NCBI RefSeq assembly: GCF_900113175.1
Contig: NZ_FOOK01000002.1
Location: forward strand, 51,983 to 115,982
Source of the DNA: Planifilum fulgidum
GTDB taxonomy: Bacteria > Bacillota > Bacilli > Thermoactinomycetales > DSM-44946
Length of the DNA stretch: 64,000 bases
Reading direction: 5' to 3'
The notes below the pieces were generated by a model. It was not told the DNA's origin. It did no database searches and was given only the letters and a program-made list of their open reading frames with translations. Position numbers and translations under genes: made by a program. Shown one piece after another: positions 1 to 64,000 of this stretch. Within the stretch, counting starts at the first letter, position 1. Each line of letters begins with the position of its first letter.

Positions 1-95
1 TCAATCCCTTATAGGTAACCTACAAACGGCAAAAGGGTAAGGTCGCCGAGTTGGCCCTGGGCTATGTTTCAATCCCTTATAGGTAACCTACAAAC
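1..95 (-). CRISPR. CRISPR array, leader-proximal end (cut by window edge)
   Basis: Two copies of one repeat are seen: a full 30-bp copy at 66-95 and a 27-base copy at 1-27 cut by the window edge. They are identical where both exist and flank one 38-bp spacer (28-65). Read on the minus strand the repeat begins GTTTGTAGG and ends ATTGAAAC, the usual ending of type I-B/III-type Bacillota repeats. That orientation puts the leader on the right (from 96) and makes 28-65 the newest spacer. No cas gene lies to the right, so any cas operon must be to the left. Subtype cannot be told from the repeat alone. Confidence 0.88.
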
Positions 96-219
96 CCTAA
101 AAAAGACCGCCAGATCCATCATCTGCGTATTTACACTATAACCTTCGGAAATAATTTCGTCAATTGGGAAAATGGCCGTTTCTCTACTTTCGCTTGGCTT
201 TCGGAGGATTGGAAGAAAA
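96..219 (-). promoter_or_regulatory. CRISPR leader region
   Basis: This non-coding stretch directly abuts the last full repeat and is more AT-rich than the flanking genes. By repeat orientation it should contain the array promoter and the spacer-integration site. No convincing ORF is present. The boundary at 219 is set by the hairpin that begins at 220. Assignment as leader is inference from position and orientation. Confidence 0.55.
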
Positions 220-277
220 TGAAAGTGTCGTCGACCTCCAGGGGTTTTTGCATGACCGGAGGTCGATGACACTTTCA
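220..277 (-). terminator. Long hairpin, probable comG operon terminator
   Basis: Bases 220-239 pair with 258-277 over 20 positions, with one G-U pair, around an 18-base loop. Read on the minus strand the stem is followed by TTTTCTTCC. It lies 112 bases downstream of the comGG stop. The simplest reading is a rho-independent terminator separating comG from the CRISPR leader. The stem is longer than usual for a terminator. Confidence 0.65.
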
Positions 278-389
278 CTTATTTCTCGCAGTCACTGCAC
301 CACAATTTTGTCGGCCCGACGGAGACCGTGTGTCAATCTTCCTTGAGCGACTTTGGCACGCCGATCCGCGTTGTGACGTTGTCCGCCTC

Positions 390-779
390 CTATCTCTCCC
401 AACGCTTCACTGCCAACGTTTCCGGATCCAGCGCCACCCGGATGGTTTGTTTCACACCGGGAGTGCGGCCGACGGAGCGCAGGCGGATGCCGTCGGAGGT
501 CCGCCCCTCGACGACGGTGCGCACGCGGATTCCGTCCCAGGTCATTGACATGGCCCCCGTCCATTCCGGATCTTCCCTGAGCCGTGCCTGAACCACGGCG
601 ATTCCCGCTTCCGCCGCGTACTGAGCCCGGAGCATTTCCCAATCCAGAAGTTGATGGCGCCGGTGATTGACCGCATGAAGGGCTCCCGCGGCGATCAGGA
701 GGAAAACCAACAAAGTGACCGCCAGAACGAGGGGCAGGGCCGCCCCCCGTTCATCCAACCGAGATCCCGCATGCCTCAT
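390..779 (-). CDS. comGG: ComGG-like minor pseudopilin
   Basis: A 129-aa protein with an N-terminal RG-AALPLVL processing-like site and one hydrophobic segment (about residues 14-36), then a polar C-terminal region. It lacks the Glu at mature position 5 that the other pseudopilins carry, as is common for the last pilin-like gene of such operons (GspK/PilX/ComGG type). The ATG at 779 overlaps the comGF stop (ATGA), which fixes the start. It is the seventh and last gene of the comG operon and is assigned by position as much as by sequence. Role: minor component of the competence pseudopilus that carries DNA through the wall. Confidence 0.72.
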   Translation of the reverse strand: MRHAGSRLDERGAALPLVLAVTLLVFLLIAAGALHAVNHRRHQLLDWEMLRAQYAAEAGIAVVQARLREDPEWTGAMSMTWDGIRVRTVVEGRTSDGIRLRSVGRTPGVKQTIRVALDPETLAVKRWER

Positions 780-1240
780 CGGTTGTTCACCCGGCCCCGG
801 ACGTAGGTTTTGACGCTGAGGTCGGCGTACCAGTTTTGCAGCCCGAGGTCCAGCCAAACCCCGTCCTTGTCCGGATAAAAGCCCGCATAATACACTTCCT
901 GAAGCAGGACGGTGGTTCCGGAAAACCGGGTTTCCCCCGGTTTTCGCACGCTGCGGATCACCCGCCGGCGATCCTGTTTGTAACGGATGGTCTCCCCTGT
1001 CGGCAAATCGAACAGGAGCTCCCCTTCCGGAGAAAGCCGAAATCGGGATCCCCGGCGAAGTTCATCCCGCACATCGGAAACAAAGGCGCTCGCTTCCTCC
1101 TGCAACTGTATCCGGCCCATCCCCTCTTTCATCCCCGCCTCCACCGCGTGGCCCAGTGAGAACACGACCGGAATGAGCAGGACCACCAGGCTGAGGGCGA
1201 CGGCCAACTCCACGTAGGTGAAACCCCGTTCTCCCGTCAC
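776..1240 (-). CDS. comGF: ComGF-like competence pseudopilin
   Basis: About 154 aa, starting at the GTG of a GTGA overlap with the comGE stop. The N-terminus has a type IV prepilin motif, GERG|FTYVELAVAL, with Glu at +5, followed by a hydrophobic helix. The rest is a soluble domain with a DVRDELRRG stretch typical of ComGF-like minor pilins. Translation is coupled on both sides: GTGA with comGE and ATGA with comGG. The product is expected to be cleaved by the ComC peptidase and assembled in the membrane/wall pseudopilus. Confidence 0.78.
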   Translation of the reverse strand: MTGERGFTYVELAVALSLVVLLIPVVFSLGHAVEAGMKEGMGRIQLQEEASAFVSDVRDELRRGSRFRLSPEGELLFDLPTGETIRYKQDRRRVIRSVRKPGETRFSGTTVLLQEVYYAGFYPDKDGVWLDLGLQNWYADLSVKTYVRGRVNNR

Positions 1241-1605
1241 GGGACAAATTGAAGTCCCCTTAACCGCAGCTTCCTGTCGATTCCTTGCGCATCCTTCCAT
1301 GCCACCATCACATCCGTGCGCATCAATCGCCCCCGAACCTCCTTTTTCCATTCAATCCGGTAAAGGGTTCCCTTCGCGGCTTCGCCCCGGCGCTTCTCCG
1401 TCCCGCGGGCTGGATGGAGATCGGTTTCCCGCTGGAGGCGTTCCATCTTCTCCTGCAGCAGGAGTTGCGCCTCGAACCGTTGGCTCGCCAGATGCTGGGC
1501 TCCCCGCCATTCCAGAAAAACGGGAATGGCCGCCGCCATCACGCCGAGGACCATCAGGGCGGTCACAATTTCAGCCAGAGTAAAGCCCCTCTCATCCCGC
1601 CGCAT
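1237..1605 (-). CDS. comGE: ComGE-like competence pseudopilin
   Basis: A 122-aa protein with prepilin motif DERG|FTLAEIVTAL and a single N-terminal hydrophobic helix. The ATG at 1605 overlaps the comGD TGA by one base (TGATG). Longer upstream readings would overlap comGD coding sequence and lack a better ribosome-binding site. It sits at the fifth place of the comG gene order, which supports ComGE over other pseudopilins; sequence alone only shows a type IV pilin-like protein. Confidence 0.75.
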   Translation of the reverse strand: MRRDERGFTLAEIVTALMVLGVMAAAIPVFLEWRGAQHLASQRFEAQLLLQEKMERLQRETDLHPARGTEKRRGEAAKGTLYRIEWKKEVRGRLMRTDVMVAWKDAQGIDRKLRLRGLQFVP

Positions 1606-2060
1606 CAGGGGTCCACCTCCACTCGGGGGCGGCCGGAGGCGACCTGAATCACGACGCGTCCCACCGTTTTCCCCTCCCGCTCCAGCCACAGGGTGCCTCC
1701 CCGCACCTGGCCCGATGGGCGAAAAAGGATTTTTCCCGAAGGATAATTGCTCGACAGGCGGTAACGGGGCCGCAGGGATGCACGGCGGAATGTTTTCCCT
1801 TCCCGCACCAGCCGGTATCCGTCCCCGGAGGGATCGATGCGGAGCTCCGTCACCGTCTCCCGGCTTTCCGCCTCCCGCTGAGCCAACCGGAGGTCGGAAG
1901 CCAAGGCGTCCAAGGTGAGTTTTCGCTCCAGCCGCTCTCCGATCTGAAAAAAGGCGGGGACGGCCAAAGCGGCCAGCAGCCCGAGGAGGGTCAAGGTCAG
2001 GACCAGTTCCACCAGGGTCCAGCCGCCTTCATTTCTGATCCTTCGCTCATCCATCCCCAT
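1605..2060 (-). CDS. comGD: ComGD-like competence pseudopilin (GspH/FimT-like)
   Basis: 151 aa. Prepilin motif NEGG|WTLVELVLTL with Glu+5, then a hydrophobic helix and a GspH/FimT-like C-terminal domain containing the LASDLRLAQREA helix seen in that family. Overlaps the 3' end of comGC by 14 bases and comGE by one base, so expression is coupled. Expected to be a minor pseudopilin of the DNA-uptake machine at the cytoplasmic membrane. Confidence 0.83.
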   Translation of the reverse strand: MGMDERRIRNEGGWTLVELVLTLTLLGLLAALAVPAFFQIGERLERKLTLDALASDLRLAQREAESRETVTELRIDPSGDGYRLVREGKTFRRASLRPRYRLSSNYPSGKILFRPSGQVRGGTLWLEREGKTVGRVVIQVASGRPRVEVDP

Positions 2061-2388
2061 GGACGGTGCAATTCACCCTCTTCTCTTCGGAGGCGTCCGG
2101 CCGAATCCGGTACGTTCCCTTTGCGGGACAGGCGGGTTCGGTCCGCAAAAACCCCCTTTGCCTCAGTTCCGCCACGCCCCTGGGATACCTGCCCACTTCC
2201 AGGAAGAAATTGTCCGCCTGGGCGCCGATCAGCCGGCGATTGGCCGCACAGGCCTTTTCCTGCGCCGTTTCTCCCGCCGCTTTCAGATTGGGCAAAGCGA
2301 TCGCCACGATCACCCCGATGATGAACAAGACCACGAGCATCTCGATCAGCGTGAGCCCCCGCTGATCGCGGAGCACGCCTTTGTCCAC
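2047..2388 (-). CDS. comGC: ComGC major competence pseudopilin
   Basis: 113 aa, close to the family length. The motif DQRG|LTLIEMLVVLFIIGVI (Glu+5) is almost textbook ComGC, followed by the long hydrophobic helix that packs the pilus core. Three cysteines remain (about residues 48, 87 and 107); ComGC is known to form an intramolecular disulfide. It is the third gene of the operon, after the ATPase and the polytopic platform protein, and would be the main subunit of the transformation pseudopilus. Confidence 0.92.
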   Translation of the reverse strand: MDKGVLRDQRGLTLIEMLVVLFIIGVIVAIALPNLKAAGETAQEKACAANRRLIGAQADNFFLEVGRYPRGVAELRQRGFLRTEPACPAKGTYRIRPDASEEKRVNCTVHGDG

Positions 2389-2412
2389 CTCTTTATCCTC
2401 CTTTCCTTCCTC

Positions 2413-3453
2413 TCATATAGCCCTGGTCAGCTGCAACATCGGCAGAAAAAGGGCGATGACGGTGACGGCGATCAGCACGCCGATGAGAAAGATCAGCAAA
2501 GGCTCCAGACTGTGGGTAAGCTTTCGGGATCGTTCCCGGATCACGTTTTCCATCGCCCGGGCAAGGGTGAGCAGGGATTGGTCCAAACGTCCCGTCTCCT
2601 CGCCGAGGGCGACCCATTGGGGCACCGCCGGCAGAAACAATTGCCCGCCTTCAACGGCCAGAGAGCGGTTGAAGGATTCCCCTGCCAAAAGCCGCGTCCG
2701 GATCCGATCGATCCCCTCCGCCAACGAGGGCCAGGGCGTGAGGGACCGCATCGTTTCCAGGGCAGTGAGAAGGGGAATCCCCGCAGAAAGCATGGCCCCC
2801 AGCTGAACCGACAAATAGTGCGTGAAACGATACAAAAAATAATGGCGCACCCCCGGAATCCGATACAGCCAACGCGTCCACCTCCACCGCTTCCGGGGCG
2901 GCAGCCGGCGAACGAGGAGAGCCGTCGCCCCGATCACCGCCGCGAGACAAAGCATCGCCATGAATCCGCTGCGGAGCAATCCGTAAAATCCGAGAAGCAG
3001 CCGGGTGAACAGGGGAAGCTCCATCCCCATCGACGCGTACAATTCGGCAAACCGGGGAATCACGGCGGTCACCAGGAACAAAAAGGCCAGGATCACGAGG
3101 ATCATCACCACGGCCGGGTACAGGAGGGCCTGTCCCAGATCCCGCAGAAACTCCCCTTTCTCCCGGTAATAGCTCTCGCCCTGGCGCAGGCCAAACGCAT
3201 ACTCCCCGTGCTCCTCCGCCGCCCGGATGAACGATACATACAGGGCAGGAAATCCTTCCGCCCGAAGGGATTCCGACAGACTGGCCCCCGCCTCCAGGGA
3301 TTGACAGATCCGCTCCGCCTCCGCCGGGCTGAGAATCCCTTGTTGACCCAGCAGGCGCAGGCTGGGGGTCAGCGGAAATCCGCTGTCGAGCAGAATCGCC
3401 AATTGCTGGCTGAAAAGAACCAACCGTTCATGGGACCAACGCCTCCTAAACAA
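2413..3453 (-). CDS. comGB: ComGB, type II secretion/pilus inner-membrane platform protein
   Basis: 346 aa with two repeated T2SSF (GspF) domains at about residues 10-130 and 215-335. Each is followed by hydrophobic segments, including one near 120-140 and one at the C-terminus. Family members anchor the traffic ATPase and assemble the pseudopilus. The start overlaps the comGA stop by 8 bases, giving translational coupling. Gene order ATPase, platform, major pilin matches the Bacillus comG operon. Confidence 0.93.
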   Translation of the reverse strand: MFRRRWSHERLVLFSQQLAILLDSGFPLTPSLRLLGQQGILSPAEAERICQSLEAGASLSESLRAEGFPALYVSFIRAAEEHGEYAFGLRQGESYYREKGEFLRDLGQALLYPAVVMILVILAFLFLVTAVIPRFAELYASMGMELPLFTRLLLGFYGLLRSGFMAMLCLAAVIGATALLVRRLPPRKRWRWTRWLYRIPGVRHYFLYRFTHYLSVQLGAMLSAGIPLLTALETMRSLTPWPSLAEGIDRIRTRLLAGESFNRSLAVEGGQLFLPAVPQWVALGEETGRLDQSLLTLARAMENVIRERSRKLTHSLEPLLIFLIGVLIAVTVIALFLPMLQLTRAI

Positions 3454-4528
3454 TCCCCTCCACCACCCGGAAGCCCTCCTCCTTCGTCGTCAGCCCCCGG
3501 CGCACCTTCTCCATCACCGCCTCCCCCAAGGACCGATACCCCTTTTCCCGAAAAGCCTTCCGCAATCGGGACAAGGGAGCCCGTTCGACGATGAGGCGCT
3601 GGAGTTCCTGATCGATTTCCAACACCTCAAACACGCCGATCCGGCCGAAATAACCCGTCTCCTGGCACTCCCCGCAGCCGGCCCCCCGGCATCGGGAACA
3701 CAGGAGGCGCACCAACCGCTGTGCGATCACACCGTTCAAAGCGGAGGCGACCCGGTAGGGCGCGATTCCCATATCCAGCAGCCTCGTGACCGCGCTGGCG
3801 CCGTCCCCCGTGTGCAGGGTGGAAAAGACCCGATGGCCGGTCAACGCGGCGCGAACGGCGATGTCCGCCGTCTCCTGATCCCGGACCTCCCCGACCATGA
3901 TCAGATCGGGATCCTGTCGCAACACCGCCCGAAGGCCCTGGGCAAAGGTGAGGCCGGCTTTCGGGTTGATCTGAACCTGGGTGATGCCGCTGATCTGCAG
4001 TTCCACCGGATCCTCCAGGGTGACGATGCTCACCTCGGGCCGGTTCAATTCCTGCAGAATCGCGTAAAGGGTGGTGGTTTTCCCCGAACCGGTGGGGCCG
4101 GTGACGATGACAAGCCCATAGGGACGGAAAATGAGCGAAAGGAGCCGGTCCAAATCCTCCGGATCCAGCCCCAGCTCCGACAGGGTGAGAAATTCCGGCC
4201 GATGGCGGAGCAGCCGCAAGACCACCTTTTCTCCGTGCAGGGTGGGCATGGTGGAAATCCTCACATCCACCCGCTCTCCCCGGCTGGTGATGCTCATCGC
4301 CCCGTCCTGGGGAAGGCGCTTCTCCCCGATGTCCAGATGACCCATCACCTTGATGCGGGAGATGACCGGATTCATCTCCGAACGGGACAGGACTTGGGTG
4401 GTCACCAATTGCCCGTCGATCCGCTGACGAATGCGGAGTCCCTCCGGCTGGGGCTCCAGATGAATGTCGCTGGCCCGGTTTTGGATGGCCCGATCCAGCA
4501 TTTCGGATACGTACAGCGCTACATCCAT
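3446..4528 (-). CDS. comGA: ComGA traffic ATPase (GspE/PilB family)
   Basis: 360 aa, the short Bacillus form without the extended GspE N-terminus. Visible motifs are Walker A GPTGSGKT (144-151), the Asp box around VTLEDPVE (169-176), Walker B DLIMVGEVRD (208-217) and the HTGDGASA His box (about 239). A four-cysteine zinc motif lies at about 277-288. It powers assembly and retraction of the competence pseudopilus at the inner face of the membrane. First gene of the seven-gene operon; the region just upstream (4529-4620) is AT-rich and presumably holds its promoter. Confidence 0.95.
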   Translation of the reverse strand: MDVALYVSEMLDRAIQNRASDIHLEPQPEGLRIRQRIDGQLVTTQVLSRSEMNPVISRIKVMGHLDIGEKRLPQDGAMSITSRGERVDVRISTMPTLHGEKVVLRLLRHRPEFLTLSELGLDPEDLDRLLSLIFRPYGLVIVTGPTGSGKTTTLYAILQELNRPEVSIVTLEDPVELQISGITQVQINPKAGLTFAQGLRAVLRQDPDLIMVGEVRDQETADIAVRAALTGHRVFSTLHTGDGASAVTRLLDMGIAPYRVASALNGVIAQRLVRLLCSRCRGAGCGECQETGYFGRIGVFEVLEIDQELQRLIVERAPLSRLRKAFREKGYRSLGEAVMEKVRRGLTTKEEGFRVVEGIV

Positions 4529-4699
4529 CGATCACCACCTCAAAAATTGGATCTGATTGATTTGAATTCCATTTATTCGACGCTTCCTAACATTCTCCTC
4601 CAAGATTTTTGAAATTTCGACCTTCATCCGGTATTTACTCCGTTTGATCGAAACAAGTGCATACTAAAAACCGATATGATCCATAATAAAATTGCCCGA

Positions 4700-4774
4700 T
4701 GGGGAGTAGCCAAGAGGTAAGGCAACGGACTTTGACTCCGTGATGCGCAGGTTCGAATCCTGCCTCCCCAGCCA
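4700..4774 (+). tRNA. tRNA-Gln (anticodon TTG)
   Basis: A full cloverleaf can be drawn. The acceptor is TGGGGAG/CTCCCCA, the anticodon loop contains TTTGA with TTG as anticodon, the T-arm carries GTTCGAATC, and the 3' CCA is encoded at 4772-4774. The sequence closely follows the Bacillus tRNA-Gln pattern (TAGCCAAG in the D-arm). Confidence 0.95.
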
Positions 4775-4884
4775 AAAACCCGGAAACATCCGGGCAAGTC
4801 CGACAAATTGCAAAGTCCGGAATCGGGGAGGGGATTTTTCGCGTCTTGAGCGATAAAAATCCCCTTCCCTTCGTCGCCGCGGGT

Positions 4885-4905
4885 CCCGGAATGTCCGGGT
4901 TTTTC
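4885..4905 (+). terminator. Rho-independent terminator
   Basis: CCCGGA and TCCGGG pair around a three-base loop and are followed by TTTTTC. It lies downstream of tRNA-Gln. A longer stem also exists just upstream (about 4828-4865, GGGGATTTTT with AAAAATCCCC), so the tRNA transcript may have two stop structures. Confidence 0.6.
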
Positions 4906-4980
4906 TGTTTACATATATTTTCACTGGACGCAATCCCTGTAAGCCCTTAATATAAAAAAAGCATCAGCGTTGAAGCACAG

Positions 4981-5826
4981 GTGGTGAAATCCGTGGCGAT
5001 TCTTTGGATTGTTGTCGCAGCTTTGGCCTGCCTGTTGGCCATCGCCCGCTTCAACACCTATAAGCCGAATGTCAAGCGGGTGGAACTGAAGGTGGCGCAT
5101 TCCCTGAACGGAAAGCGTCTGAACATTCTTCACCTCACCGATCTGCACATGGAAAAGTGCTCCATCCAGCCCCAGGCGCTTTTGCGCCTCGTGCAGGGAG
5201 AACGAATCGACCTGATCGCCCTGACCGGGGATTATCTCGATACAAAGGAAATGACCGGACGGTTTCTTCAATATCTCGACGCTTTGGCATCCCTGAAGCC
5301 CCGTTACGGAATGTATGCCGTCTTTGGCAATCATGATTACGTCATCGCAGACCATCTTCCCTATCTGAAGCGGGAAATGGAAAAGCGGCACTGCGTCGTC
5401 CTGCAGAACGAACATCGAACCGTCTCCCTGGAGGAAGGGACCGATCTTCACATCATCGGCATCGACGATTACTTCACCGGCCGCAGCGATGTGGACCGCG
5501 CGTTTCGGGGAGTGAACGGCAAAGGCATCCGCCTCGTCCTGACCCATGATCCCAACATCGTCCTGGAAATGAAATCCGTCTCCTTTGATTACTTGCTGTC
5601 CGGACACCTTCACGGCGGTCAAATCCACTGGCCCAAACCGTACCATCTGAAGCGGATGGGAAAGCTGCCGCACCTGAAAATCATCCGCGGCCTTCATTAT
5701 CACCGGAACCGGGCCTTCTACATCAGCGAGGGGCTCGGACAGACCGGCCTCAATCTGCGGCTGCGCTCCCGTCCGGAAATCACATTCCACACTCTGTGCG
5801 AATCAATGGAAAAGTCGACCGTTTAA
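4981..5826 (+). CDS. Membrane-anchored metallophosphoesterase (YkoQ/YkuE-like)
   Basis: 281 aa with one N-terminal membrane anchor (about residues 4-24), then a calcineurin-like phosphoesterase domain. The metal ligands are all visible: D54 and H56 in TDLHM, D84 in GDY, GNHD at 116-119, THD at 188-190 and GHLHGGQ at 208-214. Family members cleave phosphoesters, and some are involved in lipid or envelope metabolism. The GTG start at 4981 is the best available. It converges on a glycosyltransferase gene and shares a terminator with it. The neighbourhood resembles the B. subtilis ykoN-ykoP-ykoQ set (recalled, not searched). Confidence 0.85.
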   Translation: MVKSVAILWIVVAALACLLAIARFNTYKPNVKRVELKVAHSLNGKRLNILHLTDLHMEKCSIQPQALLRLVQGERIDLIALTGDYLDTKEMTGRFLQYLDALASLKPRYGMYAVFGNHDYVIADHLPYLKREMEKRHCVVLQNEHRTVSLEEGTDLHIIGIDDYFTGRSDVDRAFRGVNGKGIRLVLTHDPNIVLEMKSVSFDYLLSGHLHGGQIHWPKPYHLKRMGKLPHLKIIRGLHYHRNRAFYISEGLGQTGLNLRLRSRPEITFHTLCESMEKSTV

Positions 5827-5841
5827 ACCGGTCGACTTTTT
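5812..5841. terminator. Bidirectional terminator
   Basis: AAGTCGACCG (5812-5821) pairs with CGGTCGACTT (5829-5838), with A-rich sequence before and T-rich sequence after. It stops both the phosphoesterase transcript (+) and the glycosyltransferase transcript (-). The stop codons of both genes fall inside the loop. Confidence 0.85.
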
Positions 5842-6965
5842 GTCAGCAGATGTTCCTGAATCACTCTCGCCCCGGCCAGGGAAGAGTCCGGCCTTCCCAA
5901 CTCCCGGGCCCGCCTGCTCATCTCCCTCAGCCTCTCCCGGTTTTCCATCAACGCGCGGATCTGCCTCGCCATCTCCGCCGGCTCATCCTGGCGAAGAGCG
6001 ACCCGTTTACGCATTAAAAAACGGCTGTTCCTCTCCTCCTGGCCGGGAATCGGGCGGCAGATGAAAATGGGCAACCCGCAGGCCAACGCCTCGGATGAAG
6101 TAAGCCCCCCCGGCTTGGTGACGATGATGTCAGCCGCATGCATGAAGTGGACCATGCTCTCGACAAAGCCGTGCAGGTGGATACTCGAGTCGCCCCCGAA
6201 CTGCTGCCGAAGGCGCTCATACAAGGAACGGTTCTTTCCGGTCACCACCACCAATTGGTGTGCGGGCAACATCCGGCGAAAGTGAACCATGCACTCCTCG
6301 ATCGGTCCGAGGCCGATTCCCCCGCCCATGAGCAGGATCGTGAAGCGATCGGGTTCGAGCCCCAGCATTCTCCGCAAAACGGATTTGGGCGGCTGCGGCT
6401 TCGAAAATTCCGGGTCGATCGGGATGCCGGTTCGGTGGATCGCCTCATCCGGAACGCCGAACCGCCGCCGCAGCTTCTTGGCCACATCCTCGTGGGCAAC
6501 GAGGAAGAAATCCACTTCCGGATGAACCCAAAATCCGTTGACGTCGAAATCGGTGATCGCCGCTCCCAGCCGAAAGCGGTCGCCCATGCGCTCCTTGATC
6601 ACGCCCAGGGCGCTCAGACAAAAGGCGTGGGTGCACACCACCACGTCCGGCTGCATCTCCTCCAACGATTCCTGGAGGCGCCTCGACAACAACTTTCCCA
6701 AAGACGTTCGGAAGCGGTCGCTGATCTCCCCTTCCCGACTGTAGGCGGCCCCCCAAAGGGCAGGTGCGTATTGGAGCGTGTTCAGATAGACCGCCCGGGT
6801 CAACTGTTCCAACTGCCTGCTCACAAGGTGCATTCCGCACCAGATCTCCGCCCTGAGCTCCGGTTCCACCCGGGACAACCCCTGACTCAGAGACCTTGCG
6901 GCCTGAAAATGTCCGTTGCCTCCGATGGTTTCCGTCAAGATGAGCACTTTTCTCATTTTCATCAC
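5823..6965 (-). CDS. MGDG-synthase-like glycosyltransferase (YkoN/UgtP-like)
   Basis: 380 aa. An N-terminal MGDG-synthase-like half has the GGNGHFQAA motif (about residues 15-23). A GT28-type C-terminal half has the LLMGGGIGLG loop and the nucleotide-sugar site TKPGGLTSSEALACGLP, ending in IPGQEERNS. Enzymes of this family transfer glucose or galactose to diacylglycerol at the membrane, or build the peptidoglycan lipid II glycan; the MGDG-type N-domain favours a lipid acceptor. Substrate cannot be read from sequence. Upstream lies a YkoP-like gene in the same direction. Confidence 0.83.
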   Translation of the reverse strand: MMKMRKVLILTETIGGNGHFQAARSLSQGLSRVEPELRAEIWCGMHLVSRQLEQLTRAVYLNTLQYAPALWGAAYSREGEISDRFRTSLGKLLSRRLQESLEEMQPDVVVCTHAFCLSALGVIKERMGDRFRLGAAITDFDVNGFWVHPEVDFFLVAHEDVAKKLRRRFGVPDEAIHRTGIPIDPEFSKPQPPKSVLRRMLGLEPDRFTILLMGGGIGLGPIEECMVHFRRMLPAHQLVVVTGKNRSLYERLRQQFGGDSSIHLHGFVESMVHFMHAADIIVTKPGGLTSSEALACGLPIFICRPIPGQEERNSRFLMRKRVALRQDEPAEMARQIRALMENRERLREMSRRARELGRPDSSLAGARVIQEHLLTKSRPV

Positions 6966-7056
6966 CGGCCGGTTTGTGGGATTTCTGCAACGTTAGCGTG
7001 TCCGGTTTCCCACCGCACCATCCGGCGCGCGGGACGTCCCTTGGCATGCCGCCTTT

Positions 7057-7632
7057 TTACCGGGGCGTGAGATATTGCTCAAAAAATTTCTCTTTAGAAA
7101 TATATACCCGTTTTGGAACCAGATGATGTCCGACTTCCTTGAGCCTCCGCCAACCATCCGGGTGACAATTGGCCAAAATCAGTTTGAAAAGCCAGGACTT
7201 GTACCGCAGGTAAAAGGGGCCGCAGACCATGTCGCTGACATCGAAGCCCAATCGGCGGGCTCCCCGGTGCAGGAAAGTGGTTCCCAGGAGGACCTGAATC
7301 TCCTCCGAACGGGGGTGGTTCGCCACATACCGGGCCAGGGCGGGGAGTGACTCCCGAATGCTGTTCACCGTAAACAGCGCCAGCGGGATTCCCTCCAGGG
7401 ATTGCTCCCGGATCATCTGGGCAAGCAGGCAATTGTGCAAGTGAAGTTTCACGTACCAATCGCCCTTTTTCAGGGATACGCCGTCGGAGGTGACCAGGGG
7501 TTCCCCCCTGTAACGCTTGACAACCACGCGAAAGAGATTGCGGTTTTCCTTGTCCACATATTTGAGCCGCGTCAGGCGGTAATAAATCCGGTCCCAGAGG
7601 CGCCATGCGGTGAGCAATCCGCCTCCGCTCAT
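7057..7632 (-). CDS. YkoP-like conserved protein
   Basis: 191 aa, basic, no signal peptide and no clear transmembrane helix. Conserved-looking blocks are LYYRLTRLKYVDKENRN-like near the start, a KLHLHN segment (about 60-66) and DMVCGPFYLRYKSWL (about 135-149). I recognise a resemblance to B. subtilis YkoP, whose gene also neighbours a glycosyltransferase and a phosphoesterase, but the biochemical role is unknown. It is 91 bases upstream of the glycosyltransferase and likely co-transcribed. Confidence 0.6.
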   Translation of the reverse strand: MSGGGLLTAWRLWDRIYYRLTRLKYVDKENRNLFRVVVKRYRGEPLVTSDGVSLKKGDWYVKLHLHNCLLAQMIREQSLEGIPLALFTVNSIRESLPALARYVANHPRSEEIQVLLGTTFLHRGARRLGFDVSDMVCGPFYLRYKSWLFKLILANCHPDGWRRLKEVGHHLVPKRVYISKEKFFEQYLTPR

Positions 7633-7729
7633 GAAAGGGGTTCACCTCCCTCCGGCGATGATCGCCTCTAAACTCAGTATGAAGGATTCCCACCGCCTTC
7701 GTTTCGGATTCCGGAGGCGCCTTCCCCTT

Positions 7730-8398
7730 TCAGGCTTTCAAGGCGGGTTTGCTCCGCAGGATCCTGCCCGCGATGAGAACAAAAAGCGTCAGACCGACCG
7801 GAACCGCCCAGGCCGGGAGATGCAGGGGGAGAAGAACAAACCGGCGCACGATGTCGTCCTCGACGATCAGCTGTCCGGCCGCGTATCCCAGAATCGCCGC
7901 CCCCGCATACACCAGCCACGGCAGACGGTTCATCACCAGCACCACGAGCCGGCTTCCCCACATAATGATGGGAATGCTGAGTCCCAGCCCAAGGAGAAGC
8001 AGCACCAGGTTCCCGTGGGCCACCGCCGCCACGGAAACCACATTGTCCAGACTCATCACCACATCGGCGACGAGGATGGTCTTGACGGCCCCGCTCAAGC
8101 TGCGTCCCGCGGACACATGGGTTTTGCTTCCGTTCTGGGTGAGCAGCCTCAGGGCGATCCACAAAAGCAACACCGCTCCGAAGGTCATCAGGAGGGGGAT
8201 GTTCAAAAGCCACGCGGCGATGCCGGTCAAAGCCGCCCTGAGCAGCACGGCGGCCGCCGTCCCCAGGGCGATCGCCCGCCTCCTCTGGCGTTCGGGCAGA
8301 GTCCGGGCCGCCATGCCGATCACCACCGCATTGTCCCCGCTCAAAACGATGTCCAGAACGATGATATTGACCAGGCCGACCCAAAAGGTGGTATCCAT
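7730..8398 (-). CDS. TerC-family membrane protein (YjbE type, probable metal export)
   Basis: 222 aa with about seven hydrophobic helices. The two TerC signatures are present: SGDNAVVIG (about residues 20-28) and SLDNVVSVAAV (about 115-125), whose acidic residues sit in the membrane. Bacillus TerC relatives export manganese and metallate exoenzymes. The ATG at 8398 follows AGGAAAGGA at good spacing; an upstream in-frame start 42 bases earlier has no site. No yybP-ykoY riboswitch could be recognised in the 260 bases upstream. Confidence 0.85.
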   Translation of the reverse strand: MDTTFWVGLVNIIVLDIVLSGDNAVVIGMAARTLPERQRRRAIALGTAAAVLLRAALTGIAAWLLNIPLLMTFGAVLLLWIALRLLTQNGSKTHVSAGRSLSGAVKTILVADVVMSLDNVVSVAAVAHGNLVLLLLGLGLSIPIIMWGSRLVVLVMNRLPWLVYAGAAILGYAAGQLIVEDDIVRRFVLLPLHLPAWAVPVGLTLFVLIAGRILRSKPALKA

Positions 8399-8659
8399 CG
8401 AAACGTTCCTTTCCTGATTGTCGGTTCGGCCATGCGGCATCGCGGATCACGGATGTCTCCCCATCGGGAAAAACATCCGCGCCCACGCCCATCGGACAAA
8501 TCCTCTCCTCCTTCCCTCCGGCTGGTCTTCAGGCGTCCCGTCCCTTTAAGGCATAGGGAAAGCGGCGAAAACCTCGGAAGGAGGGGCCCCTTTCGCGGAC
8601 ACCGCGCGGGGACGAACCAAAAGGACCCCTCCTCCCGGCCGACGCCGGCTCACTTCCCG

Positions 8660-9856
8660 TCAAAAATAGGTGAACTCCTTTTCCTCCCCGGGAACGAGTT
8701 CAAGCACCTCCGTCCCCTCCACCGCCGCTTCCACCAGCCGGTCCACTTCCAACCGGGACTCGGTTTTCCGCGTCGTTTCCAGATCCGGACGGGTTTTGGG
8801 AGACCGGGGCAGGAAGACCGTGCAACAATCCTCGTAGGGAAGCACCGATGTTTCATAGGTGCCGATCTTCTTGGCCAGGGAAACGATCTCCTGTTTGTCC
8901 ATCCCGATCAGCGGACGAAGGACGGGAAGATTCACCACTTCATTGATCGCATTCATGCTCTCCAGAGTTTGGCTGGCCACCTGGCCCAGGCTCTCCCCGG
9001 TGACCAGGGCGAGGGCTCCCTCCCGCCGGGCCAACCGTTCGGCGATCCGGAACATCATGCGGCGCATCACGGTGATGGAATAGGACTCCAGGCACTTCTG
9101 GCGAATTTCCGTCTGAATTTCGGTAAAGGGAACGACGTGCAGCCGGATGCGCCCGGCAAATCGGGTGAGGATCCGGGCCAGATCGATCACTTTTTGCCGG
9201 GAGCGCTCGCTGGTGTAGGGATAACTGTGAAAGTGGACCGCCAAAAGCTCCGCTCCCCGTTTCAGGGACAGGTATCCGGCGACGGGACTGTCGATCCCCC
9301 CCGAAAGCAGAAGCATCACCTTGCCGCTGGATCCCACGGGAAGTCCGCCCGGCCCGGGCAAGTCGTCCCCGTACACATAGGTGTGCCCGCCCCGGACTTC
9401 GACGTGAACCGTCAGGTCCGGACGGTGAACATCCACGCGGAGACCCTTTACGTTCCGCAGAAGATGGGCGCCCACCTGGCGGTTGATCTCCGCGGAGGAA
9501 AGGGGGAAGGATTTGTCCGCACGCTTGGCCGCTACCTTAAACGTACGCGGAAAGGGATTCCGATATTCAACCAAGCGGACCGCGGCCTCCTTGATGGCCT
9601 CCAGGTCGGATTCCACCCGCTTCGCCGGGCTGAAACCCACCACGCCGAACACGTCGCCCAGCCCGCGCAGGACGGAAGCGCTGTGGGAGCGATCCGTCTC
9701 CACAAAAATGCGGCCGAAGCTCTTGACCACCTTCACATCGGGAATACTTGCCAGTTTCTGACGAATGTTCCGCACCAGCCGGTCTTCAAAGTCGGATCGG
9801 TTTTTCCCCTTCAGGGCCAATTCCCCGTACCGGACCAAAATCACTTCGGTATTCAT
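8660..9856 (-). CDS. thiI: tRNA 4-thiouridine synthase ThiI
   Basis: 398 aa: ferredoxin-like domain, THUMP domain (about 60-165) and a PP-loop ATPase domain with SGGIDSP at 185-191. The protein ends before where a rhodanese domain would begin, as in B. subtilis. ThiI adenylates U8 of tRNA and receives sulfur as persulfide. The cysteine desulfurase gene ends two bases upstream, so the two are co-translated, matching the thiI-nifZ pair of Bacillus. The start at 9856 (MNTEVILVRYGE) fits the family N-terminus. Confidence 0.95.
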   Translation of the reverse strand: MNTEVILVRYGELALKGKNRSDFEDRLVRNIRQKLASIPDVKVVKSFGRIFVETDRSHSASVLRGLGDVFGVVGFSPAKRVESDLEAIKEAAVRLVEYRNPFPRTFKVAAKRADKSFPLSSAEINRQVGAHLLRNVKGLRVDVHRPDLTVHVEVRGGHTYVYGDDLPGPGGLPVGSSGKVMLLLSGGIDSPVAGYLSLKRGAELLAVHFHSYPYTSERSRQKVIDLARILTRFAGRIRLHVVPFTEIQTEIRQKCLESYSITVMRRMMFRIAERLARREGALALVTGESLGQVASQTLESMNAINEVVNLPVLRPLIGMDKQEIVSLAKKIGTYETSVLPYEDCCTVFLPRSPKTRPDLETTRKTESRLEVDRLVEAAVEGTEVLELVPGEEKEFTYF

Positions 9857-9858
9857 CT

Positions 9859-11013
9859 TCACCCCCCCTTCATGACGCGCTGCAATTCGGGAATCACGCG
9901 GATCAGCGCCCGGGCGCACTGCTCGATATCGGATTCCTCGGTCTCATGGCTCATGCTGATCCGGATCGCCCCGATGGCGGTCCGATCATCCAGTCCCATC
10001 GCCGTGAGCACGCGGCTCGGCGTCTCCTTTTTGGAAGAGCAGGCCGATTTGCTGGAGACGAAAACATTTTCCCTCTCCAAAGCGTGCACGATCACTTCCG
10101 ATTTCAATCCCGGAAAAGCCAGACTGAGGATGTGCGGGGCTCCGCCCCCGGCGGAGGTGTCCCCGTTCACCACCACGTCGTCCAGGCGGGAGGTGACTTC
10201 CCGGATCAGCTCATTCTTCCACCTCTGCCACTTAAGGGCTTTCTCCCTCCTCTGGTGAGCCAAAACCGCCGCCTTGGCCAATCCGGCGATTCCCGGCACG
10301 TTTTCCGTCCCCGAACGAAGGCCGCCCTCCTGACCTCCCCCCGCCAGCAAGGGGGCGAGGCGCAGGCCCTCCCGGACATAGAGGACGCCCACGCCTTTCG
10401 GCCCGTGGAATTTGTGGCCGGAAAGAGAAAGCAGATCCACTCCCCACCGGGCCGGATTCAGCTCCACCTTCCCGAAGGCCTGGACGGCATCCACGTGGAA
10501 AATCACCTTGGGACGCGATTTCAAAATCCGCCCGATCTCCTCGACGGGCTGTATCGTTCCCACCTCGTTGTTGACGTGCATGACGGACACGAGCACCGTC
10601 TCGTCGGTCAGGGCCCTTTCCACATCCTTCACGCTCACCCGCCCCAACCGATCCACGGGAAGGTAGGTGACTCGCCAGCCCCTGTCTTCCAACTGGCGAA
10701 ACGCCTGATAAACCGAAGGATGCTCCACTTCCGTGGTGATCAGGTGACGGCCGCGGCTTTTAAACTGTTCGGCGACGCCCTTGATCGCCAGATTGTTCGA
10801 TTCCGTCCCGCCGGATGTGAACAGGATCTCCCGGGGACGGACGCCCAGGGTGCGGGCCACCGCTTCCCGGGCTTCCTCAACCAGCCGGTGGGCCTTGACG
10901 CCGATTCCGTGAAGGGATGACGGATTGCCGTACACCTTTTCCATCACATCCACCATCACCCGGATCACTTCCGGATCGGTGCGGGTGGTGGCGCTGTTAT
11001 CCAAGTAAGCCAT
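9859..11013 (-). CDS. nifZ: Cysteine desulfurase (NifZ/IscS-like partner of ThiI)
   Basis: 384 aa class V aminotransferase. PLP lysine K201 is in SLSGHKFHGPKG, the catalytic cysteine C325 is in KSACSSKKE, and HVNNEVG (146-152) and the RSGTEN loop (233-238) are present. It converts cysteine to alanine and a protein persulfide. Direct coupling to thiI implies sulfur delivery for tRNA 4-thiouridine. The extended CSSKKETPS active-site loop fits the IscS/NifZ type rather than SufS. The start at 11013 gives the usual MAYLDNSATT N-terminus. Confidence 0.93.
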   Translation of the reverse strand: MAYLDNSATTRTDPEVIRVMVDVMEKVYGNPSSLHGIGVKAHRLVEEAREAVARTLGVRPREILFTSGGTESNNLAIKGVAEQFKSRGRHLITTEVEHPSVYQAFRQLEDRGWRVTYLPVDRLGRVSVKDVERALTDETVLVSVMHVNNEVGTIQPVEEIGRILKSRPKVIFHVDAVQAFGKVELNPARWGVDLLSLSGHKFHGPKGVGVLYVREGLRLAPLLAGGGQEGGLRSGTENVPGIAGLAKAAVLAHQRREKALKWQRWKNELIREVTSRLDDVVVNGDTSAGGGAPHILSLAFPGLKSEVIVHALERENVFVSSKSACSSKKETPSRVLTAMGLDDRTAIGAIRISMSHETEESDIEQCARALIRVIPELQRVMKGG

Positions 11014-11164
11014 CGCCTCATGCACCCCCCTTTTCCGCCCTTTTGGAAGCGACGGCATTCTTCTTCGCCGTAACGACACCCATGATACCACAGGGAAGAA
11101 ACCAAAAAAAGGCGGCGGTCCGTAAGCGGAACGGAAAGGGGCGTCCCCTGCGAACCGCATGGAC

Positions 11165-12193
11165 CTATTTCTCTTTTTCCCTGCGCCGGCTGGATCCCCT
11201 CACGATCAATTCGGAGGGCAGGACAACCTCTTTTTTCAGCCTTTTCTTGTCCGGATTCTCCAACGCATCGATCAACAGGTCCATCGCTTCGACGCCCAGT
11301 TCGTAGGATAAAATGCGCACGCTGGTCAGCGGCGGATGGGTGTATACCATGAGCGGGGTGTCGTTGAATCCCACAATGCCCAGATCCTCCGGGACCCTCA
11401 GCCCGTACCGCTCGGCAAACCGCAGCGCCCCCAGCGCCAACAGATCGTCCGATGCCACCACGGCGTCGAAGGAAACCCCCCGCTCCTTCATCTGGCACAG
11501 CGCTTCGTACCCGTCCTGTTCGGAAAAATCGGCCACTCCGATCCGCTCCTCAACCAGCGGCAGCCCGCGTTCGAGCAACGCCTGTTTGTATCCGTTCATC
11601 CGGTCGATGGTCACCACCAGATCGGTTTCCCCGCTGAGGTAGGCGATCTCCCGGTAACCCTCCTCCAGCAGGTGCACGGTGGCGTTGTACCCGGCCTTCA
11701 CGTTGTCGTTGTTGACCGAAAGAACCGGCCTTTCCAGACAGCGGCCGATCACCACGAAGGGGGCCCCCTCCTCGGACAGGGCGGCGATCAGCGGATCCTT
11801 CACGCGGGAAGTGGAAAGAATCAGGCCGTCCACCCGCCTCTCCCGCACCAACTGCAGGCATTTGGACAACTCATCCTCCGGGTTGATGCTGATCGAAAGG
11901 AGGATGTTGTATCCCCTCGCCTGCGCCACCGTAGACATGCCCCGCATCACTTCGGAAAAAAAGGGATTGGAGAAGGCCTGATCCGCCCGCCGCGACAGGG
12001 CGAACCCGATGGTGTGGGTGTGGCTGCGGGCGAGGCTGCGGGCGATGGCGTTGGGAACGTAATTCAATTGTTCCATCGCTTTTCGCACCCGGTTTTTCGT
12101 CTCCAGGCTGATCCGGTTGCTCCCGGCGATCACCCGGGAGACCGTCGACGGGGACACTCCCGCCAACTTGGCGACATCTTTAATGGTGGCCAT
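11165..12193 (-). CDS. LacI-family transcriptional regulator (MalR-like)
   Basis: 342 aa: LacI helix-turn-helix at residues 4-23 (IKDVAKLAGVSPSTVSRV), YVPN hinge region, then a periplasmic-binding-protein-like effector domain with DDLLALGAL and GFNDTP. The nearest sugar operon is the maltodextrin cluster 4.7 kb away, whose promoter region holds GCAAACG-type half-sites. Control of that cluster is plausible but unproven. The region upstream of its own start contains GCAATCGATT, a possible autoregulatory site. An uninterrupted reading frame continues upstream across the selD/selA region, but the ATG at 12193 with the canonical N-terminus is clearly the start. Confidence 0.9.
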   Translation of the reverse strand: MATIKDVAKLAGVSPSTVSRVIAGSNRISLETKNRVRKAMEQLNYVPNAIARSLARSHTHTIGFALSRRADQAFSNPFFSEVMRGMSTVAQARGYNILLSISINPEDELSKCLQLVRERRVDGLILSTSRVKDPLIAALSEEGAPFVVIGRCLERPVLSVNNDNVKAGYNATVHLLEEGYREIAYLSGETDLVVTIDRMNGYKQALLERGLPLVEERIGVADFSEQDGYEALCQMKERGVSFDAVVASDDLLALGALRFAERYGLRVPEDLGIVGFNDTPLMVYTHPPLTSVRILSYELGVEAMDLLIDALENPDKKRLKKEVVLPSELIVRGSSRRREKEK

Positions 12194-12308
12194 GGGTTTC
12201 ACGTACTCCTTTTTCCCGGCCCGAAGCGCCTTCGGGCCATGTGCAATCGATTTCACCTTGAATCCCATTATAACACGGATCCCGGCGGCGCATCCGCGCC
12301 CGGCCTGT

Positions 12309-12337
12309 TTCATCGACCGGAACGGATCGGATATAAT
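12309..12337 (+). promoter_or_regulatory. Probable sigma-A promoter of selD
   Basis: TATAAT at 12332-12337 with a weak -35-like TTTCAT 17 bases upstream. It lies 40 bases before the selD start and after the divergent LacI gene. The -10 is perfect; the -35 is poor, so activation or weak expression is possible. Confidence 0.45.
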
Positions 12338-12376
12338 AGACGGGAGAATCCCTCCCGAGGGAGAGGAGGTGGCCCC

Positions 12377-13432
12377 ATGGACCGCGAAACGATTCGCCTG
12401 ACCCAGCTGTCCTCCAAAGCGGGGTGAGGGTGCAAACTGGGTCCGGAGGACCTTGCGCACGTACTCGGCCGCTTGCCCCGTGAAGAGGAAGAACGCGACG
12501 ACATCCTCGTCGGCCTGACGGAACCGGACGACGCGGGAGTGATCCGCCTCAGCGACGAATGCGCTCTGGTGCAAACGGTGGACTTTTTCACGCCCGTGGT
12601 GGATGATCCCTACGCCTTCGGTCAGATTGCCGCCGCCAACAGTTTGAGCGACATCTACGCCATGGGGGCGGAACCGCTGACGGTGCTCAACTTGGTGGCT
12701 TTCTCCGTGAACAAGCTGGATCCGTCCCTGCTCGTCGACATCCTGCGCGGCGCCGCCGACAAGGTGAAGGAGGCCGGAGCCGTCACCATCGGCGGTCACT
12801 CCATCGACGATCCGGAGCCCAAATTCGGCCTCGCAGTCACCGGCCAGGTCCACCCCGACCGCATCTGGCGGAAGGGAGGCGCCCGGCCCGGCGACCGGCT
12901 CATCCTGACCAAACCGGTGGGGGTCGGAATCCACACCACGGCCATCAAGCGGGGAGCCCTGCGGGATGAGGAAATCGAACGGGTCACCCGGGTCATGGCC
13001 GCCCTCAACCGGGATGCGGCACGGGTGATGCGTTCCTACGAAATCCACGCCTGCACCGACGTGACCGGCTTCGGACTTCTCGGACACGCCTATGAGATGA
13101 GCCGGGCCGGCCAGGTGGGATTGGAGATCGATGCCCGGGAAGTGCCCGTGCTGCCCCGGACCGACGAACTGGCCCGGGCCGGCATCGTTCCCGGGGGAAC
13201 GCGGGCCAATGCCCGATGGCTGGCCGATCGCCTCTCCTTCTCCGAAGACGTCGATGAAGTGATGCGCATCATCCTTTGTGACGCCGTCACTTCCGGCGGC
13301 CTGCTGGCGGCCGTGCCGGAGGCACAGGCCGTCCCCCTGCTGGAAGAACTGCACCGAAACGGAGTCGCGGAAGCGCGGATCATCGGCCGGGTGGTGTCCG
13401 ATCACCCGGCGCACATCCGGATCACCGGATGA
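12377..13432 (+). CDS. selD: Selenide, water dikinase SelD; a selenoprotein with UGA at codon 17
   Basis: 351 aa. ATG 12377 follows GAGAGGAGG. The frame reads SSKAG-UGA-GCKLGPEDL with the TGA at 12425-12427, exactly where SelD proteins carry catalytic Cys or Sec (residue 17 of the E. coli enzyme). It then continues open to 13432 through VGLTEPDDAGV, the DFFTPVVDDPYAFGQIAAANSLSDIYAMG core and GGHSIDDPEPKFGLAV. The enzyme makes selenophosphate from selenide and ATP for SelA. A GTGC...GCAC hairpin begins two bases after the UGA (separate entry). Starting after the UGA would lose the glycine-rich N-terminal loop. A terminator-like hairpin separates it from selA. Confidence 0.95.
12430..12460 (+). 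promoter_or_regulatory. bSECIS-like hairpin in selD
   Basis: GTGC (12430-12433) pairs with GCAC (12457-12460) and GGTCC (12440-12444) pairs with GGACC (12448-12452), leaving a GGA apical loop. The apical G is 17-18 bases after the UGA, within the usual bacterial SECIS spacing, and G in the loop is typical. It would be bound by the C-terminal domain of SelB while the UGA is in the ribosome. Confidence 0.7.
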
Positions 13433-13452
13433 CGATTCACCGCAACCTCGGG

Positions 13453-13489
13453 GCCGTCGGAACGCGCAAGCCGGCGGCTCCGCTTTTTT
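13453..13489 (+). terminator. Terminator between selD and selA
   Basis: GCCGTCGG (13453-13460) pairs with CCGGCGGC (13471-13478), one G-U pair, followed after five bases by TTTTTT. It may partly uncouple selA from selD. A perfect GCAACGTTGC palindrome (13500-13509) follows immediately, ahead of the selA ribosome-binding site. Confidence 0.6.
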
Positions 13490-13540
13490 CCCCTTACCTG
13501 CAACGTTGCTAAATATGAAAAAAGGACAGTGGGTGTGGCT

Positions 13541-15049
13541 ATGCCGACGAAAACACAACGGGAAGCACTGCGACGATTGCCTGCGGTCCATCTCCTCCTC
13601 GAACATCCTGCGCTTGGCCCTTACCTGGAGCGTTTTCCCCGCAAGTTGGTGGTGGACATCGCTAACGAAGTGCTGACGGACGAACGCCGTCGCATGCTGG
13701 ATACCGATCATCCCACCCCGCCGGATCCGGAAAGGATCGCGGCGCGCATCGCGGAATCCCTGGACGCACTGACCACCCCCCGCCTCCGTCCCGTCGTCAA
13801 CGGGAGCGGCATCGTCCTCCACACCAACCTGGGACGGGCCCGGCTGAGCCAGGCGGCGATGCGGGCGGTCAGCGAAACGGCCCTCTCCTATTCCAACCTG
13901 GAATACCGCCTGCACACCGGGCGACGCGGGTCCCGCCACGACCACGTCGAAACGGTGCTGCGGCGTCTGACCGGCGCAGAAGCCGCCCTGGTGGTCAACA
14001 ACAACGCGGCGGCGGTGCTGCTGGTCCTGCGCACCCTGGCCCGGGGCCGCGAAGTGATCGTCTCCCGGGGACAGATGGTGGAAATCGGCGGCTCCTTCCG
14101 GGTGTCCGAAATCATGCGGGAGAGCGGCGCACGGCTGGTGGAAGTGGGAACGACCAACAAAACCCGCCGGGAAGATTACGAGGCGGCCATCTCCGAGGAA
14201 ACGGCCCTGCTCATGAAGGTGCACACCAGCAACTTCAAGATCATCGGCTTCACCGAAAGCGTCTCCCGGGAAGAGTTGGTGGAAATCGCGCGCAAGCACG
14301 GCATCCCCTGCTACGAGGACCTGGGCAGCGGCGTTCTCTACGACCTGCGTGCCCGGGGAATCGGAGAAGAGCCCACGGTTCAGGAATGCCTCCGGGCGGG
14401 GGTGGACCTGGTCAGTTTCAGCGGGGACAAACTCCTCGGCGGTCCCCAGGCGGGGATCATCGTCGGCAAGAAAAGGTGGATCGACGCCTTGAAAAAGAAT
14501 CAGTTGCTCCGCGCCCTCCGCGTGGACAAAATGACCCTGGCCGCCCTGGAAGCCACCTTGCTCCATTACCTGAATCCGGAGGAAGCGGCCCGTGAGATCC
14601 CCGTCCTCCGGCAGATCTTGAAAAAGCCGGAGGAAATCCGCGCATCGGCGGAACGGCTGAAGAAGCGGCTGCAAAGGGACTTCGGGGAAGCGCTGCGGCT
14701 GGAGGTGATTCCCTCCGCGTCGGAGGTAGGGGGAGGGTCGCTGCCCGGAGTGGAGCTCCCCAGCTTCTGCCTGTCCATCTCCCATCCCCGCATGCCCGCA
14801 CACCGGCTGGAAGAGGGGCTTCGCCGGGGAAACCCCCCGGTGATCGGTCGAGTGGCCAAAAACCGCTTTCTTCTGGATTTGCGCACCGTGGAGGATGAAG
14901 AACACCTCCACATCGCCGCCGCCCTCCGCCAGGTCTTGGAAAGCGAGGGCGGCCACCTGCAGGGACATGAGAGGATGGAAGGGCCCGGCGGGCATCCATC
15001 CCCATCCGACCGCCCCCGGCGAAAAAATCGTGAGGAGGAACCTTTATGA
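13541..15049 (+). CDS. selA: L-seryl-tRNA(Sec) selenium transferase SelA
   Basis: 502 aa PLP enzyme. Family blocks include VVNGSGIVLHTNLGRA, the YSNLEYRLHTGRRGSRHDHV segment, VVNNNAAAVLL and the PLP lysine in SFSGDKLLGGPQAG (about residue 294). It converts Ser-tRNA(Sec) to Sec-tRNA(Sec) using selenophosphate. ATG 13541 gives MPTKTQREALRRLPAV; in-frame GTGs at 13529 and 13535 are also possible, and the AAAGGA at 13521-13526 is spaced best for 13535. The stop overlaps the start of the peroxidase gene (ATGA). Confidence 0.96.
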   Translation: MPTKTQREALRRLPAVHLLLEHPALGPYLERFPRKLVVDIANEVLTDERRRMLDTDHPTPPDPERIAARIAESLDALTTPRLRPVVNGSGIVLHTNLGRARLSQAAMRAVSETALSYSNLEYRLHTGRRGSRHDHVETVLRRLTGAEAALVVNNNAAAVLLVLRTLARGREVIVSRGQMVEIGGSFRVSEIMRESGARLVEVGTTNKTRREDYEAAISEETALLMKVHTSNFKIIGFTESVSREELVEIARKHGIPCYEDLGSGVLYDLRARGIGEEPTVQECLRAGVDLVSFSGDKLLGGPQAGIIVGKKRWIDALKKNQLLRALRVDKMTLAALEATLLHYLNPEEAAREIPVLRQILKKPEEIRASAERLKKRLQRDFGEALRLEVIPSASEVGGGSLPGVELPSFCLSISHPRMPAHRLEEGLRRGNPPVIGRVAKNRFLLDLRTVEDEEHLHIAAALRQVLESEGGHLQGHERMEGPGGHPSPSDRPRRKNREEEPL

Positions 15050-15528
15050 GCGTCTACCGCTTTTCCGCCCGGACCATCACCGGCGAGGAGAAATCCCTGT
15101 CCGATTACGAAGGGCGCGTCCTCTTGATCGTCAACACGGCGAGCCGCTGCGGATTCACGCCCCAATACCGGGAACTGCAGGAACTCTATGAAACATACCG
15201 GGACCGGGGACTGGAGATTCTGGCTTTCCCCTGCAACCAATTCGCCAACCAGGAGCCGGGATCGGAGGAGGAAATCCAAAAGTTCTGCGAAACCCAGTAC
15301 AACGTCACCTTTCCCCTCTTCAGCAAGGTGAAGGTGAAGGGGCCCGACGCCCATCCCCTGTTCAAATACCTGACGGAAAGCGCTCCGGGGATGCTCGGCA
15401 AGGAAATCAAATGGAACTTCACCAAATTCCTGGTGAACAGGCGCGGCGAAGTGGTCAAGCGGTACGCCCCGCAGACATCCCCCCGGCGGATCGCCAGGGA
15501 TATCGAAGAATGGCTGGAAAAACCGTAA
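15046..15528 (+). CDS. bsaA: Glutathione peroxidase family protein (BsaA-like, Cys form)
   Basis: 160 aa thioredoxin-fold peroxidase. The peroxidatic residue is Cys35 in NTASRCGFTPQY, where animal GPx has Sec. Gln and Trp of the catalytic tetrad are in FPCNQFANQEPG and KWNFTKFLV. Bacterial Cys forms usually use thioredoxin rather than glutathione. Its ATG overlaps the selA stop (ATGA), so it is translated together with selA, an unusual pairing for an enzyme that does not itself contain Sec. Confidence 0.93.
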   Translation: MSVYRFSARTITGEEKSLSDYEGRVLLIVNTASRCGFTPQYRELQELYETYRDRGLEILAFPCNQFANQEPGSEEEIQKFCETQYNVTFPLFSKVKVKGPDAHPLFKYLTESAPGMLGKEIKWNFTKFLVNRRGEVVKRYAPQTSPRRIARDIEEWLEKP

Positions 15529-15661
15529 CCCCCGTCCGCGGCGGCATGCCTCGACCGCCCAACCCCACCGCGGCCGAAGACCGGCCGTCCTACGACCATC
15601 GCAGGGGGCGATGCCCGCCCCCGACGAATGTTTCGGAATTTCTTCCCCGGGAGGTGTCTCT

Positions 15662-16639
15662 TTGATTCCGCCAAAATTGAAGCCGGGCGACGAAATCCGG
15701 ATCATCGCCCCGTCAAAAAGTCTGGGAATCATCGCGCAGGAAGTGCGGGAGATGGCCCTTCGGCGGTTGGAAGCGCTTGGTTTTAGGGTCACCATATCCA
15801 AACATGCGGAAGAGATGGACCGCTTTCGCTCCTCCTCCGCGGACGCCCGCCTGGAAGACCTGCACGAAGCCTTTGCCGATCCGAAGGTAAAGGGAATTTT
15901 GACCGCCATCGGCGGCTACAACTGCAATCAGCTTCTGAAAAAATTGGATTATGACCTGATCCGAAAAAATCCCAAGGTTTTTTGCGGTTACTCCGACATC
16001 ACCGCCCTGCAAAACGCCATTTACGCGAAGACGGGACTTTTGACCTACAGCGGTCCTCACTTTTCGAGTTTCGGAATGAAAAAGGGATTCGAATACACGA
16101 TGGACTATTTCCGAAAATGCCTGATGGAAAAAGAACCTTTCCCCGTCCGCCCCTCTCCCTCCTGGAGCGACGACCCCTGGTATCAGGATCAGGAAAATCG
16201 CCGCTTTATCCCCAACGACGGCTGGTTTGTCCTCTCCCCCGGCGAAGCGCGGGGAAAAGTGATCGGCGGCAATCTTTCCACCTTTGTCCTTCTCCACGGA
16301 ACGGAGTATCTGCCGGAGCTTGCGGACGCCATTCTGTTTCTGGAGGATGACGGGGAAGTGCACCCCGAACGGTTTGACCGGTATCTCCAATCCCTCCTTC
16401 ATCAACCCGGCTTCGACCGGGTGAAGGGCCTGGTCATCGGCCGGTTCCAGCGCGACAGCCGAATGAGCCGGGATGTGCTGACTTCGATCATCCGATCCAA
16501 ACCGGAGTTGACCGGTATCCCGGTGATCGCCGATCTCGATTTCGGCCATACCACCCCCATCTTCACGTTTCCCATCGGCGGACAAGCCCGGCTCGCGGCA
16601 AGGGAGAACGGGGCGGAACTGACCATCCTGGCGCATTGA
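15662..16639 (+). CDS. S66-family serine peptidase (LD-carboxypeptidase/MccF-like)
   Basis: 325 aa. The TTG start at 15662 is chosen because GGGAGG lies 8 bases upstream and the sequence then begins LIPPKLKPGDEIRIIAPS, the family N-terminus. The nucleophile Ser111 is in GYSDITAL, Glu is in FLEDDGE (about 227) and His is in DFGHTTP (about 298). S66 members trim murein tetrapeptides (LdcA) or hydrolyse peptidyl-nucleotide antibiotics (MccF). The inserted SWSDDPWYQDQENR region fits the MccF/YocD side. Cytoplasmic; no signal peptide. Confidence 0.88.
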   Translation: MIPPKLKPGDEIRIIAPSKSLGIIAQEVREMALRRLEALGFRVTISKHAEEMDRFRSSSADARLEDLHEAFADPKVKGILTAIGGYNCNQLLKKLDYDLIRKNPKVFCGYSDITALQNAIYAKTGLLTYSGPHFSSFGMKKGFEYTMDYFRKCLMEKEPFPVRPSPSWSDDPWYQDQENRRFIPNDGWFVLSPGEARGKVIGGNLSTFVLLHGTEYLPELADAILFLEDDGEVHPERFDRYLQSLLHQPGFDRVKGLVIGRFQRDSRMSRDVLTSIIRSKPELTGIPVIADLDFGHTTPIFTFPIGGQARLAARENGAELTILAH

Positions 16640-16777
16640 CGGATTTCCTCAGGCAGGGCATTGACAATGCGGCGGGAGGGACCGATTTTCCCGCCAGACC
16701 CTGCTGCATGACGCGGGCGGAACCCCGCGTCCCCGTCCTTTTTAGACGCACCAAGAAACCATCCCCATCCGATGCCG

Positions 16778-16822
16778 AAGGGGTGTGCCGTTTAGGCAAA
16801 GGCGCCAAACGGCACACCCCTT
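16778..16822. terminator. Perfect 16-bp inverted repeat between convergent genes
   Basis: AAGGGGTGTGCCGTTT (16778-16793) is exactly complementary to 16807-16822. It separates the S66 peptidase (+) from the end of the maltodextrin operon (-) and most simply acts as a bidirectional terminator. The T-run is weak on either strand, so another role is possible. Confidence 0.55.
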
Positions 16823-16901
16823 CTCGCGCAGCACTTTTCTGGCGCTTTTCGCACTTCATTTGACGGCAGTCTTCCAGGCGCAGGGTGTTTGCTTCTTCTC
16901 T

Positions 16902-18869
16902 TCACATCTCCGCCTGCCGCGAAGAGACCTGAAACGCCCCGGCCTCCAACAGATCCAGCACCGTCAGAACGAACATGGCGTGGGACCAAGTGAGGGGAAC
17001 CACCCAGGCGGGTTTTCCCGTATTGCGGTCCACCTGCTCCGGGAGCAGGTCGAGCTCCGTCCGATGGTCCACCGCCCAGCGGAACCACCGGAGGGCCTCC
17101 TCCATCCGGCCCGCCTTCACTAAATACCGGGCCAGCCACAGGGTGGTGATGATCCAAGGATTCCCGCCGATGTAGGGGTCGTCCTCGTACCGCTTGATGC
17201 CGCCCGCCGGCGATGTGCCCAAATAGCGTTCCACCGCCGCCGCCGTCTTCGCCACCCGTTCGTCATCGACGGGAAAAAGGTCGAAGGGCACCGACACCCC
17301 GAGCAGGCTGGCGTCGATCACCGGGTCTTCCCACACCCGGTAGGTGACGTAACCCTTGGAGTCCGTTTCCGTCACCACCCGCTTCCCCGCCCGGACCGCT
17401 TCCTCGTACTCTTCCCGGCTGACGGCCCTTTTGAGTCCCCGGAGAAACGCTTCCCGCTCCGGGTTCCACAGGCGGGCGACGGCCTCCCGAATCCCCTCGG
17501 CGGCCTTTCGCCACGCTTTCGCCCGATCCATCCGCCCCTTCGCCCGGGCGATCTCCGCGGCGCCAATCAGCCCCCCGAAAACCGCCGCCGCCGAATAGGT
17601 GTGCTCCCCGTCCCGCTCCTCCCACAGGTCCCGGCTGGGACGGGGCAGGCCGGTTTCCGGATCGAGAAAGCCGGTCAGAAATTCCGCCCCCCTCTCGACG
17701 GCATCCCACACTTCCTCCAGGAAGGAGCGATCCCCCGTCTCCTCAAAGTGACGCCACATCCCCCAGAGAATGGACCCCGTCTCGTCGATCTGCATCCCCC
17801 AGCAGGGGGCGAGAAAACCGTCCAAGTAGTGGCGCTGATCCCAGGACCCGTCGGGATTCTGCACCTTCAGCGTCCAGCGGTAAAACCGGCGGGTCATCTC
17901 GGAATAACCCGCCCGATCGATGGCCGTCGCGATATAGGCGGCGTCGCGTCCCCAGCAATAGGCGTATCCGCCGCACCGGCTGAAGGTCTCGTCAAACTCC
18001 GGGGCGGCGATCATTCCCCCTTCCCGTTCATCGCTCATCAGCTTGAAAACCACCAGCGACCGCCGGTACAGCTGGTCGACAATCTCGTCGCCGGTGAAAA
18101 CGGGACGGGCCGACGCCAGATATTCCCTCCAGTGGTCGGCCGTCTGTTCCCGCAGCGCGCGAAAGCCGCTCCTTTTCGCCTTCTTGAGCGCGGCAAGGGC
18201 CGCTTCTCTCCCCTCGCCGGCCGCCAGGAACAGGGTGAGTTCCTCCGATTCCCCCGGCTCAAGCCGTCCCAGATCCCAGGCAAGGGCTCCCTCCGGATCC
18301 ATCGCGATCCGGTTTCCCTGAAGGAAGCCGTCGGCCGCGTCTGCCACGGCTTCCCCCGCCTGGTATCCGCTGCAGGGGCGGTCCCCTCCCAGGGCAAAGG
18401 CGTACCGGTGGCGGAAATGAAGGAGCGCATCCGCCTCCGCGTCGAAGGCGACGGTGTTGTATTTCGGGCTTTCCGCAATCTCCAGCGCCGAAACGCAGAG
18501 GAACCGGACGGGCACGGTGCGGTCGGACCCGTTGGTCACCCGGTACCTCCGGACCAACACGTCCGCCCCGGGCACGGCGAAATCCTCGCAGCTCACTTTA
18601 AGGCCCGAACCTGCATGAACCGCCTCGGTGACGAGAATGGGCAGATCGCCGTCATATCGCTGGCGATGCGACCATTCATTCCCCTCGTGAAGCCAGAGGA
18701 CCTTCTCCGCCGCTCCGGGCAACCAGATTCCCGCATGCATCTCCCGCACGTGCTGGGGAAAATCGATCCGCGGCCACCAAAGGCGATACAGCCTGCCGTT
18801 TCTCCCAAGCGTGGCCAGCATCCGCCCGTTGCCGACCACCGCGTCGATCAGATAGGGTTTTTCACCCAT
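16902..18869 (-). CDS. GH15-family glucoamylase/glucan hydrolase
   Basis: 655 aa. An N-terminal beta-sandwich (about 1-270) is followed by an (alpha/alpha)6 GH15 catalytic domain containing GGYAYCWGRDAAYI, NPDGSWDQRHYLDG, DETGSILWGMW and the C-terminal PYIGGNPWIITTLWLA. The likely catalytic acids are the Glu residues in DETGS and LPEQVD. No signal peptide, so it acts inside the cell, releasing glucose from imported maltodextrins. ATG 18869 is preferred because GGAGGG lies six bases upstream; an ATG 36 bases earlier is weaker. Last gene of the operon, 57 bases after the GH13 gene. Confidence 0.87.
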   Translation of the reverse strand: MGEKPYLIDAVVGNGRMLATLGRNGRLYRLWWPRIDFPQHVREMHAGIWLPGAAEKVLWLHEGNEWSHRQRYDGDLPILVTEAVHAGSGLKVSCEDFAVPGADVLVRRYRVTNGSDRTVPVRFLCVSALEIAESPKYNTVAFDAEADALLHFRHRYAFALGGDRPCSGYQAGEAVADAADGFLQGNRIAMDPEGALAWDLGRLEPGESEELTLFLAAGEGREAALAALKKAKRSGFRALREQTADHWREYLASARPVFTGDEIVDQLYRRSLVVFKLMSDEREGGMIAAPEFDETFSRCGGYAYCWGRDAAYIATAIDRAGYSEMTRRFYRWTLKVQNPDGSWDQRHYLDGFLAPCWGMQIDETGSILWGMWRHFEETGDRSFLEEVWDAVERGAEFLTGFLDPETGLPRPSRDLWEERDGEHTYSAAAVFGGLIGAAEIARAKGRMDRAKAWRKAAEGIREAVARLWNPEREAFLRGLKRAVSREEYEEAVRAGKRVVTETDSKGYVTYRVWEDPVIDASLLGVSVPFDLFPVDDERVAKTAAAVERYLGTSPAGGIKRYEDDPYIGGNPWIITTLWLARYLVKAGRMEEALRWFRWAVDHRTELDLLPEQVDRNTGKPAWVVPLTWSHAMFVLTVLDLLEAGAFQVSSRQAEM

Positions 18870-18926
18870 TCCTTTCCCTCCATCTCCCATCAGTTTCTCG
18901 GCCATGTTGTGCTCGGATTCGTCTTC

Positions 18927-20696
18927 TTACATCGTCTGCCCCACCGGGGTGAGGATCACTCCCTGAAAGGGGGCCATCATCCAGGTCAGGCGGCTTCTGC
19001 CCGCCGCCTCCGCCGTTCTCCCGGAAAGGGCGTCCCTCAGTTTCTCCGCCCCTCCGAAAGGGTGAAGATCCACTTCGACCCGGTGCTCATGGGGACTGTT
19101 GTTGAGGAGCACCCCGACGCAGCTTTCTCCTTCCCGCCGCACAAAACCGTAGAGATTGCGAAGCGGGTCCACCAGCCACGTCCGGAAATCCCCCCGCCGC
19201 AGGGGACGCAGCGCCTTCCGGAGAGCGATCAGCTTCCGGTAGTGGGCGAGCAGTTCCCGGTTTTGCTTCTCCTCCTCCCACACCATGGGGCGCCGGCAAT
19301 CCGGGTCCGGCCCTCCGCGCATCCCCACCTCGTCGCCGTAGTAGATCATCGGCATCCCCGGATAGGTCATCTGAAACAGCACCGCGAGGCGCATCCGCTC
19401 CAGCCGTCCTCCGCAGGCGGTGAGGAACCGCTCCGTGTCGTGGGAACCCAGCAGGTTGAACATCGCGAAGTGGGCCGGTTCGGGGTACATCATCCGGATG
19501 CGGGTCAGCAAAGCGTCAAAGCGGTCGGCGCCGATCCTTCCGGCGGCGAAAAAATCCAGCACGGCGTCCCGAAACAAATAGTTCATCACCGAATCGAATT
19601 GGTCCCCCTGAAGCCAGGGACCCGCGTCGTGCCAGATCTCCCCGACGATCAGAGCCTCCGGATTCACCCCCTTCACCCGGTCGCGGAAGGCCCGCCAGAA
19701 GCGATGGTCCACCTCGTTGGCCACATCGAGGCGCCAGCCGTCGATCTCCGCCTCCCGGGTCCAGTACTCCGCCACGTCGAGCAGGTACGCCCGCACCTCG
19801 GGATGGGCCGTGTTCAGCTTGGGCATCGTCCACACGCCGTTGGCAAAGGTTTCATAGTTGGGCCGGGGCGTCGTGACCACGGGAAAATCCTCGATGAAAA
19901 ACCAGTCGGCGTAGGGGGAGGCCGCTCCCCTTTGCAGCACGTCCTGAAAGGCGAAAAAGCCGTATCCGGCGTGGTTGAACACCGCGTCCAGAAGCACCCG
20001 GATTCCCCTCCGGTGCGCCCGGCGGACCAGTTCCTTCAGGATCTTTGCATCCCCGAAGGCGGGGTCCACCCGGTAATAGTCGGCGGTGTCGTATTTGTGG
20101 TTGGAAGGGGAGAGAAAAATCGGGGTGAGATAGAGCACGTTGACGCCCAGCGCCTCCAGGTAGGGAAGCTTCTCGATGATTCCCCGGAGATCCCCTCCGT
20201 AAAAGCTGTTAGGCCGCGGCCGGGCCGCCGCACTCCAGGGCTCGATCCCCTCCGGGTCGTTCTCCTTGTCCCCGTTACAGAAGCGGTCGGGAAAAATCTG
20301 ATACACGATCCCGTCCCTGGCCCAGTCGGGGACCCGGAACAAGTCCCCCTCGCAGATGTAGGGATACTGAAAGGCGCCGGCCTCCCGCCGGTCGGCGGCG
20401 AATCCCCGCTCGCCGTACCACAGGCCGCCCTCCTTCCCCTCCAGATAAAACACGTAACGAAGGCGGCGGGTGGCCGAGGGAATCACCCCCTCGAACCAGT
20501 CGAAAAGCTCGTCCGATCCCGCCTTTTCCAGCCGGAGAATGTCCCCCTCTTCTTCCCCTTGGTACCGGTCGCCGTGGAAGAGATGGCAGGAGGAGAGATC
20601 CCCCCGTTTGGCCCGCAGCCGGACCCGGAGCGCCCGGGGGCCGGCGGGATGGGCATAGGGCCCCTCGGGGCGATGGAAAACAGCTTCCTTCAACAT
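18927..20696 (-). CDS. GH13 alpha-amylase family enzyme (cyclomaltodextrinase/neopullulanase type)
   Basis: 589 aa. A CBM34-like N-domain (1-115) precedes a (beta/alpha)8 barrel starting at DGIVYQIFPDRFCNGD. The catalytic triad is nucleophile D324 (GWRLDVANEVD), acid E353 (VGEIWHD) and D420 (LGSHDTER). The VANEVD and QIFPDRF motifs mark the neopullulanase/cyclomaltodextrinase/maltogenic subfamily. It has no signal peptide, so it would open or trim dextrins after import. It lies 25 bases downstream of the permease gene. Confidence 0.92.
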   Translation of the reverse strand: MLKEAVFHRPEGPYAHPAGPRALRVRLRAKRGDLSSCHLFHGDRYQGEEEGDILRLEKAGSDELFDWFEGVIPSATRRLRYVFYLEGKEGGLWYGERGFAADRREAGAFQYPYICEGDLFRVPDWARDGIVYQIFPDRFCNGDKENDPEGIEPWSAAARPRPNSFYGGDLRGIIEKLPYLEALGVNVLYLTPIFLSPSNHKYDTADYYRVDPAFGDAKILKELVRRAHRRGIRVLLDAVFNHAGYGFFAFQDVLQRGAASPYADWFFIEDFPVVTTPRPNYETFANGVWTMPKLNTAHPEVRAYLLDVAEYWTREAEIDGWRLDVANEVDHRFWRAFRDRVKGVNPEALIVGEIWHDAGPWLQGDQFDSVMNYLFRDAVLDFFAAGRIGADRFDALLTRIRMMYPEPAHFAMFNLLGSHDTERFLTACGGRLERMRLAVLFQMTYPGMPMIYYGDEVGMRGGPDPDCRRPMVWEEEKQNRELLAHYRKLIALRKALRPLRRGDFRTWLVDPLRNLYGFVRREGESCVGVLLNNSPHEHRVEVDLHPFGGAEKLRDALSGRTAEAAGRSRLTWMMAPFQGVILTPVGQTM

Positions 20697-20721
20697 GGCG
20701 CATCTCCCTTTCCATCCTCCA

Positions 20722-21567
20722 TCATCCCTTGGTCGCCCCCGCCGTGAGGCCGGAAATGAAGTACCGCTGCATCGCCAGGAAAAAGAGGGCGATGGGCAGG
20801 GCGATCAACACGGAACCGGCGGCGAAGACGGTGAAATTCTGGCCGAACTTGTCGCTGATAAAGCCGAACAGCCCCACCGCCAGCGTCCACTTGTCCGGAT
20901 TGGTCAGAACGATCCGCGGCAGCAGGAAATCGGTCATCGGACCCATGAAGTTGAACAGGGCGACCACGGCGATGATCGGCCGGGCCAAGGGGAGCATGAT
21001 CCGGAAGAAAACCGTGTTGTGCCCCGCGCCGTCGATCCGCGCCGCCTCGTCCAACCCTCGGGGAATCGTGTCGAAATACCCCTTCACCAGCCAGGTGTTG
21101 AAGGGAATCTGCGCCCCGGCGTAGACGAGGATCAAGCCCAGGTGGGTGTCCAACAGGCCGATCTCGTTGAGCAGAATGTAAAGGGCGACCATCGACATCG
21201 CCTGGGGAAACATCTGCAACACCAGAAAGGCGACCAAACCGTACTTCCGGCCGAAGAACCGATACCGGGAAAAGGCGTAGGCGGTCCCCGTCGTCAGGAT
21301 GACCGACACCGCGGCGTTGATCAGGGAGATCTTCAGCGTGTTTTTGTACCAGACCAGGTACTGGCTGTCGGGGCTGGTGAACAGCCAGACGTAATGATCC
21401 AATGTGGCGTTCTTGGGGATCAGCGTGCTGGAAAACAGGCTGGTCCCCGGATTGAGGGAGGAACCGATCACCCACAGAATCGGATACAAGGTGACCGCCA
21501 CCATGAAGAGCAAAAAGGCGTAGGTCAGCAGCAAGCCGATGCTCCATTTCCGTTTGGTTCCGCTCAT
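20722..21567 (-). CDS. Maltodextrin ABC transporter permease MalG/MdxG-like
   Basis: 281 aa with six predicted helices. The cytoplasmic EAA loop (LDEAARIDGAGHNTVFFRIM, about 185-204) docks the ATPase. An N-terminal SSLNPGTSLFSSTLIP block and a C-terminal FISGLTAGATKG end are typical of MalG. Its ATG overlaps the stop of the other permease by four bases. No ATPase gene is present in the cluster; Bacillota usually use a shared MsmX-type ATPase. Confidence 0.93.
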   Translation of the reverse strand: MSGTKRKWSIGLLLTYAFLLFMVAVTLYPILWVIGSSLNPGTSLFSSTLIPKNATLDHYVWLFTSPDSQYLVWYKNTLKISLINAAVSVILTTGTAYAFSRYRFFGRKYGLVAFLVLQMFPQAMSMVALYILLNEIGLLDTHLGLILVYAGAQIPFNTWLVKGYFDTIPRGLDEAARIDGAGHNTVFFRIMLPLARPIIAVVALFNFMGPMTDFLLPRIVLTNPDKWTLAVGLFGFISDKFGQNFTVFAAGSVLIALPIALFFLAMQRYFISGLTAGATKG

Positions 21568-22862
21568 TGTATCAAATCCTCTTCCTGGAAGGATCGGGTT
21601 TTCCGGAACTGCCAGACGGCCAGGGCCGCCACGATCACTCCGATGATGACGGACACGGCCGCGGCGTAATTGAACTTCTGCGTCTCAAAGGTGAGCTTGA
21701 ACACCCAGGAAATCAATATGTCCGATCCGCCGGCGGTTTGTCCCGGCACCGCCGGCCCGCCCTGGTTGAAGAGGTAGATCACCGTGAAGTTGTTGAAGTT
21801 GCCGGCGTACTGGACGATCAGCAGGGGGGCGGTGGCATACAGGACCAGCGGCAGCGTGATATCCTTCAGTTTCTGCCAGGGCGTCGCCCCGTCCACCTCC
21901 GCCGCCTCGTACAGGTCCGAGGGAATCGTCTGCAGGACGCCGGTGCACAGGGCGAGATTGAAGGGAAAGCCCAGCCAGAACTGGATCAGCAGGATGGCCA
22001 CCTTGGTCCAGAAGGGATCGGTCAGCCAAGGAATCGCCTCCATCCCGACGGCCTGCAGCATCTGGTTGATCGGCCCGAAATCGTCGTTGAACATCCCGGC
22101 AAACACCAGGACGGAAACGAAGGAGGGAACCGCCCAGGGCAGAATCAAGAGGGTCCGGAACAGTTTTTTCCCCTTCACCCGCTCCTGGTTGAGCAGCACG
22201 GCCAAAAGGAAACCCAGGGCGAACTGGACGGTCGTGGAAACCAGCGTCCAGACCACGGTCCAGGACATCACGCTGAAAAAGGAATTTCGCCAGATCTCCA
22301 GCCGAAACAGTTGGATGAAGTTGGAAAACCCCACCCAGTCCACCAGCTTGGCCGGCGGCCAGTGGTACAGGTCGAAATTGGTGAAGGCCAGAAGAACCAT
22401 GAACAGAAGCGGAAACAGGACGACGAAGACCAGGAGGAGCATGCCGGGGGCGATCAACAGGTACGGATACCCCTTGTCCGTCACCGTCCGGTAGGTCTCC
22501 CAGACGCCCGGGGGACGAAGCCCCCGCTCCCGCATCGCCCCCACCCGATAGGCATCCCGCACGTTCAGGGCATAGCACAACAGGCCGAAGGCGATCAGGA
22601 TCAGGGCGATGATCCCTTCCGCCAAAAGCTGGATCGAATGATCGCGGAAGGGCTTCGTTCCCAGGGTGACGATCCCCCACAGTCCCATGTTGAAGAGATC
22701 ATGGAAAACCCCGAGATAGGAAATCTCCAGCACCAACAGAAGAATCCCTTTGACCCACTGGCGGTTGTACATCTGCCCGAGCCCCATGGCCAGAGCCGAC
22801 AGAAACGCCGCCGTGTGCCGCGTCCTCCAGTTTCGGTTTGCTGCTGCTTGGAGCGTGTCCAT
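21564..22862 (-). CDS. Maltodextrin ABC transporter permease MalF/MdxF-like
   Basis: 432 aa from ATG 22862, with AAAAGGGG ten bases upstream; an ATG nine bases earlier is too close to that site. An N-terminal extension with extra helices (about 15-115, AMGLGQMYNRQWVKG) is followed by the permease core and the EAA loop (YEAAEVDGATPWQKLKDITL). The extension is common in Gram-positive MalF proteins. It forms the membrane channel with the partner permease. Confidence 0.93.
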   Translation of the reverse strand: MDTLQAAANRNWRTRHTAAFLSALAMGLGQMYNRQWVKGILLLVLEISYLGVFHDLFNMGLWGIVTLGTKPFRDHSIQLLAEGIIALILIAFGLLCYALNVRDAYRVGAMRERGLRPPGVWETYRTVTDKGYPYLLIAPGMLLLVFVVLFPLLFMVLLAFTNFDLYHWPPAKLVDWVGFSNFIQLFRLEIWRNSFFSVMSWTVVWTLVSTTVQFALGFLLAVLLNQERVKGKKLFRTLLILPWAVPSFVSVLVFAGMFNDDFGPINQMLQAVGMEAIPWLTDPFWTKVAILLIQFWLGFPFNLALCTGVLQTIPSDLYEAAEVDGATPWQKLKDITLPLVLYATAPLLIVQYAGNFNNFTVIYLFNQGGPAVPGQTAGGSDILISWVFKLTFETQKFNYAAAVSVIIGVIVAALAVWQFRKTRSFQEEDLIQ

Positions 22863-22930
22863 GCGATGCATACCCCTTTTACCCGTGCAATTTCGGGCGG
22901 GCGGCATTCGCGCCGCCCGTCCCCTCCGCC

Positions 22931-24190
22931 TCATTGTTTTTGCGCCTGGATCTTCTCCCGGATCATCTTGACGGCATCATCCAAGGCCTTCTCCGGGGAC
23001 TGCTTCCCCTGCGCCACGAAAGTGATGGCGTTGCCGATGGGCTCCCAGACCTGTCCCATTTCCGGCACGTTGGGCATCGGAGTGCCGCGGCTGGCCTGCT
23101 GGGCAAAACCGTTCACCACCGGATCATCCTTGATGACCGGATCCTCCAAAAGATCCTTCCGCGGAGGGATTTCCCCCGTCTCCCGGAAGCGGAGGAGCAG
23201 GGATTCCTTGCTGGTGAAGTGCTTCATCAGATCCGTCGCCCAGGTCGGGTTTTTGCTGTAGGCGGACACATACCAACCCTTCACGCCGATGAAGGTCCGC
23301 GGGTTCTTCCCGTCGATGGAGGGCAGCGGGGCCACGGCGAAATCGACGCCGGCCTGCTCGTAATCCTTCACCGCCCAGGGCCCGTTGATCACCGCCGCCG
23401 CTTTCCCTTCCTTGAACAGCCCGTTCACCGTGTCCGCCGTCACTTTGACGGGGAGCAGCTTCTCCTTGTACCATTCCTGCAGCGTCCTCAGGGCCTTTTT
23501 CGCGCCTTCGTTGTTCAGCCCGAGTTCCTCCGTGTTCACCTTGCCGCCGTCGTCCTTGAAAATGTAACCCCCCATCGCGTCAATCAGGAAATAGCTGTAG
23601 TAAAAGTTGGCGCCCTCATACAGGAGGCCGTACCTCTTCTCCGACGGATTTGTGTTTTTCCTGGCGAAATCGATCAGTTCGTCAAAGGTCTCGGGGGGTT
23701 CCGGCATCAGTTTCTTGTTGTAGATGAGGGCGATGCTCTCCGTCACATAGGGCAGTCCGTACACCTGCCCGTCATAGGTGAGGGCCTGGACCGCCGATTC
23801 GCTGAACTGTCCCGTCACATCCTCCCCCACCTCCAGCGGCCGGACCAACCCCTTGATCACCGCTTCTCCCAGCTGGTCATGGGGCCAGGTCACCAGGTCC
23901 GCCCCTTTTCCCGCCGGCCCGTCCAAGGCCAGCTTTTCCTGCTGCTTCAGAAGATCGACCGGCACCACTTCCACCTTGATGCCGCTCTTCTCTTCATACT
24001 CCTTGGCCAGCTTCCGCGTGTTTTTCAGCTGAATCGGGTCGTTGTTCGCCCAGACCACCAGCTTCTCCGGCTTCTCTTCGCTTCCGCCGCCCCCGGCGCC
24101 GGTTTCCTCCTCCCGGGGACCGCATCCCGCAAGCAGTCCCAAGACGAGAACCAGCCCCATCAGCAGCGACAAACCCTTCCGCCTTTTCAT
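22931..24190 (-). CDS. Maltodextrin-binding lipoprotein (MalE/MdxE-like)
   Basis: 419 aa. ATG 24190 follows AAGGAGGG. A basic n-region and hydrophobic core end in a lipobox LLAGC (Cys about 23), then a low-complexity linker and a solute-binding type 1 fold (LVVWANNDPIQ at the start, GADLVTWPHDQLG, INGPWAVKDYEQAGVDFAVAPLP). The lipid-anchored protein captures maltodextrins outside the membrane. First gene of the five-gene operon, with operator-like sites upstream. Confidence 0.94.
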   Translation of the reverse strand: MKRRKGLSLLMGLVLVLGLLAGCGPREEETGAGGGGSEEKPEKLVVWANNDPIQLKNTRKLAKEYEEKSGIKVEVVPVDLLKQQEKLALDGPAGKGADLVTWPHDQLGEAVIKGLVRPLEVGEDVTGQFSESAVQALTYDGQVYGLPYVTESIALIYNKKLMPEPPETFDELIDFARKNTNPSEKRYGLLYEGANFYYSYFLIDAMGGYIFKDDGGKVNTEELGLNNEGAKKALRTLQEWYKEKLLPVKVTADTVNGLFKEGKAAAVINGPWAVKDYEQAGVDFAVAPLPSIDGKNPRTFIGVKGWYVSAYSKNPTWATDLMKHFTSKESLLLRFRETGEIPPRKDLLEDPVIKDDPVVNGFAQQASRGTPMPNVPEMGQVWEPIGNAITFVAQGKQSPEKALDDAVKMIREKIQAQKQ

Positions 24191-24217
24191 CCCACGAACC
24201 CTCCTTGGAATCAAAGG

Positions 24218-24295
24218 ATGCGCAATCGGTTGCATGGCGTTTCATAAAAAAATGAAGCGGTTGCATGAACAAAAATAGGTAAAACGTTTGCAATG
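24218..24295 (-). promoter_or_regulatory. Operator-like sites upstream of the maltodextrin operon
   Basis: Three GCAA-C-CG half-site motifs on the minus strand lie between the binding-protein start and the upstream gene. CGGTTGCATG on the plus strand occurs at 24227-24236 and again at 24259-24268, and a near-palindrome GTAAAACGTTTGCA lies around 24280-24293. The last matches the CG-centred palindromes of LacI/MalR/CcpA-type regulators. The LacI-type protein at 11165-12193 is the nearest candidate binder. Confidence 0.6.
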
Positions 24296-24460
24296 ATTTT
24301 ATTCGGCTGATCCCCCCGTTTTTCCTTCTTGTTCGAAAAAAATTTCTGCCGCAAGGAAAATGAAGGTTCAAAACGCTGCCCGTTCACTCTTTTCCCGCAT
24401 TTACACCCCCTCCTCGGAAAGGTAAACTGATGGGGACGAAAGGAAATGGAGGGAGGAGCG

Positions 24461-25000
24461 GTGAAACTCCGATTCCAACCACTCACGACAGAGGTGGATA
24501 CCCTGATCCGGTTTCTAACTTCCGAATCGTGGGATGATCACGGAAATCCCAATCCTTCGGCCGCGGAAATCCGGGAAGCCTTCAAGCAAGGGTATTACAC
24601 CGGTGAAGACGTCGAAACCTTCTGGATTGTGATCGACTCCGGCCGGAAGATCGGCCTGATCCGAATTTTCGACTTGCAGGACCCCACTCCCCTGTTCGAC
24701 CTCCGCATCACCCGTCCATACCGGGGGATGGGAATCGGGGAGCAGGCGGTGAAATGGCTCACCCGCCACGTGTTCACCCACCACCCGGGAGCGATCCGAA
24801 TCGAGGGACACACGAGAAAGGACAACTACGCCATGCGCAAGGTGTTTTTCAAATGCGGGTATGTCCGCGAGGCCTGCTACCGCAAGGCTTGGCCTTCCTC
24901 GGACGGCACACTGCACGATTCGGTCGGTTATGGGATCACGCGGGAAGATTGGGAGGAAAACAAAGTCACGCCTGTCGATTGGGGCGATGTGCCGTTTTGA
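24461..25000 (+). CDS. GNAT-family N-acetyltransferase (RimJ/RimL-like)
   Basis: 179 aa from GTG 24461, chosen because GGAGG lies 4-8 bases upstream; an ATG 15 bases earlier overlaps that site. The acetyl-CoA loop is seen as RPYRGMGIGEQAVKWL (about 85-100), with RKDNYAMRKVFFKCGY (about 117-132) in the C-terminal part, typical of RimJ/RimL-type transferases. The acceptor is unknown. It stands alone. Confidence 0.85.
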   Translation: MKLRFQPLTTEVDTLIRFLTSESWDDHGNPNPSAAEIREAFKQGYYTGEDVETFWIVIDSGRKIGLIRIFDLQDPTPLFDLRITRPYRGMGIGEQAVKWLTRHVFTHHPGAIRIEGHTRKDNYAMRKVFFKCGYVREACYRKAWPSSDGTLHDSVGYGITREDWEENKVTPVDWGDVPF

Positions 25001-25150
25001 CCAAGTCCTCACGCAAAACTCCCCCGGGAGCTCTCCCATTCCCTCCGGGCACCGCAGGGGTTTTCCCTTCCTCCCGTCGACGGCCCGTCTTCGCGCGAGA
25101 AATCCGGCAACCGGGGCGCCGCCAATCGGATTCCGCTTGATCGCCCAACA

Positions 25151-25179
25151 AAAAGCGCCGGGAATGGCCCGGCGCTTTT
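25151..25179 (-). terminator. Terminator of queF
   Basis: AAAAGCGCCGGG pairs with CCCGGCGCTTTT around a five-base loop, two bases past the queF stop. It is A/T-flanked on both sides and could also stop the GNAT transcript from the left. Confidence 0.85.
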
Positions 25180-25180
25180 C

Positions 25181-25600
25181 TCAATCCCTCTTTCCGTGTT
25201 CCACGACCACCCGCGTTCCCAAGCCGCCGCGGGGATTCCAGACCGCCTCCACCTTCATGTACTTGGGCTTCGCCAGCTCCACCAGATCCTTGAGGATCCG
25301 GTTGGTGGCATGCTCCTGATAAATCCCCACGTTCCGGAAGGAAGTGAGGTAATACTTGAGGGATTTCATCTCGATCAGATATTTGTCCGGAATGAACGTG
25401 ATGGTCAAATCGGCGAAATCCGGCAAGCCCGACCAGGGGCAGACCGTGGTGAATTCGCTGGTGGGAATCACCACCTCCGTGTCCTTCCCCGGATACTCGT
25501 AGGGAATCGTCTCCAGAAGATCCGTGCGGATCGCCGATTCATCCTGGGTGTCGAACCGGATGTTGGCATATTTGCTGTGGTCAACCGTCACCTTCCCCAT
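25181..25600 (-). CDS. queF: 7-cyano-7-deazaguanine (preQ0) reductase QueF
   Basis: 139 aa, the short single-domain (YkvM-type) form. Catalytic Cys54 and Asp61 lie in TTVCPWSGLPDFADLT, and the NADPH-binding QueF motif is ESLK-like (EMKSLK, about 77-82). It reduces preQ0 to preQ1 in queuosine biosynthesis. No queCDE genes are next to it, and no preQ1 riboswitch could be recognised upstream. Confidence 0.95.
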   Translation of the reverse strand: MGKVTVDHSKYANIRFDTQDESAIRTDLLETIPYEYPGKDTEVVIPTSEFTTVCPWSGLPDFADLTITFIPDKYLIEMKSLKYYLTSFRNVGIYQEHATNRILKDLVELAKPKYMKVEAVWNPRGGLGTRVVVEHGKRD

Positions 25601-25833
25601 CCTCCAAACCTCCCCGCAAATCGAGTTTTAGCCTCTTCTTCCGCCTTGCCCGCAGGACCCCGGGCAAGGCCGGCACCTTGATTCCTGCCGAATAAGGGAT
25701 GCAAAGCTTTTCCGCCTGTCCCTGATCATTTTACCAAAGTTCGGCCGGTGTTACGAGGGGCGGTCGGTGACGGAAAAGCCGCGCAGACCCTGCGCAAATT
25801 GTGTAGAATGGGAGGGGAGGAGGTGTCTTGGCA

Positions 25834-26061
25834 ATGGACGACCAGGAGTTTGGCCGAACCCATCCGGCCCGCATTCACTGCCCCCAATGCGGCAGCCGTC
25901 GCTTCAGCGAAACCGGCCAGATCTTTGCCCTTGTCCCGATGAGCAAAACGGATTGGGGAACCCGTCTGCATCCGGACGGTTCGATCCCCGTCTTGAGTTA
26001 TCAATGCAATCAGTGCGGACACATCCTCCTGTACAGCGCAAAAACCCTGAAGCGGATCTGA
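25834..26061 (+). CDS. Small zinc-ribbon protein
   Basis: 75 aa. Two CxxC knuckles, CPQCGSRRF near residue 16 and CNQCGHILLY near residue 56, form a likely zinc ribbon. The ATG at 25834 is ten bases after GGAGG; a TTG six bases earlier is also possible. No function is known to me. The gene appears monocistronic. Confidence 0.7.
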   Translation: MDDQEFGRTHPARIHCPQCGSRRFSETGQIFALVPMSKTDWGTRLHPDGSIPVLSYQCNQCGHILLYSAKTLKRI

Positions 26062-26289
26062 TGCGGCATTCAACCCACCGGCCCCGTCGGATAAAGTCCC
26101 TTTCCTTACATACCAACGGGTCCGTCAAACCGGTCCCGGGGAAGCCGCCGGTTCTCCGCCCGAGGGTGGGCTGGCCCGACCCACGCCGGATCGGGACACT
26201 TTCGGCGACAAATGGCCGAATGTCCATGGCGATCCGTCCCGTCGCGGCATATATATGCCCTGAAAACTTTAAACAAGGTGGGTTAGCGA

Positions 26290-26478
26290 ATGTATTATTA
26301 CGACTACGGCGATCCGTACATCAGTCAGCCCAATCTTTGGCGGCGCGTCTCCAACCTGGAGGAACAAGTTCGCCGTCTGAACCGTCGGGTGGAGAACCTG
26401 GAGCGCAGGGTCACCCAGTTGGAACGCAGGCGTCCGTACACGCGAGGAGAAGAACTGGACGATTCCTTCCCCGGCTGA
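26290..26478 (+). CDS. Small coiled-coil protein
   Basis: 62 aa. A Tyr-rich N-terminus (MYYYDYGDPYI) is followed by a heptad-repeat coiled coil rich in Leu, Arg and Glu (about 18-48) and an acidic tail. AAGGTGGG lies upstream, and a strong terminator overlaps the stop. Such short proteins in spore formers are sometimes coat or cortex associated, but nothing in the sequence proves this. Confidence 0.68.
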   Translation: MYYYDYGDPYISQPNLWRRVSNLEEQVRRLNRRVENLERRVTQLERRRPYTRGEELDDSFPG

Positions 26479-26492
26479 GCCCGGGGTTTTTT
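26468..26492 (+). terminator. Terminator of the small coiled-coil gene
   Basis: A CCCCGG/CCGGGG stem around CTGAGC is followed by six T. The stop codon lies in the loop. Confidence 0.85.
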
Positions 26493-26522
26493 CCATTTTG
26501 CATGCGGACAGGTCCCCTTCCC

Positions 26523-27224
26523 TCATCCGCCGAGAAAAACCGTCTCGATCTCCTCCTCTTCAACGGTTCCGTCCCTGACCCGGACCCGGTAAGCCCTGGC
26601 CGCGGGCCGGGAAGCGACGGATCGGTGCAACCGCCCGTCGATGAAGTGAAGGGCCGCCCCGTCCTCGATTCCGTAACCGTCCTTCAGCCTCCCCTCCAGA
26701 AGCAGCCGGTGACATCCCGAACGATACCCCGCTTCCTCATCGTCATAATGGGGACAACAGCTCCCGGCCAACCACCCCAGTCCCGACAGGGCCGTCAGCC
26801 GACCGGGGATGCAATCGGAGACAAACTCCTCAAACCAGCAGTTGGCTCCCGCGCTGATGCCCGCCAGCACCACCCCCTTCTCCCAGGCGGACCGCAATAT
26901 CCGATCCAATCCCCACTCCCGCCACAGCACCAACAAGTTGCGCGTGTTGCCGCCTCCCACGTAGATCACATCCTGGGACAGGACAAACGCCTCCAGATCG
27001 GCGGTGTGGGGACGAAACAGCGACAAGTGCGAAGGCCGGCACTCCAACCTGCCGAAGGCCTGGTAAAACCGTTCGATATACCCCTCCGCATCGCCGCTCG
27101 CGGTGGGGACAAAACAGATTTTCGGCCTCTCCGCCCCGCACTGGTTAAGAACATATTGATCCAGAAGCGGATTGTCCGGTTCCATCGAAAAGCCGCCCCC
27201 GCCGATGGCGACGATCTGTTTCAT
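26523..27224 (-). CDS. Peptidase E-like S51 serine peptidase
   Basis: 233 aa. Starts at ATG 27224 after GGGAGGGGAGAAA. Motifs are the IVAIGGGGF N-terminus, IYVGGGNTRNLL, and the nucleophile serine in AGISAGANCWF (about 120). This is the YgaJ/PepE-like family, whose members cleave after N-terminal Asp or act on cyanophycin-like dipeptides. Cytoplasmic. It is read toward the small coiled-coil gene. Confidence 0.87.
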   Translation of the reverse strand: MKQIVAIGGGGFSMEPDNPLLDQYVLNQCGAERPKICFVPTASGDAEGYIERFYQAFGRLECRPSHLSLFRPHTADLEAFVLSQDVIYVGGGNTRNLLVLWREWGLDRILRSAWEKGVVLAGISAGANCWFEEFVSDCIPGRLTALSGLGWLAGSCCPHYDDEEAGYRSGCHRLLLEGRLKDGYGIEDGAALHFIDGRLHRSVASRPAARAYRVRVRDGTVEEEEIETVFLGG

Positions 27225-27258
27225 TTTCTCCCCTCCCAACCGGTGCGCCCGAGGCGCT

Positions 27259-27585
27259 TTAGGTTCTGGAAACGGCTTTTTCAAGGATAATATCCAACAA
27301 ACACAAAAACTCTAAAGGTATGCCTCCCGGCACGGACCCGCCGGATACGAATATTTCAGACCTGTCTCCCGGGCGGATCTTAAATTTAAGCGAACGCCGC
27401 CGCCTAAACCAAGGCTCTTGCGAAAACCGAATCCAAAGGCCTTCCTTTAAGAATTTCTTTTCGTCGTTTTTATTGAGGATCAACGCATCTCTTAACCCAT
27501 CGCGAAGAGTGAAGAAAACACGCTGAAATCCTGCAAAACGCGTACTCGCGTTGGCTATTAGGAGTTGCCATCTCTCTATCACCAT
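27259..27585 (-). CDS. Hypothetical protein, AT-rich unit
   Basis: 108 aa without a recognised domain, basic in the middle (WFRRRRSLKFKIRPGD), with a hydrophobic C-terminal segment. The start ATG has GGGAGGCAAGG just upstream and lies 21 bases after the stop of the small membrane-protein gene, so the two may be one operon. Base composition is lower in GC than the surrounding genes, which suggests recent acquisition. It could be a non-functional remnant. Confidence 0.45.
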   Translation of the reverse strand: MVIERWQLLIANASTRFAGFQRVFFTLRDGLRDALILNKNDEKKFLKEGLWIRFSQEPWFRRRRSLKFKIRPGDRSEIFVSGGSVPGGIPLEFLCLLDIILEKAVSRT

Positions 27586-27605
27586 AATCCTTGCCTCCCA
27601 TTAAA

Positions 27606-27815
27606 TCACTCCAGCGAATCCTGCATCCAGCCTGCCATAAAATACAAGGCCATTCCAATCCCCAATAACATCATCGGGCTGAAATAATGCGCAAAATACG
27701 AACTTTTCGTCTCTTCTTTTGTTTTTTCAATGAAGAGACCCAATCCGATCATGAAGATCGCGGCGCCAGTTCCAGCTATGGAAGCAATTACAGATGGATC
27801 TGTGATCGATACCAT
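27606..27815 (-). CDS. Small membrane protein, AT-rich unit
   Basis: 69 aa with two hydrophobic helices (about 8-28 and 45-63) separated by a charged, Lys/Glu-rich loop (IEKTKEETK). The ATG at 27815 follows AAGGAG at about ten bases; an ATG eight codons earlier is possible. No family is recognised. Together with the following 108-aa gene it forms a low-GC patch next to tRNA-Sec. Confidence 0.55.
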   Translation of the reverse strand: MVSITDPSVIASIAGTGAAIFMIGLGLFIEKTKEETKSSYFAHYFSPMMLLGIGMALYFMAGWMQDSLE

Positions 27816-27911
27816 TAAACCCCATCTCCTTAGATTCATTATCTATTCTCCAGCGACACCCTTCCCTTGATTGCCAAGGGTCTATTTGGAATTATCCCTA
27901 TTTTCCTTCCC

Positions 27912-27941
27912 TTTACGCCCCGCCCTCCTTCCCGTTATAAT
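27912..27941 (+). promoter_or_regulatory. Possible promoter of tRNA-Sec
   Basis: TATAAT at 27936-27941 with TTTACG 18 bases upstream. It points at tRNA-Sec, about 90 bases downstream. Two copies of CCGTACGC follow it. The distance is longer than usual for a tRNA, so the call is tentative. Confidence 0.4.
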
Positions 27942-28033
27942 TAAGACCGTACGCCTTACTTCGGGTCCGTACGCGTTCAAAAACGGAGACCGGACGTCTT
28001 AGGCGGAAAACCGAATCACCATGCGGGAAATGT

Positions 28034-28130
28034 GGGAGCGGATGGGGTGCTGGTGTCCCCCCCGGTCTTCAAAACCGAGCGGGAGGCGCGTCGCGTCTCC
28101 GGTGGGTTCGATTCCCACCCGTTCCCGCCA
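28034..28130 (+). tRNA. selC: tRNA-Sec (anticodon TCA)
   Basis: 97 nt including the encoded CCA. The acceptor stem has 8 bp (GGGAGCGG with CCGTTCCC, one G-U), as in bacterial tRNA-Sec. The anticodon TCA is at 28069-28071 in a CTTCAAA loop. A long variable arm (GGGAGGCGCGTCGCGTCTCC) precedes the T-arm GGTTCGATTCC. It is charged with serine, converted by SelA and delivered by SelB to UGA codons. Confidence 0.97.
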
Positions 28131-28134
28131 AGGG

Positions 28135-28171
28135 ACGGCAAACCGCGACGGAGCGGTATAGCCGTTTTTTT
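28135..28171 (+). terminator. Terminator of tRNA-Sec
   Basis: ACGGC...ACCGC pairs with GCGGT...GCCGT and is followed by seven T. A second stem (GTTTCGGC with GCCGAAAC) follows at about 28172-28199. Confidence 0.8.
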
Positions 28172-28312
28172 GTTTCGGCCGCCGGCAGGCGCCGAAACGA
28201 CCCAAAAATATTTATAATATTTATAAAAAATATAATATATTTTTTCGCTTGATCCGCTGGAAAAAATCATATATCTTTAAACCCGTATCACTTTTTCAAA
28301 TGGAGGATTTTC

Positions 28313-29296
28313 ATGAAAAAAGTCTTGGTTTCTCTTCTGGCCACACTCGTCGTCGTTTCGCTTTCCGCACCGAACGCTTTTGCCGCCAAAGACATCTTCA
28401 GAAACTGGAACGAGCTGTCTTCGCACTACCAGGAGGGCAAGGATTTCACCATCGAAACCCAATCCACTTCCAATGATGTCATTATCCTTGCCATTCACGG
28501 CGGAAGGGTCGAAAAAGGCACCAGCGAGTTGGCCAAAGCCATCGCAAAGGACGACCACAGCTATTACATCTTCCACGCCCACGTCTACCACGACACCAAC
28601 CAGGATCAGCGCAACGATCTCCATCTGACGGCCAAGAACTACGACGAACCGAGGGCTCTCCAAATGACGGCCCAGAAAAACAAAGTGGTTTCCCTCCACG
28701 GAGCCAAGGGCACGGAAAAGATCGTGTACATGGGCGGCCTGAATGAATACCTGAGGGACATTATCGACAGGGAACTGTCGGCCGCCGGCTTCCGCACGGA
28801 AGAAGCTCCCGAAGATCTCAACGGAAACCATCCGGAAAACATCGCCAACAAGAACCGCACCCTGGAAGGGGCGCAAATGGAGCTGACCACCGCCCTGCGT
28901 GAAGAGCTGCTTGAGAATCCCGACCAGATGGAGAAATTCGCAAACGCCGTCCGGACAGCCATCTCCAAGGCCTCTTCCCACCCCAGAGGGCGGACCTATG
29001 AATTCGGCAGCCATCAGTTCTCCAACTATTTCTGGTTGAACAACGGAAATCCCTTTTATCTGACCCCGGAGGATACCATTCTGGGTGTCCAAAGCCCGTT
29101 GGACCCCTCCAAAAAGCAGAAAATCCGCTTTGACATCTACGATCAAAACAACAAATTGATCGTGTCCCGCTCCGCGGAAGCCGTCGGTCACAAGCGGTTC
29201 AAGTACATTTTGGGACTGCCGACCGGGTACTACAAGATCAAGGTCGTCAACGTGTCGGGAAATCCCTCCTGGATTTACGGCGGCCTTCAGTATTGA
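28313..29296 (+). CDS. Secreted poly-gamma-glutamate hydrolase family protein
   Basis: 327 aa. A signal peptide of about 25 residues ends at ANAFA-like A|K. The catalytic part contains IILAIHGGRVEKGTSELAKAI and VVSLHGAKGTE, the zinc-ligand His regions of the phage PghP/YjqB/YndL family, and NKNRTLEGAQMEL. A C-terminal beta-rich extension of about 90 residues (from about 235) is not part of the core fold. It would cut poly-gamma-glutamate capsule outside the cell. A very AT-rich promoter region (28205-28250) precedes it. Confidence 0.85.
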   Translation: MKKVLVSLLATLVVVSLSAPNAFAAKDIFRNWNELSSHYQEGKDFTIETQSTSNDVIILAIHGGRVEKGTSELAKAIAKDDHSYYIFHAHVYHDTNQDQRNDLHLTAKNYDEPRALQMTAQKNKVVSLHGAKGTEKIVYMGGLNEYLRDIIDRELSAAGFRTEEAPEDLNGNHPENIANKNRTLEGAQMELTTALREELLENPDQMEKFANAVRTAISKASSHPRGRTYEFGSHQFSNYFWLNNGNPFYLTPEDTILGVQSPLDPSKKQKIRFDIYDQNNKLIVSRSAEAVGHKRFKYILGLPTGYYKIKVVNVSGNPSWIYGGLQY

Positions 29297-29311
29297 GGGC
29301 GGAAAAACCGG

Positions 29312-29341
29312 CATCCTGGACTCCAACGTCCAGGATGTTTT
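29312..29341 (+). terminator. Terminator of the poly-gamma-glutamate hydrolase gene
   Basis: CATCCTGGA pairs with TCCAGGATG around an eight-base loop, followed by TTTTCG. It starts 16 bases after the stop codon. Confidence 0.85.
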
Positions 29342-29367
29342 CGTTTGGCATCCAGGCGGTTTGCGGC

Positions 29368-29407
29368 AAAACGAAGAGGGATCGGCCGAATGGACGATCC
29401 CTCTTCG
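29368..29407 (-). terminator. Minus-strand terminator of an unassigned transcript
   Basis: Bases 29372-29384 pair perfectly with 29395-29407 (13 bp, ten-base loop). On the minus strand the stem is followed by TTTTG. No recognised minus-strand gene lies upstream of it, so it marks a separate transcript or the end of a decayed gene. Confidence 0.6.
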
Positions 29408-30142
29408 GACAGGGATGGGGATGGGAAAGTTCAATCCATTTCGAATGAACGCTCACGGGAAAGGGAAGCCGATATCGCATTTTCCGGCGCCCAATCGGAA
29501 AAGTGCCGCCTCTGTAAGGAGGAGGGGCGAGCCGAGCGGGGAAAGGCCGGGGGGAGGGGCGGCGGTTTTCGTCAAGGTGACGGCGGGGGGAGATTGACTC
29601 CCTTGTTTTCCGCCCTTGTCGGCGCCTTTTCCGCCGCAATGCCTCCCGGCCATCGTCGTCCTCGCCTATACGCCGTCCTTGTCGCCGTCATCCTCTGAGC
29701 CGCCCTCGCCGGAGCCGTCACCGCATCTTGCCTCTCGACAGTCCACCTTCGCTTTGCCCTGCTGCGCCGGCGCAAGACGTCGGAGTTCAAATTCAGGCAC
29801 AGCCGCAGATTATAAGGTCGATCCCACGGCCGGGCTGGAATGCGGCTTCATTCCGATTGCCTATCCAAAGCACCCGTCAGTTGGAGGCCGGCTGTGATGC
29901 TTCGGGGGTGAGAGCTTGCGGCCGCCGACCGTCACTTGCGCGTTGGAGCACAGGTCATGTCAACCTTGAGAGCTCTTGACGCTCCCCTTTCGCAGCCGAT
30001 AAGGCGACCGCCACCGGAATTTGCCGTCTCCGCCGACAAACCTCCATTTACCGCCTCGGGCTTTCCCGCAGGATGGGCGTACGCGGCCGGAGCGGCCATG
30101 GGCGCCGGCACAAGGGCGCTTCTTCCCTCTCCCCACGCCGTT
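29408..30142 (-). other. Unassigned transcribed interval without a recognised gene
   Basis: The interval between the hydrolase and the small membrane gene (29297-30349, over 1 kb) has no ORF with a recognisable domain. A strong minus-strand promoter (30143-30171) and a minus-strand terminator (29368-29407) bracket it, implying a transcript of about 0.75 kb. The longest early ORF on that strand is a 55-aa Gly/Ala-rich stub (ATG near 30100, stop near 29935) with a poor ribosome-binding site. It may be a non-coding RNA, a decayed gene or a short-peptide gene. Confidence 0.45.
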
Positions 30143-30171
30143 ATATTACAATGAAAGATTTTTAATGTCCA
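30143..30171 (-). promoter_or_regulatory. Sigma-A-type promoter reading left
   Basis: On the minus strand: TGGACA, a 17-base spacer, TAATAT. Position and spacing are near consensus. It faces away from the gene at 30350 and into the interval that lacks a recognised gene. Confidence 0.6.
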
Positions 30172-30285
30172 GAACAATCAGGTAATCCAAACGATGGGTT
30201 ATTGCTTAGTAAAATAGAATGAATCCCTGCCGATTCACCCGGTTGGCGGATCCCGGAAACCACGCCTTCCTCCCGTTTTTCCGGA

Positions 30286-30315
30286 TTGATATCAATTCCG
30301 GACTAAGGTTATACT
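30286..30315 (+). promoter_or_regulatory. Promoter of the small membrane protein gene
   Basis: TTGATA (30286-30291), an 18-base spacer and TATACT (30310-30315). The start codon is 35 bases downstream with AAAGGAG before it. Confidence 0.65.
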
Positions 30316-30349
30316 GAGTTATGACGGATCAAATCAAAGGAGCTGCCGT

Positions 30350-30586
30350 ATGAGAGAAAGAGCAAAACGCATCTGGACCATGACTCTCGGCTTTCTATTT
30401 TTGCTGCTCGGGATTGCCGGGCTTTTCCTCCCTTTCTTGCAAGGCATTTTGTTTTTATTGATCGGTCTTTACCTCTTGTCGAAAACCTCCCGATTGGCGA
30501 AAAAGCTCCTCCTCCGTCTGCAGACCCGCTTTCCCCGGTTCGCCCGTCAACTGGACCGCTTCACCGCCCGGGGGTTTAAACGGTAG
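30350..30586 (+). CDS. Small membrane protein (PGPGW/DUF454-like)
   Basis: 78 aa. Two closely packed hydrophobic helices (about 10-30 and 32-47) with a LFLPFLQGILFLLIGLYLLS core resemble the PGPGW family turn (G-P/PF-G then GL-LLS), followed by a basic amphipathic tail. Function unknown. AAAGGAG precedes the ATG at good distance. Confidence 0.65.
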   Translation: MRERAKRIWTMTLGFLFLLLGIAGLFLPFLQGILFLLIGLYLLSKTSRLAKKLLLRLQTRFPRFARQLDRFTARGFKR

Positions 30587-30615
30587 GCTCCCTCAAGGAA
30601 AACATCCCCGATCTT

Positions 30616-31245
30616 CTAGCGTACCCGCGCGACGGCGAGGCCGTCCCCGACGGGGACAAGCATGGATTCCAGCCGCGGATCCCGGGACAGGGCTTCGTTG
30701 AACCGGCGGATGGCCTCCGTGCTGGGCCTCCGGTCCGATTCATCGCAAACCCTTCCTCCCCGGAGCGCGTTGTCCGCGCAGATGACCGCACCGGTGCGGG
30801 CCAGACGGATTGACCTTTCCAGGTAATCCACGTATCTTTCTTTATCCGCATCGATGAAGACGAAATCAAAGGATGCGCCTTCGTTCTCCAGGGCGGCGAG
30901 AAGTTCCGTCGCGTCCCCGACGCGGAATTCCACCTGCTTCCCCACTCCTGCGCGGTTGGCGTTTTCCCGGGCAAAGGAGGCGTGTTCCTCCTTCAGCTCC
31001 AGAGAAATCAGCCGTCCTCCCGGCGGCAAGGCCCGGGCCAGCCAAATGGTGCTGTATCCCCCCAGCGCGCCGATCTCCAGGATGCGGCGGGCGCTGCATA
31101 TTTTCGCAAGCAGGTACAGGGTTTTTCCCGTTTCGGGAGGGACGGAAATCTGCGGCATTTTCCGCTCCGCCAAACCGCCTTCGATGGAACGGAGCACTTC
31201 ATCTTCCCGGGCAAACAACGAACGAATGTACCGAACTTGATCCAT
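30616..31245 (-). CDS. SAM-dependent O-methyltransferase (family 3, TrmR/YrrM-like)
   Basis: 209 aa class I methyltransferase. Motif I ILEIGALGGYSTIWLA (about 55-70), the acidic LISLELKEEHASFAREN motif, FVFIDADKERYVDYLE (metal-site Asp) and CADNALRGGRV are all characteristic of the catechol-OMT-like family. In Bacillus the related TrmR methylates tRNA 5-hydroxyuridine; small-molecule OMTs have the same motifs, so the substrate is open. Confidence 0.85.
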   Translation of the reverse strand: MDQVRYIRSLFAREDEVLRSIEGGLAERKMPQISVPPETGKTLYLLAKICSARRILEIGALGGYSTIWLARALPPGGRLISLELKEEHASFARENANRAGVGKQVEFRVGDATELLAALENEGASFDFVFIDADKERYVDYLERSIRLARTGAVICADNALRGGRVCDESDRRPSTEAIRRFNEALSRDPRLESMLVPVGDGLAVARVR

Positions 31246-31255
31246 TCCAACCCTC

Positions 31256-31293
31256 CTAAAAAAGCAAAAGCCGCCGCACTCTCGTGCAGCGGT
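31256..31293 (-). terminator. Terminator of tRNA-Gly
   Basis: On the minus strand CCGCTGCA pairs with TGCGGCGG around a six-base loop, followed by CTTTTGCTTTTTT. It begins eight bases after the tRNA CCA end. Confidence 0.75.
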
Positions 31294-31300
31294 TTCTGTT

Positions 31301-31374
31301 TGGAGCGGATGACGGGAATCGAACCCGCGTTTCCAGCTTGGGAAGCTGGTGTTCTACCATTGAACTACATCCGC
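31301..31374 (-). tRNA. tRNA-Gly (anticodon CCC)
   Basis: 74 nt with encoded CCA. Acceptor GCGGATG/CATCCGC, D-arm TAGTTCAATGGTAGAAC, anticodon stem CCAGC/GCTGG with loop TTCCCAA giving CCC, and T-arm GGTTCGATTCC. This is the less common glycine isoacceptor. Confidence 0.93.
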
Positions 31375-31404
31375 GCGCAAGTTCATTCGTGCGATGCACT
31401 TTAT

Positions 31405-31433
31405 ATTATAACAGCCCTTTTTTCGGATTGCAA
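31405..31433 (-). promoter_or_regulatory. Promoter of tRNA-Gly
   Basis: On the minus strand: TTGCAA, a 17-base spacer, TATAAT. The tRNA 5' end is about 30 bases downstream, typical for a tRNA promoter. Confidence 0.8.
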
Positions 31434-31470
31434 GCATTTTTAAACGATGGAGAAAGGATGATGAAATTCC

Positions 31471-33363
31471 TTGAGCCACTATGTCTTGGGAACCGCTGGC
31501 CATATCGACCACGGGAAAACCGCGTTGACCAAAGCCCTCACCGGGGTGGACACGGACCGGTTGAAGGAAGAAAAAGAGCGGCGCATTTCCATTGAGCCGG
31601 GGTTCGCCCCCTTTCGCCTGCCTTCCGGTCAAAAGGTGTCCATCGTGGATGTTCCGGGACACGAGCGCTTCATCCGTCAAATGGTTTCCGGCGTGGCAGG
31701 CATCGACCTGGTGCTGCTGGTGGTGGCCGCCGACGAAGGAGTGATGCCCCAAACCCGGGAGCATCTGCACATCATCGAATTGCTCAACATCCGCACCGGG
31801 GTCATCGTCTTGACCAAAATGGATGTGGCGGACCCCGAGTTGATCCCTTTGATCGAAGAGGATCTCCGGATGCTGACGAAAAACACGGCCCTGGAGGGGG
31901 CTCCCATCTGCCGGGTCTCCGCCCGAACGGGCGAGGGACTGGATGAGCTGGTCCAGACTCTGGACCGCCTGGTCAGCAGCCTTCCCCCGCGCCAATCGGA
32001 AGCCCCCTTCCGTCTCCCGATCGACCGGGTTTTCACGATCCGCGGAGCCGGCACGGTCGTGACGGGAACCGTGCAATCGGGCTCGGCCCGAACCGGGGAC
32101 GAGTTGGAAATTCTCCCCGGAAACCTGCGGGTAAGGGTTCGTCAGATCCAGGTTCACGGGGAAACCGTCCCCCGGGCCACGGCCGGCCAACGGGCGGCAT
32201 TCAACCTGAGCGCGGCGGATGCGGACCGCCTGTACCGGGGACAAACCCTGACGGAAGCCGGGGCATGGTCGGTGACCGACCGATTGGACGCCCGGGTGAA
32301 ATCCCTTCCCGATCTGGATTTCACCTTGAAACACCGCGCCCTGCTGAAGCTCCTGATCGGCACCGCCGAGACGATGGCGGAACTGATCCTGTACGACCGG
32401 AAAGAGTGGGAGCCGGGCGAGGACACCTTCGTCACGTTGCGGTTGAGGGAACCGGTGGTGGCGGGAAGGGGAGACCGTTTCATCCTGCGGCGCCCCTCCC
32501 CTGCCGCCACCATCGGCGGCGGCGAGGTGATCGACCCCTATCCCCCCAAACACAAAATCCGGCCCGAATCCGCCCTGTGGATCGCGCAGCGCCTTTCCGC
32601 CGGACTGGAGGATCGGATTCTGGAAGCCTTGAAAGATCGCCTTTTCATGAGCCCGTCCGAGCTGGCCCGCCATCTGACGGAACCGGAGAAGGCCGTAAGC
32701 GGCGCGCTGAACAACATGGAAAAGGAGGGCCGGGTCGTCTCCTTTTTCGATCGCGTCGCTTCCACCCGTCACCTGCAGGAAAGGGAAAATCGGGTCATTC
32801 AGTGGCTCGACAGGTATCACCGCGAATATCCGATGCGCGAGGGAGCGCCCAAGGCGGAAGTGATCTCCCGCCTGCTGGAGGGCATCACGGCGAGGGAAGC
32901 TTCCCGATTGATGGATTTCTGGTCGGAAAGGGGGAGTCTCCGGCAAGACGGGGAAAACCTGTCCCTTCCCTCCTTCACCCCCCACATTCCCGACCGGTGG
33001 TCGGAAAAAGCGAATCGACTGCTCGGTCGATTGAAGGAAGAGGGCATCTCCCCGCCGAATTGGAAGGCGCTGCTTGAAGAAGCGGGCATCCCTCCCGAGG
33101 TGGGCAAGGAACTGCGCCCCTATTGGATCCGCGAGGGAACGGTGATTCCCTTGACCGATGAAATCCTGCTTCACCACGATGCCTTCTCCGCTGCCGTCGA
33201 GCAAGTGGTCGAGGCGATCCGAAGGGAGGGGCCCCAGTCCATTTCCGATCTCCGCAAGCGGCTCCCCGTCTCCCGCAAATATCTGATTCCTCTGCTGGAA
33301 ACCATGGACCAAAGGGGCATCACCCGGCGTCGCGGCGATGTGCGGGAGCTGGTCGACGCATGA
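31471..33363 (+). CDS. selB: Selenocysteine-specific elongation factor SelB
   Basis: 630 aa. G-domain motifs are GHIDHGKT (10-17), DVPGHE (60-65) and TKMD (114-117). Beta-barrel domains II and III (about 180-345) follow, including [14 protein letters not shown]. The C-terminal third holds the winged-helix repeats that bind the SECIS hairpin. SelB brings Sec-tRNA(Sec) to UGA. The TTG start at 31471 gives the standard [15 protein letters not shown]-terminus. The gene is separated from selA by 16 kb but only 3.3 kb from tRNA-Sec. Confidence 0.96.
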
Positions 33364-33398
33364 GGAAGCCGTTTTCCGTCGGGAAAACGGCTTCCCTT
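33364..33398. terminator. Bidirectional terminator after selB
   Basis: GGAAGCCGTTTTCC pairs with GGGAAAACGGCTTCC around a short loop, one base after the selB stop. It also serves the convergent membrane-protein gene. Confidence 0.85.
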
Positions 33399-33408
33399 CG
33401 TCGCGCCT

Positions 33409-33864
33409 TCAGTACTGGCGCAGGTACGGGACGGCGGCGAGGTTGACAATGAGGGAAAACGCGCCCACTCCCACCGCCCACCATCCCAGTTGATATCCGC
33501 GGATGCCGCTGATGAGGCCGAGGGCAATGCCCGCAGGGGCGAGGATGAAGGGAACCAACAGCAGGGACAGGACCGACAAAACTATGGCCAGGGTGCCCAA
33601 CCAGCTCCCTTCAAACCCCTCTTCCTCTCCCTTTGAACCCTTTCCCGCCGGGACCGGTTCAGCCACTTCTTCCGCGGCTTCCACATCGACATCCCCCGTC
33701 GCGTCCCCTTTCCCCGTCTCCTTCCGCTTCGGGGAGTTCCGGCCGTCCTTCCCCTCCAGGTGGGGCAAATCGACCCTGGGCGGGTCCGTCTTCCGCGTGG
33801 CCCGATCGATCATGCCGTCGGTCTGCATCCGCTCGTCCATCTGTTCCAGTTCTTCATCGCGCAA
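33409..33864 (-). CDS. DUF4190-like membrane protein
   Basis: 151 aa. A charged, disordered N-terminal half (to about 85) is followed by two hydrophobic helices, GTLAIVLSVLSLLLVPFIL and a C-terminal VGVGAFSLIVNLAA, with GLISGIRGYQLG between. This layout fits DUF4190-type proteins. The TTG at 33864 is preferred because GGAGGGG lies seven bases upstream; an ATG ten codons earlier lacks a site. Function unknown. Confidence 0.65.
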   Translation of the reverse strand: MRDEELEQMDERMQTDGMIDRATRKTDPPRVDLPHLEGKDGRNSPKRKETGKGDATGDVDVEAAEEVAEPVPAGKGSKGEEEGFEGSWLGTLAIVLSVLSLLLVPFILAPAGIALGLISGIRGYQLGWWAVGVGAFSLIVNLAAVPYLRQY

Positions 33865-33899
33865 GGAGTGTCCCCTCCAATACGGTTTTTCCATAGTAT

Positions 33900-34437
33900 G
33901 CGATGAGGGAGGAAGCAGTAATTTTCCAGATTACGGAGCATTCCCGCAGGGCCAATTCCGCTTATGCCTTCCGCCTCCTTCCTTCGTTTCTCCGAATCGT
34001 CAGGGCGGGACCGCGGGAGAAACGCTCCGCTTAAACGTCCGGACCAGGTGTCGCGCTCATCGGAATCGCCCTTTTTTTGGGGACAGTTTCCGGCATCCTC
34101 CTTTAAAATCGGCCGGATTTTCCGCCGGGATCACACCCGGTTGTTTGCAAAATCAAAAGACAGATCTTCCTAAGTTCGTGGGCGTCCGGAGGTCCCTTCC
34201 CCTTCGCCCGCTCCGTCGCCAGTTTCGGGGGTGCGTCCACGCCGGCTTGCGTCAAAACTGCATTGCACAGCAAATATCGGATCCCGTCCCCGCATCCGTT
34301 ATCCGCGGCCCGGCTCCCGGGGCGGGAGGTCCCGGACCGCCGGATGAAGGCCCACTTCGGCGAAGCGGCGCCAACCTTAAGGCCGCGCCGACCTTTGTTT
34401 CCGAATCGGACCCCACTGGGTCCCCCTCTTGCCGAAC
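33900..34437. other. Intergenic interval without a recognised gene
   Basis: About 540 bases between the DUF4190-like gene and the terminator of the OppA-like gene. Reading frames on both strands are open in places because of high GC but show no domain and no good ribosome-binding site. Only short GC-rich inverted repeats (around 34310-34345) are seen. Confidence 0.5.
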
Positions 34438-34475
34438 CAAAAAACAAAAAAATCCCGCAACAACCGTTGCGGGAT
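34438..34475 (-). terminator. Terminator of the OppA-like gene
   Basis: ATCCCGCAAC pairs with GTTGCGGGAT around a short loop. On the minus strand a long T-rich run follows (34438-34450). Confidence 0.9.
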
Positions 34476-34487
34476 CAAGGCACCGAC

Positions 34488-36104
34488 TCATTCGGCCAGT
34501 TCGGCTTCCTTGTAATCCGGAGGACCGACGGGATGGCGGAGGACATTTTTCAGGTTCGGCGATTCCATAATCACGTTGTTGTAATAGTACAACGGAAAGA
34601 CGGGCATCTCTTCCATCAAGAGCTCCTCCGCTTCCTGGAGCAGTTTCACCCGTTCCTCCTCACTTTTGGCTTTTGTGGATTTCTCGAGCAATTCGTCATA
34701 TTTTTTGTTGCTCCATCCGGTCCGGTTCATGGAATGCCCCGTCTGGAAGCTTTCCAGGTAATTGTACGGATCGTTGTAATCCGGCAGGAAGCTGGAGCGG
34801 GACATCTGGTAATTCCGGTTGATCTGGCTGTCGAAGAACACTTTGGTCTCCTGGCTTTGAAGTTTGATTTTCACCCCCAGATTCTTCCGGTACATCTCCT
34901 GAAGGGCTTCCGCCACCAATTTGTTCTTTTCATTGGCATTGTAAAGCAGGGTGACGGTGGGCAGAGATTTCCACCCCTCCTCCTTCATCCCCTCTTTGAG
35001 GAGGCGTTTGGCTTCCTCCACCTGATTGTCGGCGATCAGCTCCTCGCGCCCTTCCCGGAAATCCCCCAGCTGGGTCATCGTGCCCGGAGCCACGAAGGCA
35101 AGCGCCGGTTGCTGGTTCCCCTGCACCACCCGTTCCACGATGGACTTCCGGTCCACCGCCAAAGCGAAGGCTTTCCGGATTTTCTTGTTGGTGAAGGGCT
35201 TTTCCTCCACGTTGAACCGGAAAAACTCGAGTCCCGATCCATCCAGGACCTTGGCTTCCCCGTTCTTGATCAGCGAAGGCAAAATGTCCGGCGGCGGGGT
35301 CGCGGAATGGAGCTTTCCGGTTTTGAACATCTGATAGGCCGAGCTGGGATCGCTCACCATCGCCCATTCGATCCCGCCCAGCTTCACCCGGTCCTTCTCC
35401 CGGTAATGCTCGTTTTTAACGGTCTTCACGGCGGAGTCATGCTTCCACTCCTTCATCTTGAAGGGGCCGTTGCTCACGTAGGAATCCCCGTTCTCATAAA
35501 GTTTCGGATCTTCCTCCAATCCTTTTTTGTACACCGGATAATACACAGTGTAGGCGGTCAGCTGCAAAAAGAAGGGCGTCGGCTTGGACAGGCGCACCTC
35601 CAGGGTGTAATCGTCCTTCGCCCTCACCCCCACCTGGTCGGCGGAGGCCTTCTCGGTGTTGTATTCCTCGGCGTTTTCGATGAAATAGAGAAGAAACGCC
35701 GCGGAGGAGGCGGTTTTGGGATCGAGGACCCGCTTCCAGGCGTACTCGAAATCGTGGGCCGTCAACGGTTCGCCATTGGACCATTTGACGTCCTTCCGAA
35801 GGGTGAAGGTATACGTCAGCCCGTCCGGCGAGACGTCCACCTTTTCGGCCACGGCGGGTTTCGGCTGATGATTTGCATCAAGGCGCATCAGACCTTCGAA
35901 AAGGGCATTGACCACTTCCATCGATTCGGCGTCAAAGGCTTTGGCCGGATCCAGGGAAGTGGGCTCCCCGTTGGGCAGATTCAGCTTCAGAATCGGCTGG
36001 GATTGTGACGTGCCTTCTTCCGAATCACCCGACGTGCCGCATGCGGAAAGAATCAGGGCCATGGCCATGAACAGCGCGATCGTCGCGCGCCACCCTTTCT
36101 TCAC
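34488..36104 (-). CDS. Oligopeptide-binding lipoprotein (OppA/DppE-like)
   Basis: 538 aa. The signal sequence ends in lipobox LILSAC (Cys about 22), followed by a family 5 solute-binding domain: NLPNGEPTSLDPAKAFD, LFEGLMRLD, WSNGEPLTAHDFEYAW, PVFPLYYYNNV near the end. GTG 36104 is seven bases after AGGAGG; an ATG six bases earlier is too close to it. It binds peptides outside the membrane, but no opp permease or ATPase genes are adjacent. The divergent neighbour is a muropeptide endopeptidase, so murein peptides are a likely cargo. Confidence 0.9.
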   Translation of the reverse strand: MKKGWRATIALFMAMALILSACGTSGDSEEGTSQSQPILKLNLPNGEPTSLDPAKAFDAESMEVVNALFEGLMRLDANHQPKPAVAEKVDVSPDGLTYTFTLRKDVKWSNGEPLTAHDFEYAWKRVLDPKTASSAAFLLYFIENAEEYNTEKASADQVGVRAKDDYTLEVRLSKPTPFFLQLTAYTVYYPVYKKGLEEDPKLYENGDSYVSNGPFKMKEWKHDSAVKTVKNEHYREKDRVKLGGIEWAMVSDPSSAYQMFKTGKLHSATPPPDILPSLIKNGEAKVLDGSGLEFFRFNVEEKPFTNKKIRKAFALAVDRKSIVERVVQGNQQPALAFVAPGTMTQLGDFREGREELIADNQVEEAKRLLKEGMKEEGWKSLPTVTLLYNANEKNKLVAEALQEMYRKNLGVKIKLQSQETKVFFDSQINRNYQMSRSSFLPDYNDPYNYLESFQTGHSMNRTGWSNKKYDELLEKSTKAKSEEERVKLLQEAEELLMEEMPVFPLYYYNNVIMESPNLKNVLRHPVGPPDYKEAELAE

Positions 36105-36265
36105 ACCCATCCCTCCTGTCGAGGCGGAAAAATTCTTGCTTCTCAAACATTCGACGGATGGAACCGTTTTCCCTCCGTTCGGGGTCGCCTTTGCCCGGAA
36201 AAAGGAACCCCGCTTCGCCGTGAAGAAAGGGTATAAGGAATTTCTCGACGCGAGGAGTGACTTCC

Positions 36266-37186
36266 ATGGACATCCGCTTTGTGGACGTGACGGTGGGAAA
36301 CGTCTGGTCAAGCCCGGAAAAGCCGCGGGACCTGGACGCTCCCTCCCTCTTTCGTCCGGCAGACATCAAGGAATGGCTCTCCCGCCTGGACGGCGATGAA
36401 AAAGGGCGGATCGACCTGGTCGGCCGCTTGGAAACCCAGGTGCTCTACGGGGAACCGGTGTGGATCGTCGGAGAAAGGAACGGGTGGGCGGAAATCCGCG
36501 TCCCGGAACAGTATTCCCATAAAGATGAGAGCGGGTATCCCGGCTGGATTCCCCTTGAGCAGCTCACCTTTCACCCGGATTATCACCAGGCGTGGCAAAC
36601 GGAACCCTTGGCCTATGTGACCGTCCCCTTCACCCGGTTGCGCCTGGAGGGGAGCGAATCGGAACAATCTCTCGGATTTATGAGCAAACTTCCCTGGCTG
36701 GGCGAAGTGGACGGGGAAGCCATCGTCCTCACCCCCCGGGGAACGGTGGGGCGTCTCCCCGCCGAGGACATCACCGTCGCACGCACCTTGCCAACCGCCG
36801 GCGGCGAAGTCCGGGTCGCCACCGCCAAGCGTTTCCTGGGCCTGCCTTATCTGTGGGGAGGCACTTCCGCCTACGGATTTGATTGTTCCGGCTTGATGTA
36901 TCGCGTCTTCGAATCGGCGGGGATCCGCATCCCCCGGGATGCGGGCGACCAGGCCCGCTTCGGAAAGCGGGTGACGAAGGAGGAGCTTCGGCCGGGAGAT
37001 CTGGTGTTTTTCGCCTACAATGAGGGGAAAGGGGAAATTCATCACGTGGGCATGTACGTGGGAGAAGGAAACTTTCTCCATTCCCCCCGCACCGGCCACC
37101 CGGTTCGGATCGACCGGCTGTCCGAGGAAAACTATGCGCGGGAATTTTGCCTTGCCCGAAGGTATCAGGGAAATGAAACCTTCTGA
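36266..37186 (+). CDS. NlpC/P60 gamma-D-glutamyl-L-diamino-acid endopeptidase (YkfC-like)
   Basis: 306 aa: two SH3-like bacterial domains (about 1-175) and an NlpC/P60 domain. Catalytic Cys207 is in YGFDCSGLMY, His260 in IHHVGMYVG and His272 in FLHSPRTG. No signal peptide is visible, as in cytoplasmic YkfC, which trims recycled murein peptides. ATG 36266 follows GAGGAG by eight bases. Divergent from an OppA-like gene, which fits uptake followed by cleavage of murein peptides. Confidence 0.9.
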   Translation: MDIRFVDVTVGNVWSSPEKPRDLDAPSLFRPADIKEWLSRLDGDEKGRIDLVGRLETQVLYGEPVWIVGERNGWAEIRVPEQYSHKDESGYPGWIPLEQLTFHPDYHQAWQTEPLAYVTVPFTRLRLEGSESEQSLGFMSKLPWLGEVDGEAIVLTPRGTVGRLPAEDITVARTLPTAGGEVRVATAKRFLGLPYLWGGTSAYGFDCSGLMYRVFESAGIRIPRDAGDQARFGKRVTKEELRPGDLVFFAYNEGKGEIHHVGMYVGEGNFLHSPRTGHPVRIDRLSEENYAREFCLARRYQGNETF

Positions 37187-37231
37187 AAACGAAAAAAGGG
37201 CGCAACTTCCGGTGCCCCCTGTTCCCGTTTT

Positions 37232-37516
37232 TCATCGGCCTCGTCCGTTTTGCCGAAACACCACCTGCTCAAGCCGCTCCACCCTACGGGCGAGGTCCCG
37301 AATCGCCGCGCTTTGTCCGGAATCTTCCGCGGTCATTCGCGACGATCCCCGCTGGGCTTTGCGGAGTTGCTCCTTCAGGCGCTCGTTTTCCTCGATCAAA
37401 TCCTCGTAATTTTTGATGACCAGATCCAGAAATTCGTTCACCTCATCGATATCGTACCCGCGAATGGCGTGCTTGAAATCCTTGTTGAAGATGTCCATCG
37501 GCGTCAGCCGCTTCAT
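37232..37516 (-). CDS. gpsB: Cell-division protein GpsB
   Basis: 94 aa. DivIVA-like N-terminal lipid/partner-binding motif LTPMDIFNKDFKHAIRGYD-type (about 4-22), then the VNEFLDLVIKNYEDL coiled coil and a short C-terminal coil, the length of GpsB rather than DivIVA. It shuttles penicillin-binding proteins between division site and side wall. ATG 37516 follows GGGGGAGGG. Confidence 0.94.
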   Translation of the reverse strand: MKRLTPMDIFNKDFKHAIRGYDIDEVNEFLDLVIKNYEDLIEENERLKEQLRKAQRGSSRMTAEDSGQSAAIRDLARRVERLEQVVFRQNGRGR

Positions 37517-37576
37517 GTTGCGAATCCCTCCCCCAAACACTTCTGCCATTCATTTCTTATTATACTATGATACCGC

Positions 37577-37645
37577 CTTTTCGCGTCCAGTGGCCGGAAA
37601 AGAACCGGCCAGAAACGCGAAAGAGGAGGAGGACACCTCCTCCTC
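37577..37645 (-). terminator. Terminator-like hairpins after the YhcN gene
   Basis: Two inverted repeats lie between the YhcN-type gene and gpsB: TGGCCGG with CCGGCCA flanked by matching CGCG ends (37580-37620), and AGGAGGAGG with CCTCCTCCT (37624-37644). The latter is followed on the minus strand by CTTTCG. Confidence 0.45.
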
Positions 37646-37677
37646 CCGGAGAGGGGACGGACCGGGCTCCGGAGCGA

Positions 37678-38193
37678 TCAGCCCGCGTGGGGAAAGGTCC
37701 GGCGAACCACATCCATGAAATTATTCCACAGTCCCGCCACCGGACGGCCTTGGCGGATATCCCGGGCGAAATCCCCCATCTGTTTGACAAAGTCGGGATT
37801 GGCGGACACGTACACCCTCCGAATGCTGGCATCCTTCGCCCGGACCCTGCGGGCGATCTCCCGCTCCAAACCTTTGGTCAAGCGGACGCCGGAGGGCAGC
37901 ATGACAGCCACATACGCGGTCCGATCCGTCAAGATGACCGTCGCGGTGTCCACGCGCTTCATGCCGGCGAGGGAATCGGCGATTTGATCCGCCACCCGCA
38001 TCTGCCGGGACATCGGCTGCCGCGCCGCATCCCGCCGGTCCGTTTGATGGGTTAAGGGCCGGGCGGGCCGCTGAAGGGCGTCGTTTCGCATTTGCGTCTC
38101 TTCGGGACGCTGCTGAGTGGCGCAACCGGCGATGAACCCCAAGGCCAGGGCCGCCGAAAGTGCTCCGAGCGCCCACTTTCTCGCGGAACGCAT
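37678..38193 (-). CDS. YhcN/YlaJ-family sporulation lipoprotein
   Basis: 171 aa. A short lipoprotein signal ends in FIAGC (Cys24), then a polar linker and the YhcN/YlaJ domain (VADQIADSLAGMKRVDTATVILTD-type helix and strand, about 78-102, and RRVYVSANPDFV). ATG 38193 lies six bases after AAGGAGG. Family members are made in the developing spore and sit at the inner spore membrane; the sporulation link is by family. Confidence 0.85.
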   Translation of the reverse strand: MRSARKWALGALSAALALGFIAGCATQQRPEETQMRNDALQRPARPLTHQTDRRDAARQPMSRQMRVADQIADSLAGMKRVDTATVILTDRTAYVAVMLPSGVRLTKGLEREIARRVRAKDASIRRVYVSANPDFVKQMGDFARDIRQGRPVAGLWNNFMDVVRRTFPHAG

Positions 38194-38271
38194 GGGCATC
38201 CTCCTTTCCTTAAAGGATTCGTCCATAGTATCCGTCCGGCCGGAAAAAATATGTGTTTCCCCTCCCGCAAC

Positions 38272-38297
38272 AAAAAAAGAGCCGCCCGGGCGGCTCT
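38272..38297 (-). terminator. Terminator of the YugP-like gene
   Basis: AGAGCCGCC pairs with GGCGGCTCT around CGG-type loop bases; on the minus strand a run of seven T follows. Confidence 0.85.
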
Positions 38298-38362
38298 TCC
38301 GATACGCAAAAACAAGGCGGAGATCCGGCAACCGGGTGCTCCGCCCTGAATTTTTCCGGCCA

Positions 38363-39043
38363 TCATTCATCGCTCTGACCGAAGAAAATGGAGATGTAGT
38401 AAAGCAATTGCATCACCGCGACGAGGGTGGCGGCCACGTAGGTGAATGCCGCGGCATTCAACACTTTGCTCACGCCCCGTTCCTCGGTGTTGCGAATGAA
38501 GCCCTGTCGAACGAGGATGTCCTTGGCGCGGTTGCTGGCGTTAAACTCCACCGGCAGCGTCACCACCTGGAATGCGACCGCCGCCGAGAAGAAGAGGATG
38601 CCCAGCGCCAAAAGGTTCAGCGCCTGAAAGAGGAATCCGGCCAGCAACAGCAGCGGAGCGACGCCCGAAGCGAAATTGACCACCGGGAACATCTTGTGGC
38701 GCAGCACCAGAAAACCGTAGGCATCCCGATGTTGCAGGGCGTGGCCGCACTCGTGGGCCGCCACCGAAACCGCGGCGATCGAATTGGAATAATACACGCT
38801 CTCCGACAGGCGGACCGCCCGGGCCACCGGATCGTAATGGTCGGTCAATTTCCCCGGCACCGGCTCCACGGGCACGTCGTGCAGGCCGTTGGCATCGAGG
38901 ATGCGGCGGGCCACTTCCGCCCCGGTCATCCCGGAGAAAGCCGGACTTTCCGACCACTTGTTGAAGGTTCCCTTCACCTTGAATTGCGCCCATACGGACA
39001 GTCCGAAGGCGACGATGATCAATAGATACAATACCGAAGACAT
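38363..39043 (-). CDS. YugP-like zinc metallopeptidase
   Basis: 226 aa membrane protein. The zinc site is HECGH (97-101) within SVAAHECGHALQH. One N-terminal helix and about three later helices (120-160 and 195-220) surround it. Neutral zinc metallopeptidase 2 family (PF04298 type). Substrate unknown. Two bases of the promoter question remain: a TATAAT-like box lies about 160 bases upstream. Confidence 0.9.
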   Translation of the reverse strand: MSSVLYLLIIVAFGLSVWAQFKVKGTFNKWSESPAFSGMTGAEVARRILDANGLHDVPVEPVPGKLTDHYDPVARAVRLSESVYYSNSIAAVSVAAHECGHALQHRDAYGFLVLRHKMFPVVNFASGVAPLLLLAGFLFQALNLLALGILFFSAAVAFQVVTLPVEFNASNRAKDILVRQGFIRNTEERGVSKVLNAAAFTYVAATLVAVMQLLYYISIFFGQSDE

Positions 39044-39347
39044 ATCCGCTTCATTCCTCCTTAAGCGCGTTCCATGTTCTCGGAATCCAGCTCAGACCGA
39101 GACCTTCCGGCGCGGTTGCCGGCACACCACCGGAAGGAAAGACCGGCGGCACCCCCGCTTAGAGCATCACGGCGCGCGCCTCTTCAGCTATTATATTATA
39201 CCATAAGCGGAATCCATTCATCGCGGCCGGTTTTGGAAAGAAGCGCCGGGGGAAAGAATAGGTTTTATCTCCTCGCTTTCATCCAGTGAAACCGGCATTA
39301 ATTTTTTGTTACAATAAGAGGGACATCGGTCGTAAAGGAGGTAGGAG
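39044..39347. promoter_or_regulatory. Divergent promoter region of YugP-like and antiporter genes
   Basis: About 300 bases without an ORF. AT-rich boxes are seen near 39190-39206 (TATAATATAATAG on the minus strand) and near 39300-39315 (GTTACAAT on the plus strand), consistent with promoters for the two divergent genes. A CCTTCCGG/CCGGAAGG inverted repeat lies around 39100-39137. Confidence 0.45.
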
Positions 39348-40565
39348 ATGAACCTGATCGAACAGTTGATCAATACGGAGGAATTGAGTCAGTTCCATTT
39401 CCTGCTGGAGATCGCCCTCATCTTGGTCGCGGTCAAGATCGCGGGACATTTGAGCAAAAGGTTCGGACAACCCGCCGTCTTCGGCGAGCTGCTCGTCGGG
39501 GTGATCCTCGGCCCCTCCCTCCTGGGATGGGTCCAGCAGAGCGACATGCTCCGCGAGCTGGCCGAAATCGGCGTCATTTTGCTGATGTTCCTCGCCGGCC
39601 TGGAAACCGATGTAAACGAATTCAAACGCACCGCATACGGTTCCTCCCTTACGGCCGTCGGAGGGGTGATCCTTCCCCTGATCGCCGGCTTCGGGGTCGG
39701 ATTGCTGTTCGGCTACAACTACTCCACCGCCATCTTTATCGGAACGGTGTTGGTGGCCACCAGCGTCAGCATTTCGGTGCAAACCCTGAGGGAATTGGGA
39801 AGGCTTCAATCCAAGGAAGGGGTCACCATCCTGGGTGCCGCCGTGCTGGACGACATCCTGGGCATCATCACCCTGTCGGTCGTCATCGGCTTTGTCGCCA
39901 GCGACGACAGCGGCGGAAGCGTTGCGGGCATCCTGCTTCTCCTGGTGAAGATCATCCTCTTCTTCATCATCACCCTCCTGGCGGGTCGGACCGTGCTCCC
40001 GAGGCTGTTTCGCGCCGTCTCCGGCATGCTCACGACCGAGGTGGTGCTCACCTTCGGCATCATCACCGCCCTCGCCTTTGCCTATTTCGCGGAAATGTTC
40101 GGAATGGCCGGGATCGTCGGCTCCTATTTCGCCGGGCTGATGCTCAGCCTCTCCAGCTTCCGGGAGGAATTGTTCGAAAAGGTGGAAACGGTGTCCTTCT
40201 CTTTCTTTGTGCCGATCTTTTTCGTCAGCATCGGCGTGACGGCACAGGTGAAGAATTTCACCTTCGAGATGCTCTTTCTCATCGTGGTCCTCACCCTCGT
40301 GGCCGTCCTGACCAAACTGATCGGCGGCGGCTTGGGGGCCAAACTGGCCGGGTTCAACTGGCGCAGTTCCGCCATCATCGGCTCCGGAATGATCGCCCGG
40401 GGGGAAGTGGGGCTTATCGTCGCCACCATCGGCTTGCAGAAGGGATTGATCGACCAGTCCCTGTTCACCGCGGCGGTGGTCATCGTGCTGGTCACCACGC
40501 TGGTGACGCCCCCCGCCCTGAAGGCCTTCATCGGTCGGCGCACCGAGCCCTCGCGGAACCCCTGA
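39348..40565 (+). CDS. CPA2-family cation:proton antiporter
   Basis: 405 aa with about 12-13 hydrophobic helices and no C-terminal regulatory (TrkA-N) domain. Family motifs include QPAVFGELLVGVILGPSLLG, GVILLMFLAGLETD, the paired-acid helix around VLDDILGI (about 165-172) and SGMIARGEVGLIVATIG. It probably exchanges Na+ or K+ for H+. AAGGAGG lies seven bases before the ATG. The ion is not predictable. Confidence 0.92.
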   Translation: MNLIEQLINTEELSQFHFLLEIALILVAVKIAGHLSKRFGQPAVFGELLVGVILGPSLLGWVQQSDMLRELAEIGVILLMFLAGLETDVNEFKRTAYGSSLTAVGGVILPLIAGFGVGLLFGYNYSTAIFIGTVLVATSVSISVQTLRELGRLQSKEGVTILGAAVLDDILGIITLSVVIGFVASDDSGGSVAGILLLLVKIILFFIITLLAGRTVLPRLFRAVSGMLTTEVVLTFGIITALAFAYFAEMFGMAGIVGSYFAGLMLSLSSFREELFEKVETVSFSFFVPIFFVSIGVTAQVKNFTFEMLFLIVVLTLVAVLTKLIGGGLGAKLAGFNWRSSAIIGSGMIARGEVGLIVATIGLQKGLIDQSLFTAAVVIVLVTTLVTPPALKAFIGRRTEPSRNP

Positions 40566-40582
40566 CCAAATCCGGAAAGGGA

Positions 40583-40613
40583 AAAAGCACCCCGGCAGGG
40601 TGCTTTTTCCTTT
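40583..40613. terminator. Bidirectional terminator
   Basis: AAAAAGCACC pairs with GGGTGCTTTTT around CCGGCA. It serves both the antiporter gene (+) and the DUF1540 gene (-). Confidence 0.85.
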
Positions 40614-40835
40614 TCACCGGTGCTTTTCCTTGAGCCGAAAGGTATGGCAACAGGTGTCGGCGGACCGGCGGGCCGAATAATCCCGGTGGCCCGTTCCCAC
40701 CATTTCTCCCCCGATTTCCTCATCGAACCGGCGGTTGGCATGCGGATCGATTTCCACCATGATCGCATCCGCCGTGCATTTGTTCCCTTCGGCCCAGAAG
40801 TAGCAGTTGGCCACACTGCATTTGACTTCAGGCAA
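40614..40835 (-). CDS. DUF1540 protein
   Basis: 73 aa. Cysteine pattern VKCSVANCYFW...NKCTADAI at the N-terminus and DTCCHTF near the end match DUF1540, a presumed metal-binding domain of unknown function found in Bacillota. No membrane segment. Confidence 0.85.
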   Translation of the reverse strand: MPEVKCSVANCYFWAEGNKCTADAIMVEIDPHANRRFDEEIGGEMVGTGHRDYSARRSADTCCHTFRLKEKHR

Positions 40836-40895
40836 AACCGGATCACCTCCTGGCTTAAGTATTCTCGAGCCAGGAGGAAGGTATCAGTGGAAATT

Positions 40896-41168
40896 TTAAT
40901 CCTTGGTTTTGTCTGCCTGCCGCAGCTCGTCCAGGATGGCGGAAATCGATTCGAAGGAGATGCCGTTCTCGTTCCTGGCGGACACCACAAAATAAACCTC
41001 GCCGCTGAAGGCGGGGATGTATTCCTTCACTTCCACTTCCGTGTCTCCGTATGTTTTCCGGAACACCGGCTGGTTTCCGATCTTTTTCCATCCCAGCCGC
41101 ACCAGTTCCTCCTCATAAGGTTCAAAATCCTGCTCGTGAATGTTCAAGTGAATCCGTGTCACCTTCAA
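40896..41168 (-). CDS. Conserved hypothetical protein
   Basis: 90 aa. The TTG at 41168 lies nine bases after AGGAGG and is the best start; a GTG nine bases earlier abuts the site. The protein is acidic (FEPYEEELVRLGW, AILDELRQAD) with an alternating strand-helix pattern and no membrane segment. No family is recognised. Confidence 0.6.
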   Translation of the reverse strand: MKVTRIHLNIHEQDFEPYEEELVRLGWKKIGNQPVFRKTYGDTEVEVKEYIPAFSGEVYFVVSARNENGISFESISAILDELRQADKTKD

Positions 41169-41422
41169 AATATTCACCCTCCTGCGTTTGTCGATGGTAA
41201 TTATACCACATCCCCCGTGACACTTCATCGTCCAAAGCGAAAAAGGAAAAGATGACGCCGTTACAGAAAGTACTAAAAGTCGCGCTTCGGCAGGTGTTAT
41301 CGGGGGCGAAAATGGCTAAAAATGGAAGGTAACGGGGTTGGAGGAATTTCATGGATGTTTCCGAAGAAGCCGTGTGTTATCATTTGAGATGAATTGCATT
41401 TGACGGTTGAGGGGATGGGGAA

Positions 41423-42541
41423 ATGGTTCGCGGCAAACCGGATTTCTGGCTGATGTTCTTCACGTTTGTCCTGTTGGGATTCGGGCTGGTGATGGTGTTC
41501 AGCGCCAGCTACTATGAGGGATGGACCGAGTTCAACGACAGTTACTATTTTTTTAAGCGGCAGCTGACGTGGGCCGGCTTGGGTTTGGTTCTGTTTTTCA
41601 CGTTCGCCAACATCCCGTTCACCCTTTATCGGCGCTATGTCGGATGGATTTTGCTGGCCTGTTTGATCCTGCTGGTGATGGTGTTCGTTCCCTTCATCGG
41701 CGTCGAGGCCAACGGCGCTTCCCGCTGGATTCAGATCGGCCCGCTGACGATTCAGCCCTCGGAGCTGACAAAACTGGGGATGATCATCTACACCGCCTCG
41801 ATCATGACAAAAAAGCAGCCCCATCTGGACAACTTCGCGCGGGGGTTGCTTCCCCCGCTGATTGTGATCGGACTGGTCTGCTTCTTGATCATGATCGAAC
41901 CCCATTACAGCGCCACGATCATCATCCTGGCCTCTTGCATGGTGGTGATTTTCTGCGCCGGCGCGCGGATCCGCCACTTGCTGCTGCTGGGGCTGGTATC
42001 GGTGCCTGTGTTGATCATGGTCCTCTATCTGGCGGATTACCGGATCGAGCGCCTGGAAGCGGCCTACGACCCTTGGAAGGATCCCAACGACACGGGATAC
42101 CAGATCATCCAATCCCTTTATGCCATCGGTCCCGGAGGTTTGGCCGGCCGGGGACTGGGAAACGGGATCCAAAAATTGGCCTATCTGCCCGAGGCGCACA
42201 CCGACTTCATCTTTGCCATCATTGCCGAGGAACTGGGCTTTTTTGGGTGCCTCTTCCTGATCCTCCTCTTTGTGGCTGTGATTTTGCGGGGCATTCGCGC
42301 CTCCCTGATCGTCCCGGATCCGTTCGGAACCCTGCTCGGCATCGGCCTGGTCAGCTCCATCGCCATCCAAGCCCTGCTCAATCTGGCCGTGGTGACGGCG
42401 ATCCTTCCCGTGACGGGCATTCCCCTTCCCCTGATCAGCTACGGCGGATCGTCCCTGCTCATCAACATGGCTTCCCTGGGAATACTCCTCAACATCTCCC
42501 GCTACCGGCCGGATCCCCGGCGGAAAAACCTTTCCCGATGA
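41423..42541 (+). CDS. FtsW/RodA/SpoVE-family peptidoglycan polymerase
   Basis: 372 aa with about ten helices. SEDS signatures are FSASYYEGW, the periplasmic W-Q-GPLTIQPSELTKLG segment (about 103-118), EPHYSATIII, GPGGLAGRGLGNGIQKL-type loop and the C-terminal PLPLISYGGSS. These proteins polymerise lipid II in elongation, division or spore cortex. The stand-alone setting with no mur or PBP gene nearby fits SpoVE/FtsW paralogues, but the subtype is open. Confidence 0.92.
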   Translation: MVRGKPDFWLMFFTFVLLGFGLVMVFSASYYEGWTEFNDSYYFFKRQLTWAGLGLVLFFTFANIPFTLYRRYVGWILLACLILLVMVFVPFIGVEANGASRWIQIGPLTIQPSELTKLGMIIYTASIMTKKQPHLDNFARGLLPPLIVIGLVCFLIMIEPHYSATIIILASCMVVIFCAGARIRHLLLLGLVSVPVLIMVLYLADYRIERLEAAYDPWKDPNDTGYQIIQSLYAIGPGGLAGRGLGNGIQKLAYLPEAHTDFIFAIIAEELGFFGCLFLILLFVAVILRGIRASLIVPDPFGTLLGIGLVSSIAIQALLNLAVVTAILPVTGIPLPLISYGGSSLLINMASLGILLNISRYRPDPRRKNLSR

Positions 42542-42598
42542 AAACGCAAGGGGCACCCCAGGGCGCCCCTGTTCCGGCGGAAGCTTCACACCGCTGTC

Positions 42599-43366
42599 TC
42601 AGGAGCCCACCAATCCCTCCTGGGGACTGCTGGCCGAAGCATAACGCCTCCTGGGAATCCTTCCCGCCTCGAAACCCAATCTCCCCGCTTCGACGGCCCA
42701 TCTCATCGCCCGGGCCATCTTCACCGGATCCTTCGCCCGGGATACGGCGGTGTTCAGCAGCACCCCGTCCGCTCCCAGCTCCATCGCCTGAACCACGTCC
42801 GCCGGGGATCCGATCCCCGCGTCGACAATGACGGGGACCTTCGCCTGTTCGATGATCAGGCTCAAATAGTGGGGATTGAGCAGTCCCAGCCCGGATCCGA
42901 TCGGGGACCCGCCGGGCATGATGGCGTGGGCCCCCGCTTCCTCCAACCGCTTGGCCAGGATCGGATCGTCGGAGGTGTAGGGCAGAACGGTGAATCCCTC
43001 CTCCACCAGAATCCGTGTCGCCTCCAGGGTGGCGACGGGATCGGGCAGCAGGGTTTTGGGATCCCCGATAATTTCCACCTTGATCATGTCGCACAGTTTG
43101 GAGGCCCGGGCCAGCCGGGCGATTCGCAGGGCCTCCTCCACGCTGGTGGCCCCCGCCGTGTTGGGGAGCAGGGTGTATTTGCTGAGATCCAGCCGCTCCA
43201 AGAAGTTGGGCTGATTCGGATCGCTGATGTTCAACCGGCGAACGGCAAAGGTGAGCACCTCCGCCCCCGAAGCTTCCACGGCAGCCTGCTGAATGTCCAG
43301 CGACGGAAACTTCCCGGTTCCCAAAAAAAGCCGGGAACGGAAGGTGTATTTCCCGATCTTCAGCAC
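42599..43366 (-). CDS. thiG: Thiazole synthase ThiG
   Basis: 255 aa TIM-barrel. Schiff-base lysine K96 is in MIKVEIIGD, with [18 protein letters not shown] (70-87), the phosphate-binding end [13 protein letters not shown], and [14 protein letters not shown]. It joins deoxyxylulose phosphate, ThiS-thiocarboxylate and dehydroglycine into the thiazole. GTG 43366 starts three bases after the thiS stop. Last gene of the TPP-riboswitch operon. Confidence 0.96.
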
Positions 43367-43369
43367 GCT

Positions 43370-43591
43370 TTAACCCCCTCCGACAAAATGAACGATCTCG
43401 ATGGAATCCCCTTCGGCAAGGGGAGTCGAGTCATGCTCTTCCCTTTCCAGGATCTGTCGGTTCCGCTCCACCACAACGATCCTTTTTTCCACCCCCAGGT
43501 GTTCCAAAAGTCCGGAGACGGTTCGGACTTCCTCGGGCAGTTCCATCTCTTTTCCATTCACGCGGATGCGAATAATCTCTCCCCCTTTCAC
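43370..43591 (-). CDS. thiS: Sulfur carrier protein ThiS
   Basis: 73 aa ubiquitin-like protein ending in VGGG, with the C-terminal Gly-Gly that is adenylated and thiocarboxylated. RIRVNGKEMELPE and EIVHFVGGG match the family. It sits between thiO and thiG, as in Bacillus. No ThiF gene for its activation is adjacent. Confidence 0.93.
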   Translation of the reverse strand: MKGGEIIRIRVNGKEMELPEEVRTVSGLLEHLGVEKRIVVVERNRQILEREEHDSTPLAEGDSIEIVHFVGGG

Positions 43592-43606
43592 GGGCAGCCG
43601 GAATGT

Positions 43607-44719
43607 TTACGGCTGCGACAGGCGATTGGGCGAAAAGGGTTTCAGATCCGGAACTTCCTCTCCCGCGATCATTTCGGCAATCCCCTGGCCGGTGACGGGA
43701 CTGAGCAAAATGCCGTTGCGGAAATGGCCGGTGGCGACAAACAGATTGCGGTAGGGTTCAAACTTCCCGATAAAGGGAAGGCCGTCGACGGACCCGGGAC
43801 GGACGCTGGACCAGGCGCGGATAAACGTGCTGTCCGCCAATTCCGGGACCAGCCGGACCGCTTCCGAGGTCAGTTTCTGAATGGCGTCCATCGTCACCCA
43901 TTCGGTAAAATCGCCGGCCCGCTCCGTCGCCCCCACGATCACCTTGCCGTCCGCTTTGGGGACCAGGTAGCATCCCTCCGCAAACAGCGTCCTTTCAAAG
44001 AGCGCCCTTCGGGGATATACCGCCAGGGATTCCCCCTTGACCGGAACCACCGGCAATCGCAATCCCAATTTCCCCGCCAGCGCGGCGCTCCAGGCCCCCG
44101 CCGCCAGCACCACGTGCTCCGCCTGAAACGTCCCCCGGTCCGACTCCACCCTTTCAATCCGGTCCTTTCCGGCGCGCAAGGCAGTCACTTCACACCGCTC
44201 GATCAGTTCGGCCCCGAGCAGCTCTGCCGCATAGGAAAAGGCCCGGGTCAACCGGGAAGAGGAAACATGGGAATCCCCGGGGATGTACAGCGCCCCTTCG
44301 ATCCGGTCGGACACCGCCGGTTCCACGCTCCGAACCCGATCCCTGTCCCACCAGTCCGCCGTCCCGCCGCGTTCGCGCTGCCAAACCCCCCGCTTATAAA
44401 GCGCCTCGGCCTCTTCCCGGGTCCAGGCGATCCGCAACACGCCCGTCCGGATCAATTCGATGTCGATGCCGGTCAGACGATACAGCTCCGAAGCCAAATC
44501 GGGAAACATGGACCGGCTCTTCACGCACAGCTCGCTCAACGGCCCCGGTTCGGCCATCTCCACCTGGGCTCCCAATATCCCCGCGGCGGCGGACGAGGAG
44601 TGGGAGCCGATCAGATCCCGCTCCAGGACGGTGACCCGCGCTCCCCGCTTGGCCAGATAGTATGCGATGGAACAGCCGATCACACCACCTCCGATCACCA
44701 CCACATCCCGCTCATGCAA
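43607..44719 (-). CDS. thiO: Glycine oxidase ThiO
   Basis: 370 aa FAD enzyme. TTG 44719 is chosen because a GGGGGG run lies seven bases upstream and it begins LHERDVVVIGGGVIGCSIAYYL, the FAD dinucleotide fold at the very N-terminus. DAO features follow: VKGESLAVYP and the C-terminal GHFRNGILLSPVTGQGIAEMI. It oxidises glycine to the imine needed for thiazole in aerobes. It begins 44 bases after tenI. Confidence 0.93.
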   Translation of the reverse strand: MHERDVVVIGGGVIGCSIAYYLAKRGARVTVLERDLIGSHSSSAAAGILGAQVEMAEPGPLSELCVKSRSMFPDLASELYRLTGIDIELIRTGVLRIAWTREEAEALYKRGVWQRERGGTADWWDRDRVRSVEPAVSDRIEGALYIPGDSHVSSSRLTRAFSYAAELLGAELIERCEVTALRAGKDRIERVESDRGTFQAEHVVLAAGAWSAALAGKLGLRLPVVPVKGESLAVYPRRALFERTLFAEGCYLVPKADGKVIVGATERAGDFTEWVTMDAIQKLTSEAVRLVPELADSTFIRAWSSVRPGSVDGLPFIGKFEPYRNLFVATGHFRNGILLSPVTGQGIAEMIAGEEVPDLKPFSPNRLSQP

Positions 44720-44763
44720 CCTGTAGCCCCCCTTTTTTCTCCTCTCCGGCGCACTCCGGATGG

Positions 44764-45375
44764 TCACGATAGGCGATCCAGCCGTGCCCTCATTCGACGG
44801 GCCGCCCCTTCGGGATTCGGACTGTCCATCAGAGCGGAAAGGACGGCCACCCCCGCACAACCCGTCTCCATCACCCGGGGAATCCGCTCCGCGTTGATCC
44901 CACCGATGGCCAGAACCGGAACCTTCACGGCCCGAACCACCCGGGAAAGCAGTTCAAGCCCCTTCGGTGGAATCCCCGGCTTGGACGGAGTGGAAAATAC
45001 ATGGCCGAACATCAGGTAGTCCGCCCCCAGGGCGGCCGCCTGTTCCGCGGCCCGGACCGAATGAACCGACACCCCCACCCGATGCCGGCAACCGACGATT
45101 TCCCGCACCCGATCCACCGGCAGACCCGCTTCCGGCAAATGGATGCCGCAACCAAGCGCCATGGCCACATCCAGCCGATCATGAACGACCAGCTGTCCTG
45201 AAGTCAAAAGCCCTCGCTCCAAAAGCCTGCTCCCCAAGCGATACATCTCCCGGGCGGTCCGGCTTTTCCACCGCAGGTGGACCTGGTCCACCCACGGCCG
45301 GACCTTTTCGACAACGGCCACAATGTGGTCCGGCAAGTGGCGGTCCCCGGTGACGAGATGAAGTCTGGCTCCGAT
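44764..45375 (-). CDS. tenI: Thiazole tautomerase TenI, with a probable AUC start
   Basis: 203 aa TIM-barrel of the ThiE/TenI fold. LHLVTGDRH, HLRWKS, VVHDRLDVA, GVSVHSVRAAEQA and ADYLMFGHVFSTPSKPG match TenI rather than ThiE, which has QxREK and an ND-D motif. It aromatises the thiazole product of ThiG. An in-frame ATG at 45432 lies within the riboswitch terminator. No ATG, GTG or TTG occurs between there and the conserved N-terminus. The ATC at 45375, 8 bases after an AAAGGGGG site, gives the right length. First gene of the TPP operon. Confidence 0.86.
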   Translation of the reverse strand: MGARLHLVTGDRHLPDHIVAVVEKVRPWVDQVHLRWKSRTAREMYRLGSRLLERGLLTSGQLVVHDRLDVAMALGCGIHLPEAGLPVDRVREIVGCRHRVGVSVHSVRAAEQAAALGADYLMFGHVFSTPSKPGIPPKGLELLSRVVRAVKVPVLAIGGINAERIPRVMETGCAGVAVLSALMDSPNPEGAARRMRARLDRLS

Positions 45376-45396
45376 TCCCGTCTCCCCCTTTCCTGC

Positions 45397-45424
45397 AAAA
45401 AACCGGTATCCTGGTGGATACCGG
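45397..45424 (-). terminator. Intrinsic terminator of the TPP riboswitch
   Basis: CCGGTATCC pairs perfectly with GGATACCGG around a four-base loop (45403-45424), followed on the minus strand by TTTTTT. It lies between the TPP aptamer and tenI, so TPP binding would end transcription before the operon. Confidence 0.9.
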
Positions 45425-45443
45425 CAACGCACGCAACCGCCAC

Positions 45444-45530
45444 ATTCCTTGCGCTGGTATTACCCAGGTCAAGTTCAAAGGGTTGGGGCGCAAACCCCTC
45501 TCAGCACCGTACAGGTGCACCCCCAGTGGA
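45444..45530 (-). promoter_or_regulatory. TPP (THI-box) riboswitch aptamer
   Basis: On the minus strand the conserved elements appear in order: GGGGTGC, GCTGAGAGG, ACCCTTTGAACTTGACCTGG and TAATACCAGCG, then AGGAA. These form the pyrimidine- and pyrophosphate-binding helices of the TPP aptamer. It precedes tenI-thiO-thiS-thiG and, with the following terminator, should switch the operon off when TPP is plentiful. Confidence 0.97.
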
Positions 45531-45642
45531 CTCCTTTCACGTTTTTCTATTATTCTAGCAGTCCCCCGCAAAGGGCGTCAAATCGCATCCCGCATCCGCC
45601 CTTCCGGAAGAGGGGGCGCGATTTTCCGAAAGCCTCCCTTCA

Positions 45643-46260
45643 TCATTTGGGGCGGGAGGACCCGGCCCGGTTCTGGCTTATCGACCAGCAATACCAGGCG
45701 AGAAACCCTCCCGCCAGGATCAGGACCAACAGAAACACCGGCCCGAGACGGTTAAGGAAATGAAACACCAGTTCCCAGCTGGAACCCAGCACATACCCCA
45801 ATCCGATGAAGGTGGCGCACCAGACCACCGCCCCGCAGTAGGCGTACAAACCGAACCGGGCGTAAGAAAGTCTGGATATCCCGGCCAAATAGGCGGTCAA
45901 ATGACGGACTCCCGGGATGAAGTAGCCAAAAAACAATACCCAGTTGCCGTATTTCCGGAACAGAAACTGAGTGATCCGGAGCCTTCTCCGCGTGATGAAG
46001 AGTTTGCTTCCGTATCGCTTCAGGAGAGGATAGCCGAAACGCGTTCCCAGTACGTAGCTGAGGGTGATTCCGCCGACGGAGCCGGAAAGGGCGCTGATGT
46101 AAGTGAGATACAGATTCAATTTCCCCTCCGACGAAAGATACCCGATGAAGGTCATGAAGATTTCATCGGGAAGAGGAATGCCGGCGATTCCCAGGATCAG
46201 AAAGAAGACAATCCCGATATATCCGTACTGCAACAAAAACTCGGCCCATGTCTGTTCCAT
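45643..46260 (-). CDS. DedA-family membrane protein
   Basis: 205 aa. DedA/SNARE-associated features: GIPLPDEIFMTFIGYLSSEGKLN, GSVGGITLSYVLGTRFGYPLL, and FGYFIPGVRHLTAYLAG with the conserved F-RF/PG-R amphipathic region. Four to five hydrophobic helices. Family members flip phospholipids or undecaprenyl phosphate across the membrane. It stands alone, after the nuoD terminator. Confidence 0.92.
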   Translation of the reverse strand: MEQTWAEFLLQYGYIGIVFFLILGIAGIPLPDEIFMTFIGYLSSEGKLNLYLTYISALSGSVGGITLSYVLGTRFGYPLLKRYGSKLFITRRRLRITQFLFRKYGNWVLFFGYFIPGVRHLTAYLAGISRLSYARFGLYAYCGAVVWCATFIGLGYVLGSSWELVFHFLNRLGPVFLLVLILAGGFLAWYCWSISQNRAGSSRPK

Positions 46261-46305
46261 TCAGTTAACCCCGTTTTTGATCAAGTTCAGACCGCGCTTG
46301 TGAAA

Positions 46306-46346
46306 AGCGGTTCCAGCCTCATCAAGGGGACGGGAACCGCTTCCGC
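46306..46346 (-). terminator. Terminator of nuoD
   Basis: AAGCGGTTCC pairs with GGAACCGCTT around an 18-base loop; on the minus strand the stem is followed by TTCACAAG, a weak T-run. Confidence 0.55.
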
Positions 46347-46349
46347 TTC

Positions 46350-47444
46350 TCAACCGTCAACGTCACCGAGCACGATATCCACCGCACCGAGGATGGCGAT
46401 CAAGTTGGCGATGTTTTCCCCTTCCAACAGCTGGGGCAAAATCTGCAGATTGTGGAAGGACGGCCGGCGCCAATGGATCCGCCAGGGATTGGCTTTCCCT
46501 TTGCTGATCAGGTGAACGCCCAGCTCTCCCCGGGGGTTTTCCACCGCCGTGTACACTTCCCCTTCCGGCGGGCGGATCAACCGCGGCACTTTCGCCATGA
46601 TCGGCCCTTCGGGGATCTGCTCCACCGCCTGTTCGATGATCCGCAGGGATTGACGGATTTCCTCCATCCGGACCTGGAAGCGATCGTAACAGTCCCCCTC
46701 GGTGGCAATGGGAACATCAAAATCGAACCGGTCATAGATCGAATAGGGCTGATCCTTCCTCAAATCCCGCTGAATTCCCGTGCAACGGAGGCACGGACCG
46801 GACAATCCGTACTGGACGGCGGTTTTTGCGTCGTATTTGCCGACTCCTTTGGTCCGGTTGATGAAGATTTCGTTGCCCCCCACCAGTTCGAGATATTCTT
46901 CGTGACGCTCCCGCAGGTAGGAAACCAGATTGCGCACCTTGTCCAGCCACCCTTCGGGAGCATCCCATTTGACACCTCCGACCCTCATGTAATTGTATGT
47001 GAGGCGGGCGCCGGATATCTCGTTGAACAGATCGATGATCTTCTCCCGATCCTGGAAGGCGTACAGGAAGGGACTCATCGCGCCGATGTCCAGAAGATAG
47101 GTGCCGAACCAGACCAGATGGCTGGCGATCCGGTTCAGTTCCATCACGATGACCCTCAGATATTCGGCGCGTTCGGGAATCTCCAGACCCATCAGGGTTT
47201 CCACGGCGTGGACCACGGCGTAATTGTTGATCATCGCCGACAGGTAGTCCATCCGGTCCGTGTAGGGGATGATCTGCGTATAGTTCAGGTTTTCCGCCAG
47301 CTTCTCCGTTCCCCGGTGCAGGTATCCGATCACCGGGGTGGCTTCGCGGATGATCTCCCCGTCGATCTTGAGCAAGATCCGGAACACACCGTGCGTGCTG
47401 GGGTGTTGGGGCCCCACATTGAGGAGCATCTCTTCGGTCCGCAT
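46350..47444 (-). CDS. nuoD: NADH-quinone oxidoreductase subunit D (isolated gene)
   Basis: 364 aa, full family length: LLNVGPQHPSTHGVFR, IGYLHRGTEKLAEN, PYTDRMDYLSAM, NRIASHLVWFGTYLLDIGA, RVGGVKWDAPEGW, DLRKDQPYSIYDRFDFDVP and a C-terminal ILGAVDIVLGDVDG. It is the 49-kDa quinone-site subunit of complex I. No other nuo gene is on either side: a hydrolase gene lies 40 bases upstream and DedA downstream. No obvious inactivating change. ATG 47444 follows AAGGA by nine bases. Confidence 0.93.
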   Translation of the reverse strand: MRTEEMLLNVGPQHPSTHGVFRILLKIDGEIIREATPVIGYLHRGTEKLAENLNYTQIIPYTDRMDYLSAMINNYAVVHAVETLMGLEIPERAEYLRVIVMELNRIASHLVWFGTYLLDIGAMSPFLYAFQDREKIIDLFNEISGARLTYNYMRVGGVKWDAPEGWLDKVRNLVSYLRERHEEYLELVGGNEIFINRTKGVGKYDAKTAVQYGLSGPCLRCTGIQRDLRKDQPYSIYDRFDFDVPIATEGDCYDRFQVRMEEIRQSLRIIEQAVEQIPEGPIMAKVPRLIRPPEGEVYTAVENPRGELGVHLISKGKANPWRIHWRRPSFHNLQILPQLLEGENIANLIAILGAVDIVLGDVDG

Positions 47445-47483
47445 CCAAACACCATCCTTCATCGAATTCCAAAACCACTGCCT

Positions 47484-48218
47484 CTACCGGTCTTCCACCG
47501 TTCGGACGACCTCGATGCCGTTCAACAGCATATGATAGGCAAACAGCTGGTCCATCACATCTCCGTCGTGGGCGGGCGCTCCCGTCTTCTCGGAAACCTC
47601 CACCGGCACGTCGTAGGTTCGGACGTGCTCCAGGGGAACGATCACCCGGACGCGGGCGTTGTGCTCGTTGGCCAGAAGGCGGATGCCCATGGCGTTCTGG
47701 TAAATGCACAGGTCCGTACAATCCCCCACGACGACAAAGGTGACCGGCCCTTCCGCAAAGCGCTTCTCCAGATATTCGAAGAAGCGCTCCCCTCCTTCGT
47801 CCCTGCCGAACAGGCCGCTGGTCGCGTTTTTGCGGAACACCCGGACACCGTCCCGCCCGAGGAGCGGCTTGAGTTCATCCACCACCTCCGCTTCGTCCGT
47901 GCCCCGGACGCAATGCGGGGGAAAGGCGGAAAATTCCACGGCATCCTCGGGATGGGCGTCATTGAGAAAAACCAGGTTTTCGCCGGGCACTCCCCTTTTC
48001 AACAGGGCCTCCGCCAAAGCCTTGACCGGCTTCACCATCCCGGCAACCCGTTCGCTGGCCAAAGGCCCCTTCTCGCAAAAGCCCTTCAAGATATCCACAA
48101 ACACCAAAACAACCCGCCCCGGACCGCCAGCCTGATCGATCAGCGATGAAACCGTTTCCGGCGGCAAGGCGGACAGTTGCTTTGCCACATGATTGAAAAA
48201 CCGATCCCTGGGCTCCAC
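47484..48218 (-). CDS. Isochorismatase-family cysteine hydrolase (nicotinamidase-like)
   Basis: 244 aa. Catalytic triad by motif: Asp in VFVDILKGFC (about 40), Lys in FRKNATSGLF (about 131) and Cys in GDCTDLCIYQNA (about 167-172). HPEDAVEFSAFPPHC resembles the nicotinamidase metal loop. It may convert nicotinamide to nicotinate for NAD synthesis. It ends 40 bases before nuoD and is probably co-transcribed with it, pairing an NAD-salvage-like enzyme with an NADH dehydrogenase subunit. Confidence 0.85.
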   Translation of the reverse strand: MEPRDRFFNHVAKQLSALPPETVSSLIDQAGGPGRVVLVFVDILKGFCEKGPLASERVAGMVKPVKALAEALLKRGVPGENLVFLNDAHPEDAVEFSAFPPHCVRGTDEAEVVDELKPLLGRDGVRVFRKNATSGLFGRDEGGERFFEYLEKRFAEGPVTFVVVGDCTDLCIYQNAMGIRLLANEHNARVRVIVPLEHVRTYDVPVEVSEKTGAPAHDGDVMDQLFAYHMLLNGIEVVRTVEDR

Positions 48219-48359
48219 GCTCGCTCCCCCTCCTGAAAACCCGGCATCCTCGAAAACCGGCCGAAACCTTCGTTGCTATTATAATATGTCCTGAAAGAAA
48301 AAGAAAGGAGCCCTCCGGCCCCTTTCCGGAACACCGTCCGCGTTTCGTCCCGGCATGCG

Positions 48360-49442
48360 CTACGCCTCCTCGACAAACCGGACCATGTTCTTCACCGACG
48401 CACGGTCCATTCGCCGAATCACTTCCACCAAAAGCCGCACCGCCTGCTGGACGTCGCTTCTGGAAACCATGGAGACGTGGCTGTGGATGTATCGGGCGGC
48501 CACCCCCACCACCAGGGACGGAACCCCCCTTCGGAACAGGTGAATCTTCCCCGCATCGGTCCCTCCCCCGCTCATCGTTTCCACCTGGACCGGAATGTTC
48601 AATTCTTCCGCGATCTCCATCACCCGATCGCGGAGGCGCAGATGGGGGATCATCGTGGCATCGAGAAAGGTGATGAGCGGCCCCCCTCCGAGGCGCGGTT
48701 TGCTGCCTTTTTCGCTGCCGGGGCCGTCTTCGGCGACCCCCACGTCGAGCACAAAGGCGATGTCCGGCTCCACCGCATGGGGAGACGTGACCGCCCCCCG
48801 CAGCCCCACCTCCTCCTGGACCGTCGCCCCCGCGATCACCGTGTTGGGATGATCCGCTTTCGCAAGTTCCTTCAGGACTTGAATCGCCATGTAGCAACCG
48901 ACCCGGTTGTCCAGGGCCTTCGCCAGAATCGTGTCCCTGTCCGGAAGGATTTCAAAGGGACAGACCGGCACGATCGGATCGCCGACACGAATGCCCCACT
49001 CCTTGACCTGTTCATCGCTTTTCGCTCCGATGTCCACGTACATCTCCCGGATGGGGTACACTTTTTTCCGCTCCTCCGGCGTCAAGATATGGGGCGGTTT
49101 GGAGCCGATCACCCCGGTGAAGGTCCGCTTTTCCGTCACGACGGACACCCGCTGGGACAGAAGCACCTGATCCCACCAGCCGCCCAGCGTGGCAAACCGC
49201 AGGTATCCCTCCTTCGTGATTTCCTTCACCATAAACCCGACCTCGTCCATATGGCCCGCCAACAGGATGCGGGGAGAGGGGGAGGTTCCCTCCTTTTCCC
49301 CGAAGACGCTGCCGATGTGATCCGTCACTATCTTGGCGGAGATCCGCTTCAGTTCCCGCAGCATGATGTGGCGCACTTCCCCTTCGTAACCGGAAACCCC
49401 CCGGGCGAGGGTCAGCTCCTTCAACAATTCCATATCGGACAT
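48360..49442 (-). CDS. M42-family glutamyl/deblocking aminopeptidase (YsdC-like)
   Basis: 360 aa. Zinc ligands are in AGHMDEVGFMV (His and Asp), KALDNRVGCY (bridging Asp), VQEEVGLRGA (catalytic Glu-Glu), FVLDVG (Asp) and HSHVSMVSRSD (His). A PDZ-like insert (about 75-160) is typical of the tetrahedral TET aminopeptidases. Cytoplasmic peptide degradation. Start ATG 49442 after GGTGAGAGG; an ATG nine bases on is also possible. Confidence 0.93.
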   Translation of the reverse strand: MSDMELLKELTLARGVSGYEGEVRHIMLRELKRISAKIVTDHIGSVFGEKEGTSPSPRILLAGHMDEVGFMVKEITKEGYLRFATLGGWWDQVLLSQRVSVVTEKRTFTGVIGSKPPHILTPEERKKVYPIREMYVDIGAKSDEQVKEWGIRVGDPIVPVCPFEILPDRDTILAKALDNRVGCYMAIQVLKELAKADHPNTVIAGATVQEEVGLRGAVTSPHAVEPDIAFVLDVGVAEDGPGSEKGSKPRLGGGPLITFLDATMIPHLRLRDRVMEIAEELNIPVQVETMSGGGTDAGKIHLFRRGVPSLVVGVAARYIHSHVSMVSRSDVQQAVRLLVEVIRRMDRASVKNMVRFVEEA

Positions 49443-49618
49443 CCTCTCACCCACCTGTCAAAAACTCAGCCCTTAAATCCTAGTATGGGTGAGTCCCGGC
49501 GACTTCATGAGGAAAACCCCCGCCGCAAAAAATCGACCCGGCAAGCGCCAGGGCCGATTCGCCGTCCCTACATATTCCCTGTCAACGCAATTCAAACTAC
49601 GGTTAAGGAGGGATGTCG

Positions 49619-49921
49619 ATGCCTTTGATGGAAATCAGCATTGTGCCCGTGGGAACGGAATCATCCAGCTTCAGCAGCGTGATCCGGGAAGTGTGCCGCG
49701 TCATCGATCAGCACGGGCTCCCCTACCAGGTGACGCCGACGGCCACGGTGATCGAAGGAAATATCGATCAATTGATGAACGTGGCCGTCGAAATCCACCG
49801 GACGCCGCTTAATCACGGAGCGGACCGGGTGGTCACCCAGATCACCATCGATGACCGGCTGGATCAGCCGATGGATCTCCATTCGCAGGTGGCCAAAGTT
49901 CAACCTTCCCCTATCCGGTAA
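49619..49921 (+). CDS. MTH1187/YqgV-family thiamine-binding-like protein
   Basis: 100 aa. MEISIVPVGTE, YQVTPTATVIEGN and the long second helix match the thiamine-binding MTH1187/YkoF-like superfamily. It is a small cytoplasmic ferredoxin-fold protein; the ligand role in Bacteria is not settled. ATG 49619 is six bases after AAGGAGGG. Its presence is of note beside a riboswitch-controlled thiazole operon 4 kb away, but the two are not linked. Confidence 0.85.
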   Translation: MPLMEISIVPVGTESSSFSSVIREVCRVIDQHGLPYQVTPTATVIEGNIDQLMNVAVEIHRTPLNHGADRVVTQITIDDRLDQPMDLHSQVAKVQPSPIR

Positions 49922-50002
49922 ATCCCATTGCCGAGCCACCGCCTGAAGGCCGCGGAGCGAAAAACATCCGCGGCCGCTTTCACCTCTCAAGATGCCCCCC
50001 CT

Positions 50003-50929
50003 TCACCTCCCGCTCCAAATCGCCTGCTGAGGCGGAAGAGATTCTTCCCCCTTCCTGGCGGGGAACAACTCCTCCCTCATCTTCACATAAGCCAGGATCA
50101 GGGTTCCCATGTAGAGCGTGACGGGAAAGGCGTGAAAGGTAAAGAGCATCAGCAGGCCGAAAAAGCTCCCCACCATCGCCGCGATGGTCCCATTCGGAAA
50201 AAACTGCAGAATCAGCCACGGGAAGGCGGAGACAAACCCGAGCAACGCGACTCCCGCACCCGCGGACAGCCAGGCGCCCAGCAGGATGAAAACCGCCCTT
50301 GCGGGCCGCTTCCCAAGGAGGCGGAACACGCTGCCCAGGGTGCGGACCACCCCCGTCCGTTCCACCAACATCACCGTCTGCGCGAAGGAAAAACAGGCGA
50401 GCAAATAAAGGCCGACCACGCCCCCCATCCCCCAAATCGCAATCCAATAGGCGATTTGGGAGTCCACCAGGGAATTAAGCCGAAAAAACAGCCAACCGAG
50501 ACCCATCAGCATTCCCGCCAGGATCAGGACCAATGCGGACATCCGGAAGAAATAACGAAAACCAAAGGAGAAAAAGTCGGCAAAGGAGAGGCGACCTTCC
50601 ACAGCCGCCTGCCGGATCAGCCCCAACATCCCCGTGACCGAAAAGAGAATGGAAGCCGCCAAAAAAAGGGCCATCGTCGCGGGCAGCGCCATCGTCTTCG
50701 GCGAAGCTCCCAGGATTTTCTCCGGGATCCGGTCAAAGAGTTCTTCGGGATGGTCCGGGAAATAGACGGCGGCCAACACCTTATGTACCAGCTCCGGCGA
50801 AGGATCCGCCATCAGCCAGACGGCGGCGAGACCCGCCGCCCACACCGCCAACAGAATTCCTTCTCCCAATGTGGTAAACAACCAAATCGCCCCACCGTGC
50901 CGATTGATCAAGCGCAAGGCATCCAGCAA
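50003..50929 (-). CDS. Polytopic membrane protein of unknown function
   Basis: 308 aa with about six hydrophobic helices (near 20-40, 80-105, 130-150, 160-180, 205-235 and 250-275) and a polar C-terminus. The layout resembles uncharacterised 'glycerophosphodiester-phosphodiesterase membrane domain'-type proteins, without any enzyme motif. No good family hit can be claimed. Confidence 0.7.
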   Translation of the reverse strand: MLDALRLINRHGGAIWLFTTLGEGILLAVWAAGLAAVWLMADPSPELVHKVLAAVYFPDHPEELFDRIPEKILGASPKTMALPATMALFLAASILFSVTGMLGLIRQAAVEGRLSFADFFSFGFRYFFRMSALVLILAGMLMGLGWLFFRLNSLVDSQIAYWIAIWGMGGVVGLYLLACFSFAQTVMLVERTGVVRTLGSVFRLLGKRPARAVFILLGAWLSAGAGVALLGFVSAFPWLILQFFPNGTIAAMVGSFFGLLMLFTFHAFPVTLYMGTLILAYVKMREELFPARKGEESLPPQQAIWSGR

Positions 50930-51175
50930 CGGAATTCCCCCCCTTCATCTACAAAAAACGGCGTTTTTCCTGAAATCGGTTCTCCGTCGCCCAAAAGGAT
51001 CTTTCGATGGTCAATCTTCGCCGTTTTGCCGTATCCTTTCCGCTTCCATCCGTTTCTCCCTCTTTGGACAAGATTCCTGATCGGGATCCGTGTTGAACCT
51101 TTTTTTCGCTTTGTATATTGTTAATTGTGAGAATGGTGTTTTTTATCCCATTTTTCCTCCCCGGAGGCGATCGCC

Positions 51176-52042
51176 GTGGACGGATTGCGGTCGAAGGCAT
51201 CCCGGCTGCGCGTGCAAGCGGTGAAGGGAGACAGCTTCCGCTACCGGCAGGATGCGCTGGTGGTGGAGGAGCCGATGGAGATTCGGCTGGTCTTTCCCCA
51301 GGCGAAAGAACCGATTCCCATCTCGGTCACCATGCGCACCCCCGGCAACGATTTCGAACTGGCGGCCGGCTTTCTCTTCACCGAAGGGATTGTGAAGACG
51401 CCGGAGGCGATACACAGGATCACCTACTGCACCGATCCCGATGCGGACGGCGAGCAGCGCTACAACATCGTCAACGTGTACCTTCGCCCGGAAACCCCCT
51501 TTGACCTCTCGCAGCTCAGGCGGCACTTTTACACCTCCTCCAGCTGCGGTATCTGCGGCAAGGCTTCCCTGGAGGCGATCCGCGTCCGAAATGTTCCCAA
51601 AATCCGCGCCGAGTGGTCGGTTCCCGCCTCCGTCATCCACGGGATGGGAGAACGCCTTCGGGCGGAACAGGATGTGTTTGAGAAGACGGGTGGACTCCAC
51701 GCCGCGGGGTGGTTTTCTCCCGAGGGGGAGCTGTTGGCGGTCCGGGAGGACGTGGGCAGGCACAACGCCGTGGACAAACTGCTGGGATACGCGTTCCTGG
51801 AGCGGAAATGCCCGCTTTCCGACGGGATCCTCATGGTGAGCGGCCGGGCCAGTTTCGAAATCATGCAGAAGGCGGCGGTGGCCGGCGTACCCATGGTGGT
51901 CGCCGTTTCCGCCCCCTCCAGCTTGGCCAGGGAAGTCGCCCGGGAATTCGGGATCACCCTGATCGGCTTCGCCCGCGACAACCGCTTCAACATCTACGCG
52001 GGCACGGAGCGGATCCGCATCCCTTCGTCTCCGGCCGGATGA
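51176..52042 (+). CDS. fdhD: Sulfur carrier/accessory protein FdhD
   Basis: 288 aa. The CGICG motif (TSSSCGICGKASLEAI, about 119-134) carries the sulfur-transfer cysteines. RTPGNDFELAAGFLFTEGI and the RHNAVDKLLGYAF segment are diagnostic. FdhD passes sulfur from a desulfurase to the Mo-bis-MGD cofactor of formate dehydrogenase. GTG 51176 is eight bases after GGAGG. The oxidoreductase gene it likely serves starts 43 bases downstream. Confidence 0.95.
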   Translation: MDGLRSKASRLRVQAVKGDSFRYRQDALVVEEPMEIRLVFPQAKEPIPISVTMRTPGNDFELAAGFLFTEGIVKTPEAIHRITYCTDPDADGEQRYNIVNVYLRPETPFDLSQLRRHFYTSSSCGICGKASLEAIRVRNVPKIRAEWSVPASVIHGMGERLRAEQDVFEKTGGLHAAGWFSPEGELLAVREDVGRHNAVDKLLGYAFLERKCPLSDGILMVSGRASFEIMQKAAVAGVPMVVAVSAPSSLAREVAREFGITLIGFARDNRFNIYAGTERIRIPSSPAG

Positions 52043-52085
52043 GCGACGCCCACGGCAAAAGGGCTGAACGGAGGTGCAACACGGA

Positions 52086-54365
52086 ATGGCCAAACGGTTT
52101 TCCCGAAAGTGGAATCCGAAAAGTTGGGTCAATCTCGTCCCCACCGGACTGGGCCAGGTGAAACCGCACCATTTCCGGGAAATGTTGCGGGCTGCCTGGG
52201 AAAACCGGGATCAGCCGGGATACGCCTGGCGGATCCTACGGGACGGATGTTGCGACGGTTGCGCTCTCGGCACCATGGGAATGAGGGACTGGACCCTTCC
52301 CGGCACCCACCTCTGCATGGTTCGCCTCAACCTTTTGCGGCTGAACACCATGCCGGCGATGGACCCCGCCCTGCTCGAGGACGTCTCCCGCCTCGGGGGA
52401 AAATCGGGACGGGAACTTAGAAGCCTGGGACGCCTTGCCTATCCGATGGTCCGCCGCAGGGGGGAAAAGGGGTTCCGCCGCATCACCTGGGATGAGGCGC
52501 TGGATCTGGCGGCGGAGCGAATCCGCCGGACCAAGCCGGAACGGATCGCCTTTTACCTCACCTCCCGGGGCCTGACCAACGAGGTTTATTTCGCCGCCAA
52601 CAAAGTGGCCCGTTTTCTGGGGACCAATCACATCGACAACGCCGCACGACTGTGTCACGCCCCCAGCACCGTCGCCCTGAAAAAGGCGATCGGCTACGGA
52701 GCGACGACCATTTCCTACTCCGACTGGATCGGAACCGATCTATTGATCCTCGTCGGCACCAATCTGGCCAACAATCAGCCCGTGGCCACCAAGTACATTT
52801 ATTACGCGAAAAAGGCTGGCACCCGGGTGATCGTGGTCAACCCCTACAAGGAGGAAGGACTGGAACGTTACTGGATTCCCTCGGTCACCGAAAGCGCCCT
52901 GTTCGGCACCCGGATCATGGATGAATTTTTCCAAATCGGCACCGGCGGAGACGCCGCCTTTTTCAACGGCGCGCTGAAACATCTCGTGGAAACGGGAAAA
53001 GTGAACGAGGAATTCATCCGCAACCATACCGCCGGCTTTGAAGAGGTGCGCCGCTTCGTGTCGGAGATCGGCTGGAAGGAGCTGGAGAAATCGGCGGGAA
53101 CCTCCCGGGAAGAAATGCGCCGCTTCGCCGAAATCTACGCCCGGGCGAACAGCTCCGTCATCGTCTGGAGCATGGGCGTCACCCAGCATCGAAACGGGAC
53201 CAACAACGTGCTGTCCATCGTCAATCTCGCCCTGGCCCTCGGGCGGATCGGCAAGCCCCATTCCGGCCTTTGCCCCATCCGCGGCCACTCCGGGGTGCAG
53301 GGAGGGGCCGAAATGGGAGCGGTCCCCGACAGTTACGGCATGGACCGTCCGGTGGATGAGGAGACGGCAAAGGCGATCGGGGAGCTGTGGGGTTTTCCCG
53401 TTCCCGACCGGCCGGGAATGAAAGCGTCCAGTATGATCCAGGCGGCCCATGACGGAAAGTTGGACGTCCTCTACTCCATCGGCGGCAACTTTCTGGAGAC
53501 CCTTCCCGATCCGGACTTCGTTCGCGAAGCGATCGCCCGCGTGCCCCTCCGCATCCACCAGGACATCGTCTTAAATCCGCAGATGCTGGTGGAACCCCGG
53601 GATCCGCAAGGGACGGTCCTCCTGCTTCCCGGGAGAACCCGATACGAAACGCCGGGAGGCGTCACGGAGACCACCACCGAACGGCGGGTGATCTTCAGCC
53701 CGGAAATCCCCGGTCCCCGCATCGGCGAAACCCGGCCGGAATGGGAAATTCCCGTGCAGATCGCCGAGCGGGTCCATCCCGACCGGGCGCACCTGATCCA
53801 TTACGACGGCACCGCACAAATCCGGGAAGACATCAGCCGGATCATTCCGGCCTACGACGGCATTCAACACCTCAAGAAAAAGGGGGACAACTTCCAGTGG
53901 GGAGGTCCCCGGCTCTGCGAAGGCTACAAATTCAACACGCCGGACGGCCGGGCCCGCTTCCACATCGCCCGATTGCCGGAGGACTCCCTCCCGGAAGGCC
54001 GCTTCATCCTCAGCACGCGGCGCGGCAAACAATTCAACAGCATCGTGTGGGGGGAACGCGATCCCCTGACGGGCGCCGGGCGCGACGAGGTCTTCATCTC
54101 CCGGCAGGATGCAAAGCGGCTGGGCCTGGAAGAAGGGGACCCGATCCTGCTCCGTTCCGAGTCCGGAGAATACCGGGGCCGGGTCAAAATCGCCCGCATC
54201 CGCCCCGGAAACCTGCAGGTTCATTGGCCTGAGGGAAATGTGCTCATCCCCTATCGGCGGTTCGATCCCGACAGCGGCGAACCGGACTACAACGCCGTGG
54301 TGGAGGCGATCCCCCTGAATGGCCGAGAAACCGGGTCCGAAACCGCCTCGGCGGGGGAAGGCTGA
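52086..54365 (+). CDS. Formate dehydrogenase-like molybdopterin oxidoreductase (FdhF/YdeP type), Cys form
   Basis: 759 aa. An N-terminal cysteine cluster ([10 protein letters not shown], about 53-62, and a Cys near 80) may hold an Fe-S cluster. The Mo/bis-MGD domains include [16 protein letters not shown], and the active-site ligand is Cys in [18 protein letters not shown] (about 197), where Sec-containing formate dehydrogenases have UGA. The C-terminal part ([27 protein letters not shown]) fits a TIGR01701-like alpha-subunit. No partner subunit follows. Substrate unproven; fdhD linkage supports formate-type chemistry. Confidence 0.88.
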
Positions 54366-54430
54366 TCCCTTCACATCCGCGAAGAAAAGGAAATCCGCCA
54401 AAAGTGGATTTATGACCGCCGCAACACGGG

Positions 54431-54466
54431 CCGTTTTTCCCGGATGGGGAAAAACGGTGTTTTTTT
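54431..54466 (+). terminator. Terminator of the molybdopterin oxidoreductase gene
   Basis: CCGTTTTTCCC pairs with GGGAAAAACGG around a short loop, followed by TGTTTTTTT. It lies 66 bases after the stop. Confidence 0.85.
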
Positions 54467-54584
54467 ATCCCCAGCCAAGAACATTCCCTGAAAAAGAAGG
54501 AAAACCATTCCTCGATGGCGTAATGAAAGAAAATCCGGGACCCGAAAGAAAAACGGACGCCGAACCAAAGGGAGGGAAGAAAAG

Positions 54585-56939
54585 ATGGAATGGATTGTCA
54601 TCATCGGACTCATTATTTATTTGATTTTCGAAAGGGACAGAACCAACCGTCTGGAACGCGAATTGAAGGAATTGAAACAAAGGATCGCTCCCTTGCATCG
54701 GCCGGATCCCGGCGCCCATGTCCAAGGCCTCCCACAAGACGAACGGCGCCGCGCCGCCGGGGATTCATCGATGCTTCCCCATCCGGTTTCGGTTTCCCGG
54801 GAAAAGGAGCTTAAGGAGAAACCTTCGCCTTTCGGTCCGGGCAAAAAACCGGAACCGGCGGTTCCTCGTCCCGTTCCGGCCGGAGGAAAAGCGGCCTCCG
54901 TCACTTCCCCCCGCCGCTCCCGTTCCGAATGGGAACAGCTGATCGGGGGAAAATGGATGAACCGGGTCGGGGCGTTTGCCCTGATTTTGGGCATCGGGTT
55001 TTTCCTCAAATACGCCTTTGACAACAATCTGATCCCCGAATGGATGCGCGTGCTGATCGGATTCCTGGCCGGAGCCGGTCTGTTGATCGCCGGCGGCCGC
55101 TTTTCGAGAAAGGGATTGCCCATCTTCGCCCAAGGGCTGGTGGGAGCGGGAATCGCCGTTTTATATCTCTCCGTGTACGCTTCCTTCAACTTTTACCACT
55201 TGGTCCCGCAAATGGCGGCTTTTGTGGGCATGTCAGGAGTCACCGTCCTCGCCTTTCAACAGGCGATGCGCCATCATTCCCTGGCCGTCTCCCTGCTGGG
55301 ATGGACCGGAGGTTATCTGACGCCCTTTCTTCTCAGCACGGGAGAAGCCCAGTCGTTGGGACTTCTCACCTATCTCGCCCTGCTGACGGCGGGAGTTTTG
55401 CTGGTGATCGCCAAAAGGGAGCAGTGGATCGTCCTGTTGCCCCTGACCTTTGTCGCCACATACCTGGTATTCGGATTCTGGCGCTCCGAGATGTTCTCCG
55501 CGGATGAGACCGGGATTGCCCTCGCCTTTGCCGTGGTTTATTGGGGTCTTTTCCACGGACTGGACCTTTTCTGCTGGCTGAAAAGGGTGAAGTCCCACGC
55601 GGTGATCCGCCGGATCGTCAGCGCCTTCAACGCCTTGTTCTTCACCGTCATCGTTTACGACCTGGTGAGCTTTGAGGCGAGCGATTGGACAGCCGCGGCC
55701 CTTTTGCTCATCGGCATGGCTTACGGGGGCTCCTTCCTGATGGCGGACCGGATGAAACCCTTCCCCAAGCCGATCCGGGGACAGCTTTCCCAGTGTCTGT
55801 TCATCGCCGCCGGCCTGGTCGTCCTGGCCACCCTGGACCGGTTTTCCGGATACACCCTGACGGTTCTCTGGGGATTGGAAGCCTGTCTCATGGCCTTCTG
55901 GGGCATTTCCAAAAAACACCGACCCCTGTGGCTGACCGCATTGGGATTGTTCGGGCTGATCCCGCTTCACCTCGCCTACAGCGCCGCGGCAAATCCGATT
56001 CCCGTCGCCGACTTCATCCCGCTGTTCAACATGCGGGCGTTCGCCTCGATAGCGACGGCGGGGGCGCTCGGCGCCGGTGCGTACATCTACCGGCGGCTGA
56101 AGGGAACCTGGAGGTCGGTCCCGACCATCCTGCATCTTCTTTGGTGCATCTTGCTCTTCGTCTGGCTCACGGGGGAAGTCCACCAGTTCTTCGGGAAGCT
56201 GATGCTGGAAGAGTCGGGAATGCGGCGGCAACTTCTCGAAATCCGGCAGGTCTGGAGCATCGCGGGGGTGTGGCTGGCCTATGCCCTTCTCCTCATCCGG
56301 ATCGGTCTGGTGAAAAAGAAGCCCCCTCTCGTCTTCGCCGGCCTCGGCGCGATGGTGTTCGCCTTCGGAACCGGCTTCATCCTCGGCTGGTTCTACGACC
56401 CCATCGCCCTTTACACACCGGTGCTTAATGTCCGTTTCCTCATGTTGGCACTGATCGCCCTGGCCGTCTATCTCACGGGACGATGGCTGCGCGGGGAGAA
56501 GAAATTCCATGTCAAGGGGCTGTCCATTGTCATCTCCGTCGTGATCGGTTTCGTCCTGTTCCAAATGATGACGGCCGAAACCCTTGACTACTACCGCCAG
56601 GCGGCCCACCTGCTGGAGGAGCAGGGGGCGTCCCCGGAGGAGATTTACCGCCTGTCCAACCGGGAACAGCTGACGTTATCGATGGTGTGGATTTTCTACT
56701 CCCTCGCGCTGATGGCCATGGGAATCTGGCGCCGAAAACAAGGGGCGCGGATGATGGCCTTCGGACTGTTCGGCCTGACCGTCCTGAAAATCTTCCTCTT
56801 CGACCTGTCTTTTCTCGAGACGCTCTACCGCATCATCTCCTTCATCGCGCTCGGTTTGATTCTGATCGGGGTCTCTTACGTGTACAGCCGGTACAAAGGC
56901 CTGTTTATGCCCGATGACAGAAAAAAAGCGGCCGAATGA
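54585..56939 (+). CDS. DUF2339 polytopic membrane protein
   Basis: 784 aa. N-terminal helix plus a short coiled coil (RTNRLERELKELKQRI), a proline/charge-rich linker to about residue 110, the WEQLIGGKWMNRVGAFALILGIGFFLKYAF signature-like region (about 116-145) and then some 18-20 helices to the end. This is the layout of DUF2339 proteins, whose role is unknown. The AGGGAGGG site lies upstream of the ATG. Confidence 0.88.
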   Translation: MEWIVIIGLIIYLIFERDRTNRLERELKELKQRIAPLHRPDPGAHVQGLPQDERRRAAGDSSMLPHPVSVSREKELKEKPSPFGPGKKPEPAVPRPVPAGGKAASVTSPRRSRSEWEQLIGGKWMNRVGAFALILGIGFFLKYAFDNNLIPEWMRVLIGFLAGAGLLIAGGRFSRKGLPIFAQGLVGAGIAVLYLSVYASFNFYHLVPQMAAFVGMSGVTVLAFQQAMRHHSLAVSLLGWTGGYLTPFLLSTGEAQSLGLLTYLALLTAGVLLVIAKREQWIVLLPLTFVATYLVFGFWRSEMFSADETGIALAFAVVYWGLFHGLDLFCWLKRVKSHAVIRRIVSAFNALFFTVIVYDLVSFEASDWTAAALLLIGMAYGGSFLMADRMKPFPKPIRGQLSQCLFIAAGLVVLATLDRFSGYTLTVLWGLEACLMAFWGISKKHRPLWLTALGLFGLIPLHLAYSAAANPIPVADFIPLFNMRAFASIATAGALGAGAYIYRRLKGTWRSVPTILHLLWCILLFVWLTGEVHQFFGKLMLEESGMRRQLLEIRQVWSIAGVWLAYALLLIRIGLVKKKPPLVFAGLGAMVFAFGTGFILGWFYDPIALYTPVLNVRFLMLALIALAVYLTGRWLRGEKKFHVKGLSIVISVVIGFVLFQMMTAETLDYYRQAAHLLEEQGASPEEIYRLSNREQLTLSMVWIFYSLALMAMGIWRRKQGARMMAFGLFGLTVLKIFLFDLSFLETLYRIISFIALGLILIGVSYVYSRYKGLFMPDDRKKAAE

Positions 56940-56949
56940 AAAAACACCG

Positions 56950-56978
56950 AAAAGGACGGGATGGGTCCCGTCCTTTTT
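56950..56978. terminator. Terminator between convergent genes
   Basis: AAAAGGACGGG pairs with CCCGTCCTTTTT around ATGGGT-type loop bases. It serves the DUF2339 gene (+) and the small gene at 57005 (-). Confidence 0.85.
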
Positions 56979-57004
56979 CCGCCCCATTTTCGGCCGCCCA
57001 AAGT

Positions 57005-57268
57005 TCATCGGAGGCAGTTGTCGGATCCGTCTGCGATGGCCAGTTCGTTTTCCAGGGAATTGATCACGTTAACATAATAATGGGCCGCTTTGTCCTCCTG
57101 CCCGTCCCGCATCAGATCCCGGTAGGTCTTATAACATTCGCAAAGCAGTTGAAACTTCTTCCGGAACTCCTCCTCGGACAAGATCGGAGGACGGCCGTCC
57201 CCTTCCTCCGACCAGAACATCTTGTAGCGTTCCAAATAGGCCTCATAGGAGGAAACATCGCGGATCAT
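57005..57268 (-). CDS. Conserved hypothetical protein
   Basis: 87 aa, mostly helical and acidic, with aromatic-rich N-terminus (SSYEAYLERYKMFWSEEG) and two cysteines in LLCECYKTYRDLM. No domain is recognised; it has the look of a small Bacillales housekeeping protein. Start ATG 57268; a divergent gene is not present, and it is transcribed toward the shared terminator. Confidence 0.65.
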   Translation of the reverse strand: MIRDVSSYEAYLERYKMFWSEEGDGRPPILSEEEFRKKFQLLCECYKTYRDLMRDGQEDKAAHYYVNVINSLENELAIADGSDNCLR

Positions 57269-57351
57269 GCCTTCATCTCCCTGAGAAGGGCTTTGCCCTT
57301 AGCTTGCCGCAAACCGCCCCCACTTATCCGCGCCCTTTCCTTTTCCAGCAT

Positions 57352-58143
57352 TCACCGCCGGACCACCCCCGACATCTCTCCGCGGATGATTTCCAGCAAT
57401 CCCTCCGCCATCAGCTGGTAACCCCGATCGTTGGGATGGATTTCATCGGCCAACCAGTTGCGGTCATCGGGGAGCAGGCGGCGATCCACATCGATCACCG
57501 TCGTGGCGGGATAGTCGCGGGCCACCTCCTTCATCCCTTGGTTCCATTGAATGATCCGTTTCCGGACGACCGAAAAATAGGGTTCCTCCGGACCCAGGGG
57601 ATTGTAAAGGGAGGTGATCAACACCGGGGCGCGGGGATTGCACGCCCGGATCTTTTCCAGGATGGCCCGCAGGTTATTCAGATACCGGTTTTGGATGTGC
57701 CGAAACTCCATCAGGGCATCGACGGGATTGCCGCGAAGGAGCAATTCCTTCAGGAGATCGTTTCCGCCGATGGTAATGGAAATCAGGTCCGACTCCCGAA
57801 CTTTTGCCAAGAGATCGCGATTGTCCAGGGATCGCAGCAGTTGGTCCGACGTCTGTCCCGAAACGGCCCGGTTGTCCAAGTGGACATCGATCCCTTCCCC
57901 TTTGAGATATTCCGCAACCCAGTAACCGTAGCCCGCCTCCTTCACCGATCCCTTTCCCAGGGCGACCGAATCGCCGAGGACCAGATAATCCAACCTGCCT
58001 TCCTCGGCCGCGATCTTTCTTAGCTCCCGAAGAAATCCCCCCTCCCGGGGGATGTCTGCGGGTTTCGACGGACCCAACAGTGCCCACAGGCCGGCGAAAC
58101 CCGTCGCCAACAGCACTGCCCCGATCGCCATCACCCTGCGCAT
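57352..58143 (-). CDS. GDSL-family lipase/esterase with N-terminal membrane anchor
   Basis: 263 aa. An N-terminal hydrophobic segment (about 4-24) acts as signal peptide or anchor. The SGNH blocks are LVLGDSVALGKG (Ser about 58), SGQTSDQLL (Gly), ISITIGGNDLLKE (Asn) and DEIHPNDRGYQLMA (Asp and His). It hydrolyses ester bonds outside the membrane; many Bacillus relatives are YpmR-like. ATG 58143 gives a basic MRR start. Confidence 0.88.
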   Translation of the reverse strand: MRRVMAIGAVLLATGFAGLWALLGPSKPADIPREGGFLRELRKIAAEEGRLDYLVLGDSVALGKGSVKEAGYGYWVAEYLKGEGIDVHLDNRAVSGQTSDQLLRSLDNRDLLAKVRESDLISITIGGNDLLKELLLRGNPVDALMEFRHIQNRYLNNLRAILEKIRACNPRAPVLITSLYNPLGPEEPYFSVVRKRIIQWNQGMKEVARDYPATTVIDVDRRLLPDDRNWLADEIHPNDRGYQLMAEGLLEIIRGEMSGVVRR

Positions 58144-58267
58144 GTTCACGACACTCACCCCAATGGTTTTAACCGTTCCTCATCCTTATCGTACCGAACC
58201 TGTATTACACCTCTATTTTGTTAAGATTACAGTTGTTTATTCCTTTTAATGGAAAAAATAACATAAT

Positions 58268-58297
58268 AAAAAAAGACGCGCCATCACGCGTCTTTCG
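58268..58297 (-). terminator. Terminator of rnpB
   Basis: AAAGACGCG pairs with CGCGTCTTT around a CATCAC-type loop; on the minus strand a run of seven T follows. It lies directly after the RNase P RNA 3' end. Confidence 0.85.
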
Positions 58298-58307
58298 GCA
58301 AGCTCGT

Positions 58308-58740
58308 GAGGAAAGCAAACCATAAGCCGAGTTCTGTGCTCCGGGTGGTGTTGCGGCGGCTTGCCCCGCCTCCCACCCCTTGGAGTGGCAACCATCTATC
58401 TAGGCCGTGCATTGCTGCACGGCTCCAGCGACCTACCCGGGATCGCTGCGGGCCACAGCTGCACGTCCGAAGACGTGCTGATCCCCTACTAGGTCTTGCT
58501 CCGGGTGGGGTTTACCTAGCCAGCATGTCTCCATGCTGCTGGTGCGCTCTTACCGCACCGTTGCACCCTTGCCTGTGAAGCGCCCGCCGGGCGCTTCCAT
58601 CGGCGGTCTGCATTTCTGTGGCACTAGCCTTGGGGTCGCCCCCACCGGCCGTTAGCCGGCACCCTGCCCTGTGGAGCTCGGACTTTCCTCCCGTGGGGCC
58701 TTGCGGCACTCCACCGGCGGTTGCCTGGCTTACTTTCCTC
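58308..58740 (-). ncRNA. rnpB: RNase P RNA (A-type architecture)
   Basis: About 433 nt. Ends are set by P1: 5' GAGGAAAGTAAGCC pairs with 3' GGTTTGCTTTCCTC. Conserved core seen on the minus strand: GAGGAAAGTCCGAGCTCC, AGGGCAGGGTGCCGGCTAAC, AAGGGTG...GGTGCGGTAAGAGCGCACC, CCACCCGGAGCAAG, then CCTAGATAGATGG and ACAGAACTCGGCTTA. The CAGGGTGC/GGTAA core, P15-P17 hairpins and ACAGAA-C-GGCTTA 3' end follow the E. coli (A) form and not the Bacillus (B) form, which ends differently and has P5.1/P10.1/P15.1. Confidence 0.95.
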
Positions 58741-58748
58741 ATCCACGG

Positions 58749-58778
58749 ATTATACATTCTAACAAAGCTTGAGGTCAA
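58749..58778 (-). promoter_or_regulatory. Promoter of rnpB
   Basis: On the minus strand: TTGACC, an 18-base spacer, TATAAT. The expected +1 falls about seven bases after the -10, matching the 5' end of the RNA drawn from P1. Confidence 0.85.
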
Positions 58779-58805
58779 ACACAACACACACATATTGGAA
58801 ACTGC

Positions 58806-59915
58806 TCAAAGGAACTGGAAGGGATCGCGGTGTACGTTCGTCGGAACGACCTTCATCCCCGGAGGAGCCCACTTTTCCCGCAGAATTTGGCAAACCCGCT
58901 CCAGGACCAGACGCTCCACATGATGGCCCGGATCGATCAGCGCAAGGCCGGCGGCCAAGGCATCCAGGGCCGTATGGTAGTCGATATCGCCGGTGATGAA
59001 AACATCCGCCCCGCGCTCCAAGGCCGTCCGGGCGTAGCGGCCGCCCGAGCCGCCCAAAACCGCCACGGTGGATACCGGGCGATCCGGATCTCCGACCAGG
59101 CGAAGGGCGGGGATTCCGTAGGCCTGCTTCACCCTTTCGGCCAGGTCTTTCAGGCGGGTTTTTTCCGGCAACCGCCCGATCCGCCCCAGCCCGAAGGATC
59201 GGCCGGGAAGGTCCAGGGGATAGATGTCGTAGGCCACTTCTTCATAGGGGTGCGCTTCCAGCATGGCTTGCACCACCCGGGCCTGAGCCGACTCGGGAAC
59301 GATCGTCTCCAGCCGCACTTCCTCCACCTGCTCCAGCTTTCCCTGCTGCCCGATGTAGGGATTCGTTCCCTCGCGGGGAAGAAACGTGCCCGTCCCCCGG
59401 GAATTGAAGGTGCAGTGGCTGTAGTTGCCGATCCATCCCGCCCCCGCTTCGCACATGGCATTCAAAACGTTCATGTGGTGATCCTCGGGGACAAACACGA
59501 CGATCTTTTTCAACCGCTCCCGGAAATGGGGAGCCAGCACTTCCGCGTTTTCCAGCCCCAGCTTTTCCGCCAGGACGTCGTTGACCCCCCCGGCCGCGGT
59601 GTCCAGATTGGTGTGGGCCACATACACATTGATGCCGTTTTTCAACAATTTCGCCGCCAACCGACCCGCCGGCCGGTCCCCGCGCAAATGGTGAAGGGGA
59701 CGATAGATCAACGCATGATGGCTGACGATCCAGTTGGCCCCGAGGCGCAAGGCTTCGTCAACCACTTCCTCCGTCACGTCCAGCGTGACCAAGACTCCGG
59801 TCACTTCCGCCCCGGGATCCCCCACCTGAAGGCCGATCGGATCCCTTTCCACCGCCAGGGACGGAGGCGCCCATTCCTCCAGGGCGCGGATCAGGGATTC
59901 TCCTCGCACAGCCAC
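58806..59915 (-). CDS. yqfO: Nif3-like dinuclear metal centre protein (YqfO)
   Basis: 369 aa, the long Bacillus-type form with a PII-like insert. Metal ligands are seen as SHHALIYRPLHHL (about 65-77), AHTNLDTAAGGVND and, near the end, GDIDYHTALDA and DPGHHVERL. The insert (about 130-235) begins VVFVPEDHHMNVLNAM. It is often annotated as GTP cyclohydrolase I type 2, but the real function is not settled. GTG 59915 follows GGAGG at eight bases and overlaps trmK by 25 bases. trmK-yqfO is a standard Bacillales pair. Confidence 0.92.
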   Translation of the reverse strand: MAVRGESLIRALEEWAPPSLAVERDPIGLQVGDPGAEVTGVLVTLDVTEEVVDEALRLGANWIVSHHALIYRPLHHLRGDRPAGRLAAKLLKNGINVYVAHTNLDTAAGGVNDVLAEKLGLENAEVLAPHFRERLKKIVVFVPEDHHMNVLNAMCEAGAGWIGNYSHCTFNSRGTGTFLPREGTNPYIGQQGKLEQVEEVRLETIVPESAQARVVQAMLEAHPYEEVAYDIYPLDLPGRSFGLGRIGRLPEKTRLKDLAERVKQAYGIPALRLVGDPDRPVSTVAVLGGSGGRYARTALERGADVFITGDIDYHTALDALAAGLALIDPGHHVERLVLERVCQILREKWAPPGMKVVPTNVHRDPFQFL

Positions 59916-60646
59916 TTCCTCAACCTCCTCCATTGGGCGATTTCTTCCTCCAGCTGCGCCGCCCGCCGGGCCGCCTCCTCCGTCCGGCCGGCCCGGACCC
60001 GCTCGAGGATTCGTTCGCGGGCGGCCAGTTCCTGAAGCCATTTTTTGATCAGCAAGGGATGTTTTTCCCTCCAGAGGAGGGGACCGAGCAGGAGCAATTG
60101 CTCCTCCGATGCGGGCGGCTGCCGGTACAACGCTTCGTCCTCTCCCCGCTCCGCGGCGATGATTTCATACAGGGTTCCCCCTTCTTCCACGAGGGTCTCC
60201 CCCACGGGCGCCCACCCGTTTTGTCTGAGCCACCGCCGCACCCGCTCCCCTCCGGTGTTGGGTTGAAGAACGAGCCGAAAGGCGCCGGACAGCTTCTCCC
60301 TGCCCTGATCCAGAATCTTCGCGATGAGGGGGCCGCCCATCCCGGCGATGACGATCACATCCGCTTCGCCCTCTTTCAGGACGGAAAGCCCGTCTCCCCG
60401 GCGCACCTCGATCCGGTCCGAAAGACCCCAGCGCCGGACCTGTGATCGGGCGTTTTCGAAGGGACCTTTGTTCAATTCCCCGGCAATTCCTTTCTCAATC
60501 CGCTTCCGGAGAACCAAATGGATCAGGAGATGGGCGTGATCCGCCCCGATATCCGCCACGGTCGTCCCCGCGGGAACCCAACGGGCGACGGCCTGGAGCC
60601 GCTCGGAGCATTTCACATCCCTTGAAGGGGACGGACTAAGGGACAA
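59891..60646 (-). CDS. trmK: tRNA (adenine22-N1)-methyltransferase TrmK
   Basis: 251 aa. RLQAVARWVPAGTTVADIGADHAHL holds motif I. DVIVIAGMGGPLIAKIL, LVLQPNTGGERVRRWL and the C-terminal coiled coil (about 200-245) match TrmK. It methylates A22 of tRNA-Ser/Tyr type tRNAs. The TTG at 60646 is supported by GGGAGGG seven bases upstream; a GTG 30 bases later (VKCSERLQ) would resemble the shorter B. subtilis start. Co-translated with yqfO. Confidence 0.93.
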   Translation of the reverse strand: MSLSPSPSRDVKCSERLQAVARWVPAGTTVADIGADHAHLLIHLVLRKRIEKGIAGELNKGPFENARSQVRRWGLSDRIEVRRGDGLSVLKEGEADVIVIAGMGGPLIAKILDQGREKLSGAFRLVLQPNTGGERVRRWLRQNGWAPVGETLVEEGGTLYEIIAAERGEDEALYRQPPASEEQLLLLGPLLWREKHPLLIKKWLQELAARERILERVRAGRTEEAARRAAQLEEEIAQWRRLRKWLCEENP

Positions 60647-60673
60647 TGATGTTCCCTCCCATGAAAAACGAAA

Positions 60674-61471
60674 TCATCCGGAGAGCCGGCTTCGGGATCT
60701 TCCCCCTCCATCCCGTTCCGCACGCCGGTTCGTACCCATTATACCGGAACCGGCCTCATCTTTCGACCAGTCCAGCAGGCATTTTACGGGCAGATGATCG
60801 GATGGGCAGTCCTCCACCGAAACCACGGACGCCTCCAGGATCCGAAAATGGGATGAGCAAAAGATGTAATCGATCCGCTTGCGGGGTCGCAGACACGGAT
60901 AGGTTCCCCCGGTCACCCCGCAAAAGGAAAGGGCATCGGTCAGCCAGGGGCTGAGACGGGTCACTTCCGGCTGTTCCGGCGTCACATTCCAATCCCCCAT
61001 CACCACCATCGGACCCGTCCATTCCCGGCAGAGACCCCGGAGGGCCTCCACCTGCCGCCTGCGCATCACGGGCGTCAGCCCCAGATGGGTCACGACCAGC
61101 CGCACCGTCCTCCCTTCCCGCTCCAGATCGGCGACCAGGATCCCGCGGGGCTCGCCGACCTTCATGGAGAAGGTGAGATGGTGGTGGCGGAGAATCGGAT
61201 CCCTCGTCAGCAGGCCGTTTCCGTATCCGCCCGAAGGCAGCCCCCCATGCCGCCTCCGGAGGGTGGGACCAAAACAAGATGCCATTTTCAGCCGGCGGGA
61301 CAGCCATCCGAGCTGGTCTGCCCATCCGCTGCGGCGGTGAAAGCGGACATCCACTTCGTTCAAGCCGACCACATCGGGAGAGACGGACTCGATCACCGCG
61401 GCGATCCGCTCCAGATCCAACACCCCGTCACAGCCCAGCCCGTGGCGGATGTTGTAGGACATCACCAGCAC
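60674..61471 (-). CDS. Endonuclease/exonuclease/phosphatase-family protein
   Basis: 265 aa EEP fold. MSYNIRHGLG (Asn), LNEVD (Glu), TRD-PI and VVTHLGL, GDWNVTP (Asp, Asn), IDYIF and SDHLPV (Asp-His) are the metal-dependent catalytic motifs. GTG 61471 starts the domain just before MSYNIRHG and lies ten bases after GGAGG. No signal peptide. Substrate (nucleic acid, phosphoinositide-like or other phosphodiester) unknown. Confidence 0.85.
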   Translation of the reverse strand: MLVMSYNIRHGLGCDGVLDLERIAAVIESVSPDVVGLNEVDVRFHRRSGWADQLGWLSRRLKMASCFGPTLRRRHGGLPSGGYGNGLLTRDPILRHHHLTFSMKVGEPRGILVADLEREGRTVRLVVTHLGLTPVMRRRQVEALRGLCREWTGPMVVMGDWNVTPEQPEVTRLSPWLTDALSFCGVTGGTYPCLRPRKRIDYIFCSSHFRILEASVVSVEDCPSDHLPVKCLLDWSKDEAGSGIMGTNRRAERDGGGRSRSRLSG

Positions 61472-61549
61472 CCAACCTTCACCTCCGCGACCCACGATCT
61501 CGGCAAAACGAAAATAAGGCCGGAGGATCACCTCCGGCAACATGTTATG

Positions 61550-63058
61550 CTATCCCGCCTTCCTTATGTCCTTCTCCTTGAAAAAGAGCCAGCGGTCAAA
61601 AAAGGGCGTAAGGTCCCTGCCGGCCACCTCATTGGCCACCCGGATGAAATCCCGGGTGGTGGCCACCTGGAACTTGTACCGGTCATAATAGGTTCGGAGG
61701 ATTTCCAACACCTTCTCCTTTCCGATCTCATCCATCAGCCTCCAGAGCATGGCGGCGGGACGGGTGTAGACCATCAACCCGTAGATGGAGTCGGAGTACC
61801 GGTACAGGGGCTCCACCGAGGTCACCCCCTGCCTTTTATGGATTTCATCGCTCACTTCCGCCGCCCTCGCCAGAAACTCCCGCTGATCTTCCCCCATCTT
61901 GTCATGCATGTACAGCATCTCGGAAAAGGTGGTCAAACCCTCATCCAGCCAGGGTTCCTTCACCTGATTGTTGCCGACCACTCCGTACCACCACTGATGG
62001 GCCAGCTCGTGCACCACGACATTGACGGCGGGACGCTCCCCTTTCCGGGTGGGGTATTTGGGAATGGACGTGACAAGGCCGGGATACTCCATGCCCGCGA
62101 TCCCGTAGCCGGTCTCTCCCAGCACCACGTCCACCTCGCGATAGGGATAGGGCCCGAACAGGCTTCCGAAGAACCGCATGCCGGATACGGCGGCCCGGTG
62201 CAGTTTTTTCGCCTCTTTCTCCATTCCCTTTTGATACCAGAGGTTGACCTCCACATCCCCCGCCGCTCCTTGGATCACCTCGTAATCTTTGGTGATGACG
62301 GCGGCAAAATCCCTCATGTTTTCCTGGCGGAGGGTCACGGTCCCCTTCGCCGGCTTCGTCGGGTCATCATCGGCGCTGGTGATTACCCGGTATCCTTCCG
62401 GCACCCGGAACGTCACTTCAAAATCGGACATCTGGGAATAAAAGGGATCCCCCACGGTGGTGTAGGGTTCCGTGTGCCAGCCGTCCTCGTCCTTCACGGC
62501 CAGCATCGGATACCATTGGGCGAGAAAGGCGGTGCGACCGAAGGCGTTCAGGCGGCTTCCCCCCCTGGGCAGTTTCAGGCGGTATTTCATCTCGATTCGG
62601 GCGGATTGTCCCGGCTGAAGGGGCTTCGGCAGGTTCACCCTCATCACGGTTCCGTCGATATGGGTCGCCGCCTTTCGGCCGTTCACCTTAACCTCCGTCA
62701 CATCCAGATAACCCGGTTCCTTCGGTTTCGAGTGCTCCTCCCATTGCCACCGGCGGAAGGCATTGGGGTAAAGGCGGAAATAGACCTCTTCCCACGTTTC
62801 CGATCGATTTTTCGGCAGCGTCACCTCCATCCGTCCGGCGACCGTGCGGGCTTTGTCGTCATAATCGGCCCTGATCCGGTAGACGGGGCGGGAGGCGGTC
62901 GGGGAAGACGCTTTTCCCATCGACAGACGGGCCGGCACCTCCGACGCCCGCAGACGATCCAGCTGCCCCATCAAAGCAATCGCGGCCAAAACCAGGCAAA
63001 ACCCAAGACAAGCCCAGAAGCGGAGCTCCACCAAGGCGCGTTTCATCCATCCATTCAC
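61550..63058 (-). CDS. M1-family (gluzincin) metallopeptidase, membrane-anchored
   Basis: 502 aa from GTG 63058 (AAAGGA five bases upstream). One N-terminal anchor helix (about 8-30), then an M1 beta domain (VYRIRADYDDKARTVAGRMEV) and a thermolysin-like catalytic domain with GMEYPGLV (GAMEN equivalent), HELAHQWWYG zinc site and DEGLTTFSEM (third ligand Glu). The active site faces outside. Shorter than classic aminopeptidase N because the C-terminal armadillo domain is missing. Confidence 0.9.
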   Translation of the reverse strand: MNGWMKRALVELRFWACLGFCLVLAAIALMGQLDRLRASEVPARLSMGKASSPTASRPVYRIRADYDDKARTVAGRMEVTLPKNRSETWEEVYFRLYPNAFRRWQWEEHSKPKEPGYLDVTEVKVNGRKAATHIDGTVMRVNLPKPLQPGQSARIEMKYRLKLPRGGSRLNAFGRTAFLAQWYPMLAVKDEDGWHTEPYTTVGDPFYSQMSDFEVTFRVPEGYRVITSADDDPTKPAKGTVTLRQENMRDFAAVITKDYEVIQGAAGDVEVNLWYQKGMEKEAKKLHRAAVSGMRFFGSLFGPYPYREVDVVLGETGYGIAGMEYPGLVTSIPKYPTRKGERPAVNVVVHELAHQWWYGVVGNNQVKEPWLDEGLTTFSEMLYMHDKMGEDQREFLARAAEVSDEIHKRQGVTSVEPLYRYSDSIYGLMVYTRPAAMLWRLMDEIGKEKVLEILRTYYDRYKFQVATTRDFIRVANEVAGRDLTPFFDRWLFFKEKDIRKAG

Positions 63059-63151
63059 CCATTTCCTTTCCGTATTTCTTCCGCTCCTAGGGTTTCCAAT
63101 CCGGGGTGAAATCATAATGGACGAAGTGAGCCGCCGCATAAAAATGACGCA

Positions 63152-63181
63152 AAAAAAAGCGTCCCCGAAACGGGAACGCTC
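63152..63181 (-). terminator. Terminator of the acyl-CoA ligase gene
   Basis: AGCGTCCCCG pairs with CGGGAACGCT (one mismatch) around AAA; on the minus strand eight T follow. It lies 125 bases after the ligase stop. Confidence 0.7.
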
Positions 63182-63305
63182 AAGGCCGCAGGCAAACCTT
63201 ATTTCCCCTAATGAAGGAGTCGCCCCGAGAAACCGCTTCTTTCGATGAAATTCCCGGAGCGCCTCTGAAAAGCGGGACCCCCTTCTCTCAGAGGCGGGTA
63301 TCAAA

Positions 63306-64000
63306 TCAGACGGATTCTTCCTTTTTCTCCAGGCCCAATTCCCTGGCGGCCATCTCCCGCAGCCGGAATTTCTGGATTTTGCCGCTGGCCGTCATGGGAT
63401 ATTCATCGACAAAGAAGACATGGCGGGGAATCTTGTACCGGGCGATCTTCCCCTCGCAGAAGGCGCGCACCTCTTCTGGGGTGAGCTGCTCCCCCTCCTT
63501 GACCCGGATGAAGGCGGCCACCTGCTCCCCGTATTTCTCGTCGGGAACGCCGACGATCTGCACATCCAGGATCTTCGGATGCGTGTAGAGAAATTCCTCG
63601 ATCTCCCGGGGGTAAATGTTTTCCCCTCCCCGGATGATCATATCCTTCAGCCGCCCCGTGATGCGGAAATAGCCGTTTTCGTCCATCACCGCCAGATCGC
63701 CGGTGTGGAGCCACCCTTCATCGTCGATGGCTTCCGCCGTGGCTTCGGGCATCTTGTAATATCCCTTCATGACATGGTAGCCCCGGGTGCACAGCTCCCC
63801 CTGGACGCCCGGCGGCACCTCTCTCCCCGTCGCCGGATCCACGATCTTGGCCTCCACGTTGGGAAGCACCCGTCCCACCGTCGAGACGCGCAATTCGATG
63901 GGATCGTCGGTCCGGGTCTGGGTGATCACCGGAGAGGATTCCGTCTGGCCGTAGGCGATGGTGATCTCCTTCGCCCCCATCTCGTCGACCACCCGTCTCA
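63306..64000 (-). CDS. Acyl-CoA synthetase/AMP-binding protein, C-terminal part (cut by window edge)
   Basis: The last 231 codons are in view; the frame is open across the right edge, so the 5' end lies beyond 64000. Motifs are [12 protein letters not shown] (A5 motif), [25 protein letters not shown] (A7), [27 protein letters not shown] (A8, with the hinge) and the catalytic lysine in [14 protein letters not shown] (A10). It activates a carboxylic acid, likely a medium/long-chain fatty acid, as acyl-AMP and then acyl-CoA. Substrate not determined. Confidence 0.93.

Follow-up and report, generated by a model that had tools for sequence, protein, structure and literature searches.

A type A RNase P RNA gene at the trmK-yqfO site in Planifilum fulgidum, and the distribution of type A and type B RNAs among Bacilli

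The window analysed here is the whole 64,000-nucleotide stretch taken from the genome of Planifilum fulgidum, a member of the order Thermoactinomycetales. On its minus strand lies a gene for the RNA subunit of RNase P (rnpB), flanked by protein-coding genes on the same strand. In the direction of transcription, the locus is composed as follows:

59891..60646, minus strand: trmK, named from the initial annotation and the gene position, with no NCBIfam match; the majority of the other type A loci have homologues adjoining yqfO-rnpB
58806..59912, minus strand: yqfO/nif3-like gene directly upstream of rnpB (TIGR00486, 212.5 bits)
58749..58778, minus strand: predicted sigma-A-type rnpB promoter (TTGACC-18 nt-TATAAT), 11/12 consensus positions, 0.3 such sites expected in shuffles
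58306..58740, minus strand: rnpB, class A RNase P RNA, the sole rnpB in the genome (Rfam bounds 58308-58736; P1 reaches about 58740)
58271..58296, minus strand: predicted intrinsic terminator of rnpB, with an 11-pair stem, a loop of 4 and then a T-rich tail
57352..58158, minus strand: SGNH/GDSL-like lipase/hydrolase gene downstream of rnpB, assigned from its sequence character and a weak NCBIfam match only

Elsewhere in the window, the left edge carries a CRISPR direct repeat (66-95, RF01315), and further along are a selenocysteine tRNA (28034-28126) and genes for FdhD and an FdhF/YdeP-type oxidoreductase (51176-54365).

The cmscan search assigns positions 58308-58736 of the minus strand to class A RNase P RNA with 284.4 bits (RF00010, E 1.6e-93), and the match covers the full length of the model (positions 1-367). 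This score far exceeds the RF00010 gathering threshold of 100 and stands above class B as well. Across the whole assembly from which the window derives (G000; 62 contigs, 99.99% complete), RF00011, which describes the class B architecture with P5.1, P10.1 and P15.1, yields zero matches at E<=10. The genome-wide search likewise uncovered no second rnpB, as there is a single real RF00010 match and the runner-up reaches 10 bits. The initial annotation had called this RNA A-type, a call that a better class B score or a type B gene elsewhere in the genome would have spoken against. Since there is neither an RF00011 match nor a second rnpB, neither objection arises, and class A is far ahead in the direct comparison.

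The same annotation had described the promoter and terminator as intact and the gene as apparently the working copy, and both descriptions hold up well. Given a promoter that ends at 58749 and a terminator stem at 58296-58271, the rnpB transcript is expected to run from about 58740 to the terminator. Transcription would begin from the gene's own promoter and stop at its own terminator, and the product would fold as a class A RNase P RNA. With a single rnpB whose promoter, terminator and fold are all in place, the sequence points to a functional gene. One RnpA gene is present in the same genome (G000:C5:9956-10276, PF00825 112.2 bits). We infer that rnpB is expressed and that its RNA is catalytically active, such that the RNA together with RnpA would remove the 5' leader from tRNA precursors.

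The fold was evaluated with 27 rnpB sequences of the order, using the Rfam class A structure supplemented with P4, the extra hairpin of the P16-P17 region and P19. The main elements in the window RNA are located as follows:

58677..58685, minus strand: 5' strand of P4 (CR-I, AAG(U)CCGAG), partner 58324-58331
58439..58485, minus strand: P16 and P17, hallmarks of type A, with an extra hairpin between them
58480-58485 with 58439-58444, minus strand: P16, compensatory changes in 4/6 pairs
58461..58478, minus strand: extra hairpin in the P16-P17 interval, 7/7 pairs with compensatory changes in the order
58455-58459 with 58445-58449, minus strand: P17, 98.5% of cells paired, stem nearly invariant
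58404..58423, minus strand: P18, compensatory changes in 7/8 pairs
58339..58386, minus strand: P19-like helix between the 3' strands of P2 and P4 (CUCC/GGAG and GGGUGG/CCACCC)
58324..58331, minus strand: 3' strand of P4 (CR-V, CUCGGCUU), partner the CR-I strand at 58677-58685

Among these 27 sequences, 92.1% of pair cells are paired in the type A structure, versus 34-42% when the partners are slid. Changes on both sides occur in 46 pairs, whereas shuffles give 23 such pairs and the slid versions no more than 18. Compensatory changes back P1, P2, P5, P16 and P18, and the support is strong for P16, P18 and the extra hairpin. The P4 helix formed by CR-I and CR-V has 8/8 pairs in 27/27 sequences, and seven of the eight pairs are invariant. 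Both stems of the P19-like helix are paired in 90-100% of cells and its distal part is unconserved. The extra hairpin is missing from two loci (L013 and L016). The elements of the P6 pseudoknot, a GG in J5/7 and a GCC in L17, are both nearly invariant and can pair, without covariation. Compared with RF00010 and E. coli M1 RNA, the window RNA shares the core, P4, the P16-P17 arm, P18 and a full-length model match, but adds the P19-like helix and the P16-P17 hairpin, both of which are in parts that vary within the class. With class B RNAs (RF00011; Bacillus subtilis) it has in common the CR-I and CR-V motifs of the catalytic core and the reaction performed; RF00011 itself matches nothing in its genome at E<=10.

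Type A is normal throughout the order, and the window gene itself is ordinary in this respect. We sampled 42 Thermoactinomycetales genomes from six families, 40 of them of good quality. The class A cut-off was exceeded by 41 of the 42, among them all 40 good-quality genomes; the one that fell short is only 68% complete. No genome of the 42 exceeded the class B cut-off. The named genomes of the order that a pattern scan picked up include Thermoactinomyces, Laceyella, Melghirimyces, Marininema, Hazenella and Thermoflavimicrobium. Type A rnpB is 74-96% identical within most of the order and 67-74% identical to that of Alicyclobacillaceae. Among 399 genomes of class Bacilli, 135 scored above the cut-off for class A and 263 above that for class B. 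Of 149 genomes sampled across the phylum, 129 carry type A under strict filters. The textbook expectation of type B RNA in Bacillales-like genomes, against which the initial annotation had set this gene, is therefore correct for part of class Bacilli and incorrect for this order and for many other Bacilli families. In the literature, class A is described as ancestral (PMC2996960). Two fragmentary genes also appeared in these surveys. The partial rnpB of genome G369 reflects a contig end, and locus L206 (1501-1772; G353:C125:41058-41329) holds a class A rnpB reduced to its 3' part, adjoining a tyrosine recombinase-like open frame, with the 5' part not found in genome G353.

One could suppose that the window rnpB represents a second copy or a remnant, the working gene being a type B one missing from the assembly, given that genomes with both types do occur in Tumebacillus. 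However, this would require class B to have escaped detection at E<=10 in a 99.99%-complete assembly, and it is at odds with a class B cut-off passed by none of the 42 genomes of the order and with the intact promoter, terminator and fold. We regard this explanation as highly improbable.

The position of the gene is conserved far beyond the order. When the window's neighbour genes were compared by tblastn with all rnpB loci, a yqfO homologue was found to adjoin type A rnpB in families f1-f6, f9, f11, f12, f13, f18, f24, f26, f35, f39 and f56, and trmK is the rnpB neighbour in the type A locus of f50. By genus, the yqfO neighbour is common to the window and to the type A genes of Thermoactinomyces, Laceyella, Melghirimyces, Alicyclobacillus and Tumebacillus. 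Homologues of the SGNH/GDSL-like gene occupy the same rnpB-flanking place in families f1-f4 and in locus L170. In contrast, class B copies of Bacilli lie in the order gpsB-rnpB-rlmL, in rRNA-tRNA clusters or at other sites, and none of those tested lies at trmK-yqfO. In 11 families of the core Bacillales type, type B adjoins an rlmL-like gene, with gpsB on the other side in 10/11; the gpsB-like gene of the window (37256-37510) has no rnpB beside it. Conversion of A to B in place at the yqfO site was considered and rejected, because yqfO stood beside type B rnpB in none of the type B loci tested by tblastn.

The initial annotation had offered either lineage-specific retention of type A or horizontal replacement of an essential ribozyme. 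In the RpoB tree, the Thermoactinomycetales form a single, all-A clade (SH-aLRT 98). The rnpB tree with related species groups the window RNA with family f4 and its own genus, within the order and with no foreign placement, although by itself this tree fails to unite the order in a single clade (two changes, weakly supported). The nearest RNAs to the window rnpB come from its own family and order. Horizontal transfer of a type A gene into this lineage in place of an original type B gene might be entertained, since many Bacillales have type B and several changes between A and B are needed on the RpoB tree within Bacilli. Nevertheless, the order-wide presence of type A, its frequency in the phylum, a trmK-yqfO-rnpB position that is the same in most other type A families and the affinity of the RNA to its own family and order leave this proposal with a very small probability. 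On the combined strength of synteny, the RNA tree and the all-A RpoB clade, we reject horizontal replacement. Retention is the part of the original alternative that survives; it is not lineage-specific, as the whole order and many Bacilli families have type A.

We therefore conclude that type A in the window is the ancestral ribozyme, retained by vertical descent. The class of the RNA, its single-copy status, the conservation of its fold and position and its presence throughout the order were all computed directly, and the window rnpB is almost certainly a single, working, vertically inherited type A gene at the ancestral trmK-yqfO-rnpB site. According to this vertical history, the gene would have been passed down at that site, and the type B RNAs of other Bacilli would be derived and located at different sites.

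On an RpoB tree built from 61 genomes, six changes of the type A label are required, and well-supported branches force four or more of them. Type B appears in separate places, namely the core Bacillales; f25/f27/f17/f32; f7/f30; f23; f38; and f33/f19/f39. Within Bacilli, type B has repeatedly taken the place of type A, and has done so from differing locations in the genome. As a candidate vehicle, carriage by plasmid or phage was examined. Partial matches at 60-80% identity were found in four plasmid and three phage records, of which three of the four plasmids are very large, at 0.76-2.9 Mb, and none of the phage records is annotated. Because these matches are few and partial, simple mobile carriage of type B is unsupported. 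Separately, two or three class B rnpB genes per genome were observed in families f27, f32 and f57 (loci L325/L335 in G203, L128/L135 in G134, L131/L136 in G074, L123/L137/L144 in G180, L328/L336 in G199 and L109/L134 in G355), and some extra copies (G203_f27a, G134_f27b) group with RNAs of another family.

In many lineages outside the core Bacillales, type B is found in or beside clusters of stable RNA genes. In Tumebacillus, f38 and f19, rRNA and tRNA genes of the same strand surround type B or immediately precede it; locus L322, for instance, reads 23S, three tRNAs, type B rnpB and eleven tRNAs, and L316 reads 23S, 5S and type B rnpB. Same-strand tRNA genes are also close to type B, at about 200 bases or less, in f7, f17, f23, f25, f30 and one f32 copy. 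No tRNA was detected within 1.5 kb of type A at any of 40 loci checked. Outside the core Bacillales, class B genes in or beside rRNA-tRNA clusters were seen at L149 (8085-8674), L152 (16886-18551), L316, L319, L322, L324, L327, L129 and L332. The two Tumebacillus type B loci scanned yielded no terminator on the gene's strand, and the L121 type B locus has one weak promoter-like site, located 5' of the adjacent tRNA and not directly before rnpB. These positions suggest that type B may be co-transcribed with tRNAs, in which case the ribozyme would be made together with its own substrates.

Tumebacillus (family f39) differs from the window genome in having a class B gene in addition to class A. 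Of the seven Tumebacillus genomes, six exceed both cut-offs at separate loci, and two of these six are assembled into one contig: L072/L127 (G181), L089/L124 (G141), L074/L125 (G191), L090/L121 (G161), L081/L130 (G210, T. avium, NZ_CP021434.1) and L088/L122 (G151, T. permanentifrigoris). The seventh (G171; L151/L126), a 110-contig assembly, shows class B only, even with lax filters, which could reflect either class A loss or an assembly gap. Exactly one rnpA match is present in six of the seven genomes, with zero in G161 (95% complete). The type A copies are at trmK-yqfO by tblastn, and promoter- and terminator-like sites accompany both copies tested (n=2). Within the genus, the type B fold has 93% of pair cells paired and 21 compensated pairs, rising to 38 when four relatives are added, and the type A fold has 90% and 6 compensated pairs. 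In the type B RNA tree, Tumebacillus groups with f33, matching RpoB. The class A copy of G141 (L089) lacks the P19 arm of its relatives, perhaps as a start of decay. Among openly available papers we found no account of RNase P in Tumebacillus or of a genome with both classes, which is weak evidence of novelty.

The presence of both RNAs in six of seven Tumebacillus genomes, with type B in or beside rRNA-tRNA clusters as in several other families where it is the sole type, suggests stepwise displacement via coexistence. On balance, we favour a history in which type A at trmK-yqfO was ancestral in Bacilli and extra type B genes repeatedly displaced it, with Tumebacillus as an intermediate. This displacement history would also encompass arrival of type B elsewhere in the genome rather than remodelling in place, possible co-transcription with tRNAs and the use of one RnpA for both RNAs. 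The window gene anchors the ancestral RNase P RNA site of Bacilli. With this anchor, the swap of architectures can be traced from type A at trmK-yqfO to type B at other sites, with Tumebacillus holding the two together, and the exchange of an essential ribozyme becomes a directly testable question in culturable bacteria.
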